Positions 1-64,000 of a DNA stretch of 64,000 nt are shown piece by piece. Source of the DNA: Tetradesmus obliquus (lineage: Eukaryota > Chlorophyta > Chlorophyceae > Sphaeropleales > Scenedesmaceae); contig CP126194.1 in NCBI GenBank assembly GCA_030272155.1, positions 5,385,501 to 5,449,500 of the forward strand, given 5' to 3'. The stretch's first letter is position 1; the number at the start of each line of letters is the position of its first letter. The position numbers and the translations under genes are program-made. The notes beneath the pieces are model-generated. The model was not told where the DNA came from, made no database searches, and was given only the letters and a program-made list of their open reading frames with translations.

Positions 1-3000
1 AAGCCCACGCCGCTGGTGCTCAACGTGAAGGGCGAGGGCTATGCCCTGCAGCCGTCGCTGCTGCTGGAGCTGCCGGACGACAGCAGCCTGGAGATGTCAC
101 CATCAGGCACAAACAACCTGGACTATGGCCAGGTGCGCTGCTTCTTGGGCTGTTGCTGTGGCTGCGCACATCTGCAGCATGCTCTGCCATACTGGCCTGG
201 GCTTCAAATAACACCAGCTGCGACATTTGATGTGGATATATGCAGAACACACACTACTGCTCAGCTGATGACTGAGCGCATGTTGAGTATCTGGTGTGTG
301 TGCTGCTGTGCTGCAGGTGGTGATCAATGACCGCGTGGTGAAGAGCTTGGCGTTGATCAACTCTGGGCGCGTCAACTTTGACTTTGTGTGGGAGCTGGGC
401 AGCAATGCCGGCCTGTCTGTCAAGCCCCAGGCCGGCAGCGTGCCCAAGGGCGAGCGGCGTGTGGTGGAGATCAGCTACGCACCAACAACGCAGGAGCACC
501 TTGCTGGCTACCCAATCAGCTGCCAGGTGGGATGCAAGCCCTGCAGCTTTTGGTGTGCAAGTATGCACTGCCACAGATCACCGGCCACTGTAGTTGAGCT
601 GTTGTTCATCTGTCACAGCACCGCAGCAAACCAATGACTTCGTGATGCACATGCTGTGTCCCTCCCTGCACGCGTGTGATCTGCAGATCATCAATGGGCC
701 CAAGTACCAGCTGGTGCTGAGGGGCTCCGGCTACAAGCCCAAGCTGCACTTCAGCTTCCTCAGCCACAACTTTGGGCCATGCCATGTCTGGCAGCAGGGC
801 ATGACGCCCTCGAGTGTCAGCCTAATGGTGCAGAACCAGGACAAGCAAGCGGTTGGCATCGATGTGCTGTTTGACAGCAACGACAACTGGCAGGTAGGCT
901 TGGGATGTTTCAACAACTGTAAGAGTCAGCTGACAAGTCATAAGCAACACGATAGACACAGTACCTCACTTAGTATAGTATCAGACACAAGGTTGAGCAG
1001 GCCTCAATTGCTGCAGCAGCACAGGTGTGAGTGTTACTTGCTTTTTCATAGTTTCGTACAATCCCGTACTACTGCTGCGCCATGCTGCTGCCCGCAGGTT
1101 ATGAGCACATCATGCATGCTTGCGCCCGGGCAAAGCACAGAGGTCCCCGTCACATTCAAGCCCACAGCAGCACAGGAATATGCCGCAGTGATGCCCCTCA
1201 GGGTGAATGGGCTCTACAACATCAACATCATGTTGGCAGGTGAGCTGGCATTGCAAGGCATGCACAGCTGTTTGAATTCAGAACTGTGTGCTAAGGCCCT
1301 GTACCAGGTGCTGCTTGTACAGCCACTCACTGGCAGTGATGCCTCTTCTCGAACTGATTTTATGCCTGCCGCAACACTGTCTGCAGGCGAGGGTGTGCCG
1401 CTGCGTGTCGAGCTTGCCAAACCTGAGCAGCTGCAGCGCGGGGTGTCCTTTGGAGCCGTCCCTTGCGGTTCAAGCTGCAGCAGGACGCTGGCGCTGGCCA
1501 ATCGCGGCAAGGCGGCTGCCTTTGTCAGCTTTGAGCCCAGCATGGAGCTGTTTGAGCGGCTACAGGTGGAGGTGATGCCTGCAGGCGGCATGCTGCTCAA
1601 GCCGCATGAGGTGGCAGAAGTGACGCTGTGGTACAGGTGGGTTTGCCGTGGCGGCTGCAGGGTGCTGAGCCTTGCCTTGGCATACTTGACAGGCTGATTC
1701 ATTTGGATCCGGACTTCCTTCTGTTGATCTTGAGCAAAGCACGACAGCAGTACGCTGACCAGTATGTGCAAGAGCTAGCCAGCCCGGCACACATTGCCCA
1801 AATGCCACCTGGTTGTTTGCCTAACGCAGGCCCAAGCAGCGCATGCTGGCGTTCAAGGAGCCTTTGCACGCCCTAGTGGCTGGCGTGCCTCAGGTGCTGG
1901 CCACACTGACGGGTGCCAGCACAGGCATGGCGCTGCTGCTGGCAAGTGACAGCATACCCTTCGGCACGGTGGTGCTGGGTAGCAGGACCACCAAGCGGCT
2001 GCAGCTGAGCAACCATGGGGACCTTGGCTGCCGCTTCGCCTGGGATGTGCGGCCCCTGGGCCAGCAGTTCAGCATCAGCCCTGCAGGTGTGTGCGTGGCA
2101 GTTGGCTGTCGTGATGGACTTGGCCATGGCCGTTGAGCATGGGCTATCACAGCGTGTGTGACGCTTGCCAGGGTGGGCTAGAAGACCTGCAAGTTGCCAG
2201 GCGCTGCTTAGGTGCTCAATAGTGTGCTATTATACGCCATCTTGGTCAAATTTCTGGCCGCTGCTGACGTGGTGATTGTCTGCAGACGGCTTCCTGGCTC
2301 CTGGGCAGGATGTGAAGCTGGAGGTGGCGTTCCACCCAACAGCAGTCAACGCAGACATACGCGTGGAGCGCGTTCACTGCAGACTGCTCAACTCCGCACC
2401 AGCAGGCAGCGGCGGCAGCGCAGCAGAGCTTGCTGGCGCTGCAGCTGCCAGCAGCGACCTGCTGCTGACTCTGACTGGGGTGTGTGTGCAGAGCGAGGCA
2501 GCCGGGGAGCTCAGCTTCAAGTGCAACGTGCGCACCAGCACCAGCAAGAGCATCACGCTGTCCAACAGCAGCAGCTCCAACTGGCAGCTGCGGCCAGCCA
2601 TACAGAATGAGTTCTGGTCTGGCCCAGAATTCCTGCAGGTGAGAAGCAAGCCTGCTTGCTGTGTGCTTCCTCGCTGACTGCATCCAGACCCATGCCTGCA
2701 CAACTGGCATGTGATGTGGTCCGCATGAGTTGGTGTCAGCAACTTACTTTGGCGCTTTGCTGGTGTTTTGCTGCTGTGTGCTGTGCAGGTGCCTGCCGGC
2801 GGGTCTGCTGAGTACACACTAGTGTATAAGCCGCTGACCATGACGCCGGCTGAGGGGCAGTCGCACGAAGGCAGTGTGTTCTTCCCCATCCCTGATGGCA
2901 GCGGCCTGCTGTACAAGCTGTATGGCCAGGTGAGGCTGCGGGCTGTGAGCCGCTTCAACATCAACACAGTTGCAGCCCAGCGCGCGCCAAAGATGTACAT

Positions 3001-5009
3001 GCAGGGTGGGGCAACCGCGTAACACTGTGCATGGTCTGTTCTCTTCTCATACGTTTGTGATGTCATGCTCCTCTCTGTTGTCGGCTGCAGTCGGACCAGC
3101 CCACTCCGGAAGCAGTAGTGGAGCTCTCCCTCCCCGCCAAGACGCAGCACAGCCAGACGCTGCGCGTCAGCAACTGGCTGCACAAGCCACAGCGCTTCAA
3201 GTAAGTGCCACAACCTGTACCTTGCGGCTTACAGTTTGCAGGCAAAGTGGTGCGCGGTTCCGTTTGTCGTGCTGGCTCAGTCTGCTCAACGTGTTGTGGC
3301 ATTCAGCTGCATGTGGCTGCAGTCTGACGCCCGAGCTGTGTGCTGCTGTCCCTGCAGGGTCATCAAGGAGCTGCTGGTGGGAGAAGCCAGCACACGGCTG
3401 GAGGGGCCCACCGCCATTGATGTGCCAGCGCTGACTGACAGGGACTACAAGCTCAGCGTGTACAGCTACACCACGGTAAGCAGAGTCTAACTGCATATTG
3501 TTCTCCAACTGTGCTGCCTTTCCTGCAACCCCCAACTCTGCACGGCAACTCCCAGCCTATCCATGACTTCTCTTGGCCTGTTGTCTGCACAACAATTGCA
3601 GGGTTTGACACATGCGCGCATCACATTCAAGAACAGAGCCACTGGAGAGTACACCTTCTACGAGCTGAAGCTCACCAGCAGTGCACCCGCGCCCATGGGC
3701 CAGCTGGTGATGGAGTGCCCCTGCTTCAGCAAGACAAGCACCACCATCAGTATCACCAACCCACTGGCAACGCAGGTCCCGCTCAAGTTCAGCTGCACCA
3801 GCAAGCAGGTATGCTTTGCTCACAGGTGCCGGGCAGCTCTTGCTTGTCCTCAGCTGGTTTTGACTGGAGCACATCAGCGTCTGCTGCTGCTGCTGCTTTG
3901 CATACGGCTTGCCGTCATGCCCTGGCTGGTCTCGTCTGATGCAGTAGGCACATGCCTGACACCAAGTCGTGTTTCTCGTACAACCTGCCCATGCAGGTGA
4001 GCCTGTCGCAGGAGCCGCCTGTGCTAGCAGCAGGCAGCACCACGCAGCTGGAGGTGCGCTTCAGGCCGCTGCTGGTGGGCGCCAGCGAGGCAGAACTGCG
4101 CCTGGACAGCCCCGAGCTGGGGCTGTATGAGTGGCGGCTGAGGCTGACAGGCGCACCCACCAACCCGGGACGGAGCCTGGCCTTTAGCGTGCCGCTGGGC
4201 ACACGGGATACGCAGGTGGGTGGGCAGCTGCAGCGAGCAGCTAGCGGGTGTCGCTCTGTGCATCATCGGCAGTGCGCCTGACCCACGTTGTATACGCCTG
4301 GAAGACAGGACAACCGCCGCGCGTGACTGCTATGCCACAGCGGCAACAGTAGCACTTGCTGTATTGGATTATGTGGATGGTGAGCACTACCTGTGTACCT
4401 TGTGTGCAGGTGTTCCGCTTCACGCACTGGCTGCCTGAAAAGACGGACTACAAGTGCAGCTTCAAGAGCAGCGGCAGCACCACATCAGGTGGCAACCTGC
4501 TCAGCAGCAGCGGATTTGACGTGCCTGTCACTGTCACGGCGCCAGCTGCAGGCCCAACTGGCGTGGAGGTGGAGTGCGTGGTTGGCTTTGAGCCATGTGC
4601 AGTGGGAGAGGTCTTCAGGGATGTGCTGCTGCTGAGCTCCGCTGCAGCTGGGCCGTATGAGGTGCCGCTTGTAGGGCAGTGTGTGCCGCCCAAGCCGCAA
4701 GGCCCAGTGGACGTGAGCAAGGGCTCTGCTGCTGTGCCCTTCCGAAACGTGTTTGCCAGCGAGGCTGAGTTCTTCTACAGCGTGGACAACCCTGCCTTTG
4801 TGGTTGCCAAGCCCAGTGAGAAGCTGCAGCCGAAGAAGCCCGTGACTATCACAGTCAACTACAAGCCAGATGCAGTAGCAAAGGCAGCAGCAACAGCAGG
4901 TAGCAGCGGCAGCGATGCTGCGTCTGCTGGGCTGAGCAGGACTGGCAAGTTGACAGTGACGTGTCCCAAGCAGACTAGCACACAATGGGTGTTCTACTTG
5001 CAGGCGTGA
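1..5009 (+). CDS. HYDIN: HYDIN, C-terminal part (gene starts upstream of the window)
   Basis: Hydrocephalus-inducing protein of the ciliary central-pair apparatus, built of repeated ASH/MSP-type immunoglobulin-like domains. I read 13 exons, all with GT-AG borders and closing phases: 1-132, 317-526, 687-893, 1098-1239, 1387-1636, 1830-2086, 2286-2638, 2789-2929, 3091-3200, 3358-3475, 3602-3808, 3997-4215, 4410-5009. They give 981 residues. Segments that match my memory of HYDIN include VLNVKGEGYA, HFSFLSHNFGPCHV, NHGDLGCRFAWDV, PDGSGLLYKLYGQ, NWLHKPQRFK, SPELGLYEWRL, PKPQGPVDV, IPFRNVF-like VPFRNVF and DNPAFVVAKP, and the protein ends shortly after TGKLTVTCPK as HYDIN does. The exon at 1830-2086 carries the conserved block with FGTVVLGSRTTKRL. 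The N-terminal majority lies outside the window. A TGTAA signal sits at 5,263-5,267. Nothing suggests decay. Confidence 0.93.
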
Positions 5010-5475
5010 TGCTGGGTTGCTGGTAGATATCGCTCTCTGGTATTCTGCACTATAAGCTATTAGTACTGGATGTAGGCTAGGCGCCTGCCATCAGGCGGCT
5101 TGCATGGGCAGTACGCACAGCCTGATTGTACTGGCGTGTGTTGATCCACACATGTGTACACTGGTGTGCGTCACTGCGGCCCCTTTTTTTAACAGGGTTG
5201 CTCATACCTTGTGGACAGAGTGACTGCAGAATTGTCTTCTGAGCTGGAGGCACATGCTGAAATGTAACTTGCAAGACCTACAGACCTGTACTTGACTTTC
5301 TAACAACCGGCACGGTCAATGAGCAGCCAACTGATAGTCTAGCGTAATGCTACCGATTCATGATGGCGTAGGAAAAGTTTCAGGATAAGCTGTCAAGTTC
5401 AAATACGGACGTGCTGCTCACACACATCAACACGCAGCCTGTGCTGTACAGACACGTCTATGATCGCAAGGACAC
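5010..5475. other. Intergenic: HYDIN 3' UTR and upstream region of the next gene
   Basis: No coding exon seen. TGTAA at 5,263-5,267, about 255 bp after the HYDIN stop, is the likely poly(A) signal. The remaining ~200 bp must hold the promoter and 5' UTR of the DDB1-like gene; I see no recognisable core element. Confidence 0.6.
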
Positions 5476-8400
5476 ATGAGTTCATCGCTGCTGTATCGAT
5501 CGCTGCAGCCTCCAACGTCCGTGAACTGCGCTCAGCATGTGCCAGGCTTTGGCGGGCGTGGCCAGGTGCTGCTGCTTCATGACACCCATCTGTCAGCATG
5601 CGGGGTGCACAGCTATGGCCTGGAGCAAGGCCAACCCTGGAAGGCCCCAGCAAGCATCCTACAGATGGTCCACCTGCCCAGCAATCACCTGCTGCTGCTG
5701 GCTGAAGGAGGGCATTGCTCTCTGCATACACTGCCATCAGAGCCAGGTGGTGCACCCGCGCTGCTGCAGCACGCTGTGCTAGGAGCCACATGCGTGGACG
5801 ATGCACTGCAGAATCTGCAGCCCTTTGGCTGCATCATCACCAGCAACGTGCTGTCAGCTGCTGTTGGAGCCAGCAGTGCGTCGCTGGTTGCAGCTGCGTG
5901 CCAGGCTGGTGCTGTGCACCTGATCAGAGCAGTGCCGCCGCTTGGCGCTGGCAGCATGCAGCTGCAGGTGAAGGCAGTCCCCTGCAGGCAGGCGCTGCTG
6001 AGCTGCACGCTCCCAGGTGGGCCATACTAGCATCAGCATCAGCAGCATGCTCTCTCAGTTGGTCCCCTGCAGTGGTGCTGCTGGCTGCCAACTGCTGTAC
6101 CAACTACACGATGTTCCCAGCAGCGCTGTGCTCAGTGGGACCCCACTACTGTTTAATGGATCCTGCAAAGCTGCTGCAGCCTATCCACGGGCACATGTGC
6201 AAAGCAGCGTAGTTGGATACCATTTAGCAACACTGGTTGCTGCCGTGACTGCAGAGGCGTCGTCCAGCCCGCTGGCGTGTGTGCGCATGCACAGCAGGGT
6301 GCTGGCGCTGGCGTGGCTGCCGCCAGCAGAGCAGAAGGCTGGACCTGCGGGGCAACGCGCTGCTGGCAGTGCTGCACGAGTTCTCACGTGAGGCTGCTGG
6401 CAGCGTCGTGCACTCGGGGTTCTTGCTGCTGCAGCTGCGCCTTCACCGCGCCTGCTGCTCTTTTGTCATTTATCATGTGATTTGCATTACGCCACTGCTC
6501 ACCCTCTCGCTATGCCTCAGTCTGTACACCTTCAACGATCATGATGTTTTGATGCCTGCGTGTGTACTGCAGCCAACAGCCAGCCGCCCGTGCTGCATGT
6601 GGACTGCCTGGCCCTGGACTGGCAGGCAGGCACAGCCAGCCCTGGGCCCTGGTCACTCAGGTGGGTGGGCGGCAGCGGCTGGCGCAGCAGGCAGGGATGT
6701 ATAACAGCCAGCAGCGCTTTGGATTCTAGCGCACCAGCAGCTGACAAGAATGTTACATTGGTTCAGTTGATCGTAGGTGGTTGAGCAGCGCTGCCAGTCA
6801 TGAGGTCACTGCGTCATAGGTTTCATGTGCAGCAGTGGCCATGCTGGCAGCAAGCTGTGCTGTACTCATGCGTTGTGCTGCTGCTGCCGCCGTCCCGCAG
6901 GAACGTGCACCCCAGCAGCAGGCTGCTGCAGGCCTTCCCAGGCTGTGGAGGGCTGCCGCAGGGCACCCTGCTCATCAGCAGCCAGGGAGTGCTGCTGTGC
7001 AGCTGCGCGCCAGCAGCAGCAGCAGCATCAGATGCTGCAGGCAGCAGCGCAGCAGCAGCAGCAGCCACCCCCGGCAGCCTGGCAGTGCGCAAGCTGCAGC
7101 TGCTGCAGTGGCAGCTGGCAGGGGTGCCTCTCAGCTGTGTGGCCCTGCCAGGCAGCAGCAGCTACGTCGTGGGTGATGACAGAGCAGGTGGGGCAGCGCA
7201 GCAGGTGCTGCTGTGCCCCCTTGATGGGCCAGCAGGGGTTGGTGCATGTACGGAAGTGTGTGTGCTTCAGTTGTTTTCCTGGGCCGCTGCAGTGTCAACT
7301 GCTGTAGCAGTTGGAGCACATAAATTTAAGCTGCTCGCTGAGAGGCACTTGCCGCTATGCCATTCACCAGCTGCTTCTTGTACTGGGATTTATGCGGCGT
7401 TTCATGTGTCTGTGCTGCCTCGCAGGGCTGTATCTGCTGCGCCTGCCTGACACCAGCGGTGCTGTAGCTACCTGGCAGCCAATCACAGCCACCTGTGCAC
7501 TGGCCATACCGGATGTGCTGTGCTATGCTCCCTTTGACAGCAGCAGCAGCAGAAGTTCGCCAGTGACAGAGGCAGAGGAGCAGGAAGGCCTGCAGCTAGC
7601 TGGGCTGTTGTTTGTTGGCAGCAAGAGCAGCAGCAGCCAAGTGCTGGGCTGGCCATGCACTGCCGGCCAGCAGCAGCAGCTGACATGTCCTGTGCTGCAG
7701 TCTGCATTCATGCCCAGCCTGGCTGGGGCCCAGGCAGTGCTGGCGCTGCAGGACGCATCAGGTGAGCAGCAGCAGGCGACAGGGACTATGCACGCGGTGG
7801 CGGACTGCAGAATGCATGTCTGTATGTGCGGGTGTGCCGTCTTGTTTCTTCCTCGCCAGCATGCACGTGGATGAACACTCGTTTGTGTTGGAACTTGTCA
7901 AGCTGCCGGACAGGGAGCGTGTGCTGCAGCATGCACCTCACCTGAGCCGCCGCCTCACCTGTGCGTGTGTGTGCTGCAGCATGCACCTCACCTGTGCGTG
8001 TGTGTGCTGCAGGCGGCCTGCCTGAGCAGCAGCTGCTGGTGGCGTGCGGCGCTGCGCCGCGGGGCAAGCTGGCGGTGCTGCGCAGCGGTGCCGGGCTGAC
8101 CCCCTTCATGCTGGACGGGCCCACACTGCCAGTACGGCTTGAGCAGGGGCTTGTCACCATGCCTGCTGATGAGCTGCATGACCTTGGCAATGCAATGATT
8201 GGGTGTGATCAGACAGACCTACGCAAGCTGGCCAGGGGTGTTGCTGCCTGCACGAGGATACCTGTTATGTGTTACAGCTAGAGTTTCACTGAACTTCATA
8301 GGCCGGCACTGCAGATGGATGAGCTGTTATGCAGGAGACGCTGACGCTCTCTGCTTATGCTTGTGGCTGTGTTGCATGCAGGGTGATGCTGTGCTGTTCC

Positions 8401-11400
8401 CCATTGCTGAGCAGCCAGCGTGCGACCACAGCCAGCCTGGAGCCCAACAGCAGCAGCAGCAGCAGCACAGCCTGCTGGGCTTCTCCTTCCCCTCTGCTGG
8501 CGTGAGCGAGGTGCTGTCCCTGGCTGGGCCTACCTTCAGGCAGCTGGGGCTGCCGGGGCTGCAGCAGGGTGCGGCCTCACTGCTGATGGCTGGGGCACCC
8601 GGGGGCTGGCTGCTGCAGGTGGGGCAACTGCTGCGACACATGGGCTGCTGCTGCTGCTGCTACGCTCACGTGGATGGCACGTTTCCAACCTGCCAAGAGC
8701 TGGTGGTTTGCTGCATTCAGTTCTGCTAGACATCAGGTTTTGAAGAGCACGACAACCAGACCCGCTGTCCTGCAACACAGACGCAAGTGCAGCATGCAGT
8801 CGTGCCAGCCAACTTCAAGTCCTGCATAGCAACAGCCACGTGGCTCGTGTGAGTCTGCTGACGCCGCTGCATGCTGTACGTGTATGCAGGTCACTGCTGC
8901 TGGCGTGTGGGTGCTGGGCAGGCAGCCTGACAGGCAGCTGGTGCACAGCTGGAGCCCACCAGGTGCGCCTCTGCTGCTGCTGCTGCTTGCTTGCTTGCTG
9001 GGCAGTGCCTCCAAGCATAGGCTGCTGGCAGTATACATCACCAGCTGCAGTTGGCTTGCATTTGTGGTGCGTCGCCTTTCAGCTACTGTCAGTGACCTTG
9101 TGTCACTGCTGACATGCACCTGTCCGCCGCTGGGCCTGTGCGCTGCTGCAGGTGCCGCCATCAGTCTTGCAGCAGCATGCGGCAGCCATGTTGTGGTGGC
9201 GTGTGGCAGCAGCGTGACCTGCCTCAGCATCAGCTGCTGCTCAGGGCAGCTGCAGCAGGTGGCTGCCTGTGAGCTGCAGCAGCAGGCCTCCGCCCTGGCC
9301 CTGCTGCGCCTGACAGGTGAGGCAGGGGGTTGCGCTGGAGGGCTCAGACAGGCACATGGGCAGGAGCACTGACAGGCCTGCACAGGCTGGGCCAGCACCT
9401 GCTGTGCTGACTGGATAGGCGGCGGCAGTTGATGGCCACAATTATGTGTCAACGTGCATGTGGTTGCACATGCTCTGCAGCGGCGATGGTGCGTTGTGCC
9501 TTCGCTGACTGTGCTGGCTGGCTGCTGTAATCACAATTGGTGCATGTGTGTGTGCTTTGTGCACTGCAGGTGGCCAGCTGGTCGTGGCTGTGGGCCTTTG
9601 GGTGGACAACAGCCTCCTGCTGATGCCATGGCCCAGCAGTAGCCAGCAGCAGCAGCAGCAGTTGTTGGTGGGCTGTGTGGTGCAGCTGCAGGAGGAGCAG
9701 GCTCGCAGCGTGGCGGTGCTGCCTGTGGCGGGTGATGATGTGCTGCTGGTGGGCACCAACAGTGGCAGCCTGCTGATGTGGCAGGTGGAGCAGCAACCAC
9801 AGGAGCAGCAGCAGCAGCACTGTGACCGTTGGCAGCTGAGGCATGGTAGGGTGGTGCACATCAGCAGCACCAGTGTCAGCCTCATGCCGACGCAGCTGCC
9901 AGCAGCAACAGACGGAGCAGATGTGCCGGCGAGCAGCAGCAATGACGGCAGCAGCAGCTGCAGCGGTGATGTTGCGGCTGTGTATGCGCACGCTGGCGCT
10001 GGTGCAATCATCAGGCCAGTGCCTGTGCTGGTTGCGGCTCGGCAGCAGCAGCAGCAGGAGCAGCAGCAGCAAACAGAGAGCAGCAGCCGCAGTAGCAGTA
10101 GCAGCAGTCAGGCCATGCTAGCTGCTACGGACTGCCTGCTGGTCAGCCGCGTGTGTGGCAGTGAGGGCTGCCTGTCCGCCGCGCCTGTGGCCTCAGCCGA
10201 CATGCCACCACACAGCCTGGCTTGGGTGTCAGCCAGCAGCAGGCTGTGCTTCGGTGAGATTGATGCGCTGCACAAGCTGCGCTGGAGGGCACGAGGCCTG
10301 CCAGGCACCCCTCTGGCCATGGCCCTGCACAAGCCAACCAACACGCTGCTGCTGCTCGTGCAAGCAGACAGCGGCAGCAGCAGCAGCGAGGCGGTGCAGC
10401 GTGCTGGCAGGCAGCAGCAGCAGCAGCTGTTGGTGTTGGATGCGCGCAGCTTGGCAGTGCTGCTGGCTCTGGGGCTGTCTGAGGGCCATGCCTACACCTG
10501 CCTGGCAGTGCTGGACCTGCCCTGCACCAGCCCACAGCAGCAGGCGGGCAGTGCAGCAGCAGGTGCAGCAGTTGAAGCAGGCGCAGCATCAGCAGCTGGT
10601 GGAACCACCAGTGGCAGCAGCAGCAGGGTACGGCCGTTTGTGGTGCTTGGCTCGTGCCTGAACATGGCTGTGGGCCCCCAGCAGGCAGCAGGCGATGCAG
10701 CAGTGCCTGAGGAGCTGCAAGTGGGCATGCTGTCATTCTTTGAGCTGCGAGCCAGCATCTCAGGCCCGGCTGCAGCTGCAGCAGGGCAGGGCAGCAGCAC
10801 ACTGCAGCAGATGCGGTACGACCTGCTGCTGCACGGCATGACGCCCCTGCCTGTTACACCCGCGTGCATGTGCACCGTGGTGCCCCAGGTGCTCAGTGAG
10901 CAGGACGGCAATGAACCGGCTGCTGCTGCTGCTGCTGCTGCTGGCAGTGGCACCAACACTGGCAGTGCAGCGCAGCAGCAAGCACCAGCAGCGACAGAGG
11001 CAGCAAGTACAGCTGCAGCAGCAGCGCAGGCGCCTGTGTGTCTCGCCATTGGCAGTGAGGCGGGAGTGAGCCTGCTGCAGGTGCTGGTGGATGATGCAGG
11101 CAGCGCTGAGCGGGTGGCGCAGCAGCAGCAGCTGGCGGCTGCTGCAGAGGTGAGCAGATTGGGCAATTACTGCTGGCAGTACCTCGTGTTTGGCGCGGTT
11201 TTATGGTCGACTCTACCTCTTAAAGGTGCATGTTTCCTGATGCATTGCGCACCGCTTGGGCATGCAGATACACTTGAGCTTTCTAAGCGGTAGCATGGGC
11301 TGGTGAAAAGCTCGTCCAGCGTGTTGGCTATTCTGCAGCTCGACAACTGCTGCTGCACCATGCCCTGCAGGTGGCAGGCATGGACATCGACAGCGCCGCG

Positions 11401-12780
11401 CCTAGCCCCGCAGCAGCAGCTGCACAGCAGCCTCAGCAGCAGCAGGGCCGCGTGCATGTGCGTGAGCTGACCACAGCCAAGGCCTTTGCCGGCGGCCTGG
11501 TCACTGGCCTGGCCTGTAGCGGGCCCTGCCTGGTGGCTACTGAGAGCCTGGGCAGCGTCACGGTGCTGCGGGCGCTGACCACGCCTGGGGGGCGCGTGCA
11601 GCTGCTGCCTGTCGGTGCTGACCGCCACGGGCTCATGGCTGTTGATGTGGCGCTGCCTGTGGCGCCTAATTGTGCAGCAGTTGGCAGAACAGAGGAGGCA
11701 GCAGTGCAGCAAGCTGCAGCAGCAGGGGTGCAGCCGGCGCACGAGTCGCTGCTGGTGGCGACACACCCCACAGGGCTGCTGCTGCTGCAGCGCGACCTGG
11801 CTGCTGAGGCGCAGCACCTGGCGGGTGCGCACCAGGCTGCCGTGGCTGCCTGGGAGGCTGGCGGGGCGGCACGCCAGGCGGTGCTGTTCGGGCAGGCGGC
11901 GGATGCGCAGCTGCTGTGGCTGCAGCAGCAGGAGCAGCTGCAGGCCGTGCAGCCGCTGCTGTGGCTGGGGCAGGGCGAGGCAGCGCCCTGGGCTGCTGCT
12001 GGTGGGCCAGGGGCCCCTGGGGCGGCAGCAGCAGCAAGGCCTGATGGTGGGCCGCACCATGCTGCTGCTGCTGGGGGCGCCAACAGGGCAGGGCTGGCAG
12101 CGGCAGCGGCTGCAGCTGGCGGCCTGGCTGCGCCTGCAGCTGCCAGGCCAGTCACGACTGGGCGTGAGGTGGGGGTCTACAACCCAGGCGCTGACATGGC
12201 GCCCCGGCTGATGTCCTCTGCTGCCTGTGCTCCAGCGCCTGGCATCAGCTTGATGGCTACTGCTCAGCTGGGGTTGCATGTACAGCAGCTTGACAGGGGC
12301 GAGGCTGGCTGCAGGAATGGCAGCAGTAGCGGCGGGGCTGAGCCTGCTGTCGCGTCAAGCCTGCCAGTGTGGTGCTTCTCTGCGAGCGGAGCCGTGTCCG
12401 TTGCGCAGATGCTTCAGCCCCAACAGGCGCGCGCGCTGCTGCAGCTGCAGAAGCGTTTCCTGGAGCAGCAGCATGGTCAGGGCTCCCAAGCCTCCCAGCT
12501 GCTGCAGCTGCAGCTACAGCCTGCAACTGAGCAGCAGCAGGGCCGGGGCAAGGTGTTACGGGCACAGGCAAAGTTGCCAGCTAAAGCGTCGTTCCGCAAC
12601 TTTCAGCGGAGTTTGCCAAGAACGGCTGAGGAGGAGGAAGAGGAGGAGCTGGGGTTCAATTGTGTGGATGGTGATTTGCTGTTTGGTGCGGATGCTGAGG
12701 CAGTTGGTGCAGCACCATCAGTAGCAGTTGAGCAAGATGGCAGGTTGCTGCAGCACACGCTGTGGCAGCTAATGCTGTGA
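5476..12780 (+). CDS. DDB1/CPSF160/SF3B3-family (MMS1-N plus CPSF_A) multi-propeller protein, divergent
   Basis: Order and content of beta-propeller segments follow DDB1. GKLAVLRSGAGLTPFML corresponds to the DDB1 segment GSLRIIRNGIGIHEHA; HVVVACGSSVTCLSI, then LVVAVGLWVDNSLLL, DDVLLVGTNSGSLLMW, SRLCFGEIDALHKLRW (DDB1: TIGTIDEIQKLHI) and LVATESLGSVTVLRAL follow in the same order. Exons with consistent phase: 5476-6016, 6573-6660, 6901-7187, 7426-7761, 8013-about 8200, 8382-8618, 8890-8962, 9152-9316, 9570-11149, 11371-12780. A short exon ending at 6391 (RLDLRGNALLAVLHEF) fits the phase of 6573, but the splicing between 6,017 and 6,391 and the donor near 8,200 are unresolved. Propeller blades are interrupted by poly-Gln, poly-Ser and poly-Ala inserts. 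DDB1 is a CUL4 ligase adaptor, CPSF160 and SF3B3 are RNA-processing subunits; which paralogue this is cannot be told by eye. It may be the plant-specific CPSF-A member rather than true DDB1. TGTAA at 12,905-12,909. Confidence 0.75.
7919..8012 (+). repeat. Short tandem duplication around a 3' splice site
   Basis: The string GTGCTGCAGCATGCACCTCA occurs at about 7,921 and again about 51 bp later, followed by a third GTGTGTGTGCTGCAG ending at 8,012. This places three possible TGCAG acceptors in front of one exon of the DDB1-like gene; the phase of the coding sequence fits the last one (exon from 8,013). Confidence 0.7.
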
Positions 12781-13016
12781 GCTGCTCGCGAGCACGTCTC
12801 AGCAACAAAACCTTTGAACATATATATTTGAGGCGCTGGATTGCTGCCGTAAGTGAAATTGTTTTTCGTGGTCGATGCCTGTTGCCAGAAAACCGCCCGT
12901 CCAATGTAACACCTGTCATCGTCGATGTGATCTGGTTGTGCTATATGCTGCTCGTTCTCAGTACAGCTTGAACAAGAAGCAATATCGTTTCACTTCTGAA
13001 TACTAAATTTGCAGCG

Positions 13017-14037
13017 ATGAAGGGCAGGAGTGTTGTCGCTGCGACTCTGTTGGCGTTGGTGCTGCTGCTCGCTGAGCATTCTGGCCATTCGACAGGTGAG
13101 ACGTGAACAAAACGTGCATGCCTTTAATCAAAGGGTGCTAGCAGTGAGGACAGCGAATGCACTGCAGTGCCAGATTGGCAGCTTTCTGCACTGGCACTCG
13201 GGGTAGCTGTGGCTGTAGCAGATGACGTGCAGATGTCTTCAACCGCATGAGCATGCAAGCACTGGCCTGTTACTTATACTGCTGCAATATCCCGAACCGG
13301 CGGATGCAACTATAAATGCCAATGCCGCTGTTATTCTGATTGCAGGGCAGCCCATCCCTCCGCCGCGCAAGGACTGCACGCCTGGCTATCACCCATGCAA
13401 CGTTGACACCGCCAACATGACAGTAAGCACACACTCGAACGTGGCTGCACCTACTACTAGAGTACACTACTTTTGACTACCCACTACTGAAAATTCTCAA
13501 ACAGTTTTGTCTTTGACCCCGCATAGCTCTGTCTGTGGCGGTGACTGGGAGGCAAAGCATCCTTTCCCAAGTGAACGAAAGTGCTTCATAACAAATTTGG
13601 GATCGTGGCTTACCCAGCTGGTTGCTTTTCTTCAATGGCTCCAACTGAGCAGCCCAGTGTACATGCATTGTACTGCACAGCTGCGCTCTCATGGGAAGCG
13701 CTTGCCATCCCGTGTCAGCGCCACTACTGCACCCAGGATGGCGATGCCTTTGATTTGAGTGCAGCTCGTCATGCCGCCTCCACAGCCCTCAGCTTGTTGT
13801 ACAATGTGCTGCTGCTGCTGCTGGCCGCAGGTGGGCCACATCGGGGCCTCCACGCTGCACCTGCTGACCAGCCTCAAGGCGCACGAGGACGCGGAGAAGG
13901 TGGCGCTGGGGATGGGGCCCGCGGGCAACACAGGCACCGACAACGCCGAGAACTTCGACCCCAACCTGGACCTAACCAAAGTGGGGCCACGCACAGGAAG
14001 GAAGATGCTGGCGGCCAGCGACGTTGCAGCAGCCTAA
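13017..14037 (+). CDS. Small secreted protein, function unknown
   Basis: Three exons close in phase: 13017-13095, 13346-13422 and 13831-14037, giving 120 residues. The N-terminus is a clear signal peptide (MKGRSVVAATLLALVLLL, then AEHSGHS). The mature part starts with a Pro-rich stretch (QPIPPPRKDC), has two cysteines (DCTPGYHPCN), one N-glycosylation sequon at NMT, a middle helix-like segment (STLHLLTSLKAHEDAEKVAL) and ends GRKMLAASDVAAA. I recognise no domain. It is next to the hydroxyproline-rich protein gene, which also shows a GRK/NRKLL-type motif, so a wall or extracellular role is a weak inference. The start is the first ATG before the hydrophobic core; an upstream start is not seen. 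TGTAA at 14,383-14,387. Confidence 0.65.
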
Positions 14038-15469
14038 CGCTTTGCTCAAGCAGCAGGCATAGTCATGGCTATCCTGCACATGTGCGGCAGGAAGTGTTAT
14101 GAGGGTGCGTTGCAGAGCCCGGCTGGAACATGATGGTACTGGCACCTTCTGTTTTGACGGTGCACAGTGGAGATACAGCTGGCAGCAGTATGCATGGCAT
14201 ACTTACTGCAGATTGTCCATGCTCTGCACTGCCTGGCCCAAGTGGCATGTTCCCCGCTGTCATGTGTGCTGCTTTGGTGTGTTTGTCTCAGTTTGCCATT
14301 TTACAACATTTGTCTTTTACTTGCCTCGCTGCAAGCATAATAATGAATGCTGCAGGTGCGAAACAACTCACAATGTGCGGTTTGTAACCTTCATCAAGCA
14401 GCTAGCACTGGTGTTATGTATATCGCACCCCAGACATAGTTGCAAGCATGCAGTGCTGCAAGCATGCGCGTGTGTGCTGTGTCCGCTCACTGCTGCCAGG
14501 CTGTATACAGGCAGTGCGGTGCTCTTTTCTTTCATAATCCCCTCCGTGCCCGCCATGCTTATTAGGTTGTTGCCAGGCAGCATAAACGCTCGATCTTTTG
14601 TGTGGCCTCTGGACTGAGTTGCACCCCTCAACTGGTAAAGATCCCCAACATCTTTTAACCTGCGGCTGGCTTGTACGGTCTACTACCACTTTTCAATTAT
14701 AAGTACGAGGTCTGACCAAACAGCAGCCTTCATTATAACAGCAGATGAGAACACGACAAGCTGTAACGCCGTACTGCGTGCAGCCAAATCCATGTGGAAG
14801 CACATGGCAGCGACATTGCCAACGGTGCTAGATGACGGTTACCAGCAAGAAGCACTCAGCCTTACACGACCACATCAACTACCGAGTAGATAAGGTTCAA
14901 CGGTAACATCAGATACATTTCACACTGCTCACAGCACGGTGCAGCAGGCGCCAGCTGATGCAGCTGCAGAGGCCGAGTGAGACCCTGCCACAGCAAACAT
15001 TATAGCCACAGCTGCAGCACCTGCGCTCAGCCTGCACATCTCATCCATCCCCTGCACATCGGGGGGTCATAGCTATGTTGCAACCACAACATGCTGCGCA
15101 GCCAGAAGCATCCAGCCAAGATCTTGCAGTGCAAGCCAACCAAAGTCGGCTGGCTGGCAAGCAAAGACCACCCCAGCAACATGTCCAACAAGATTGGCAG
15201 CAGATCAGGTTGTGAGAACTGGCAACTTCGCAACTTTGATGTGGTTTTATTCTTCCGGGAGTACTGCTGCCCTGCCTTGCATCCCACTTTAAGCGTGCTC
15301 ACCAGGCATGCAACACAGAATGCATCAACACTTCAGGTGCATGTATGTAGACAGACATGACAGGGCGCTTGCAGGGCGTGCTCACACAAGCAATGCGCAA
15401 CGCAGCCGCTGCATGTCCTAGTCAGGCATGCGCGCAAGCCACAGCCGAGCTAGACAGCCAGCCAGGCGC
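14038..15469. other. Intergenic region between convergent genes
   Basis: Holds the 3' UTRs of the small secreted protein (+) and the hydroxyproline-rich protein (-). TGTAA at 14,383-14,387 serves the plus gene; a TTACA on the plus strand near 14,872 could serve the minus gene but is about 600 bp from its stop. No tRNA, repeat or coding exon recognised. Confidence 0.5.
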
Positions 15470-17275
15470 TCAGCGGCCCAACTTGCTGTGCTTGGAGTGC
15501 CAGGGGTGCACTGGGGCCACCAGCACCATCTTGGGGTGCTTGCTGTACACGGGCGGCGCGGGCGTGACAATGACGGGGGCCACGGCAGGGGGAGGCACAG
15601 GGGCTGCCGCCACTGCTGGGGGGCTGGGCGGCTGCGTGCAGCACAGCACAGCACATGCATGTTGTGTGAGAGTTGAGCAGTGCCGAGTGAGCAGCTCTGG
15701 GGTGGAACATGCCGAGATTGCTGTGCGTGCTTGGCTGTGATGACTGCTGGCTGCTGCTGAACAGTGTGATGTGCGTGTTAGCATGAATTGAATTAATCTA
15801 TGCAGGGCTGCTGCTGCTGCTGCAGCAGCAGATTCTGCATGGTCGGTGAGTGGCCTTTTAAATATGGCCAGCGTGAAGTGCCTGCATGTTAACACATGGC
15901 TGTAGCCTACTCAGGCCTAGCAGGGCGTGTCGCATGCAGCAGCAGGGCCTCACAGGAGGGGGCGGTGGAGAAGGCGGGGGTGGCACTGGTGCTGCCTTCA
16001 CTGCAGGGCTTGGGCTGGGGCTAGGGGACTGCGCAGCAGGCCAGTTAGTGTGTCAGAGCGCAGCACAGAGGTGACTCAACTGTGCATGCTATGAGTGAGT
16101 GAGTGACTACCCAGGCAGCTCTGCAGCTCGTGGGTAAGTTAAGGCTAAGAGGGTGTGTGTGGCCAGGGGCGGCGCCCCTGGGCTCCACACCCTCTACCCG
16201 GCATGCTATGCAAGAGCTTCCAGCTCAGCAATCATACTCGGGTTTGCTGTGCCATGCGCACACCCAGCGACAAGCACATCAGAATGCCGACAGCTGCATT
16301 TTGCAGCTGTGCAGAGGGCCATTCTACAAAAGACTGCAGAGTCTGCAGTGCAAACGCAGCACGATTTCATGCCTGTGTCATCTGGCTGCTGCTTGCTGGC
16401 GCCTCCATTTTGCTCACCGGGCTGGGGCTGGGCGGCGGTGATGGTGGCGGGGAGGGAGGGCGAGGAGGAGGTGGGGATGGCGGGGGAGGAGGGGGCGGGG
16501 AGGGGGGAGGTGGAGGAGGGGGTGAGGGAGGAGGGCTCTGCAAAGCAGCAGGCGGGGACATGGTGTCATGCTGGATGCGCGAGCACACTTGATTAGGAGC
16601 ATCCGCAGTAAAGACACTGTTGCTCTTAGCAGTGCGCTGCTCAGCAGCACCAGGTGTGCTCCATTGAGTCGCTAGCTTGCAGCCTCTTACCGGTGGTGGG
16701 GACGGGGGTGGTGGCGGTGGTGGGGATGGTGGTGGAGATGGTGGTGGTGGCACAACGGCGGCTTGCACTTGTGTAGGAGGTGGCGGCGGGGGCACTGGGG
16801 CCGGGGGCGGGGGCACAGGCGCAGCAGGAGCTGGGCCCTTGGTGTAGTAGGGGTGCTTGGCGTAGAGGTGCGCCAGGTAGGCATGGTGGTGCAGCGTGAG
16901 GAGCTTGCGGTTGCCTGCCTGCAGCACAGCAGCGTCTGCAAGCCACACACAGCGCAGACAGTACAAAGCGCAGACAGCAGCAGCAGCGTATGTAGCACGG
17001 TGAGGGCAGCAGGTGGCAAAGACGACATGCCTTTCATACATTGTTAAGAAGACTGTTGAAACAAGGCCAATGCACAGCTGCTGCTCAGTCAATGACCGAT
17101 GCACACATGTGGTGGTGGCCTGGCTTTTGGGCCTAGGAACGAGGATGCGTATTGCCTCAGCCGGCCATCATGCAAGTCATCGGCAACACCGGCCGCATAG
17201 TCGCACGCAGCTGAGCTCACCAGCGCACAGCGCTGAAAGAAGCAGCAGCAAGGCTGCACACCATCGAAGCCCCAT
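15470..17275 (-). CDS. Secreted hydroxyproline-rich (SPPP/PPPP) glycoprotein, extensin/pherophorin-hinge-like
   Basis: Five exons on the minus strand close in phase: 17275-17221, 16935-16691, 16537-16418, 15995-15954 and 15631-15470, for 207 residues. Exon 1 encodes a signal peptide (MGLRWCAALLLLLSALCA) and ends in a GTGAGC donor. The mature protein opens DAAVLQAGNRKLL, then a His/Tyr/Lys region (HLYAKHPYYTKG), a long SPPP/PPPP core made by exons 2-4, and a tail with VYSKHPKMVLVAP and HPWHSKHSKLGR. SPPP and PPPP runs are the substrates of prolyl hydroxylation and arabinosylation in algal wall proteins. The Tyr-Lys motifs at both ends resemble extensin cross-link sites; that is inference. No pherophorin globular domain is seen, so this is a stand-alone rod. 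The short exon 15995-15954 uses an AAG acceptor because the CAG five bases upstream would put a stop in frame. Confidence 0.72.
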
Positions 17276-17598
17276 GCCGCGCTCCAGTTGCAGATCAACG
17301 CTGCCGGAGGTTCTCGTGTGAGCTCTGGTGTAGTATGCGTCCTTCACCAAAAGCTAGCAAATGCATGCCGGCCACGCTGCCCGTGCTCCTTTATTGTCTT
17401 GGACGTCTATTTCTGGCATTCTGGCAGGCTGCGGCGAGGCCCCCGCCGACCTCGAGTCAACGCCCTCAACCGTCAAACCGCCGGTGACCACAAGGTCGGC
17501 GCAGTGACACAATCGGAGAATGGATCGTATTGATCCATGTGATAGTTGGTGTTGTCGAACCGCCTGCGCCTGCGCAGTTGGCACTTGACGATAAGGTG
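17276..17598. other. Spacer: 3' UTR of the GT90 gene and promoter of the hydroxyproline-rich protein
   Basis: Both flanking genes run on the minus strand. No coding exon, repeat or clear poly(A) signal (TTACA on this strand) seen. Confidence 0.5.
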
Positions 17599-20500
17599 CT
17601 AGTGGTGGGTTGCCCTGCTCTCTTGTGCTGCTCCCCTGGCTCGCACAGCTGCCACAAACTCTGCAGGGAGGCGCTTGGCTTGGCTGCAGCACCTGCTGAA
17701 TGGCACCAGGCTGTAGCTGTCCTCCATCACTGGCTTCCACTGGCTGAGCTGTGCCACCTTGGCCAGCGTGTAGGCAGTGGCGTGCATCAGTGCCACCTGG
17801 TTGAGCAGGTAGTGCGCCAGGCCCTGCTGCCGCTCTGGTGGCAGCAGCACACACCACCATCACCAGCAGGCAGCATGAACACCTGTCATTTCATGCCAAA
17901 AACCTGCAGACAATCCCAAAGGTAAACCCAGCATGAAATGCAGCAATTATCTGTGCAGCACTTGCTATGCTTTTGCCATCCTGCAGCAGCATGGTGTATC
18001 CAGCAGTGCCTCACCTGCCATCCTCAGCAGCTCCGCGGGCTGCTGCTGCAGCACAGCGCGCACCCGCACCGGCAGGTCTGACAGGTCAGCCGCGTAGTGC
18101 TGCACCACGGCGCCAGGCGCAGCCAGGTGCTCGAAGAACGCAGTGAGGTTGGAGGCCTGCTTCAGCACGGGCGTGTTGGCGTGTGCCAGCAGGCGGTACC
18201 TGTCGCTCCAGCCGTTGCCGTCTATGTCCAGCACCAGGCTGTAGTGGTTGAAGGACTCCAGCGGCAGCGGGGGGCCTGCGGGTGTGTGGACAGAGAGAAC
18301 ATAATTGTGTGTAGCTGGGTGCATGTGTGTGTGTGTGTGGTGTGTGGGTGGGTGGCAGGGCGCCAGGGGAGCAGCACCAGCACTGACACAATTGCCCACG
18401 CAAGCATGCTTGCAGTGTGCTGTGTTCGCAGCAGTTTTGGCTGACTGGTTGTACTTGCATCACTAGTGCTGCATGCTGGCAAGTGTTGCCGGATCAGGGC
18501 AGCAGCTCCAGCAGTGTTGACAGTAGAGCATCAAAGGCAACACAGCGCCAAGCCCTGCTGTTCCCCCCTGGTAACACAAAAGCCCTGCTGCTGTTGCCCC
18601 ATCAGCGCTGCAGGCACTCACCAGGCGGCAGCAGCTCCTCAACGCAGTTTGTCTGGAAGGCCTGCTGCGCGAATGCGGTGTAGTGCGCATCTATGATGTC
18701 AGGGTACCACAGCCCGTACACGTGCAGCCGCGTGCGCATGATGCTCAGGGCATTCTTCTCGTCCATGAGCGCATGGCGGCTGTCAGTGTTGCTGCCTCGC
18801 CACACCGCACGCGGCAGGCGCTGCTGCGGCAGCAGTGGGTGCCTGGCCTGCAGAGCACACACACCAAGCACCATCGATGACATAGCAGCAGCAGCAGCAG
18901 CAGCCTGCATGCAGTAAGCTGGGCTGCACAGCAGCCGCACCATGAAAGCCACAGCGCTGCACAGCCTGAGCTGGGCAGCAAGTGCAGCACTACGCGGCAC
19001 AACACGGCACCAGCATGCAAGACACTGGCGCTTGCAGCTGCATGCCACTCAGGCTGTTGCACACACAGCCACTGCCGCGTGCTGCCGCCAGCCCTGCAAG
19101 TGGCACCCGGGCCCACCTGCAGGCACTCCGCCAGCACGCTGAACTGCACCCGGGCCCACCTGCAGGCACTCCGCCAGCACGCTGAACTGCGCGGGCCCCA
19201 GTGCATCGCGCCACATGAACTTGGGCAGGGTGAAGCCCGCCTGGGGGGCGCCCCTGTCGATGTTTACCTGCACCAGGGGCAGCCCTGGGGGCGCGCCATC
19301 ACCCAGATGTAGCAGGAAGTCCACGTCAGGCACCTGGAGGCGGGCGGCAGAGCAGCAGCAGCAGGCACAGCAACAGGCAGACGGCTCAGTGAAGTGGCCG
19401 GTGAGCCGCAGCGAGCAAGGCAGCGAGGGGTTTCTCCAATGTGTGATGGCTGTGGCAGAGAGGTGTGTGGATTTCAGTGTCAGGCACGAGGCCTGGGTTG
19501 CATGATGCTGCACTGGTATCGGCATGACAGCAGTTTGCCTGTCAGCCACTGCAGTGCGGTGCTGCCCTTGCTTGCTGCCCTTGCTGTCAACATCATGCCA
19601 GCAGCCGCAGCGGCAGCAGCAGCAGCAGCGCCCCTGCTGCGCACCTTGTACATGTGCAGCGCTGCCAGCAGCAGCTCCTCCAGCAGTGCCGCCTCCTCCT
19701 CCTGGCCATCCAGCGCACGGTGCCTGCTAGGCAGCAGCAGCGGCAGGCGGGGGCAGCATCAGCACAAGTGCTGCTGAGGCAGGCACGGCGGCTAAAAAAA
19801 ATTAAGATGACACAGCAGTGCATACCCGCCAAAAGTACCCACAGCCTGATACTTGTTGGCATGCAAGCTCTCCTGCCGGAGCTGCCAGTGGTGGTGCTGA
19901 TGCTGATCTGTGCTGGCATCGATCAGTGACCGTTTGACGGCTCAGCATTCCTGCAGGGCAGATGGACCCGTGTCAGCAGGCTGCCGCAGGTTGCTGAGCT
20001 GTGCTGCATAGTTCCATTGTTTGTCGCCCCACCACAGCATGCTGCCCACCTGCGCTTCTTGTCGGTGTAGAGCTGGCCATTGATCACTTTGTAGCGCAAC
20101 ACAAAAGTGCAGTGCTGGCAGCCACCAGCAGCTTCAGACTCCCGCAGGTAGAATGGCACTGAGTCAAACAGGCGGCGCGATATGGTGCCCTGCCACTTCC
20201 ATATTGACCTGGGGATGCCGCCAGGGAGGTCCTGCAAGCAGCGCACACCAACATCAGCAGGGTGCATGCACCATCACAGCGGACAGCAGCGATGGCGAGC
20301 CGCACAAACACCTGCTCTTGCACGTGCAAGCTGTGAATGTCAAGCTTACACCAGTTGCAGGTGTCATGGCTGCCTCACTGTGATGTCTTTGTGACGCGTG
20401 GAGCATGCCACACAGCGCTGTGCCGCCATCACTCACTGTTGGGGCCTGCTGCCTTGGGTGGTACTGCGCTGTGTAAAGCTCCTGCTGAGCTGCTGCAATG

Positions 20501-20763
20501 TCCCAGCAGCTGCTGTTGCTGTTGGCCACCAAGTAGCGGGTGCGCGCCAGCAGCGAGGCAGATGGCAGCGTGTAGTTCACCTCCAGCTGCCAGTAGCCAT
20601 CAGCAACACCGTAGCTGGAGGGTACATGCCCCTTGAGCTCAGCATGCAGGTGTCGCAGCTGATCAACAGCAGCTGCTGCTGAGTGGTGCGTGTCGGAAGC
20701 CATGTTCACCGCCAGCAGCAGGCTACAGCCCGTCATGCCGACCAAAAGCAGCAGCGAGCGCAT
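17599..20763 (-). CDS. CAP10/GT90-family glycosyltransferase with N-terminal signal anchor
   Basis: Seven minus-strand exons close in phase: 20763-20437, 20231-20050, 19723-19645, 19333-19160, 18847-18622, 18275-18015 and 17834-17599, for 494 residues. The N-terminus (MRSLLLLVGMTGCSLLLAV) is a type II signal anchor, which fits a Golgi or ER lumen enzyme. Catalytic-domain landmarks follow the glycosyltransferase-90 (CAP10, POGLUT/KDELC-like) order: DVDFLLHLGD, then RAVWRGSNTDSRH near residue 265, YSLVLDIDGNGWSDRYR near 340, ANTPVLKQ, VQHYAADLSDLPVRV, and a C-terminal helix with HYLLNQVALMHATAYTL. Family members transfer glucose or xylose to protein O-glycans or wall polysaccharides; the donor here is not predictable by eye. 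It is divergent from a methyltransferase gene. The start was chosen because it places the hydrophobic anchor at the N-terminus; a longer start about 34 codons upstream is in frame. A duplicated splice donor is described separately. Confidence 0.85.
19104..19191 (-). repeat. 43-bp tandem duplication carrying a splice donor in the GT90 gene
   Basis: Two near-identical copies, offset 43 bp, each contain the sense string GAGTGCCTGCAG|GTGGGCC, the end of exon 4 and its donor. Phase agrees with use of the upstream copy (exon end 19,160). Use of the second donor (19,117) would add 43 nt and shift the frame. Confidence 0.85.
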
Positions 20764-21221
20764 TAGGCGTCTGTTGGAACAAGCCTGCAGAATGGTGGTG
20801 TTCCTGCTGCTATGGCGATGCACCTTTCTGCCCCTCAAAGGTAGATGAAAGGTAGCAGATGGCATGAGTTGAGAAGCAGCAGCCGTTTCACAGCAGCTCA
20901 TAAGCATCCATGGCAGAACTGCTGCCAGTGCAGGGTAGCAGTAGCAAAGGCAGTAGCAGGCACCACTGCGTTCCCACCAGCCCTCGCATAATACAAACAA
21001 AGTTGCTAACGCGCGAGTACAGCATGGAGCGATGAGGGTCACGCTAGCGGGGCACACTACCGTATGCAGGCAACAACAGTCAACAAAAACAAGTCTGACT
21101 AACAAAGCACTACAGCAGACTTGAGGCCGTTGTGCCGCCGTTCGTATGCAATGGACGTTTCCCAATCCCGATTTCCACCATATTATATGCGTTGCGACAT
21201 GCGTGGCTTGCGCTAACACAA
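20764..21221. promoter_or_regulatory. Divergent promoter region, GT90 (-) and METTL-type methyltransferase (+)
   Basis: About 458 bp separate the two ATGs, so both 5' UTRs and promoters must fit here. No TATA box or other core motif is convincing. An open frame extends upstream of the methyltransferase ATG without another ATG. Confidence 0.5.
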
Positions 21222-21638
21222 ATGAGAGTACAACACGCCATCAGAACGCGCCCACCAGTGCCCGGAGTCACCGCTGCCAAACTGCAGCGCTTGTTTGTAC
21301 ATCCCCATATAGGTTTAATGGGCCCAGCAGGTCCAGCTAGTCGACAGCACCAGCAGGAGCAGCATGTGAGCAGCAGCAGCAGCGGCAGCAGCAGCCTGGC
21401 ATGCCCAGCATATGTTGGGCAACAAAATCCGCTAGCAGCAGAATATCACAGCAGCGACTTTGACTGGCAGGAGCATGCACATCAAACAGCTGAGCTGGTT
21501 GAGAAGCAGTGGGCAGCTGCACCTGCTGCTGTGCGGCAAGCTGCACAGCTGTCAGAGGAAAGTGGCCAGCCGCTGTCAGCAGTTGCTGCTTTCCTGCAGA
21601 GGCTGCATCAGCACAAGCAGCATGATAGCAGCGCTGCT

Positions 21639-21683
<45 letters not shown>

Positions 21684-21764
21684 CAGACAAGCAGTTCAAG
21701 AGCTGCAGTGTTACAACACCAGCAACAGCAAGGGGAGACTGGCAGTGCTGGCCAGCAGTGGCAC

Positions 21765-21806
<42 letters not shown>

Positions 21807-22806
21807 ACACAGCTGCAGCTGCGAGATATGCAACAGCAAGCCGAAGGAGCAGTGCCGGTTGCTGCACCTGTCTTGCAAGCAGCAGCAGGCCAGCAGCCTG
21901 GTAGCAGCAATGAGTGGGAGGTGTTCTACCGCGCACACCCCTCAGCGCGCTTCTACAAGGAGCGCCGCTACCTGCTGCTGGAGTTCCCCTGCCTGGCGCC
22001 ACCAGCGCACCCGCAGCACATCGTGGAGATAGGCGCGGGCTGCGGCTCCAGCATCCTGCCCGTGATGCGGGCTCAGCCGCAGGCGCAGGTCACTGTGTGT
22101 GACGTGAGCGCCACGTGCCTGGAGCAGCTGCAGGGCGCCATGCAACTGCTGGGCCTGGCGCCGCAGCGCTGCACGTCCTTCGTGGCGGACGGCACCGACC
22201 CTGGCCTGGCGCAGCAGCTGGCCAGCTGCTGCGCTGATGTGGCGCTGATCATGTTCACGCTGAGTGCTGTGGAGCCTGCAGGCATGATGCGGATGATGCA
22301 GAACGCGGCTGCCAGCCTACGACCCGGGGGCCTGCTGTGTGTGCGAGACCACGCGCTGTATGACATGGTGCAGCTGCGCATCCCGCCAGAGCAGGTGGGC
22401 AGCAGCAACAGCATCAGCAACAGCAACAGCAGAACCTGGCTTCTTCTGGCTTGCTGCGCAGCCCTGGTGCACTACAGCCGGGGCTTGGTCACGATCATGT
22501 TGGGAAGCAGCAAAGCAACATCCTGCAACTGCGACTGACTGTCTCTTGTTGCTGTGACGCTGCTACGCTGCCACGTACTGCCGCCACCTGCAGTGCATAG
22601 GGCGGCACATCTACAAGCGTGGTGATGGCACGCTGGCCTACTTCTACACCACTGAGGAGCTGGCTGGCCTGGCAGCAGCAGCAGGGCTGGAGGTGGTGGA
22701 GTGCGAGTACGTGTGCGTCTTCAACAGGAACAGGAAGTCAGGATTAGAGCTGCGGCGCACGTTTGTCCATGGCGTCTTCAGAAGACCTCTCCATCAACCA
22801 AGGTGA
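21222..22806 (+). CDS. METTL2/6/8-family SAM-dependent methyltransferase (probable tRNA N3-methylcytidine)
   Basis: Two exons, 21222-22394 and 22594-22806, give 461 residues. The C-terminal half matches the METTL2/6/8 (yeast Trm140/141) family: WEVFYRAHPSARFYKERRYL, SAM motif I VEIGAGCGSS near residue 267, motif II VTVCDVSATCLE, ADVALIMFTLSAVEP, LRPGGLLCVRDHALYDMVQL and, in exon 2, YKRGDGTLAYFYTTEEL and VFNRNRK. In the family these residues build m3C at position 32 of tRNA anticodon loops. The first ~225 residues are low complexity (poly-Ser near 21,640-21,680, poly-Gln near 21,770-21,800) and unlike the family. The start MRVQHAIRTRPPVPG is Arg-rich and could be an organelle-targeting peptide, as in mitochondrial METTL8; this is inference. 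An alternative ATG lies at 21,318. Confidence 0.85.
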
Positions 22807-23465
22807 CTGCTATGTGGTGCTTGGCGCTAACTTGCCAAAAGTCCACAGCAGAGGTCTTGATGCCACTGTGCATCTGAGATCAGTGCCTGGGACCGGTTTC
22901 AGCAGCTGGTGGCTATATCAGTGCTTGTTGCTGGGCTGATCACCAAGCTTATGTTAACGCAGCAGGTGGTGTCGAAAGTAGCACTGCATGCTATGATCAG
23001 CGCTGCCTTGTTTGGTTCTGTTGTGTCTGCTGAAAAGCGCAGCAGTGCTTGTCGCATCGTGTGCATCAGCCTGCCAAGCAGTGATGACTGCTGAGCTTGC
23101 CTGCTTGATTGCAGCAGGGCTGCATCGTGTGACTGCTAAAGGGATGGCAGGCGGGAAACGGATGGAATCGGACATTTGTTGCAGAGCACATCGTGCCGGC
23201 GACTGCCTGGCCACGCCTACTGCGCGAACTTTGAAAGCAGTCAATGCTAGGGTTTGCATGTGTCATGCCTGACGCGTACAAGCAACATTCGACATGGTTT
23301 ACACGTTCAAAGTATTTCAAAGATATCAAGTACAATTCGCTTTGCTGACGAACTTGCAGACCTGCGATGTCGATTGTGTGCATGTAATGCCTGTTGCAAA
23401 GTGACGACTGCTTGAGCTGGATGATATCCAAAGATAAATTTTGAGCGGTTTTAACACACTAAGAC
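22807..23465. other. Intergenic: methyltransferase 3' UTR and RPGRIP1L upstream region
   Basis: TGTAA at 23,383-23,387 lies only ~80 bp before the RPGRIP1L ATG, so the methyltransferase transcript may run almost into the next gene. No exon, repeat or RNA gene recognised. Confidence 0.45.
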
Positions 23466-26400
23466 ATGGCTGGACGTCTCAATGCGTCCCGGGCCATGAC
23501 CTCAGCAGGAAGAGAGGCCGATCAGGAGTCTCTAGCCTCATTCCAAAGCGGGCCAATTTCAGCGAAGCCAACTATCAGATATGCATGGTCAGGCAATGGA
23601 CAGGTAAATGTTATGCAGCACCGAAGTTTTGATGATGCCTGCAGCTCTGCAAAGTTACTGCCACAGCAGCTGCTGCACATGCAGGTGTCTTGGCAGGACC
23701 ACTGCTCATGTCAGCTGACCATGGCCTGCCTACTGTACCGCTTGAACAGGTTGACCATGACACGTATCACCGCATGGTGGAGGAGTACCGAGCTGCAAAG
23801 CAGAAGGAGGGCAAGGATGAGCTCAAGATAAAACAGTGAGGCCTGCTGTGCTGCTTCAGCCGCAAACAGCAATAGTCTGCTTGGCATTTAACAAAATTTG
23901 CGCGATGAAAGGTTGCTAGCAGCAACATGTGCAGCAAGCACATCTGGAGCACGTGAGTATCAGTCAAACAGCTACTACATCTTTACTGCATGTGCATCAA
24001 GCCCACGTGGCATACACTCTACCTCATCAGGGCACAGTCATATTTTTATTTTTTTTAATTATTTTTTTTGCTTGCACTGCTGTGCTCACCCGGCTTGCAT
24101 GCACCCTGCAGGCTTGCTGCTCAGCTGGCCCGCACTGAAGAGGCAGCAAAGCGTGCACTTGTGCGCTCAGACCAGGGTGCCAGAGGCAGCACAGCACAGC
24201 AGCTGCTAGATGCACAGCGCCAAATACAGCAGCTGCAGGCAGAGAACAGCGAGCTGTCCAGCAAGTTGGCAAGGTGGGCATGCTCAGCGGTAGTGGCACA
24301 GCAGCTGACATCAAGATATGGCTGCAGCTGTTTAGGGAAGCAGCTGTTCCTGCAAGTGCCAGCATCAGGACAGGCGTTGCATCCTGCGGTGCTGCAGCAA
24401 GCTGACCACGCCCAACACCAGGGCTTTCCTGTCATCGCCCACATGCTGAAATGCTGCCTTACCTGATGCTGTGCTGCGCCCCAGGGAGAAGAAGCGTTCC
24501 AGTGACTACCGTGCAGCAGCAGAGGAGCACCGCCGGCGCCTTGAGGCAGCCCTGCGCGAGCAGCGCTTCCTAGTGCGCAAGCTGGGCGAGGCTGAGCGCA
24601 GCCTGGGAGGCAGTGCAGCAGCACGCAGCGCAGCACGCAAGGCGGCAGCAGAGCAGGAGTACTGGAGTGAGGAAGCAGGCAGGCGCTTTGCAGTGCAGCA
24701 GGAAGAGCTGGTTGCGCTTCGTGAACAGAATGCCGCGCTGCAGCAGCACATGGCAGCAGCAGTTCCTGCAGACACAGCTGCGCGCTATGAGGCCAGCATC
24801 AAGGAGCTGCAGCAGCTGGTGCACTTTTACGAGCAGCGCCTGATGGCAGCAGGTGGCGCTGCAGCAGTCGGCATGGACAGCCTGGGCGCTGCTGGGGCGC
24901 CTGCAGCTGGCCAGGATGCTGAAGGCTGCTGCGGCAGCTGGCTGCTGGAGACCCTCTGCGAGGGTGGCGCCTGCTACCTGTGGGAGCGCAGCAGCGGGCG
25001 CGTGATGACGGATGTGCCGGACGGGCATTGGCCTAGGCCAGTTGGTGAGTGGCAGGCTTGCAGGATGCAGATGTGCTGCTGTGTGATGGCCTGCACAGCC
25101 ATGGCAGTGCTGTGTGTGCAAACCAAGCTTAGCAACGCACCTGCTGGCATGTAAACAAACATCGCTAATGAGCAGTGCGCAACTCACATGCTGTGAAAGA
25201 CATATGGCATGCCGCCGCAGCAGGTTGTGCTCTAACCATGCCGCTCATGCGCCTTTACCGGTTTGTCTAATGCAGGGTACAAGGCATCTGCCACCTCCAG
25301 CATACAGTTGGGCTGCAAGGGACGCCTGGATGCCGCATTCCGGGCATTGGCAGATGCTGTGAACCACCGCAGTCAGAGCCCAGGGCCTGTCCGCAGCCGG
25401 CCGGCCGACAGCAGCAGTAGCAGCAGGCTTGTGGAAACCCTGCAGCACCTCATCAGTAAAGGCGGCTGCACAAATGGCAGCTGCAGCAGTGCTTCAGCCG
25501 GCGTCATCGATAGCAGGGACCTGCCAGCGTTCATGGCAGCGCTGCTGCCTGCTGTCGCTCACAAAGAGGCTGTTGAATTGTTGGCATGGCTGCGGCTGCA
25601 GTTGGGGCAGGGGCAGCAGCAGGCAGTGCAGCTGGAGCAGTTTGAAGCAGCAGCACGTGACCTGCTGAGCGCACGTGAGTGCACAGCTTGGTTGCTGGTG
25701 TGCCATACAAACGCTTGACAAGCTGCAATGCGAATACGACACAGTTGTATCGCTCGGAGTAGTGGCAGAACGCCTTTAAGTTGCTTCGGCTAGCCTGCTG
25801 TTATGGTACACCTGCCGCAGCTTCATTACAGTGTTGCGCCCGATCTGCAGGTGATGCTGTGCGGCAGGGCCGTGACCTCGCGGTGAACGAGGCACTGCTG
25901 TCTGTGCGGCGCCTGCTGCGCCAGGAGCCGCGCGCAGTAGCTGCTGCCTTTGAGCAGGCTGCAGGTCAGGATGGTTGCCTGGGCGCCATGCAGGTGGTGG
26001 AGCTGCTGCAGCAGCAGCACCTGATGCCAGGTGCGCTCAAACTTATACGTTGCTTCGCCAGCCCAGGCAGGTTTTCTTGCATCTTGAGTGTATTTGTTTA
26101 TCTTTATGTATGTGAACTGTGTTGTTGCAGCAACTGCCAGCGTGCTAAGCCAGGGTACTGCTGACCGTCAGCTTTTCTTGCTGCTTTTTCGTTGTGCAGA
26201 CTTGAGCCCCAGGGAGGGCCAGTACCTGCTGGTGGTGCTGCATGAGTGGGACGTAACCGGCAGCACCCGCCACAGCTTGACAGACGTATACGCAGCGCTG
26301 CAGCTGCTGAAGCTGGCCAAGGTGCCCCTAGGTGCATTGCCAGCATGTGCAGGGCCTGACAGGCCTGACAGCCGCCAAAGCACCACCAGCACCAGCCTCA

Positions 26401-29400
26401 CCAGTTGCACTGCTGCCACACAGTCCACAGCAGCGCCCGCAGCAGCCACACCGGCAGCAGCAGGCAGGGACAAGGCTCTGGGCCGGCAGCAGGGCAGGGC
26501 AGGGGCCAATGCCAGCAGGCGCAGCAATGGCATCGGCGCTGATTTGGCGGGCAGCCTGGCTGGTGGCATGGCATCTCTCAAGGAGGCATACCTCAGTGAG
26601 AGGGTTGCAGCACTGGAGGCTGAGCTGGCACATGCCAAGAGCAGCACTGGCACAGTCAGCAGCCAGCAGGTGAGGGGGTGCCACCGCCATGGGCTGCACG
26701 CTTGGGTCATTTGTGCAACCTATTGAGATGCTTGCAACACCATTCTCTGCTGCTGCATGCACCCCTGCATCTTGTGTGCTTGCCTGCACAAACCTTCTGT
26801 TGCCTGCATGTGTTGCTTACTTGTGTTGCTGGCCTGTGTTGCTTGCCGCCATTGCTGCGGCAGGTTGAGGCGCTGCGTGGCGAGGTGGCGCGCTACCAGT
26901 CGCGCCTGGCTGAGCTGGAGAACGACTTCCTCAGCCTGGACGTGGTGGCCAGCACAGAGGTGCGGCGGCATGAGCACTGCTGCTGTGCACTGCAATGGCA
27001 GGCAATGCACAGAGGGGCATGGCCGACATACTGCACTAAAAGTTGCAGAAGTACCGGCAAGTGCGCCTGGCCCTCTGCAGACAAGCTGACCACTTTCAGC
27101 ACTGTCACTGCTGCAGGTTGGTGACTACGATGCTGAGATGCGCAAGGCCTGGTTCACTGCAGCAGCCTTCAAGAAAAGGTGGGCTGCTTGTTGCGGTACA
27201 TGTTTGTGTGTTTGTGCACACGCAATCAACTGATTTAGCTCTGGCAACAACTGATGGCAGCACGTGACTTGAAAGTACTGTGTGTGCCCTGCTTCTTGTT
27301 GTCAGCATGTGGCTGCCTTGTAGACAATGATACTGGCAGACCAACAGCATTGGGTGCGCAAGTGCTGCTGTGTCCTGCACACAATGCTGCCCACTCATTT
27401 GCAGGTATGTGGAGCACAAACTAGAGCTGGACGCTGTCAAGGCTACAGCGGAGAAGATGCAGAAGGCCCTGGATGACACACACTCGGCGCTGCATGCTGA
27501 GGCTGCGCGCCGTATGTCCCTCGAGGAGGCGGCAGCAGTGGCTAAGCTGGAGGCAGCACGCACCAAGGAGCTGGCAGCAGCCGTGGCAGCAGAGCGGTGA
27601 GCAGGCAGGGCTTTGCAGTGACAAGAGGCAGTAGGCATTCAGCAGTTTCCGGCAAAACATTGGTTTTAATAATGTTTGACAACAGCATGGGTGGCTTTGA
27701 AGGCAACATGTGATCATCTAGCTGTACACAAGCCTTCCGCTGTGCTTGCATGAGAATGCTGACACTCGGTATAATGCGGCCGAGCGTGTGCAGTGCTGAG
27801 CGGCTGAAGCTTGAGAAGGACTACTTGGAGCTGCAGAGCAAGGCCTTTGCAGCACCCGGCAGTGCCCTGGCAGAGGTGGGTGGTTGTTACAGCTCACACT
27901 TTGGCTGTTGCCACACGACAGCTGAGAAGACAGCGATGCAATCACAACATCACACATAGTCCTCAGTGCCGTATGAATGCTGCTGGTGTTGTTTTGCCTG
28001 TGGCTCAAAGTAGCTGCTCACTGTTGTCTGCTGCAGGTGCGCTCAATGCGTGAGGAGCTGCTGGCTGCACGGCGCGAGCGCGCCATGACCGAGGCGCGGG
28101 AGGCGGAGCTCAGGCGGGAGATTGCGTCGCTCAAGAGACAGGTGAGGCCTCCCTCACAAGTTCAAGCCGACTTGACTGGCGTGCTTGTCATCATGGCAGG
28201 GTGTCACTGTGTTGACGTGCAGCAGCTTTGCCGCTTTATTGGTGCGTAGAAGAAGCGCTGTTGTGCTTGCATGTGTCTCCACACAGAACAGGCGTCTGTT
28301 CTGAGTGTGAGAGAGCAGCTGATGACCACTGCTGCGCAACCTGACTCTCCCCGCTGCTGCAGATGGAGGGCGTGTCGCCTGAGGAGCACCGCCGCCTGGT
28401 GCGTGAGCTGGGCGAGGCCAAGATGAGGCTGGTCAGCTGCGAGCTGGAGCTGCGCGCTGCACTGGACAAGCTGGAGGTGTACCGCAGGGCAGACCATGCA
28501 GCAGCAGCTGCTGCTGCTGAGGGCGCCGCCAGTGGTGCAGCAGGGTATGCTGGCTCCAGCCTGACAAAGAGCCTGCAGCCTGATGAGAGCAAGAGCGAGG
28601 CTGAGCTGCGGCTGGAGCTGGCCCAGCTGAGGCAGGCCATGGCACTGGAGGCAGGGGAGCTGGACAAGGTGGGCGGGGCATGCACGGTGCAGTGCAATGT
28701 CGGCAGCCTTTGGCGCTCCAAGCAGCTGCTGTGCTTTATCAGCATGCACGAAGCATTCTTAGGACAAGCACGTCAGCCACCAAAGGAAACACCATGGCCA
28801 GCTCGGAAGCAATGATGGTTTAGTTCTACTATGCAGGGGCTGCTGTGCATTGTTGGCGCCAACTGTATGTCACACATACCTCAAGTGTTGAACAGGGAAT
28901 CAATGCATACTTTGGAAGTCCTTATTGTTCAACATCCGTGCTTTGTACGGCGTTGCCCTGCGCGCAGGTGCGCAAGCTGCTGGACACCGAGGCCACCATC
29001 AGCCTGGAGGCCAAGGCAACACTGGAGGAGGCGCAGTGTGCACTGGCGGCCGCTAAGAGCGACGCAATGCAGCAGCTGGCCAAGCTGCGGCGTGAGCTTG
29101 ACAGCAGGGATGAATGCATCCGCAAGCTGGAGGCGCAACTGCGTGGCGCATACAGCGGCCTCAGCAGGGCGGCTGTGCGTGCCAGCATGGCGGCTCCGTC
29201 AGGTGGTGACGGTGCAGGCGTGCGTGTGAGCCGCGTGGGGCTGGGGGCTATGGCAGCAGGCGCGCACACCAGCTTGGAGGATGTGTCAGCTGGCCTGGGG
29301 CCCCACGAGAATGTTATCGAGGTGGTGGTGGCGGAGGCAGTCCTAACGGTGAGTCGCTGCAGCTGGCAGGTGATGTTCTGCTGCTTTGAGCAAGTATAAC

Positions 29401-32400
29401 AGCTGAACTAGTGAAGACGCTGCGCTCAGGGAAGCAGCAGGTTCAGGAAAGATGTTACTGTGTGCGCTGGTTGGCCGCACAACTGACACTAAAATGTGTG
29501 CTTGCAGGCTGGTGCATTCCCTGCCGATGCCAGCACATTTGTGGTATGGGACTTCTTCCTTCACGACAGCCAGGCCACACCACAGGCACCCGGCACCACC
29601 CCAACGTACAACACCACAGTGCAGTACGTGGTGGAGGCCGACAGCTTCCTGCTGGACTACCTGGTGCAGCAGCAGCTGGAGCTGGAGCTGTTTGAGGCAC
29701 GTGGCCTGGACGCTGTGGCGGTGGGAGCGGCGCGCCTGCCCCTGCAGCTGCTGCTGCAGGACCTGGAGGTCGGTGCTGGTGAGTTGAGGGGTGGAGGCGG
29801 CTCTTTGTATTGCCGGCCACAGCTTAGCTGAGGTGTAGTAGAATTACTGCGCTCATCAGCTGCATGCGTCTGCTGGTGGCAGCTGTACAGTGCACCATAT
29901 GCTGTTTTGCTGTTGTGTCTAGTAGTTGTGAGGGTGGTGCAGATCCTTTAGTCAACATGCTGCCTACTTTCTGTGTTGCTTTGCTGCAGCGCTGGGTGGG
30001 CACAGGTCCTGGCACCACCTAGACATTGTAGGCTCTGCAGGGCAGCAGCTTGGCAGACTGCGAGTGGGCTTACGCGTGGCCAAGCCGATGGACAAACTCT
30101 TGCTGCAGTACAAATCAACACAGAGCCAACAGCAGGAGCATGAGGCTGCTGCAGCTCAATCCATACCAGCTGATACCCAAGCTGTCGGCGGAGACATCAA
30201 CAGAATACAGCAAGTTCTTCAGCAGGCTGCTGCACAGGTGAGCTTGTCTCAACATGCACATATGCAGAGAACGTCAGCAGCAGGATAGGTCTAATTACTC
30301 TGTCGGTGTGCGGATGAAACCCTGAAATATTGCTTACGTGCGTGTGCAGGCTGATGCTGAGCCCTCCAAGGCCTCCTTCCTGCTGGTCAGCATTCACAGC
30401 TGCCAAAGCTTGGTGGTCAGGCAGCAACAGCAGCAGGCAGGCTCCATAGATGCGCAGTGCCCCTATGCGCACTACACCCCCCCTGGCAGGGACATCGGCC
30501 ACGATACAGCTGTTGCCCGTGGCCCTGCTCCTGTGTTTGGCGATGCTGCCAGCTGGGGCCTGCTGAAGTGCGCGGCCGTTGAACAGGCGCTGCGCCAAGA
30601 GCAGCTGCAGGTGGGGTGAAGGGTAGTACTGCCATGGCGGTTGCAGGCTTCAAGCCCCGCATTAATTGACACCAGTGGTCATCAACTTGTGATCACATGG
30701 GTCATTCGTCATGAGTAACTCAAATTTTGTATATTTGTTTGAAGTCAGTCACTTACAAGGCACCCACATGCATGCTGCTCTGTGCTGCAGGTGGCAGTGT
30801 TTGATGATGCAGTTGCTGGCCCAGCTGCCCTGATAGGGGTGGCGACAGTCCCCTTGGCATCACTGGCTGAGGGCATCCCAGTGGAAGGTACCTTCTGCCT
30901 GACCAACCCAGTCGCTGCACAGCCTGCTGGCACCATCCAGATAAGTGTTGCTTGGCACAACCCCAGGGCAACCAGCAACAAGCAGCTGCAAGCGCGGGTG
31001 CCGCTGGCACCACAGCAGACCGAAGGCACAGCAGCAAGCAGCATGCAGGGACAGTTGTTGCAGCGCCAGCCTGAGGTCGTGCCTCAAACGGTGGTGCCGC
31101 TGCTACCTAGCACTGGGGTGTCCTGCATGCCAGGCGTCAGCTTTGGCGCTGCTTCTGCAGTCGCTGCAGCACTTAATCGGCAGCAACAGCTGGAGCTGCC
31201 TCTTTTGCAGGCTGTGGGCACCACCAGCAGCAGAGCAGCCGCTGCAGCTGAGAGCAGCATCAAGCAGGCTGAGCCTTGCGCGGGAGTCTTCCTGATGCAG
31301 CGCCCGCAACTGCCGCCACAGATGCTAGCTGGTAGCCATAGATACAGCAGTGTCAGCCCTGCTGAACAGTCGCCACCAGATGCACCAACTCCACAGATGC
31401 CAGCAATGCTGCAGCCAGTGCTGCTTGGCGCTGCAGATGCCACTCCGGGCACAACTGCGCCTGCATCAGGAGCACTGCAGGCCGTTCACATTGCAGCAGG
31501 TGCAGATGAGCGCTACAGCACGCCAGTGATGTGGAAGGCACCAGCTGTTGTTGAGACGTGGACGAACCTTGACAGCACAATTTACTTCAAATTGGAGGCC
31601 CTTCAGCTCACTGCTGATGCCTTGAATGACCCTGGGCTGCAGCACATCCTGCTTGCCCACATGTTCTGTGAGGACTACACAAGTGCTGCTGATCAATGCA
31701 CATCAACAATTGCAAAAAGGTAAAAAAATTGCAAAAAGGTGACCAGGCTGGATGATGCAGGCAGCTTTACCATGCTTTGCATAATATGTCAGGCACCCAT
31801 CTCAATCAAAAAGCATAACTGGCCTTCATGACGTCTGCATGCTTCATTTCAAGCAGGATGGATGCATGCGTGGTTAGACGGATAGGCTTGCGACATGCAT
31901 GTTGGTGTTACACGCACATATACTGCTGCTGAGTTGCTGTCTGTTGTTGCTGTGAACCACAGGCAGGGTGTGCTTGCCTTCAACTACTGTGTAGCCTACA
32001 CTGTGGCCAACCCAATCACTCTGGAGCCTACGCCTGCAGGCAAAGCCTTGGCTCAAGCCCTGGCTGCTGCAGATGCTGGGCAAACACCGCGCACCGTTCT
32101 ACCTGTTCTGCTGGCAAGCAGCAGAGCGCCAGTTGTGTCGGACTTTAGCCAGGGTGAGCCAAGTTCAATCCGCATAGTGGACCTTTTGCAGCTGCAATGT
32201 TTGCAGCCCTGCGAAGCAGCAAGATCTCTGCAGACTATGTCAGCACAGTCAACATACATCCTGAGGTCACAACCTTTGATTTGTGCCTGTGGTCACATAA
32301 TTCCAGTACATGCAGGCTAAACTCACTGCAGCAAAGCGATTGTGATTCTGCATTCCTCATGGATGCACTAAAATGTGCAGTGGTGCAGTGCTTCTGTGTC

Positions 32401-32688
32401 GCTTCCCTGTCCACCAAAATATGCATGAGCTAATGCCAATGCTTACTTGCTCACTGACTGATCTTCCCCATTGTGTTACTTGCCACAGTGGACTGTGTGG
32501 CAACCTGTGAAGCTGACCTGACAGCTATTTGGCAGGGTGAGACGGGCGACATCCTCAGCCAAGAGTTCAAGCTGGCGCCCTCTGCTGACAGAGCAATGAA
32601 TTGCCCATTGGGCTACACCGGCACTTTGACGCTCACACTGGTGGCTGCCAAAGCTATCGCAAACTTAAAGCAGCACCACAACAGCTGA
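23466..32688 (+). CDS. RPGRIP1L: RPGRIP1L orthologue (ciliary transition-zone scaffold)
   Basis: Twenty exons close in phase: 23466-23603, 23750-23835, 24112-24273, 24485-25044, 25276-25674, 25851-26030, 26200-26669, 26864-26959, 27117-27178, 27405-27596, 27794-27875, 28037-28141, 28363-28668, 28968-29348, 29508-29778, 29990-30237, 30350-30610, 30791-31719, 31963-32153, 32489-32688 (1,772 residues). Residues ~50-1,050 are mostly coiled coil (ELRLELAQLRQAMALEAGEL, LRRELDSRDECIRKLEAQL), ending like human RPGRIP1L. Then come the first C2 domain (NVIEVVVAEAVLT, FVVWDFFLHDSQATP, YNTTVQYVVEADSFLLDYL), the second C2 (VSIHSCQSLVV, LIGVATVPLASLAEG, GTFCLTNP, PAGTIQISVAWH) and a C-terminal RPGR-interacting-type C2 (VLAFNYCVAYTVANP to the stop). 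RPGRIP1L/MKS5/NPHP8 organises the transition zone and recruits MKS and NPHP modules. Exons 5-7 (about residues 315-665) hold an EF-hand-like stretch that I do not recall from animal homologues. TGTAA at 32,781-32,785. Confidence 0.9.
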
Positions 32689-32855
32689 AGGTCAACATGA
32701 AAGTCATTGTTTGCAATCTTACGTTGTACTATGTGTAGAATAAACGCCTCATAGCTGCGTTGCTGCATTCACGCAGCTGTTGTAATGGAGTTGTGGATAG
32801 TTCAGCAGCTGTGCCAGCCACTATTGACAGATTTGTCGTCCTGGGTCAAACCAGG
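32689..32855. other. RPGRIP1L 3' UTR and flank, last unique sequence before the repeat domain
   Basis: TGTAA at 32,781-32,785 lies 93 bp after the stop; the first LINE-derived poly(T) starts at 32,856. Confidence 0.6.
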
Positions 32856-33048
32856 TTTTTTTATGAAGCACGAAAGTTACAAGGACTCACCTAAATAACT
32901 ATGCACTTGCTCCACAAAAAGATCCATTGAGAGAGTGAGGCAACCTGTTCCGCACTTGAAGTGCACTTGCAGGCATGAAGGTTGTGAGCGTCACATGTCA
33001 TCATTGCATGACTGTGATCTTAGTGGAGTCTGGGCACTCGGTCAGGTC
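32856..33048 (-). mobile_element. Old L1-type LINE 3' fragment with internal inversion
   Basis: 32,856-32,956 is the antisense of the LINE 3' end (poly T, then the block with TAAATAACTATGCACTTGC and GAGAGAGTGAGGCAACC). From about 32,990 to 33,048 the same LINE's upstream 3' UTR runs in the opposite orientation (GTGGAGTCTGGGCACTCGG). A 3' end joined to an inverted upstream piece is the pattern of twin priming in L1 retrotransposition. Mismatches to the other copies make it one of the oldest here. Confidence 0.7.
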
Positions 33049-33569
33049 CAAGCGACCAGTAGGAATTTTAGCCGTGGTGAGTTTCCAGTGGCGATGCACC
33101 GCAACCCTTGCCAACCTGCATCCTGCACCCTGGACATTCGTATGGCTTTGAATTCATATATCAACATTTGACAAAGAGTGATAACAAAAATCAACTTTCA
33201 CGATGCACACCAAGCAGCTTCCTATATTGGGCCAGCCGGCACGCCGGACCGAACATTCGTCCGTAGCGACAGTTCGAAGGCCGCTCCCCTTGGCTACGCA
33301 TGTCTGTCCTAGGCAGGTGAAAACCTCACATGCTGGTTGGTGGAACGTACGGGAGAAAAGCGACCACTAGGAATTTTAGCGGTCCAGTGAGTTTCCAGTG
33401 GCGATGCACCGCAACCCTTGCCAACCTGCGGAGGACAGCAGCATATACAGCCACCGCTGCCATCTGCTGGCCCCACGCATTACGACACACATACAAGACG
33501 CCTATTTATACGGTGAAAACCTCACATGCTTGTTGGTGGAACGTACAGGAGAAAAGCGACCAGTAGGAA
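33049..33569 (-). repeat. Inverted, diverged satellite monomers with two LINE microfragments
   Basis: About 1.5 monomers of the same satellite as at 52,653-64,000, but in reverse orientation. Between 33,422 and 33,514 the monomer is broken by a piece resembling LINE endonuclease-region DNA (compare 48,948-48,976) joined to a piece of LINE 3' UTR (compare 36,522-36,555). Confidence 0.7.
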
Positions 33570-33830
33570 TTTTTTTTATTTTTTATTTTTTGAAGCAAGA
33601 ACGTTACAAGGGCTGACCTAAATAACTGTGCACTTGCTCCATAAAAAGATCCATTGAGAGAGTGAGGCAACCTGTTCCGCACTCACCCCACAGGTCTCTT
33701 GTTCCAAGAGACGCTGTCACACGATCATGCAGACAGCCCCGTGCAGGGCAGCCCCGAAAGGCATCCAGGACCTGACCGAGTGCCCAGACTCCACTAAAAT
33801 CACAGTCACGCGATGACGTCCTGTGATGTT

Positions 33831-35025
33831 CAGGCTTGAAGCCCCGCCAACGTACATGCTCAATACAAGCAGCACATACAAGCCTGCGTGTGACATGCTG
33901 GTGGTGGAAATAGGCAATGAAGCAGGCTTTGACCAGTTCTCGACACAAAGATCAAGCGAGGTGCGTGAGCTGTTTGCGCATGAAATGACGGCCGCCCTAA
34001 ACCAGGCGCTGGATGAACCAGCTCATGCTCGAGCAACACCTACACTCATGCGGCAGTGGCACCGTCGTGCCGAGCAGCTATTGGATAATTCCAATACAAG
34101 CGCTACACAACAACGAGCACGCGCAGCCGCCAAAATACGAAAGCTGCCAGCCGACAGCAGCTCGCAAAGCAGCCATGGCGCGAACAACCCTGGCTGTCTC
34201 CCAGACACATGTGCAACAGCTCCGATCCCGTTGAGGTACAACTGGAGGCAGCTGGCCTACACAGATGGCAGCTTCCTGAGCAACAACAGTAAGAAGACAT
34301 GCGCAGCCACACCAGAAGAACAACCGCCAAACATGATGCCATCAGCAGCACCGGCGGAAGGGGCAAAAGCAACCATAAACGCACAAGGACGAACAGTACC
34401 TCGAATAGGTGCTGCAGTCTACGTACCAGCGCCGCGGCCAGGCACCACAACAGGAGAACGCGAGGTGGCATGCCTGCCCAGCGACGAAGCCTACCCATAC
34501 GACGACACAATAAACCGTGCAGAGCTGGCGGCTGCTTACAAAGCAATCACCATGCGATGCAGGCACATTGCCACCGACAGCCTTGCAGTTATATATCAGA
34601 TCCATAGAATGGTGACAAGACCACAAGACATCTGCCTTGGCTTTCACAGACACGCAGCGCTGCTACAGCAGATAGTAAGCTCCATAGCTGCAGGAGGTCG
34701 GCCTATTCACCTCTACAAAGTGAAGTCCCACATAGGCATTCCAGGCAATGAGCACGCTGATGAGATTGCCACAAGTGTCGCAAAAGGGACGCGAAAGGCA
34801 GATGCGGTGATATCCACACCCAGCAACAGTAGGCCGAACATGGCGTGGCCACACCGCCCAGAAACGCAGGAGCCAGGAAAGGAGGTGCCCACACCGCCAC
34901 AGCCAGTGCATGACGTTGCCTCGCTCCACACCATGGCCCATAAGTGCCACAGGTTTGGCGGCTCCAACACCAACGCCATCTGCTTCTCTGCAGCACAGGA
35001 AACGGCACGTGATACAGAAAAGTAA
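33831..35025 (+). pseudogene. RNase H region of the Dualen/RandI-like element
   Basis: Open frame of about 395 codons within the element, with no natural start because the 5' part is missing. Type I RNase H signatures are intact: QLAYTDGSF (first Asp), INRAELAAAYKAI (Glu), HIATDSLAVIYQI (second Asp) and YKVKSHIGIPGNEHADEIA (His and last Asp), spread over about 170 residues. The stop at 35,023-35,025 comes before the finger and nuclease region, which continues in another frame; since neighbouring text is collinear with a single polyprotein, one frame change is likely. Confidence 0.8.
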
Positions 35026-35051
35026 GCCATGCCTTCCTCACATCCACTGCA

Positions 35052-35951
35052 GTTACATATCGCGAGCTGGTGAACGCACTGAAAGTGCGAACCGGCACTT
35101 TTTATTCACAGAAACGAGCCTGGTGGTACGGAAAAGCTACATCAGACAAATGTGTGCTGTGCGGCCAGCCAGATGGCACAATGCACTCAGTGAGCGGCTG
35201 CCCTGACCTGTCCATGGCGGTCACCAAGCGCCATAATGAAGCGGTGCTGCTCATAGCAAAAGCCATACTCACCGGTGAGAATGGTGCACAAGTTGTGGCC
35301 ATGGACGTAAGCAAGGCTGCACAGAAAGCTGATGGACTGCAGACAATGACCCAGTTCCTGCCAGCAAGGATATTGCCGCCGAGCATGCCTGCGGAAGAAA
35401 AAGAGGCACTAGTCAAAGCACACAAACCAGACATGGTGCTATATCGCACCAGCAAGGACACGAGCATCAAGCACAGCTATACATTAGTGGAGGTCAAGTA
35501 CTGCAGGGACACGCAGCCGCAAGACCAAGTGATGCATGCCAGGGAGCAGCACCACAGTCTACTGCAAGCAATAAGGAAGTACAGCTCTACGAACGACACT
35601 GAAATACAACTGGTGGTTATCCCCCTGGGAGTCGCTGGTACAGTGTACACCAGCGCCAAGAAGCTTTTGAAGGAAGCACTGGGCGTCACGTCCCCAGCCC
35701 TGGACACACTCCTGTGCAACCTGCATCTCCAAGCCATTCGATCACTCACTAATGTGATAAGATACAGACGCATCAAGATGGGCACTCGTCTGGGCAAGCA
35801 ATGGCGCCAACAAAGCCAAGCAGCAGGCGCCACCTGTGTAACACAGCGAAACAGCGGCAGCGGCAGCAGCAGCAGCAATGCAGCTAAGAACGGCCAGAAG
35901 AGGCAAGGGCCCAGACTACCCAACTTCAAGCGCAAAAAACGTAAGAAATAG
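35052..35951 (+). pseudogene. CCHC finger plus restriction-like endonuclease region of the Dualen/RandI-like element
   Basis: The frame reads TYRELVNALKVRTGTFYSQKR, then CVLCG...H...C with spacing Cx2Cx7Hx4C, the R2-type finger that precedes the restriction-like endonuclease, then KPDMVLY and YTLVEVKYCRDT, which fit the PD...(D/E)xK nuclease core. The C-terminus is basic (NFKRKKRKK). In R2-type elements this nuclease nicks the target. Frame differs from the upstream RNase H frame. Confidence 0.75.
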
Positions 35952-36958
35952 AAGGGAGGATAGTTACCTCCAATGCATATGGCTGGGGCTGGGGGGACTT
36001 TGGGGAAAGGGGTGGCAGGGGTGCTGGATGTGGTGGGCAGCAGCAGCAGCAGCGGTGATGGGTTGATGCCTGCTAGCATGGCCTCATTGTTGGGACGGCT
36101 CTACATTGTGGTCATTTGGTATCATTTGATCTTGTGTTTAGCGGAAGCAGCGAGAGGAGCGTGCTGGAACCACGACAGCACAGCAGGGGGCAGTGGAGAC
36201 GCCTGCTGCTCTGAAGACCCAGAGAACTCGCAGCTTTTTAAGGAGGAAGTCATATGGTTTTAGATGGATTGCTGATGGCAGAGCTTGTCGTAGGGGAAGG
36301 GCGGGAGTCCCGTGACACTGTTACACGGTGTTAAGGCCCTGTCCTTTGCCCTCCGTTAATTCCGCTCCCTGCAAAGAGGGCGTAGACTCTTTCAACTTTC
36401 AACTTCCTGTGATGTGTGACAGACCGTGACTGGCCCTTGAAACAAATGCTGTCCATAGTGCAACTGTCAGCTATCAATGCATGGTGACTTGCACACTTCT
36501 AAAAGCTGCACTTTACAGGCAGCATTACGACACACACACAAGACGCCTATTTTTAGGTGATGGATTGTCGACACAGACAATCTTGCTTAAAAAAAAACAC
36601 ACAGACAATCACCACCCGACTATTCGTAGACTCTCCACTTCATGCAAAGCACATCCTGCTATTGACCGAACATACACCTATGAGATATGTGGCATTCTGT
36701 AGAAATTGACACCAACACAGGCACACAAAACCACACACACAAACTTATCTACATACGCCTGCACACATCATCGTACTCTGCTACCCACACGCATGCATAC
36801 ATAACGTAACCCAGCCATCAACTTAGCCTTTGCCATACTATTTTGCAACACATCACAACGAGGAACGACGGCCACTACTCCAACGAATGCATTGTATACC
36901 CTGCCCGAACCGTCAAAACAGACCACCACGCCTCGTAGACCCGTGCCCAATCCATCCC

Positions 36959-37227
36959 TCACATGCCAGCCGCGCTGGCCCGAACCTTGATGCGACCATT
37001 TGCGCCCATCCTATACAGTGCTCCCCACTTCTGCTCAAAGTCAACAAGTTTGATCTCAGGCGACCTTCCCTGCAGCCATGCAAACGGTATCCCACAACCT
37101 ATCCTAACATCTACTTCCACCCTATCCCACTCCCTCTGAATTTGCTGCCGCAGCTCTGCCAGAAACCTGCACGCCACAGCCTTAGCAGCGTATGATGAGC
37201 TGCCCGGCTCGCCAGCTGTACCCCGTT

Positions 37228-37290
<63 letters not shown>

Positions 37291-38430
37291 CCTCCGCATC
37301 GCTGATGCTGTGGCTCTGAGATTGCAAATTGCTGCCTGCATCGTGGCTGCCGCTGCCATCGCTGCCATCTGCACTAGCCACAGTCACGCCAGCCCTGATG
37401 CTGCTGCAGCGTACCACCCAAATGGATTCCAGCAGCAGCAGACAAAGCTGCGTCCACATCTGCTGCTGCCCTGCTGGCGGCGCCCACACACTGAAGTCAT
37501 CCAGCAGCAGCAGACGGCTTATTAACAGGGACCACTGCTCCGGGCTGCACACGCTGCCACACCTGTTGCGCGTACCACTGCCACGCTGCGGCAGCTACAG
37601 GGCAATCCACTAACAAGTGGGTGAGGGTCTCCAGTTGCTGCGGCTGCTGACACTGCTGTGCTGGGCAGGTAAAGTGAGCCGGCGCGCGCCTGCTGGATGC
37701 CAGCATGCGCCGTGCGCCTACCTTCACTCCTGCATGCAGAAGCCGCCAGCCAAACACTCGTAGCCGCCTCGGCAGCTGGGTGTCTTTCAGCCGCTGATAA
37801 CTCGCCACCCAGCGGTGCTGCCTGGCATTGGCAGCACCCATGGAGTGAGTGATCGGGTCCAGTAGATCATTGTGGGCTGGGCAGCTGATGCGCTGCTGTT
37901 GCTGCTCCTGTTGCTGCCGCTGAGCCGTGACTACTGCTGCTGCTGTTGCTGCGCGCTGTCTTGGCAGCTCCCGCTCCCTGGACGGATCCATCCAGGACGC
38001 ATGGTAAGCTGCCATCATAGCTGCGTCGCTAAACCGCTGGCTGTCACTGCTGCTGCTGCTGCGATTGCCAGGCGCCTCGCTACTTTGCTGCATTTGCTGG
38101 AAGGACCGTTTCTGAGCTGCCTCCATCTCATGCAAGCCGTCCTGTGGCACCTCAGCACCCAGGCGGTTGCGCCACAGGCGCGGGCGCATGCCGACACCTG
38201 ATACCCATCCCTCTTTGCACTGCCCACTGCATTGCTCCTGCAGCAGCCTGCATGTTGCCACCTTTGGCGTGAACTGCAGCAAGCTGACAGCAAACCCCAT
38301 CCCCCATAAACTAGGATCTACGCGAATGTCTGCCCAAGCACCCACCAGGTACCATGACGGCGTGCTTCGCGATTGCTGCTGCTGCTGCTGCTGCTGCTGT
38401 TGCTGTTGCTGTGCCTGATGCTGCTGCTGG

Positions 38431-38483
<53 letters not shown>

Positions 38484-38954
38484 TTGCAGCTGTTGCTGCT
38501 GTCGCGGCTGCTGCTGTTGCCATGTTGCTGGCTGCTGCAGCTGCTGCTGCTGATGTTCCTGCTGTTGCTGCTGTCGTGGCTGCCGCTGTTGCCGTGCTGC
38601 TGGCTGCTGCCGCTGCTGCTGCTGCTGCTGCTGTCGCTGCTGCCGCTGCTGTTGTTGCCGCTGAAATGCAGGGTGCGGCACTGCTGTTACATCTACCACA
38701 CAACATGGCGCCCATTGGAGGGCTGCTGTGTCCATTGGGACAGCTATCGTGGCCTTCAAGCTGCCATCCTGCTGCACCTTGTAGCACTTGGTGGTGCCAT
38801 CTTGCTGCAACTGTTGTGCCCACTGCTGCTGCGTGTCGGTCTGCCATGCGCCTGTGCTGCCCTCCCGCAGAGTGCGCAGCCATGTCGGCGGCAGCACTAT
38901 GCCATCTTGCTGCGGCTGTCCAGTTAGCTGCTGCTGCACCTGCCCCAGTGTGGT
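36959..38954 (-). pseudogene. LINE ORF2 C-terminal fragment
   Basis: Encodes the poly-Gln linker, the zf-RVT-like region (HFTCPAQQCQQPQQLETL, LLVDCPVAAAAWQWYAQQVW) and the C-terminal domain ending KVRASAAGM. Compared with the intact copy at 43,986-49,085 it lacks two bases near 37,515, splitting the frame. It also has a longer CTG run at about 37,227-37,290. Confidence 0.85.
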
Positions 38955-40168
38955 CTTTTTTTGATTTTTTTTTTAAGCAAGAACGTTACAAGGGCTGACC
39001 TAAATAACTGTGCACTTGCTCCATAAAAAGATCCATTGAGAGAGTGAGGCAACCTGTTCCGCACTCACTCCACAGGTCTCTTGCACCAAGAGACGCTGTC
39101 ACACGATCATGTAGACAGCCCCGTGCGGAGCAGCCCCGAAAGGCATCCAGGACCTGACCGAGTGCCCAGACTCCACTAAAATCAACTTCGCGCAATGACG
39201 TCCTGTGATGTGTGAAAGGCGTGACTGGCCCTTGAAACAAAAGCTGTCCATAGTGTAACTGTCAGCTATCACTGCATGGTGACTTGCACACCTCTACAAG
39301 CTGCACTTTACAGGCAGTATTACGACACCCACACAAGACGCCTTTTGATAGGTGATGGATTGTCGACACAGACAATCACCACCCGACTATTCATAGACTC
39401 TCCACTTCATGCAAGCACATCCTGCTACTGACAGAACATACACCTATGAGATATGTGGCATGCTGTAGAAAATGACACCAACTCAGGCACACAAAACCAC
39501 ACACACAAACTTATCCACACATGCCTGCACACATCCTCGTACTCTGCTACCCACACGCATGCATACATAACGTACTCTGCTACCCACACGCATGCATACA
39601 TAACGTACCCCAGCCATCAACTTAGTCTTTGCCATACTATTTTGCAACACATCACAACGAGGAACGACGGCCACTACTCCAACGAATGCATTGTATACCC
39701 TGCCCGAACCGTCAAAACAGACCACCACGCCTCGTAGACCCGTGCCCAATCCATCCCTCACACGCCAGCCGCGCTGGCCCGAACCTTGATGCGACCATCT
39801 GCGCCCATCCTATACAGTGCTCCCCACTTCTGCTCAAAGTCAACAAGTTTGATCTCAGGCGACCTTCCCTGCAGCCATGCAAACGGTATCCCACAACCTA
39901 TCCTAACATCTACTTCCACCCTATCCCACTCCCTCTGAATTTGCTGCCGCAGCTCTGCCAGAAACCTGCACGCCACCGCCTTAGCAGCGTATGATGAGCT
40001 GCCCGGCTCGCCAGTTGTACCCCGTTGACTGCCCATGCTGCTGCTGCTGCTGCTGCTGCTGTCCTCTGCATCGCTGATGCCGTGGCTCTGAGATTGAGAA
40101 TTGCTGCCTGCATTGTGGCTGCCGCTGCCATCACTGCCATCTGCACTGGCCACAGTCACGCCAGCCCA
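38955..40168 (-). mobile_element. L1-type LINE copy, strongly 5'-truncated
   Basis: Poly(T) near 38,956-38,974, full 3' UTR, and the last ~135 codons of ORF2 (stop at 39,758 side, ending KVRASAAGV). The copy stops at 40,168, where satellite sequence (AGGATGCAGGTTGGCAAGG) begins. In the 3' UTR a ~34-bp unit with TACCCACACGCATGCATACA is duplicated (about 39,547-39,606). Confidence 0.9.
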
Positions 40169-40952
40169 GGATGCAGGTTGGCAAGGGTTGCGGTGCATCG
40201 CCACTGGAAACTTTTTTTTTCCACTGGAAACTCACTGGACCGCTAAAATTCCTACTGGTCGCTTTTCTCCCGTACGTTCCACCAACCAGCATGTGAGGTT
40301 TTCACCTGCCTAGGACAGACATGCGTAGCCAAGCGGAGCGGCCCTCAAAGCGCCGCTACGGGCGAATGTTCGGTCCGGCGTGCCGGCTGGCCCAATATAG
40401 GAAGCTTCTTGGTGTGCATCGTGAAAGTTGATATTTGTTTTTTTAACTCTTTGTAAAATGTTAATACATGAATTTTAAAGCCATACGAATGTCCAGGGTG
40501 CAGGATGCAGGTTGGCAAGGGTTGCGGTGCATCGCCACTGGAAACTCACTGGACCGCTAAAATTCCTACTGGTCGCTTTTCTCCCGTACGTTCCACCAAC
40601 CAGCATGTGAGGTTTTCACCTGCCTAGGACAGACATGCGTAGCCAAGCGGAGCGGCCCTCAAAGCGCCGCTACGGGCGAATGTTCGGTCCGGCGTGCCGG
40701 CTGGCCCAATATAGGAAGCTGCTTGGTGTGCATCGTGAAAGTTGATTTTTGTTATAACTCTTTGTAAAATGTTAATACATGAATTTTAAAGCCATACGAA
40801 TGTCCAGGGTGCAGGATGCAGGTTGGCAAGGGTTGCGGTGCATCGCCACTGGAAACTCACTGGACCGCTAAAATTCCTACTGGTCGCTTTTCTCCCGTAC
40901 GTTCCACCAACCAGCATGTGAGGTGTGCACCTGCCTAGGACAGACATGCGTA
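40169..40952 (+). repeat. Satellite block, about 2.5 monomers
   Basis: First monomer is the 331-bp type (CCACTGGAAAC, nine T, CCACTGGAAAC), followed by 311-bp monomers. Ends in the 11-bp target duplication of the next LINE insertion. Confidence 0.9.
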
Positions 40953-41346
40953 TTTTTTTTTTTTTTTTTTAAGCAAGAACGTTACAAGGGCTGACCTAAA
41001 TAACTGTGCACTTGCTCCATAAAAAGATCCATTGAGAGAGTGAGGCAACCTGTTCCGCACTCACTCCACAGGTCTCTTGTACCAAGAGACGCTGTCACAC
41101 GATCATGCAGACAGCCCCTTGCGGAGCAGCCCCGAAAGGCATCCAGGACCTGACCGAGTGCCCAGACTCCACTAAAATCACAGTCGCGCAATGACGTCCT
41201 GTGATGTGTGACATACCGTGACTGGCCCTTGAAACAAAATCTGTCCATGGCGTAACTGTCAGCTATCACTGCATGGTGACTTGTACACCTCTACAAGCTG
41301 CACTTTACAGGCAGCATTACGACACCTACACAAGACGCCTATTAAT
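40953..41346 (-). mobile_element. 394-bp LINE 3' end inserted in satellite, clean target duplication
   Basis: Poly(T) followed by the LINE 3' UTR up to GACGCCTATTAAT. AGACATGCGTA stands before (40,942-40,952) and after (41,347-41,357) the insertion, so the target duplication is 11 bp and the target was a satellite monomer. Confidence 0.92.
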
Positions 41347-41846
41347 AGACATGCGTAGCCAAGCGGAGCGGCCCTCAAAGCGCCGCTACGGGCGAATGTT
41401 CGGTCCGGCGTGCCGGCTGGCCCAATATAGGAAGCTGCTTGGTGTGCATCGTGAATGTTGATTTTTGTTATAACTCTTTGTAAAATGTTAATATATGAAT
41501 TTTAAAGCCATACGAATGTCCAGAGTGCAGGATGCAGGTTGGCAAGGGTTGCGGTGCATCGCCACTGGAAACTTTTTTTTTCCACTGGAAACTCACTGGA
41601 CCGCTAAAATCCGTACTGGTCGCTTTTCTGCCGTACGTTCCACCAACCAGCATGTGAGGTTTTCACCTGCCTAGGACAGACATGCGTAGCCAAGCGGAGC
41701 GGCCCTCACAGCGCCGCTACGGGCGAATTTTCGGTCCGGCCACTAAAATTCCTACTGGTCGCTTTTCTCCCGTACGTTCCACCAACCAGCATGTGAGGTT
41801 TTCACCTGCCTAGGACAGACATGCGTAGCCAAGGGGAGCGGCCCTC

Positions 41847-42137
41847 TGCTTTGTGCTTGCGCTAGGGTCAAGAATTGTTCACCCGCGCTGTTGGATTGCA
41901 GAGCTGATGTATTACTGATGCTGGCCACTGCAGAAGTTGTGCTAGCACACAAGGCGTTTTGCGCTGCCATTGTTATATGCTGGAGCCAGGGCTCAGGCTT
42001 GATCACCCACCTGGGCAGCCACAACATACTGGGGCTGTAATTGAGCAGGGCAGCAGCAGAAATGTGCAAGACAGCATCAGAAGGTTGGAGTAGCCATGCT
42101 TATGTTGGTGAGGCAAGTTGCAGTATGCATGTCAAAG
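41847..42137. other. 291-bp unique insertion inside a satellite monomer
   Basis: The satellite reads CGGCCCTC | insertion | AAAGCGCCGC, and joining the two sides restores the monomer exactly. The insertion begins TGCTTTGTGC and ends CATGTCAAAG, so its ends share a 5-bp inverted CTTTG, too short to call a transposon. The content resembles host gene or intron sequence (for example GCTGATGTATTACTGATGCTG). No poly(A) and no target duplication. Nature unknown. Confidence 0.6.
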
Positions 42138-42165
42138 AAAGCGCCGCTACGGGCGAATGTTCGGT

Positions 42166-42220
42166 TTTTTTTTTTTGAAGCAAGATCGTTACAAGGGCTG
42201 ACCTAAATATCTGTGCACTT
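42166..42220 (-). mobile_element. 55-bp LINE tail insertion with 13-bp target duplication
   Basis: Poly(T) plus the last ~42 bp of the LINE. GCGAATGTTCGGT flanks it at 42,153-42,165 and 42,221-42,233. Confidence 0.9.
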
Positions 42221-42562
42221 GCGAATGTTCGGTCCGGCGTGCCGGCTGGCCCAATATAGGAAGCTGCTTGGTGTGCATCGTGAAGGTTGATTTTTGTTAT
42301 AACTCTTTGTATTTTTTTTTGTAAAATGTTGATATATGAATTTTAAAGCCATACGAATGTGCAGGGTGCAGGATGCAGGTTGGCAAGGGTTGCGGTGCAT
42401 CGCCACTGGAAACCGTTTTTTTTCCACTGGAAACTCACTGGACCGCTAAAATTCCTACTGGTCGCTTTTCTCCCGTACGTTCCACCAACCAGCATGTGAG
42501 GTTTTCACCTGCCTAGGACAGACATGCGTAGCCAAGCGGAGCGGCCCTCAAAGCGCCGCTAC

Positions 42563-42635
42563 AATGGATCTTTTTATGGAGCAAGTGCACAGTTATTTAG
42601 GTCAGCCCTTGTAACGATCTTGCTTTAAAAAAAAA
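42563..42635 (+). mobile_element. 73-bp LINE tail insertion, sense orientation, 13-bp target duplication
   Basis: AATGGATCTTTTTATGGAGC through the LINE 3' end and poly(A). AAAGCGCCGCTAC flanks it at 42,550-42,562 and 42,636-42,648. Confidence 0.9.
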
Positions 42636-43102
42636 AAAGCGCCGCTACGGGCGAATGTTCGGTCCGGCGTGCCGGCTGGCCCAATATAGGAAGCTTCTTG
42701 GTGTGCATCGTGAAAGTTGATTTTTGTTATAACTCTTTGTAAAATGTTAATACATGACTTTTAAAGCCATACGAATGTCCAGGGTGCAGGATGCAGGTTG
42801 GCAAGGGTTGCGGTGCATCGCCACTGGAAACTCACTGGACCGCTAAAATTCCTACTGGTCGCTTTTCTCCCGTACGTTCCACCAACCAGCATGTGAGGTT
42901 TTCACCTGCCTAGGACAGACATGCGTAGCCAAGCGGAGCGGCCCTCAAAGCGCCGCTACGGGCGAATTTTCGGTCCGGCGTGCCGGCTGGCCCAATATAG
43001 GAAGCTGCTTGGTGTGCATCGTGAATGTTGATTTTTGTTATAACTCTTTGTAAAATGTTAATATATGAATTGTAAAGCCATACGAATGTCCAGAGTGCAG
43101 GA

Positions 43103-43161
43103 ATTTTTTTATTTTTTTTTTTTGAAGCAAGAACGTTACAAGGGCGGACCTAAATAACTGT
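43103..43161 (-). mobile_element. LINE tail fragment of ~59 bp
   Basis: Poly(T), then GAAGCAAGAACGTTACAAGG and the next ~20 bp of LINE end, between CAGAGTGCAGGA and GGATGCAGG of the monomer; only GGA is duplicated. Confidence 0.75.
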
Positions 43162-43179
43162 GGATGCAGGTTGGCAAGG

Positions 43180-46100
43180 TTTTTTTTTTTTTTTTTTTGA
43201 AGCAAGAACGTTACAAGGGCTGACCTAAATAACTGTGCACTTGCTCCATAAAAAGATCCATTGAGAGAGTGAGGCAACCTGTTCCGCACTCACTCCACAG
43301 GTCTCTTGTACCAAGAGACGCTGTCACACGATCATGCAGACAGCCCCTTGCGGAGCAGCCCCGAAAGGCATCCAGGACCTGACCGAGTGCCCAGACTCCA
43401 CTAAAGTCACAGTCGCGCAATGACGTCCTGTGATGTGTGACATACCGTGACTGGCCCTTGAAACAAAATCTGTCCATGGCGTAACTGTCAGCTATCACTG
43501 CATGGTGACTTGTACACCTCTACAAGCTGCACTTTACAGGCAGCATTACGACACCTACACAAGACGCCTATTAATAGGTGACGGATTGTCGACACAGACA
43601 ATCCTCACCTGACTATTCATTGACTCTCCACTTCATGCAAAGCACATCCTGCTACTGACCGAACATACACCTATGAGATATGTGGCATTCTGTAGGAAAT
43701 GACACCACCTCAGGCACACAAAGCCACACACACACAAACTAATCCACACATGCTGCACACATCCTCGTACACTGCTACCCACACGCACGCATACATAACG
43801 TACTCTGCTACCCACTCACATGCATACATAACGTATCCCGGCCATCAACTTAGCCTTTGCCATACTATTTTGCAACACATCACAACGAGGAACGACGGCC
43901 ACTACTCCAACGAATGCATTGTACACCCTGCCCGAACCGTCAAAACAGACCACCACGCCTCTTAGTCCCGTGCCCAATCCATCCCTCACATGCCAGCCGC
44001 GCTGGCCCGAACCTTGATGCGCCCATTTGCGCCCATCCTATACAGTGCTCCCCACTTCTGCTCAAAGTCAACAAGTTTGATCTCAGGCGACCTTCCCTGC
44101 AGCCATGCAAACGGTATCCCACAACCTATCCTAACATCTACTTCCACCCTATCCCACTCCCTCTGAATTTGCTGCCGCAGCTCTGCCAGAAACCTACACG
44201 CCACAGCCTTAGCAGCGTATGATGAGCTGCCCGGCTCGCCAGTTGTACCCCGTTGACTGCCCATGCTGCTGCTGTTGCTGCTGCTGTCCTCTGCATCGCT
44301 GATGCCGTGGCTCTGAGATTGAGAATTGCTGCCTGCATTGCGGCTGCCGCTGCCATTGCTGCCATCTGCACTGGCCACAATCACGCCAGCCCTGATGCTG
44401 CTGCAGCGCACCACCCAAATGGACTCCAGCAGCAGCAGACGCAGCTGCGTCCACATCTGCTGCTGCCCTGCTGGCGGGGCCCACACACTGAAGTCATCCA
44501 GCAGCAGCAGACGGCTGTTATTAACAGGGACCACTGCTCCGGGCTGCACACGCTGCCACACCTGTTGCGCGTACCACTGCCACGCTGCTGCAGCTACAGG
44601 GCACTCCACTAACAAGTGGGTGAGGGTCTCCAGTTGCTGCGGCTGCTGGCACTGCTGTGCTGGGCAGGTAAAGTGAGCCGGCGCGTGTCTGCTGGATGCC
44701 AGCATGCGCCGTGCGCCTACCTTCACTCCTGCATGCAGAAGCCGCCAGCCAAACACTCGCAGCCGCCTCGGCAGCTGGGTGTCTTTTAGCCGCTGATAAC
44801 TCGCCACCCAGCGGTGCTGCATGGCATTGGCAGCACCCATGGAGTGAGTGATCGGGTCCAGTAGATCATTGTGTGCTGGGCAGCTGATGCGCTGCTGTTG
44901 CTGCTCCTGTTGCTGCCGTTGAGCCGTGACTACTGCTGCTGCTGTTGCCGCGCGCTGTCTTGGCAGCTCCCGCTCCCTGGACGGATCCATCCAGGACGCA
45001 TGGTAAGCCGCCATCATAGCTGCGTCGCTAAACCGCTGGCTGCCACTGCTGCTGCTGCTACGATTGCCAGGCGCCTCGCTATTTTGCTGCATTTGCTGGA
45101 AGGACCGTTTCTGAGCTGCCTCCATCTCCTGCAAGCCGTCCTGTGGCGCCTCAGCACCCAGGCGGTTGCGCCACAGGCGCGGGCGCATGCCGACACCTGA
45201 TAGCCATCCCTCTTTGCACTGCCGACTGCATTGCTCCTGCAGCAGCCTGCATGTTGCCACCTTTGGCGTGAACTGCAGCAAGCTGACAGCAAACCCCATC
45301 CCCCATACACTAGGATCTACGCGAATGTCTGCCCAAGCCCCCACCAGGTACCATGACGGCGTGCTTCGCGATTGCTGCTGCTGCTGCTGTTGCTGGTGCT
45401 GTCCTTGGTGCTGATGTTGCTGCTGCTGCTGCTGCTGCTGCTGTCCCTGGTGGTGCTGCTGCTGCTGCTGCTGCTGCTGCCGTTCCTGTTGTTGCTGCTG
45501 TCGCGGCTGCTGCTGTTGCCATGCAGCTGGCTGCTGCAGCTGCTGCTGCTGACGTTCCTGTTGTTGCTGCTGTCGTGGCTGCCGCTGTTGCCGTGCTGCT
45601 GGCTGCTGCCGCTGTTGCTGCTGCTGCTGCCGCTGCTGCCGCTGCTGTTGTTGCCGCTGAAATGCAGGGTGCGGCACTGCTGTTACATCTACCACACAAC
45701 ATGGCGCCCATTGGAGGGCTGCTGTGTCCATTAGGACAGCTGTTGTGGCCTTCAAGCTGCCATCCTGCTGCACCTTGTAGCACTTGGTGGTGCCATCGTG
45801 CTGCAACTGTTGTGCCCACTGTTGCTGCGTGTCGGTCTGCCATGCACCTGTGCTGCCCTCCCGCAGAGTGTGCAGCCATGCCGGCGGCAGCACAATGCCA
45901 TCTTGCTGCGGCTGTCCAGTTAGCTGCTGCTGCACCTGCCCCAGTGTGGTGCCTGCGCCGTGGCGCAGCTGAGCAGGGAGGGCACCGGCTGCTGCCAACA
46001 TCTGCCCATCTGAGCTGCTGCCCACGCTGTGGTTCCCCACCAGCAGCTCAAGCTGGATCTGCTGGCTGGTCATGGCGCTGTGCTCGACGTGCCTGTGAAT

Positions 46101-48580
46101 GCCCACGCTTTGCAGCGCCTCTATGTATGCTGATAGGCGCAGCGGCAGCCTGCCGCCCCTGGCGGCAGCCTGCAGCGGCGCCTTTGATCGCTGCACCAAC
46201 GCTGCCTCCCCTAGTCCTGGCAGTGCGTGGCGCAGGTTGGCCCGCATGAAGGCCTTCCATGGGGCTCGCCGCGGCGACAGCAATGCTGCTGCTGTACGTG
46301 CCTGCATTGCTGTGGCGTGCGCCCTGACATCAACCTGCCTCATTCCGCCCATGCTGAAAGGCAGGCTGGCCACTGCTGCCGGAGGGCTTTCATTCCACTG
46401 CCGGATGTTGGCTTCTCGAGCGCAGCCCTGCTCTGTCACAAACCCTAAGAGGCGGCGGTGCATCCTGGCCATGATATCTACTGGGACTGGCACGAACTGC
46501 GCATGATAGGTGATGCAAGATGCCATCATCTGCTGCGCAACTGCGCAGCGCCCCAAATAGCTGAGATTCTGCCGTGCCCACTGCCGCGCCCGGTATGTGA
46601 TGGTTTGCAGGCGCTGCGTGTACAGCGCTGCTGCATGCGGCTCTGCGCCTGCTGCTGACAGCAGCAGACCCAGGTGCCTGATCGGGTGTAGTGCTGTATC
46701 ATGGAACGGTATCTGCGTGGCTGGATCTACCCCTACAAACGGCTGCTGCGTGCCCACTTCCATGCCCTGGCACTTGCTGACTCCCAGCTTGGCGCCACTC
46801 GCTGCACAAAACGGCTGTACTGCTTTCCTCACCAGCACAGCAACGCCTTGCCTGCTGGCGGCGTGCAGGGTGGTGTCGTCTGCATGCTGCATGCTGCAGG
46901 GTGCTGCTGAGCCATCGGGCATGCTGATGCTGTCCACTTCCCCTGCTGCTTGCAGCGCTCTGCATTTGGCCGCCAGCGGCTGCGCTGCCAGCACATACAG
47001 CAGCGGGCTGAGTGGGCTGCCCTGCGCGCAGCCAGAGGGGATGTCAAACACCCTGCTGAGGTGGCCGCCGTTGAACACGATGCGGCCCTGTGTGCCTGCC
47101 AGCAGCAGCTGTACCCACCTACGCATGCCTGGCGGGAACTGCATTGCTGCCATGCACTTCATCAGCCATTCCCTGTCTAGCCTGTCATAGGCCTTCTCAA
47201 AATCCAGAAACAAAATGCAGCCGGGCTGCTGCTGCGTCCTGAGGAAGTCAACTTCCTCCAGGTGCAGCAGCACATTGTCTGCAATGTCCCTGCCTGGAAC
47301 AAACGCTGTCTGAGTGCTGTCCACGACGCTGTCCAGCACTGGCGCCGCCCGCAGCACCACCACCTTCGCCAGAATTTTCACATCACAGTTCATCAGCGTG
47401 ATGGGGCGGTAGCTGGCAGCCTGGTCCCTTGGCTTACCGCCACCCTTGAACAGTAAGGTGATGAGCCCAAGGCGCTGCTGCGGAGACAGCAGCGCCCCCT
47501 CCAGACCAAACCGGAAGTTGCATGCTGCCACAAAAGCTGGTCCTAGCTGCTCCCAGAATGCGCTATAGAACTCATACGTGAGCCCATCGCTGCCTGGCAC
47601 CTTCCCTCTAGGCATGCTGTTGAGTGCCGCTGTCGCCTCCTCCAAGGTGATGGTGCCGTCGCCTGCGGGGCCCAGGCATTGCTGTTGCTGCTCCGAAGAA
47701 AGCTGCTTATCCACACACGCAAGCAGCTCCTGCTGCTGCTGTGGGTCGGTGGGGCGTCGCGAGAACAGCCCGTCTTCTGCAGGGTCATAAAAGTCTGCAA
47801 GCAGGCTGCCTGCTGCTGCCGCGCCCTCGCTGCTGCCAGTGGACACTGTGGTGCCATCTGCTGCAGCCACAGCGCTGATATACTGCGGCTCCGGCACGGC
47901 CTGCCCTAGCCTCGCTCCCCAAAAGCTAGACGGGCCATCAGCGTACAGCTCGTACATCGCATCAGTCTTCTCCTGCTGCTGCTGGCGTTGCTGCACTTCA
48001 TAATCCAGCAACTGCTGTTCTGCATGCTGAAGGTTGGTTTGCGTCTGCCCATTGCTGTGCTGGCGCTGCTGCCAGCCGGCTGTTGCCACCGCCCTGCGCA
48101 GCCGCCTAAGTTCTGCCTGCTGCTGCAGCCTCTGTCGCTGCATTATGACTGCAGTGGCAGTCACAGCATGCTGCTTAAGGTGCTCAAACTCAGCTGCTGG
48201 GTTGTTGCGCGGCCGCTGCTGCTGCTGCTGCTCCACCGCTGCTGACAGGCTCTCCTGCATAGCTGAGACAAAAGCTGCGCCACCCAGAGCAGAGGTGGGG
48301 AAGCACCACCTGCGCTGTCCAAGGAGCGGCATGCCAGGCGGCCGCAGCTTGACAACCACAGGGCGGTGATCTGAAGGCTGCCTCATGTGCTGTGTGGCCT
48401 TCTGCAGCCAGCCCTCCTCAACCAGGTCTGCTGACAAGAAGACATAGTCAATCCTGCCGGCTGACGTGGCTTGATTTGCTGCTGCTGGCTGGCCCTGATC
48501 TCGCCTGCTGCCTGCTGCTGCAGCAGCCGCTACTGCAGCCGCCGCGGCTGCAGCATGAGCTGTGGCTGTGGCGTCAGTTA

Positions 48581-48635
<55 letters not shown>

Positions 48636-49094
48636 GGCTGCCGCGTTGCTGCTGCCAGCTGCGCTGCCATGGTAGCTGTAATGCGTAGGCTGCCTGGCGT
48701 GCGGGTTGCAGTGTCGCCACGCATCCACCAGGCCCGAGCGCACAGTGACGCGCTGCAGCTGCGCTGCCCCCACCATGCGGCGCGAGTGTCGCGCCCGCGT
48801 GCCAGCCACTGGCTGCACGTCGATTTCCTGCAAGGCACAGTTGAAGTCCCCGCCCACAATCAGGCTGGACCCCTGCGCGCCTGCCTCCAGTGCCTCCTGA
48901 TAAGGCCCCTGAAACCAGGCTGGGCGCCCCGTGGGTTCGTGCGGCGCATACACCGCCACCGCTGCCACCTGCTGGCCCCACGGCGTTGTCCAGGCTACCC
49001 TGAGTAACCTGCCCTGCCCGTCTGTAAACTCAATCACAGGTTCTGTGTCCTGTTGAACTATTTTCTGACTTAGCAGTACTGCCACCCCAACAAG
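43180..49094 (-). mobile_element. Longest L1-type LINE copy (antisense), nearly complete ORF2
   Basis: Poly(T) from 43,180, ~790-bp 3' UTR, then ORF2 to 49,085. The copy ends about 49,090 inside the endonuclease domain, where it meets an oppositely oriented copy; ORF1 and the 5' UTR are absent. Endonuclease, reverse transcriptase and zf-RVT in one frame with a poly(A) tail define an L1-clade LINE, comparable with Zepp/ZeppL elements of green algae. The intact long frame and high similarity to the neighbour suggest a recent insertion. Confidence 0.93.
43986..49085 (-). CDS. LINE ORF2: AP endonuclease, reverse transcriptase, zf-RVT
   Basis: 1,699 residues open in one frame, 5'-truncated. Endonuclease/exonuclease/phosphatase domain in residues 1-~260: VAVYAPHEPTGRP, GGDFNCALQ near 77, GRIDYVFLSADLV, and SDHRPVVV near 238; the N-terminal strands with the first catalytic Asn and Glu are missing. 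A poly-Ala insert interrupts this domain (48,500-48,640). Reverse transcriptase: MPRGKVPGSDGLTYEFY, LITLLFKGGGKPRD, SYRPITLMNCDVKILAK, LFLDFEKAYDRLDREW near 626, SGCAQGSPLSPLLYVLA, and HADDTTLH near 733, where His replaces the usual Tyr of YADD. A ~100-residue poly-Gln/Arg linker (around 1,142-1,240) follows, then a zf-RVT-like Cys/His region (FTCPAQQCQQPQ near 1,473, THLLVECPVAAAAWQW) and a C-terminal conserved domain (REWDRVEVDVRIGCGIPFAW). Used for target-primed reverse transcription. Confidence 0.93.
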
Positions 49095-50469
49095 TACAGC
49101 CGTTTTGTGCAGCGAGTGGCGCCAAGCTGGGAGTCAGCAAGTGCCAGGGCATGGAAGTGGGCACGCAGCAGCCGTTTGTAGGGGTAGATCCAGCCACGCA
49201 GATACCGTTCCATGATACAGCACTACACCCGATCAGGCACCTGGGTCTGCTGCTGTCAGCAGCAGGCGCAGAGCCGCATGCAGCAGCGCTGTACACGCAG
49301 CGCCTGCAAACCATCACATACCGGGCGCGGCAGTGGGCACGGCAGAATCTCAGCTATTTGGGGCGCTGCGCAGTTGCGCAGCAGATGATGGCATCTTGCA
49401 TCACCTATCATGCGCAGTTCGTGCCAGTCCCAGTAGATATCATGGCCAGGATGCACCGCCGCCTCTTAGGGTTTGTGACAGAGCAGGGCTGCGCTCGAGA
49501 AGCCAACATCCGGCAGTGGAATGAAAGCCCTCCGGCAGCAGTGGCCAGCCTGCCTTTCAGCATGGGCGGAATGAGGCAGGTTGATGTCAGGGCGCACGCC
49601 ACAGCAATGCAGGCACGTACAGCAGCAGCATTGCTGTCGCCGCGGCGAGCCCCATGGAAGGCCTTCATGCGGGCCAACCTGCGCCACGCACTGCCAGGAC
49701 TAGGGGAGGCAGCGTTGGTGCAGCGATCAAAGGCGCCGCTGCAGGCTGCCGCCAGGGGCGGCAGGCTGCCGCTGCGCCTATCAGCATACGTAGAGGCGCT
49801 GCAAAGCGTGGGCATTCACAGGCAAATCGAGCACAGCGCCATGACCAGCCAGCAGATCCAGCTTGAGCTACTAGTGGGGAACCACAGCGTGGGCAGCAGC
49901 TCAGATGGGCAGATGTTGGCAGCAGCCGGTGCCCTCCCTGCTCAGCTGCGCCACGGCGCAGGCACCACACTGGGGCAGGTGCAGCAGCAGCTAACTGGAC
50001 AGCCGCAGCAAGATGGCATTGTGCTGCCGCCGGCATGGCTGCACACTCTGCGGGAGGGCAGCACAGGTGCATGGCAGACCGACACGCAGCAACAGTGGGC
50101 ACAACAGTTGCAGCACGATGGCACCACCAAGTGCTACAAGGTGCAGCAGGATGGCAGCTTGAAGGCCACAACAGCTGTCCTAATGGACACAGCAGCCCTC
50201 CAATGGGCACCATGTTGTGTGGTAGATGTAACAGCAGTGCCGCACCCTGCATTTCAGCGGCAACAACAGCAGCGGCAGCAGCGGCAGCAGCAGCAGCAAC
50301 AGCGGCAGCAGCCAGCAGCACGGCAACAGCGGCAGCCACGACAGCAGCAACAACAGGAACGTCAGCAGCAGCAGCTGCAGCAGCCAGCTGCATGGCAACA
50401 GCAGCAGCCGCGACAGCAGCAACAACAGGAACGGCAGCAGCAGCAGCAGCAGCAGCAGCACCACCAGGG

Positions 50470-50526
<57 letters not shown>

Positions 50527-52652
50527 CCAAGGACAGCACCAGCAACAGCAGCAGCAGCAGCAATCGCGAAGCACGCCGTCATGGTACCTGGTGGGGGCTT
50601 GGGCAGACATTCGCGTAGATCCTAGTGTATGGGGGATGGGGTTTGCTGTCAGCTTGCTGCAGTTCACGCCAAAGGTGGCAACATGCAGGCTGCTGCAGGA
50701 GCAATGCAGTCGGCAGTGCAAAGAGGGATGGGTATCAGGTGTCGGCATGCGCCCGCGCCTGTGGCGCAACCGCCTGGGTGCTGAGGCGCCACAGGACGGC
50801 TTGCAGGAGATGGAGGCAGCTCAGAAACGGTCCTTCCAGCAAATGCAGCAAAATAGCGAGGCGCCTGGCAATCGTAGCAGCAGCAGCAGTGGCAGCCAGC
50901 GGTTTAGCGACGCAGCTATGATGGCGGCTTACCATGCGTCCTGGATGGATCCGTCCAGGGAGCGGGAGCTGCCAAGACAGCGCGCGGCAACAGCAGCAGC
51001 AGTAGTCACGGCTCAACGGCAGCAACAGGAGCAGCAACAGCAGCGCATCAGCTGCCCAGCACACAATGATCTACTGGACCCGATCACTCACTCCATGGGT
51101 GCTGCCAATACCAGGCAGCACCGCTGGGTGGCGAGTTATCAGCGGCTAAAAGACACCCAGCTGCCGAGGCGGCTGCGAGTGTTTGGCTGGCGGCTTCTGC
51201 ATGCAGGAGTGAAGGTAGGCGCACGGCGCATGCTGGCATCCAGCAGGCACGCGCCGGCTCACTTTACCTGCCCAGCACAGCAGTGCCAGCAGCCGCAGCA
51301 ACTGGAGACCCTCACCCACTTGTTAGTGGAGTGCCCTGTAGCTGCAGCAGCGTGGCAGTGGTACGCGCAACAGGTGTGGCAGCGTGTGCAGCCCGGAGCA
51401 GTGGTCCCTGTTAATAACAGCCGTCTGCTGCTGCTGGATGACTTCAGTGTGTGGGCGCCGCCAGCAGGGCAGCAACAGATGTGGACGCAGCTGCGTCTGC
51501 TGCTGCTGGAGTCCATTTGGGTGGTGCGCTGCAGCAGCATCAGGGCTGGCGTGATTGTGGCCAGTGCAGATGGCAGCGATGGCAGCGGCAGCCGCAATGC
51601 AGGCAGCAATTCTCAATTTCAGAGCCAAGGCATCAGCGATGCAGAGGACAGCAGCAGTTACAGCAGCAGCATGGGCAGTCAACGGGGTACAACTGGCGAG
51701 CCGGGCAGCTCATCATACGCTGCTAAGGCTGTGGCATGTAGGTTTCTGGCAGAGCTGCGGCAGCAAATTCAGAGGGAGTGGGATAGGGTGGAAGTAGATG
51801 TTAGGATAGGTTGTGGGATACCGTTTGCATGGCTGCAGGGAAGGTCGCCTGAGATCAAACTTGTTGACTTTGAGCAGAGGTGGGGAGCACTGTATAGGAT
51901 GGGCGCAAACGGGCGCATCAAGGTTCGGGCCAGCGCGGCTGGCATGTGAGGGATGGATTGGGCACGGGTCTACGAGGCGTGGTGGTCTGTTTTGACGGTT
52001 CGGGCAGGGTGTACAATGCATTCGTTGGAGTAGTGGCCGTCGTTCCTCGTTGTGATGTGTTGCAAAATAGTATGGCAAAGGCTAAGTTGATGGCCGGGAT
52101 ACGTTATGTTTGCATGTGAGTGGGTAGCAGAGTACGTTATGTATGCGTGCGTGTGGATAGCAGAGTACGAGGATGTGTGCAGCATGTGTGGATAAGTTTG
52201 TGTGTGTGTGGCTTTGTGTGCCTGAGGTGGTGTCATTTCCTGCAGAATGCCACATATCTCATAGGGGTGTGTTCGGTCAGTAGCAGGATGCGCTTTGCAT
52301 GAAGTGGAGAGTCAATGAATAGTCAGGTGGGGATTGTCTGTGTCGACAATCCGTCACCTATTAATAGGCGTCTTGTGTAGGTGTCGTAATGCTGCCTGTA
52401 AAGTGCAGCTTGTAGAGGTGTACAAGTCACCATGCAGTGATAGCTGACAGTTACGGTCCTGGATGCCTTTCGGGGCTGCTCCGCAAGGGGCTGTCTGCAT
52501 GATCGTGTGACAGCGTCTCTTGGTACAAGAGACCTGTGGAGTGAGTGCGGAACAGGTTGCCTCACTCTCTCAATGGATCTTTTTATGGAGCAAGTGCACA
52601 GTTATTTAGGTCAGCCCTTGTAACGTTCTTGCTTCAAAAAAAAAAAAAAAAA
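49095..52652 (+). mobile_element. L1-type LINE copy, sense orientation, 5'-truncated in RT
   Basis: Starts at GTACAGCCGTTTTGTGCAGC, which corresponds to position ~46,810 of the antisense copy, and runs through ORF2, 3' UTR and poly(A) at 52,636-52,652. The 3' UTR lacks ~110 bp present in other copies (GACAGTTACG joined to GTCCTGGATGCC near 52,456). Very similar to the antisense copy, differing mainly in CAG repeat lengths and scattered bases. Confidence 0.92.
49097..51949 (+). CDS. LINE ORF2 C-terminal two-thirds (no natural start)
   Basis: About 950 codons open, beginning within the RT thumb region (QPFCAASGAKLGVSKCQGME) directly after the catalytic HADD block, which is absent. It contains the poly-Gln linker, longer here than in the antisense copy (CAG run near 50,470-50,520), the zf-RVT-like region and the C-terminal domain ending KVRASAAGM. 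Without the polymerase core it cannot mobilise itself. Confidence 0.88.
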
Positions 52653-55600
52653 CCAGCATGTGAGGTTTTCACCTGCCTAGGACAGACATGCGTAGCCAAG
52701 GGGAGCGGCCCTCAAAGCGCCGCTACGGGCGAATGTTCGGTCCGGCGTGCCGGCTGGCCCAATATAGGAAGCTGCTTGGTGTGCATCGTGAAAGTTGATT
52801 TTTGTTATAACTCTTTGTAAAATGTTAATATATGAATTTTAAAGCCATACGAATGTGCAGGGTGCAGGATGCAGGTTGGCAAGGGTTGCGGTGCATCGCC
52901 ACTGTAAACTTTTTTTTTCCACTGGAAACTCACTGGACCGCTAAAATTCCTACTGGTCGCTTTTCTCCCGTACGTTCCACCAACCAGCATGTGAGGTTTT
53001 CACCTGCCTAGGACAGACATGCGTAGCCAAGCGGAGCGGCCCTCAAAGCGCCGCTACGGGCGAATGTTCGGTCCGGCGTGCCGGCTGGCCCAATATAGGA
53101 AGCTGCTTGGTGTGCATCGTGAAAGTTGATTTTTGTTATAACTCTTTGTAAAATGTTAATACATGAATTTTAAAGCCATACGAATGTCCAGGGTGCAGGA
53201 TGCAGGTTGGCAAGGGTTGCGGTGCATCGCCACTGGAAACTCACTGGACCGCTAAAATTCCTACTGGTCGCTTTTCTCCCGTACGTTCCACCAACCAGCA
53301 TGTGAGGTTTTCACCTGCCTAGGACAGACATGCGTAGCCAAGCGGAGCGGCCCTCAAAGCGCCGCTACGGGCGAATGTTCGGTCCGGCGTGCCGGCTGGC
53401 CCAATATAGGAAGCTGCTTGGTGTGCATCGTGAAAGTTGATTTTTGTTATAACTCTTTGTAAAATGTTAATACATGAATTTAAAAGCCATACGAATGTCC
53501 AGGGTGCAGGATGCAGGTTGGCAAGGGTTGCGGTGCATCGCCACTGGAAACTCACTGGACCGCTAAAATTCCTACTGGTCGCTTTTCTCCCGTACGTTCC
53601 ACCAACCAGCATGTGAGGTTTTCACCTGCCTAGGACAGACATGCGTAGCCAAGCGGAGCGGCCCTCAAAGCGCCGCTACGGGCGAATGTTCGGTCCGGCG
53701 TGCCGGCTGGCCCAATATAGGAAGCTGCTTGGTGTGCATCGTGAAAGTTGATTTTTGTTATAACTCTTTGTAAAATGTTAATACATGAATTTTAAAGCCA
53801 TACGAATGTCCAGGGTGCAGGATGCAGGTTGGCAAGGGTTGCGGTGCATCGCCACTGGAAACTCACTGGACCGCTAAAATTCCTACTGGTCGCTTTTCTC
53901 CCGTACGTTCCACCAACCAGCATGTGAGGTTTTCACCTGCCTAGGACAGACATGCGTAGCCAAGCGGAGCGGCCCTCAAAGCGCCGCTACGGGCGAATGT
54001 TCGGTCCGGCGTGCCGGCTGGCCCAATATAGGAAGCTGCTTGGTGTGCATCGTGAAAGTTGATTTTTGTTATAACTCTTTGTAAAATGTTAATACATGAA
54101 TTTAAAAGCCATACGAATGTCCAGGGTGCAGGATGCAGGTTGGCAAGGGTTGCGGTGCATCGCCACTGGAAACTCACTGGACCGCTAAAATTCCTACTGG
54201 TCGCTTTTCTCCCGTACGTTCCACCAACCAGCATGTGAGGTTTTCACCTGCCTAGGACAGACATGCGTAGCCAAGCGGAGCGGCCCTCAAAGCGCCGCTA
54301 CGGGCGAATGTTCGGTCCGGCGTGCCGGCTGGCCCAATATAGGAAGCTGCTTGGTGTGCATCGTGAAAGTTGATTTTTGTTATAACTCTTTGTAAAATGT
54401 TAATACATGAATTTAAAAGCCATACGAATGTCCAGGGTGCAGGATGCAGGTTGGCAAGGGTTGCGGTGCATCGCCACTGGAAACTCACTGGACCGCTAAA
54501 ATTCCTACTGGTCGCTTTTCTCCCGTACGTTCCACCAACCAGCATGTGAGGTTTTCACCTGCCTAGGACAGACATGCGTAGCCAAGCGGAGCGGCCCTCA
54601 AAGCGCCGCTACGGGCGAATGTTCGGTCCGGCGTGCCGGCTGGCCCAATATAGAAAGCTGCTTGGTGTGCATCGTGAAAGTTGATTTTTGTTATAACTCT
54701 TTGTAAAATGTTAATACATGAATTTAAAAGCCATACGAATGTCCAGGGTGCAGGATGCAGGTTGGCAAGGGTTGCGGTGCATCGCCACTGGAAACTCACT
54801 GGACCGCTAAAATTCCTACTGGTCGCTTTTCTCCCGTACGTTCCACCAACCAGCATGTGAGGTTTTCACCTGCCTAGGACAGACATGCGTAGCCAAGCGG
54901 AGCGGCCCTCAAAGCGCCGCTACGGGCGAATGTTCGGTCCGGCGTGCCAGCTGGCCCAATATAGAAAGCTGCTTGGTGTGCATCGTGAAAGTTGATTTTT
55001 GTTAGAACTCTTTGTAAAATGTTAATACATGAATTTTAAAGCCATACGAATGTCCAGGGTGCAGGATGCAGGTTGGCAAGGGTTGCGGTGCATCGCCACT
55101 GGAAACTCACTGGACCGCTAAAATTCCTACTGGTCGCTTTTCTCCCGTACGTTCCACCAACCAGCATGTAAGGTTTTCACCTGCCTAGGACAGACATGCG
55201 TAGCCAAGCGGAGCGGCCCTCAAAGCGCCGCTACGGGCGAATGTTCGGTCCGGCGTGCCGGCTGGCCCAATATAGAAAGCTGCTTGGTGTGCATCTTGAA
55301 AGTTGATTTTTGTTATAACTCTTTGTAAAATGTTAATACATGAATTTTAAAGCCATACGAATGTCCAGGGTGCAGGATGCAGGTTGGCAAGGGTTGCGGT
55401 GCATCGCCACTGGAAACTCACTGGACCGCTAAAGTTCCTACTGGTCGCTTTTCTCCCGTACGTTCCACCAACCAGCATGTGAGGTTTTCACCTGCCTAGG
55501 ACAGACATGCGTAGCCAAGCGGAGCGGCCCTCAAAGCGCCGCTACGGGCGAATGTTCGGTCCGGCGTGCCGGCTGGCCCAATATAGGAAGCTGCTTGGTG

Positions 55601-58600
55601 TGCATCGTGAAAGTTGATTTTTGTTATAACTCTTTGTAAAATGTTAATATATGAATTTTAAAGCCATACGAATGTCCAGTGTGCAGGATGCAGGTTGGCA
55701 AGGGTTGCGGTGCATCGCCACTGGAAACTTTTTTTTCCACTTGAAAACTCACTCGACCGCTGAAATTCCTACTGGTCGCTTTTCTCCCGTACGTTCCACC
55801 AACCAGCATGTGAGGTTTTCACCTGCCTAGGACAGACATGCGTAGCCAAGGGGAGCGGCCCTCAAAGCGCCGCTACGGGCGAATGTTCGGTCCGGCGTGC
55901 CGGCTGGCCCAATATAGGAAGCTGCTTGGTGTGCATCGTGAAAGTTGATTTCTGTTATAACTCTTTGTACAATGTTAATATATGAATTTTAAAGCCATAC
56001 GAATGTCCAGTGTGCAGGATGCAGGTTGGCAAGGGTTGCGGTGCATCGCCACTGGAAACTTTTTTTTCCACTTGAAAACTCACTCGACCGCTGAAATTCC
56101 TACTGGTCGCTTTTCTCCCGTACGTTCCACCAACCAGCATGTGAGGTTTTCACCTGCCTAGGACAGACATGCGTAGCCAAGGGGAGCGGCCCTCAAAGCG
56201 CCGCTACGGGCGAATGTTCGGTCCGGCGTGCCGGCTGGCCCAAAATAGGAAGCTGCTTGGTGTGCATCGTGAAAGTTGATTTTTGTTATAACTCTTTGTA
56301 AAATGTTAATATATGAATTTTAAAGGCATACGAATGTGCAGGGTGCAGGATGCAGGTTGGCAAGGGTTGCGGTGCATCGCCACTGTAAACTTTTTTTTTC
56401 CACTGGAAACTCACTGGACCGCTAAAATTCCTACTGGTCGCTTTTCTCCCGTACGTTCCACCAACCAGCATGTGAGGTTTTCACCTGCCTAGGACAGACA
56501 TGCGTAGCCAAGCGGAGCGGCCCTCAAAGCGCCGCTACGGGCGAATGTTCGGTCCGGCGTGCCGGCTGGCCCAATATAGGAAGCTGCTTGGTGTGCATCG
56601 TGAAAGTTGATTTTTGTTATAACTCTTTGTAAAATGTTAATACATGAATTTTAAAGCCATACGAATGTCCAGTGTGCAGGATGCAGGTTGGCAAGGGTTG
56701 CGGTGCATCGCCACTGGAAACTCACTGGACCGCTAAAATTCCTACTGGTCGCTTTTCTCCCGTACGTTCCACCAACCAGCATGTGAGGTTTTCACCTGCC
56801 TAGGACAGACATGCGTAGCCAAGCGGAGCGGCCCTCAAAGCGCCGCTACGGGCGAATGTTCGGTCCGGCGTGCCAGCTGGCCCAATATAGAAAGCTGCTT
56901 GGTGTGCATCGTGAAAGTTGATTTTTGTTAGAACTCTTTGTAAAATGTTAATACATGAATTTTAAAGCCATACGAATGTCCAGGGTGCAGGATGCAGGTT
57001 GGCAAGGGTTGCGGTGCATCGCCACTGGAAACTCACTGGACCGCTAAAATTCCTACTGGTCGCTTTTCTCCCGTACGTTCCACCAACCAGCATGTAAGGT
57101 TTTCACCTGCCTAGGACAGACATGCGTAGCCAAGCGGAGCGGCCCTCAAAGCGCCGCTACGGGCGAATGTTCGGTCCGGCGTGCCGGCTGGCCCAATATA
57201 GAAAGCTGCTTGGTGTGCATCTTGAAAGTTGATTTTTGTTATAACTCTTTGTAAAATGTTAATACATGAATTTTAAAGCCATACGAATGTCCAGGGTGCA
57301 GGATGCAGGTTGGCAAGGGTTGCGGTGCATCGCCACTGGAAACTCACTGGACCGCTAAAATTCCTACTGGTCGCTTTTCTCCCGTACGTTCCACCAACCA
57401 GCATGTGAGGTTTTCACCTGCCTAGGACAGACATGCGTAGCCAAGCGGAGCGGCCCTCAAAGCGCCGCTACGGGCGAATGTTCGGTCCGGCGTGCCGGCT
57501 GGCCCAATATAGGAAGCTGCTTGGTGTGCATCGTGAAAGTTGATTTTTGTTATAACTCTTTGTAAAATGTTAATACATGAATTTTAAAGGCATACGAATG
57601 TGCAGGGTGCAGGATGCAGGTTGGCAAGGGTTGCGGTGCATCGCCACTGGAAACTCACTGGACCGCTAAAATTCCTACTGGTCGCTTTTCTCCCGTACGT
57701 TCCACCAACCAGCATGTGAGGTTTTCACCTGCCTAGGACAGACATGCGTAGCCAAGCGGAGCGGCCCTCAAAGCGCCGCTACGGGCGAATGTTCGGTCCG
57801 GCGTGCCAGCTGGCCCAATATAGAAAGCTGCTTGGTGTGCATCGTGAAAGTTGATTTTTGTTAGAACTCTTTGTAAAATGTTAATACATGAATTTTAAAG
57901 CCATACGAATGTCCAGGGTGCAGGATGCAGGTTGGCAAGGGTTGCGGTGCATCGCCACTGGAAACTCACTGGACCGCTAAAATTCCTACTGGTCGCTTTT
58001 CTCCCGTACGTTCCACCAACCAGCATGTAAGGTTTTCACCTGCCTAGGACAGACATGCGTAGCCAAGCGGAGCGGCCCTCAAAGCGCCGCTACGGGCGAA
58101 TGTTCGGTCCGGCGTGCCGGCTGGCCCAATATAGAAAGCTGCTTGGTGTGCATCTTGAAAGTTGATTTTTGTTATAACTCTTTGTAAAATGTTAATACAT
58201 GAATTTTAAAGCCATACGAATGTCCAGGGTGCAGGATGCAGGTTGGCAAGGGTTGCGGTGCATCGCCACTGGAAACTCACTGGACCGCTAAAGTTCCTAC
58301 TGGTCGCTTTTCTCCCGTACGTTCCACCAACCAGCATGTGAGGTTTTCACCTGCCTAGGACAGACATGCGTAGCCAAGCGGAGCGGCCCTCAAAGCGCCG
58401 CTACGGGCGAATGTTCGGTCCGGCGTGCCGGCTGGCCCAATATAGGAAGCTGCTTGGTGTGCATCGTGAAAGTTGATTTTTGTTATAACTCTTTGTAAAA
58501 TGTTAATATATGAATTTTAAAGCCATACGAATGTCCAGTGTGCAGGATGCAGGTTGGCAAGGGTTGCGGTGCATCGCCACTGGAAACTTTTTTTTCCACT

Positions 58601-61600
58601 TGAAAACTCACTCGACCGCTGAAATTCCTACTGGTCGCTTTTCTCCCGTACGTTCCACCAACCAGCATGTGAGGTTTTCACCTGCCTAGGACAGACATGC
58701 GTAGCCAAGGGGAGCGGCCCTCAAAGCGCCGCTACGGGCGAATGTTCGGTCCGGCGTGCCGGCTGGCCCAATATAGGAAGCTGCTTGGTGTGCATCGTGA
58801 AAGTTGATTTCTGTTATAACTCTTTGTAAAATGTTAATATATGAATTTTAAAGCCATACGAATGTCCAGTGTGCAGGATGCAGGTTGGCAAGGGTTGCGG
58901 TGCATCGCCACTGGAAACTTTTTTTTCCACTTGAAAACTCACTCGACCGCTGAAATTCCTACTGGTCGCTTTTTCTCCCGTACGTTCCACCAACCAGCAT
59001 GTGAGGTTTTCACCTGCCTAGGACAGACATGCGTAGCCAAGGGGAGCGGCCCTCAAAGCGCCGCTACGGGCGAATGTTCGGTCCGGCGTGCCGGCTGGCC
59101 CAAAATAGGAAGCTGCTTGGTGTGCATCGTGAAAGTTGATTTTTGTTATAACTCTTTGTAAAATGTTAATATATGAATTTTAAAGGCATACGAATGTGCA
59201 GGGTGCAGGATGCAGGTTGGCAAGGGTTGCGGTGCATCGCCACTGTAAACTTTTTTTTTCCACTGGAAACTCACTGGACCGCTAAAATTCCTACTGGTCG
59301 CTTTTCTCCCGTACGTTCCACCAACCAGCATGTGAGGTTTTCACCTGCCTAGGACAGACATGCGTAGCCAAGCGGAGCGGCCCTCAAAGCGCCGCTACGG
59401 GCGAATGTTCGGTCCGGCGTGCCGGCTGGCCCAATATAGGAAGCTGCTTGGTGTGCATCGTGAAAGTTGATTTTTGTTATAACTCTTTGTAAAATGTTAA
59501 TACATGAATTTTAAAGCCATACGAATGTCCAGGGTGCAGGATGCAGGTTGGCAAGGGTTGCGGTGCATCGCCACTGGAAACTCACTGGACCGCTAAAATT
59601 CCTACTGGTCGCTTTTCTCCCGTACGTTCCACCAACCAGCATGTGAGGTTTTCACCTGCCTAGGACAGACATGCGTAGCCAAGCGGAGCGGCCCTCAAAG
59701 CGCCGCTACGGGCGAATGTTCGGTCCGGCGTGCCGGCTGGCCCAATATAGAAAGCTGCTTGGTGTGCATCTTGAAAGTTGATTTTTGTTATAACTCTTTG
59801 TAAAATGTTAATACATGAATTTTAAAGCCATACGAATGTCCAGGGTGCAGGATGCAGGTTGGCAAGGGTTGCGGTGCATCGCCACTGGAAACTCACTGGA
59901 CCGCTAAAATTCCTACTGGTCGCTTTTCTCCCGTACGTTCCACCAACCAGCATGTGAGGTTTTCACCTGCCTAGGACAGACATGCGTAGCCAAGCGGAGC
60001 GGCCCTCAAAGCGCCGCTACGGGCGAATGTTCGGTCCGGCGTGCCGGCTGGCCCAATATAGGAAGCTGCTTGGTGTGCATCGTGAAAGTTGATTTTTGTT
60101 ATAACTCTTTGTAAAATGTTAATATATGAATTTTAAAGCCATAGGAATGTCCAGTGTGCAGGATGCAGGTTGGCAAGGGTTGCGGTGCATCGCCACTGGA
60201 AACTTTTTTTTCCACTTGAAAACTCACTCGACCGCTGAAATTCCTATTGGTCGCTTTTCTCCCGTACGTTCCACCAACCAGCATGTGAGGTTTTCACCTG
60301 CCTAGGACAGAAATGCGTAGCCAAGGGGAGCGGCCCTCAAAGCGCCGCTACGGGCGAATGTTCGGTCCGGCGTGCCGGCTGGCCCAATATAGGAAGCTGC
60401 TTGGTGTGCATCGTGAAAGTTGATTTTTGTTATAACTCTTTGTAAAATGTTAATATATGAATTTTAAAGCCATACGAATGTCCAGGGTGCAGGATGCAGG
60501 TTGGCAAGGGTTGCGGTGCATCGCCACTGGAAACTTTTTTTTCCACTTGAAAACTCACTCGACCGCTGAAATTCCTACTGGTCGCTTTTCTCCCGTACGT
60601 TCCACCAACCAGCATGTGAGGTTTTCACCTGCCTAGGACAGACATGCGTAGCCAAGGGGAGCGGCCCTCAAAGCGCCGCTACGGGCGAATGTTCGGTCCG
60701 GCGTGCCGGCTGGCCCAATATAGGAAGCTGCTTGGTGTGCATCGTGAAAGTTGATTTTTGTTATAACTCTTTGTAAAATGTTAATATATGAATTTTAAAG
60801 CCATACGAATGTCCAGGGTGCAGGATGCAGGTTGGCAAGGGTTGCGGTGCATCGCCACTGGAAACTTTTTTTTCCACTTGAAAACTCACTCGACCGCTGA
60901 AATTCCTACTGGTCGCTTTTCTCCCGTACGTTCCACCAACCAGCATGTGAGGTTTTCACCTGCCTAGGACAGACATGCGTAGCCAAGGGGAGCGGCCCTC
61001 AAAGCGCCGCTACGGGCGAATGTTCGGTCCGGCGTGCCGGCTGGCCCAAAATAGGAAGCTGCTTGGTGTGCATCGTGAAAGTTGATTTTTGTTATAACTC
61101 TTTGTAAAATGTTAATATATGAATTTAAAGCCATACGAATGTGCAGGGTGCAGGATGCAGGTTGGCAAGGGTTGCGGTGCATCGCCACTGTAAACTTTTT
61201 TTTTCCACTGGAAACTCACTGGACCGCTAAAATTCCTACTGGTCGCTTTTCTCCCGTACGTTCCACCAACCAGCATGTGAGGTTTTCACCTGCCTAGGAC
61301 AGACATGCGTAGCCAAGCGGAGCGGCCCTCAAAGCGCCGCTACGGGCGAATGTTTGGTCCGGCGTGCCGGCTGGCCCAATATAGGAAGCTGCTTGGTGTG
61401 CATCGTGAAAGTTGATTTTTGTTATAACTCTTTGTAAAATGTTAATATATGAATTTTAAAGCCATACGAATGTCCAGGGTGCAGGATGCAGGTTGGCAAG
61501 GGTTGCGGTGCATCGCCACTGGAAACTTTTTTTTCCACTTGAAAACTCACTCGACCGCTGAAATTCCTATTGGTCGCTTTTCTCCCGTACGTTCCACCAA

Positions 61601-64000
61601 CCAGCATGTGAGGTTTTCACCTGCCTAGGACAGACATGCGTAGCCAAGGGGAGCGGCCCTCAAAGCGCCGCTACGGGCGAATGTTCGGTCCGGCGTGCCG
61701 GCTGGCCCAATATAGGAAGCTGCTTGGTGTGCATCGTGAAAGTTGATTTTTGTTATAACTCTTTGTAAAATGTTAATATATGAATTTTAAAGCCATACGA
61801 ATGTCCAGGGTGCAGGATGCAGGTTGGCAAGGGTTGCGGTGCATCGCCACTGGAAACTTTTTTTTCCACTTGAAAACTCACTCGACCGCTGAAATTCCTA
61901 CTGGTCGCTTTTCTCCCGTACGTTCCACCAACCAGCATGTGAGGTTTTCACCTGCCTAGGACAGACATGCGTAGCCAAGGGGAGCGGCCCTCAAAGCGCC
62001 GCTACGGGCGAATGTTCGGTCCGGCGTGCCGGCTGGCCCAATATAGGAAGCTGCTTGGTGTGCATCGTGAAAGTTGATTTCTGTTATAACTCTTTGTAAA
62101 ATGTTAATATATGAATTTTAAAGCCATACGAATGTCCAGTGTGCAGGATGCAGGTTGGCAAGGGTTGCGGTGCATCGCCACTGGAAACTTTTTTTTCCAC
62201 TTGAAAACTCACTCGACCGCTGAAATTCCTACTGGTCGCTTTTCTCCCGTACGTTCCACCAACCAGCATGTGAGGTTTTCACCTGCCTAGGACAGACATG
62301 CGTAGCCAAGGGGAGCGGCCCTCAAAGCGCCGCTACGGGCGAATGTTCGGTCCGGCGTGCCGGCTGGCCCAAAATAGGAAGCTGCTTGGTGTGCATCGTG
62401 AAAGTTGATTTTTGTTATAACTCTTTGTAAAATGTTAATATATGAATTTTAAAGGCATACGAATGTGCAGGGTGCAGGATGCAGGTTGGCAAGGGTTGCG
62501 GTGCATCGCCACTGTAAACTTTTTTTTTCCACTGGAAACTCACTGGACCGCTAAAATTCCTACTGGTCGCTTTTCTCCCGTACGTTCCACCAACCAGCAT
62601 GTGAGGTTTTCACCTGCCTAGGACAGACATGCGTAGCCAAGCGGAGCGGCCCTCAAAGCGCCGCTACGGGCGAATGTTCGGTCCGGCGTGCCGGCTGGCC
62701 CAATATAGGAAGCTGCTTGGTGTGCATCGTGAAAGTTGATTTTTGTTATAACTCTTTGTAAAATGTTAATACATGAATTTTAAAGCCATACGAATGTCCA
62801 GGGTGCAGGATGCAGGTTGGCAAGGGTTGCGGTGCATCGCCACTGGAAACTCACTGGACCGCTAAAATTCCTACTGGTCGCTTTTCTCCCGTACGTTCCA
62901 CCAACCAGCATGTGAGGTTTTCACCTGCCTAGGACAGACATGCGTAGCCAAGCGGAGCGGCCCTCAAAGCGCCGCTACGGGCGAATGTTCGGTCCGGCGT
63001 GCCGGCTGGCCCAATATAGAAAGCTGCTTGGTGTGCATCTTGAAAGTTGATTTTTGTTATAACTCTTTGTAAAATGTTAATACATGAATTTTAAAGCCAT
63101 ACGAATGTCCAGGGTGCAGGATGCAGGTTGGCAAGGGTTGCGGTGCATCGCCACTGGAAACTCACTGGACCGCTAAAATTCCTACTGGTCGCTTTTCTCC
63201 CGTACGTTCCACCAACCAGCATGTGAGGTTTTCACCTGCCTAGGACAGACATGCGTAGCCAAGGGGAGCGGCCCTCAAAGCGCCGCTACGGGCGAATGTT
63301 CGGTCCGGCGTGCCGGCTGGCCCAATATAGGAAGCTGCTTGGTGTGCATCGTGAAAGTTGATTTTTGTTATAACTCTTTGTAAAATGTTAATATATGAAT
63401 TTTAAAGCCATACGAATGTCCAGTGTGCAGGATGCAGGTTGGCAAGGGTTGCGGTGCATCGCCACTGGAAACTTTTTTTTCCACTTGAAAACTCACTCGA
63501 CCGCTGAAATTCCTACTGGTCGCTTTTCTCCCGTACGTTCCACCAACCAGCATGTGAGGTTTTCACCTGCCTAGGACAGACATGCGTAGCCAAGGGGAGC
63601 GGCCCTCAAAGCGCCGCTACGGGCGAATGTTCGGTCCGGCGTGCCGGCTGGCCCAAAATAGGAAGCTGCTTGGTGTGCATCGTGAAAGTTGATTTTTGTT
63701 ATAACTCTTTGTAAAATGTTAATATATGAATTTTAAAGGCATACGAATGTGCAGGGTGCAGGATGCAGGTTGGCAAGGGTTGCGGTGCATCGCCACTGTA
63801 AACTTTTTTTTTCCACTGGAAACTCACTGGACCGCTAAATTTCCTACTGGTCGCTTTTCTCCCGTACGTTCCACCAACCAGCATGTGAGGTTTTCACCTG
63901 CCTAGGACAGACATGCGTAGCCAAGCGGAGCGGCCCTCAAAGCGCCGCTACGGGCGAATGTTCGGTCCGGCGTGCCGGCTGGCCCAATATAGGAAGCTGC
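52653..64000 (+). repeat. Satellite array of 311/331-bp monomers with higher-order structure, continuing past the window
   Basis: About 35 head-to-tail monomers without interruption. Landmarks in order: GATGCAGGTTGGCAAGGG, CGGTGCATCGCCACTGGAAAC, CTACTGGTCGCTTTTCTCCC, CAACCAGCATGTGAGG, CCTAGGACAGACATGCG, CGGAGCGGCCCTCAAAGCG, TTCGGTCCGGCGTGCCGGC, AAGCTGCTTGGTGTGCATC, then an AT-rich part with TAACTCTTTGTAAAATG. Short monomers are 311 bp (for example 53,941, 54,252, 54,563); long ones 331 bp (for example 55,624, 55,955, 56,286). Monomer subtypes recur in blocks: diagnostic variants at 54,945-56,800 reappear 2,859 bp later, and those at 58,808-60,300 reappear 3,269 bp later. Neither monomer length is a multiple of three and the short frames inside are not conserved as protein. 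Confidence 0.96.

Follow-up and report, generated by a model that had tools for sequence, protein, structure and literature searches.

A T-run insertion of probable LINE-tail origin amplified within a satellite array of the green alga Tetradesmus obliquus

In the CUS-TR24 satellite of Cuscuta europaea, L1-CS LINEs are described as inserting into monomers at preferred sites that resemble those cleaved by mammalian L1, with element ends shifted by about 13-16 bp via target duplication (PMC8091179). A bare poly(T) insertion in exon 25 of human NF1 is listed among L1-endonuclease-dependent insertions, which the authors trace tentatively to an Alu or L1 with severe truncation, or else to a processed pseudogene (PMC3219598), and L1-type LINE clusters, Zepp and ZeppL, have been reported at green algal centromeres (PMC8226300, PMC11005252). 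Here we analysed a 64,000-nucleotide stretch of Tetradesmus obliquus DNA (the window) on contig C4 of a genome of 17 contigs (104.7 Mb), in which LINE copies lie beside a satellite array with two classes of monomer length (Table 1). A genome scan for the chlorophyll a/b-binding domain gave 52 matches; in the control, one of 14 genomes, a cyanobacterium, gave a match.

Satellite matches continue on C4 beyond the window to about 5.514 Mb, and in the pieces read LINEs interrupt them. The span from 52,899 to 63,792 comprises 34 complete monomers (311 bp in 18 cases, 331 bp in 14, 332 bp in one and 330 bp in one), and the 16 long ones (330-332 bp) differ from the 18 short ones by a T run and a second 11-12-mer. 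The preliminary description had proposed a 20-bp difference made of an 11-mer duplicated around a T run, and at least two long subfamilies, with nine and eight T, all of which these monomers bear out: type L9 reads CCACTGTAAAC-T9-CCACTGGAAAC and type L8 reads CCACTGGAAAC-T8-CCACTTGAAAAC, each 20 bp longer than the short monomer, in which the 11-mer is single (18/18 in the window array). As the native base next to the site is T, an 11-bp duplication with T9 is indistinguishable from a 12-bp duplication with T8. Monomer types along the C4 array follow an ordered S-L8-L9 pattern, and long-junction matches with up to three mismatches number 20 in the window versus 0.00 in shuffles. The exact undiverged form, CCACTGGAAAC-T9-CCACTGGAAAC, has two matches in the whole genome, at 40,201 and 41,562, both in an older, LINE-riddled satellite upstream of the array. 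A duplication of 11-12 bp, perfect in the undiverged copies, flanks T8-9 alone, and the C4 insert is a bare T run without any recognisable LINE letter, so that it points to no particular donor RNA, which counts against the LINE reading; what we claim for this scar is origin by a LINE mechanism, not membership as a LINE copy. Another lone T9, in a degenerate monomer, could stem from either slippage or tail insertion, and its phase matches that of C4 LINE insertions elsewhere.

Table 1 Satellite and LINE features of the window (positions counted from its first nucleotide).
Feature	Position	Strand	Remarks
Relic satellite on C4	33050..33573	-	both junctions that align are short; position -67 is T
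Undiverged CCACTGGAAAC T9 CCACTGGAAAC, first copy	40201..40231	+	older satellite
LINE copy, poly(T) left	40942..41357	-	394 bp between 11-bp duplications (40942-40952 / 41347-41357)
Undiverged CCACTGGAAAC T9 CCACTGGAAAC, second copy	41562..41592	+	older satellite
Truncated LINE copy, 55 bp with its tail	42153..42233	-	13-bp duplication
Lone T9 in degenerate monomer, CTTTGTA T9 GTAAAATG	42305..42328	+	at most 6 bp duplicated
Variant CCACTGGAAAC CG-T8 CCACTGGAAAC	42403..42434	+	older satellite
Truncated LINE copy, 73 bp with its tail	42550..42648	+	13-bp duplication
LINE reading frame, 1699 aa	43986..49085	-	RVT_1 above cut-off; Exo_endo_phos and zf-RVT below theirs
Second LINE copy, partial	49151..52650	+	start approximate; zf-RVT below cut-off; poly(A) abuts array
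Satellite array, 311/331-bp monomers	52651..64000	+	runs past window end
First L9 junction	52899..52929	+	CCACTGTAAAC 52899-52909, T9 52910-52918, CCACTGGAAAC 52919-52929
Further L9 junction starts	56380, 59240, 61185, 62509, 63793	+	
First L8 junction	55718..55748	+	CCACTGGAAAC T8 CCACTTGAAAAC
Further L8 junction starts	56049, 58577, 58908, 60193, 60524, 60855, 61516, 61847, 62178, 63462	+	

The 1699-aa LINE reading frame at the locus has a reverse transcriptase domain match (RVT_1, E 1.1e-28, 100.8 bits vs a cut-off of 29.6) and an Exo_endo_phos match below its threshold (E 3.8e-4, 20.7 bits, under the 24.5 cut-off); the profile search gave no reverse transcriptase match in the second, partial copy. 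The three nearby LINE copies cited earlier are real, with duplications of 11, 13 and 13 bp. Four contigs, each with a single such region, account for the 50 matches listed for the LINE 3' end (scored candidates: 40 of 944). Reading the T run and its duplication as an insertion is well supported, and we consider it likely that a LINE-type target-primed insertion, reduced to a bare T run, was then amplified within the C4 satellite. Mechanistically, a LINE of the kind present throughout the locus would nick a C4 monomer after CCACTGGAAAC(T), the proposed nick lying after CCACTGGAAACT; reverse transcription would be primed on the poly(A) tail, and some 8-9 tail bases would be copied before second-strand completion, leaving a bare T run flanked by a target duplication of 11-12 bp. 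The inserted monomer would then be amplified with the satellite, diverge into L8 and L9, and recombine with uninserted monomers to give the ordered S-L8-L9 pattern. From this structure we infer that the tail derived from a LINE transcript and that copying never passed the tail.

Genome-wide, all 88 exact long junctions are on C4 (control 0), with a search pattern that holds C4 alleles only and could not detect a LINE body at the nick. The earlier proposal of amplification as part of the satellite into at least two subfamilies is supported. The insertion was absent from all 172 aligned junctions in fetched pieces of the C1, C3, C8, C13 and C15 satellites, a count that takes in only junctions BLAST aligned through (plain short in 157 cases, carrying C1's own LINE insertion in 11 and a C15 24-bp duplication in three, and LINE-disrupted in one). 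In the pieces fetched of C6 and C10 it was present in 0/17 and 0/9 junctions, respectively (0/26 together). Closer at hand, the relic satellite of the window reads TTCGAA, most outgroup copies reading TTCGA and 71/71 C4 plus-strand copies CTCAAA or CTCACA. The relic was rejected as outgroup-like as a whole: of 18 cells compared (15 columns at which seven outgroup monomers agree, three of these columns being covered by both relic copies), 15 carry the C4 base and three the outgroup base. One of those three adjoins a small gap, and there the C4 base stands in the other relic copy. Two firm outgroup bases on a mostly C4 background argue that the relic is an early C4 branch rather than an outgroup. 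The empty site in outgroup junctions and in this short relic shows that the C4 insertion is derived, with the polarity from short to long that had been suggested.

The expectation of a single long-monomer clade, rooted among short monomers, fared less well. In tests with outgroups, neither a single LONG clade (p-AU 0.47) nor a single SHORT clade (p-AU 0.40) was rejected, and LONG formed one group in 3% and SHORT in 17% of bootstrap trees (81/95 rows, with 88/95 in a companion tree, after dropping LINE/long-run flanks and long branches; outgroup rows limited beforehand to the first five distinct per contig). Position -67 is C in 27/28 C4 short monomers, T in 32/32 long ones and T in 18/21 outgroup rows. 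With C4 short monomers carrying their own derived base here, the two length classes appear to be sister lineages that descend from a short ancestor and have recombined with each other, to which the mixed alleles in C4 monomers would be due; nesting of the long clade within the short was set aside, as the tree lacks the resolution for it and the -67 base favours sister lineages. The monomer tree does not demonstrate a single origin. The scar, put forward as a lineage marker, is derived and, among the sites read, confined to C4; recombinants blur it, which weakens it as a clean marker.

Across these satellites we read about 33 distinct insertions flanked by duplications of 7-17 bp. Almost all are LINE copies or bare tails, and in eight of the insertions tail and duplication are no more than 11 nt apart (hand reading: 35 rows minus one C4 duplicate and one C3/C6 shared-site row; neither the 13-bp form of C15 nor C3 phase 109 counts among the eight). 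Bodies range from more than 1 kb down to 0 nt, the other end being variably truncated, and the short end of the series is graded, with 64, 44, 18, 17, 11, 10, 9, 7, 7 and no nucleotides between tail and duplication (partly by eye). On C6, for example, T11, T10 and TTTTTATTTTT (3 copies) stand between 11-bp duplications of AAATTCCTACT, and such comparable scars on other chromosomes suggest that the amplified-scar process occurred more than once. Nick sites of 29 other insertions, hand-picked by leaving out duplications under 7 bp, rearranged events, C15 phase 151-157, C6 phase 170, C3 phase 109, a LINE lying within the T-rich insert of C4 and the C4 site under study, have TT at the primer end in 13 cases vs 5.3 expected (p 0.0007) and T in 19 vs 12.4 (p 0.011); the C4 site ends in CT at the nick and has the T without the preferred TT. 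A relation of copy number to insert length was also tried and not retained (at most 60 bp, 16 events, vs longer, 19 events, one-sided p 0.019; Spearman p 0.068; sampling biased and some rows related).

An alternative that we regard as unlikely is that a LINE copy with a short body inserted at the C4 site and later lost that body, leaving tail and duplication. Several sites lend it weight: at C15 phase 277, a 14-bp duplication is shared by five inserts of 47-48 bp that contain LINE bases and by four T-rich forms of 13 bp (one mismatch in the bare form); C3 T10-11GAA (3 copies), C3 bare (6) and C6 T16-17GAAGCAA (4; one mismatch) have a 15-bp duplication in common; and at C1 phase 6, the left junction is the same in 25 inserts measuring 35-41 bp and in four LINEs (about 1.7 or 2.65 kb). 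The C3 bare form was accordingly rejected as an independent tail-only event, since the C6 insert that shares its site and duplication has a body of 7 nt. Because bare forms stand beside longer ones with the same duplication at C15 and C3/C6, bare runs can be secondary, and the tail-only form at C4 may likewise be secondary decay from a slightly longer insert. Against body loss, however, the undiverged C4 copies have a pure T9, and in the fetched C4 pieces no phase-12 T run is followed by a LINE body; at about C4 5,463,655 a LINE end lies directly left of an L8-type T run, the body being expected on the opposite side, which we read as a later deletion. Of the earlier proposal of a LINE insertion truncated to its tail, target-primed insertion at one site is supported, and the tail-only form may be either primary or secondary.

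That slippage or break repair duplicated the 11-mer locally and a T filler expanded later, with no reverse transcription involved, is distinctly improbable. Where C4 has its insertion, C15 carries a T-free tandem duplication of 24 bp, showing that plain duplication happens here, which counts against a bare-tail origin, and the native site holds a weak 11-bp quasi-repeat (CCACTGGAAAC/TCACTGGACCG, by eye), but slippage leaves unexplained why the T run is on the strand where LINE tails enter, the parallel C6 scar at another site and the graded LINE series. A tail from some other polyadenylated RNA (mRNA or SINE), with the LINE enzyme acting in trans, is highly improbable: a bare tail carries no identity, and the authors of the NF1 study allowed Alu, L1 or a processed pseudogene for theirs (PMC3219598), but the body-bearing duplicated-site inserts read here resemble this LINE.

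Tandem satellites offer hundreds of known empty sites, so an insertion without element sequence is still recognisable in them, and the shortest LINE products, normally hard to recognise, become countable; the target-primed origin favoured here suggests that such products can seed satellite subfamilies. More tentatively, and with some doubt on our part, tail-only or near-tail-only products could be a major outcome for this LINE, be preferentially amplified because they barely lengthen the monomer, and repeatedly supply chromosome-specific higher-order satellite variants. Bare poly(T) insertions are known, as are LINEs in satellites, and bare-tail scars amplified as satellite subfamilies look like a novel variation on these; among the titles listed in the open library searched, none describes them. 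As described, L1-CS and CUS-TR24 share with this locus a LINE lineage inserting into satellite monomers with target duplication, although those sites were mapped for full-length elements and here probable tail-only scars are amplified as monomer variants (PMC8091179). The NF1 insertion shares the bare poly(T) and differs as a single gene event, described without tandem amplification (PMC3219598). Zepp and ZeppL, as reported, resemble this LINE in forming clusters, the matches listed here falling in one region on each of four contigs, whereas here the LINE lies in chromosome-specific satellites of about 312 bp, with location and clustering as the features observed (PMC8226300, PMC11005252).

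Cutting the satellite array of contig C4, which holds the window, at the GGTGCATCG anchor yielded 34 complete monomers in the window array, of which 18 are short (311 bp) and 16 long (330–332 bp). The two long subfamilies of the preliminary description were also recovered, L9 with the junction CCACTGTAAAC-T9-CCACTGGAAAC and L8 with CCACTGGAAAC-T8-CCACTTGAAAAC. Since the 11-mer is natively followed by T, T9 with an 11-bp duplication is indistinguishable from T8 with a 12-bp one. The genome (17 contigs, 104.66 Mb) has matches to chlorophyll a/b-binding domains and hence probably belongs to a photosynthetic eukaryote. Across it, a gapped junction pattern built from C4 alleles matched 88 long junctions, all on the plus strand of C4 at 5.4257–5.5135 Mb (49 L8, 28 L9, 2 undiverged and 9 of mixed type or variant length), with no match on the opposite strand and none with a reversed control; 88 is a lower bound, at least two further long junctions lying outside the pattern (window position 42,403 and C4:5,514,096). 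The exact short pattern gave 97 matches, or 63 short junctions after removal of 34 right halves of long ones. Monomer types on C4 follow an order along the array: among adjacent pairs the favoured steps are short to L8 (18), L8 to L9 (21) and L9 to short (13), and the rarer ones short to L9 (2), L8 to short (2) and L9 to L8 (7).

Satellite features and stretches between LINE tail and target duplication (bare coordinates are window positions; C1, C3, C6 and C15 are contigs of the same genome).
Feature	Location	Strand	Remark
Satellite array	from 52,651		to window end and on
Undiverged junction, T9 between two identical 11-mers	40,201 and 41,562		only exact matches found in genome
Relic satellite in C4	33,050–33,573	minus	short in both aligned junctions; T at -67
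Stretches of 64 and 44 nt	window		
Stretch of 18 nt	C6		
Stretch of 17 nt	C3		
GAAGCAAATAA (11 nt)	C1		
TTCTTGCTTC (10 nt)	C1		
TCTTGCTTC (9 nt)	C15		
TTGCTTC (7 nt)	C15		
GAAGCAA (7 nt)	C6		

Satellites about 80% alike to that of C4 occur on C15, C13, C8, C3 and C1, and further ones, on C10 and C6, are ~93% like that of C3. The C4 insertion was present in none of the 172 junctions aligned through in fetched pieces of the first five contigs: 157 were plain short, 11 carried C1's own LINE insertion, 3 a 24-bp tandem duplication of C15, and 1 was LINE-disrupted. All junctions read on C6 (17/17) and C10 (9/9) were short. In the C4 relic, 3 of 18 compared cells carry the outgroup base, two of the three firm; the relic reads TTCGAA, with CTCAAA or CTCACA instead in 71/71 C4 plus-strand copies. 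Together, the short outgroup junctions and the short relic show that the C4 insertion was gained rather than ancestral, in agreement with the short-to-long polarity proposed earlier.

Phylogenetically, a tree from 81 of 95 rows, with the insert excluded, placed the outgroup on one side of a fully supported branch (100/100), with little signal within its C4 part. The long state requires two changes on this tree, bootstrap trees group all long monomers in 3% and all short ones in 17% of cases, and constraint tests (81 rows) reject neither long as one group (p-AU 0.47) nor short (p-AU 0.40). The diagnostic base at -67 is C in 27/28 short monomers, and T in 32/32 long ones and 18/21 outgroup rows, which suggests that the C4 short monomers own a derived base and that the long ones are not nested within them. 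Neither this base nor the 3% bootstrap grouping favours the earlier expectation of a single long clade rooted in short monomers. Short monomers with L9 or L8 flank bases (57,644; 56,711; 63,151) and mixed long alleles are present on C4, and crossing-over, or a 20-bp loss between the 11-mers, could explain them.

Breaks between satellite pieces were catalogued (35 rows with duplications); they include LINE copies of either orientation, flanked by duplications of 7–17 bp. The stretch between tail and duplication is graded from >1 kb to a few bases, and is ≤11 nt in 8 of ~33 distinct events, with lengths partly read by eye. At a C6 site different from the C4 scar, T11, T10 and TTTTTATTTTT (3 copies) are found with nothing else between two AAATTCCTACT copies; on C4, a T-rich 18-mer between two GATGCAG copies occurs twice plain and twice enclosing a LINE. 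In the neighbouring LINE, the reverse transcriptase match passes its cut-off, and those to an endonuclease and to zf-RVT fall short. The graded series and the C6 bare runs support the LINE-tail origin put forward in the preliminary description; less secure is that the insertion arrived already cut down to its tail. A bare run can arise secondarily: one 14-bp duplication on C15 is common to four 13-bp T-rich inserts and to five of 47–48 bp with LINE bases, and T10-11GAA and bare forms on C3 have a 15-bp duplication in common with T16-17GAAGCAA on C6. The C4 insert may therefore originally have been longer, although no LINE body follows the T run at the C4 nick in the C4 pieces fetched. Plain local duplication has a counterpart in the 24-bp tandem duplication seen in 3 junctions of C15, exactly where the C4 insertion lies, but that duplication is T-free. 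A bare tail does not identify the RNA that donated it. At C4 ~5,463,655, a truncated LINE end abuts the left side of an L8-type T run and the monomer junction lacks its left half, which we read as a later deletion.

Among 29 hand-picked insertions (the C4 one excluded), the primer end was TT in 13, against an expectation of 5.3 from random positions handled in the same way (p 0.0007), and T in 19, against 12.4 (p 0.011); at the C4 scar it is CT. Six bases separate the C4 nick, at phase (monomer position) 12, from C1's amplified insertion, which comprises only GAAGCAAATAA and a tail, with a 13-bp duplication, TGCACCGCCACTA, at 25 junctions (C1 4.51–4.54 Mb). Its A-interrupted tail differs from copy to copy, and four LINEs of ~1.7 or 2.65 kb have the same left junction. 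Apparent insertion hotspots are phase 245, between ATGTTGATTT and ATCA, where LINE copies of 413 and 555 bp share one nick on C1 and C13, phase 58, common to insertions on C3 and C10, and phase 59, used on C4. A second lone T9 (window 42305–42328) sits in a degenerate monomer, with a duplication of no more than 6 bp, at phase 232, which C4 LINE insertions also use. Amplified units also include, at C10 3.20–3.27 Mb, a regular repeat unit of 1706 bp, made up of satellite monomers and a 972-bp LINE piece (~30 repeats among the matches listed) and, at C6 3.18–3.19 Mb, five different LINE-type insertions (~10 to 232 bp) repeated together in one higher-order pattern.

Among the titles listed in literature searches, none concerned tail-only scars multiplied as variants of a satellite. 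L1 clusters are known from algal centromeres (PMC8226300, PMC11005252), and the authors describing a bare poly(T) insertion in human NF1 suggested that it might be a severely truncated Alu or L1 (PMC3219598). In Cuscuta, LINEs are known to insert into satellite monomers at sites resembling those of L1, with duplications of 13–16 bp (PMC8091179).
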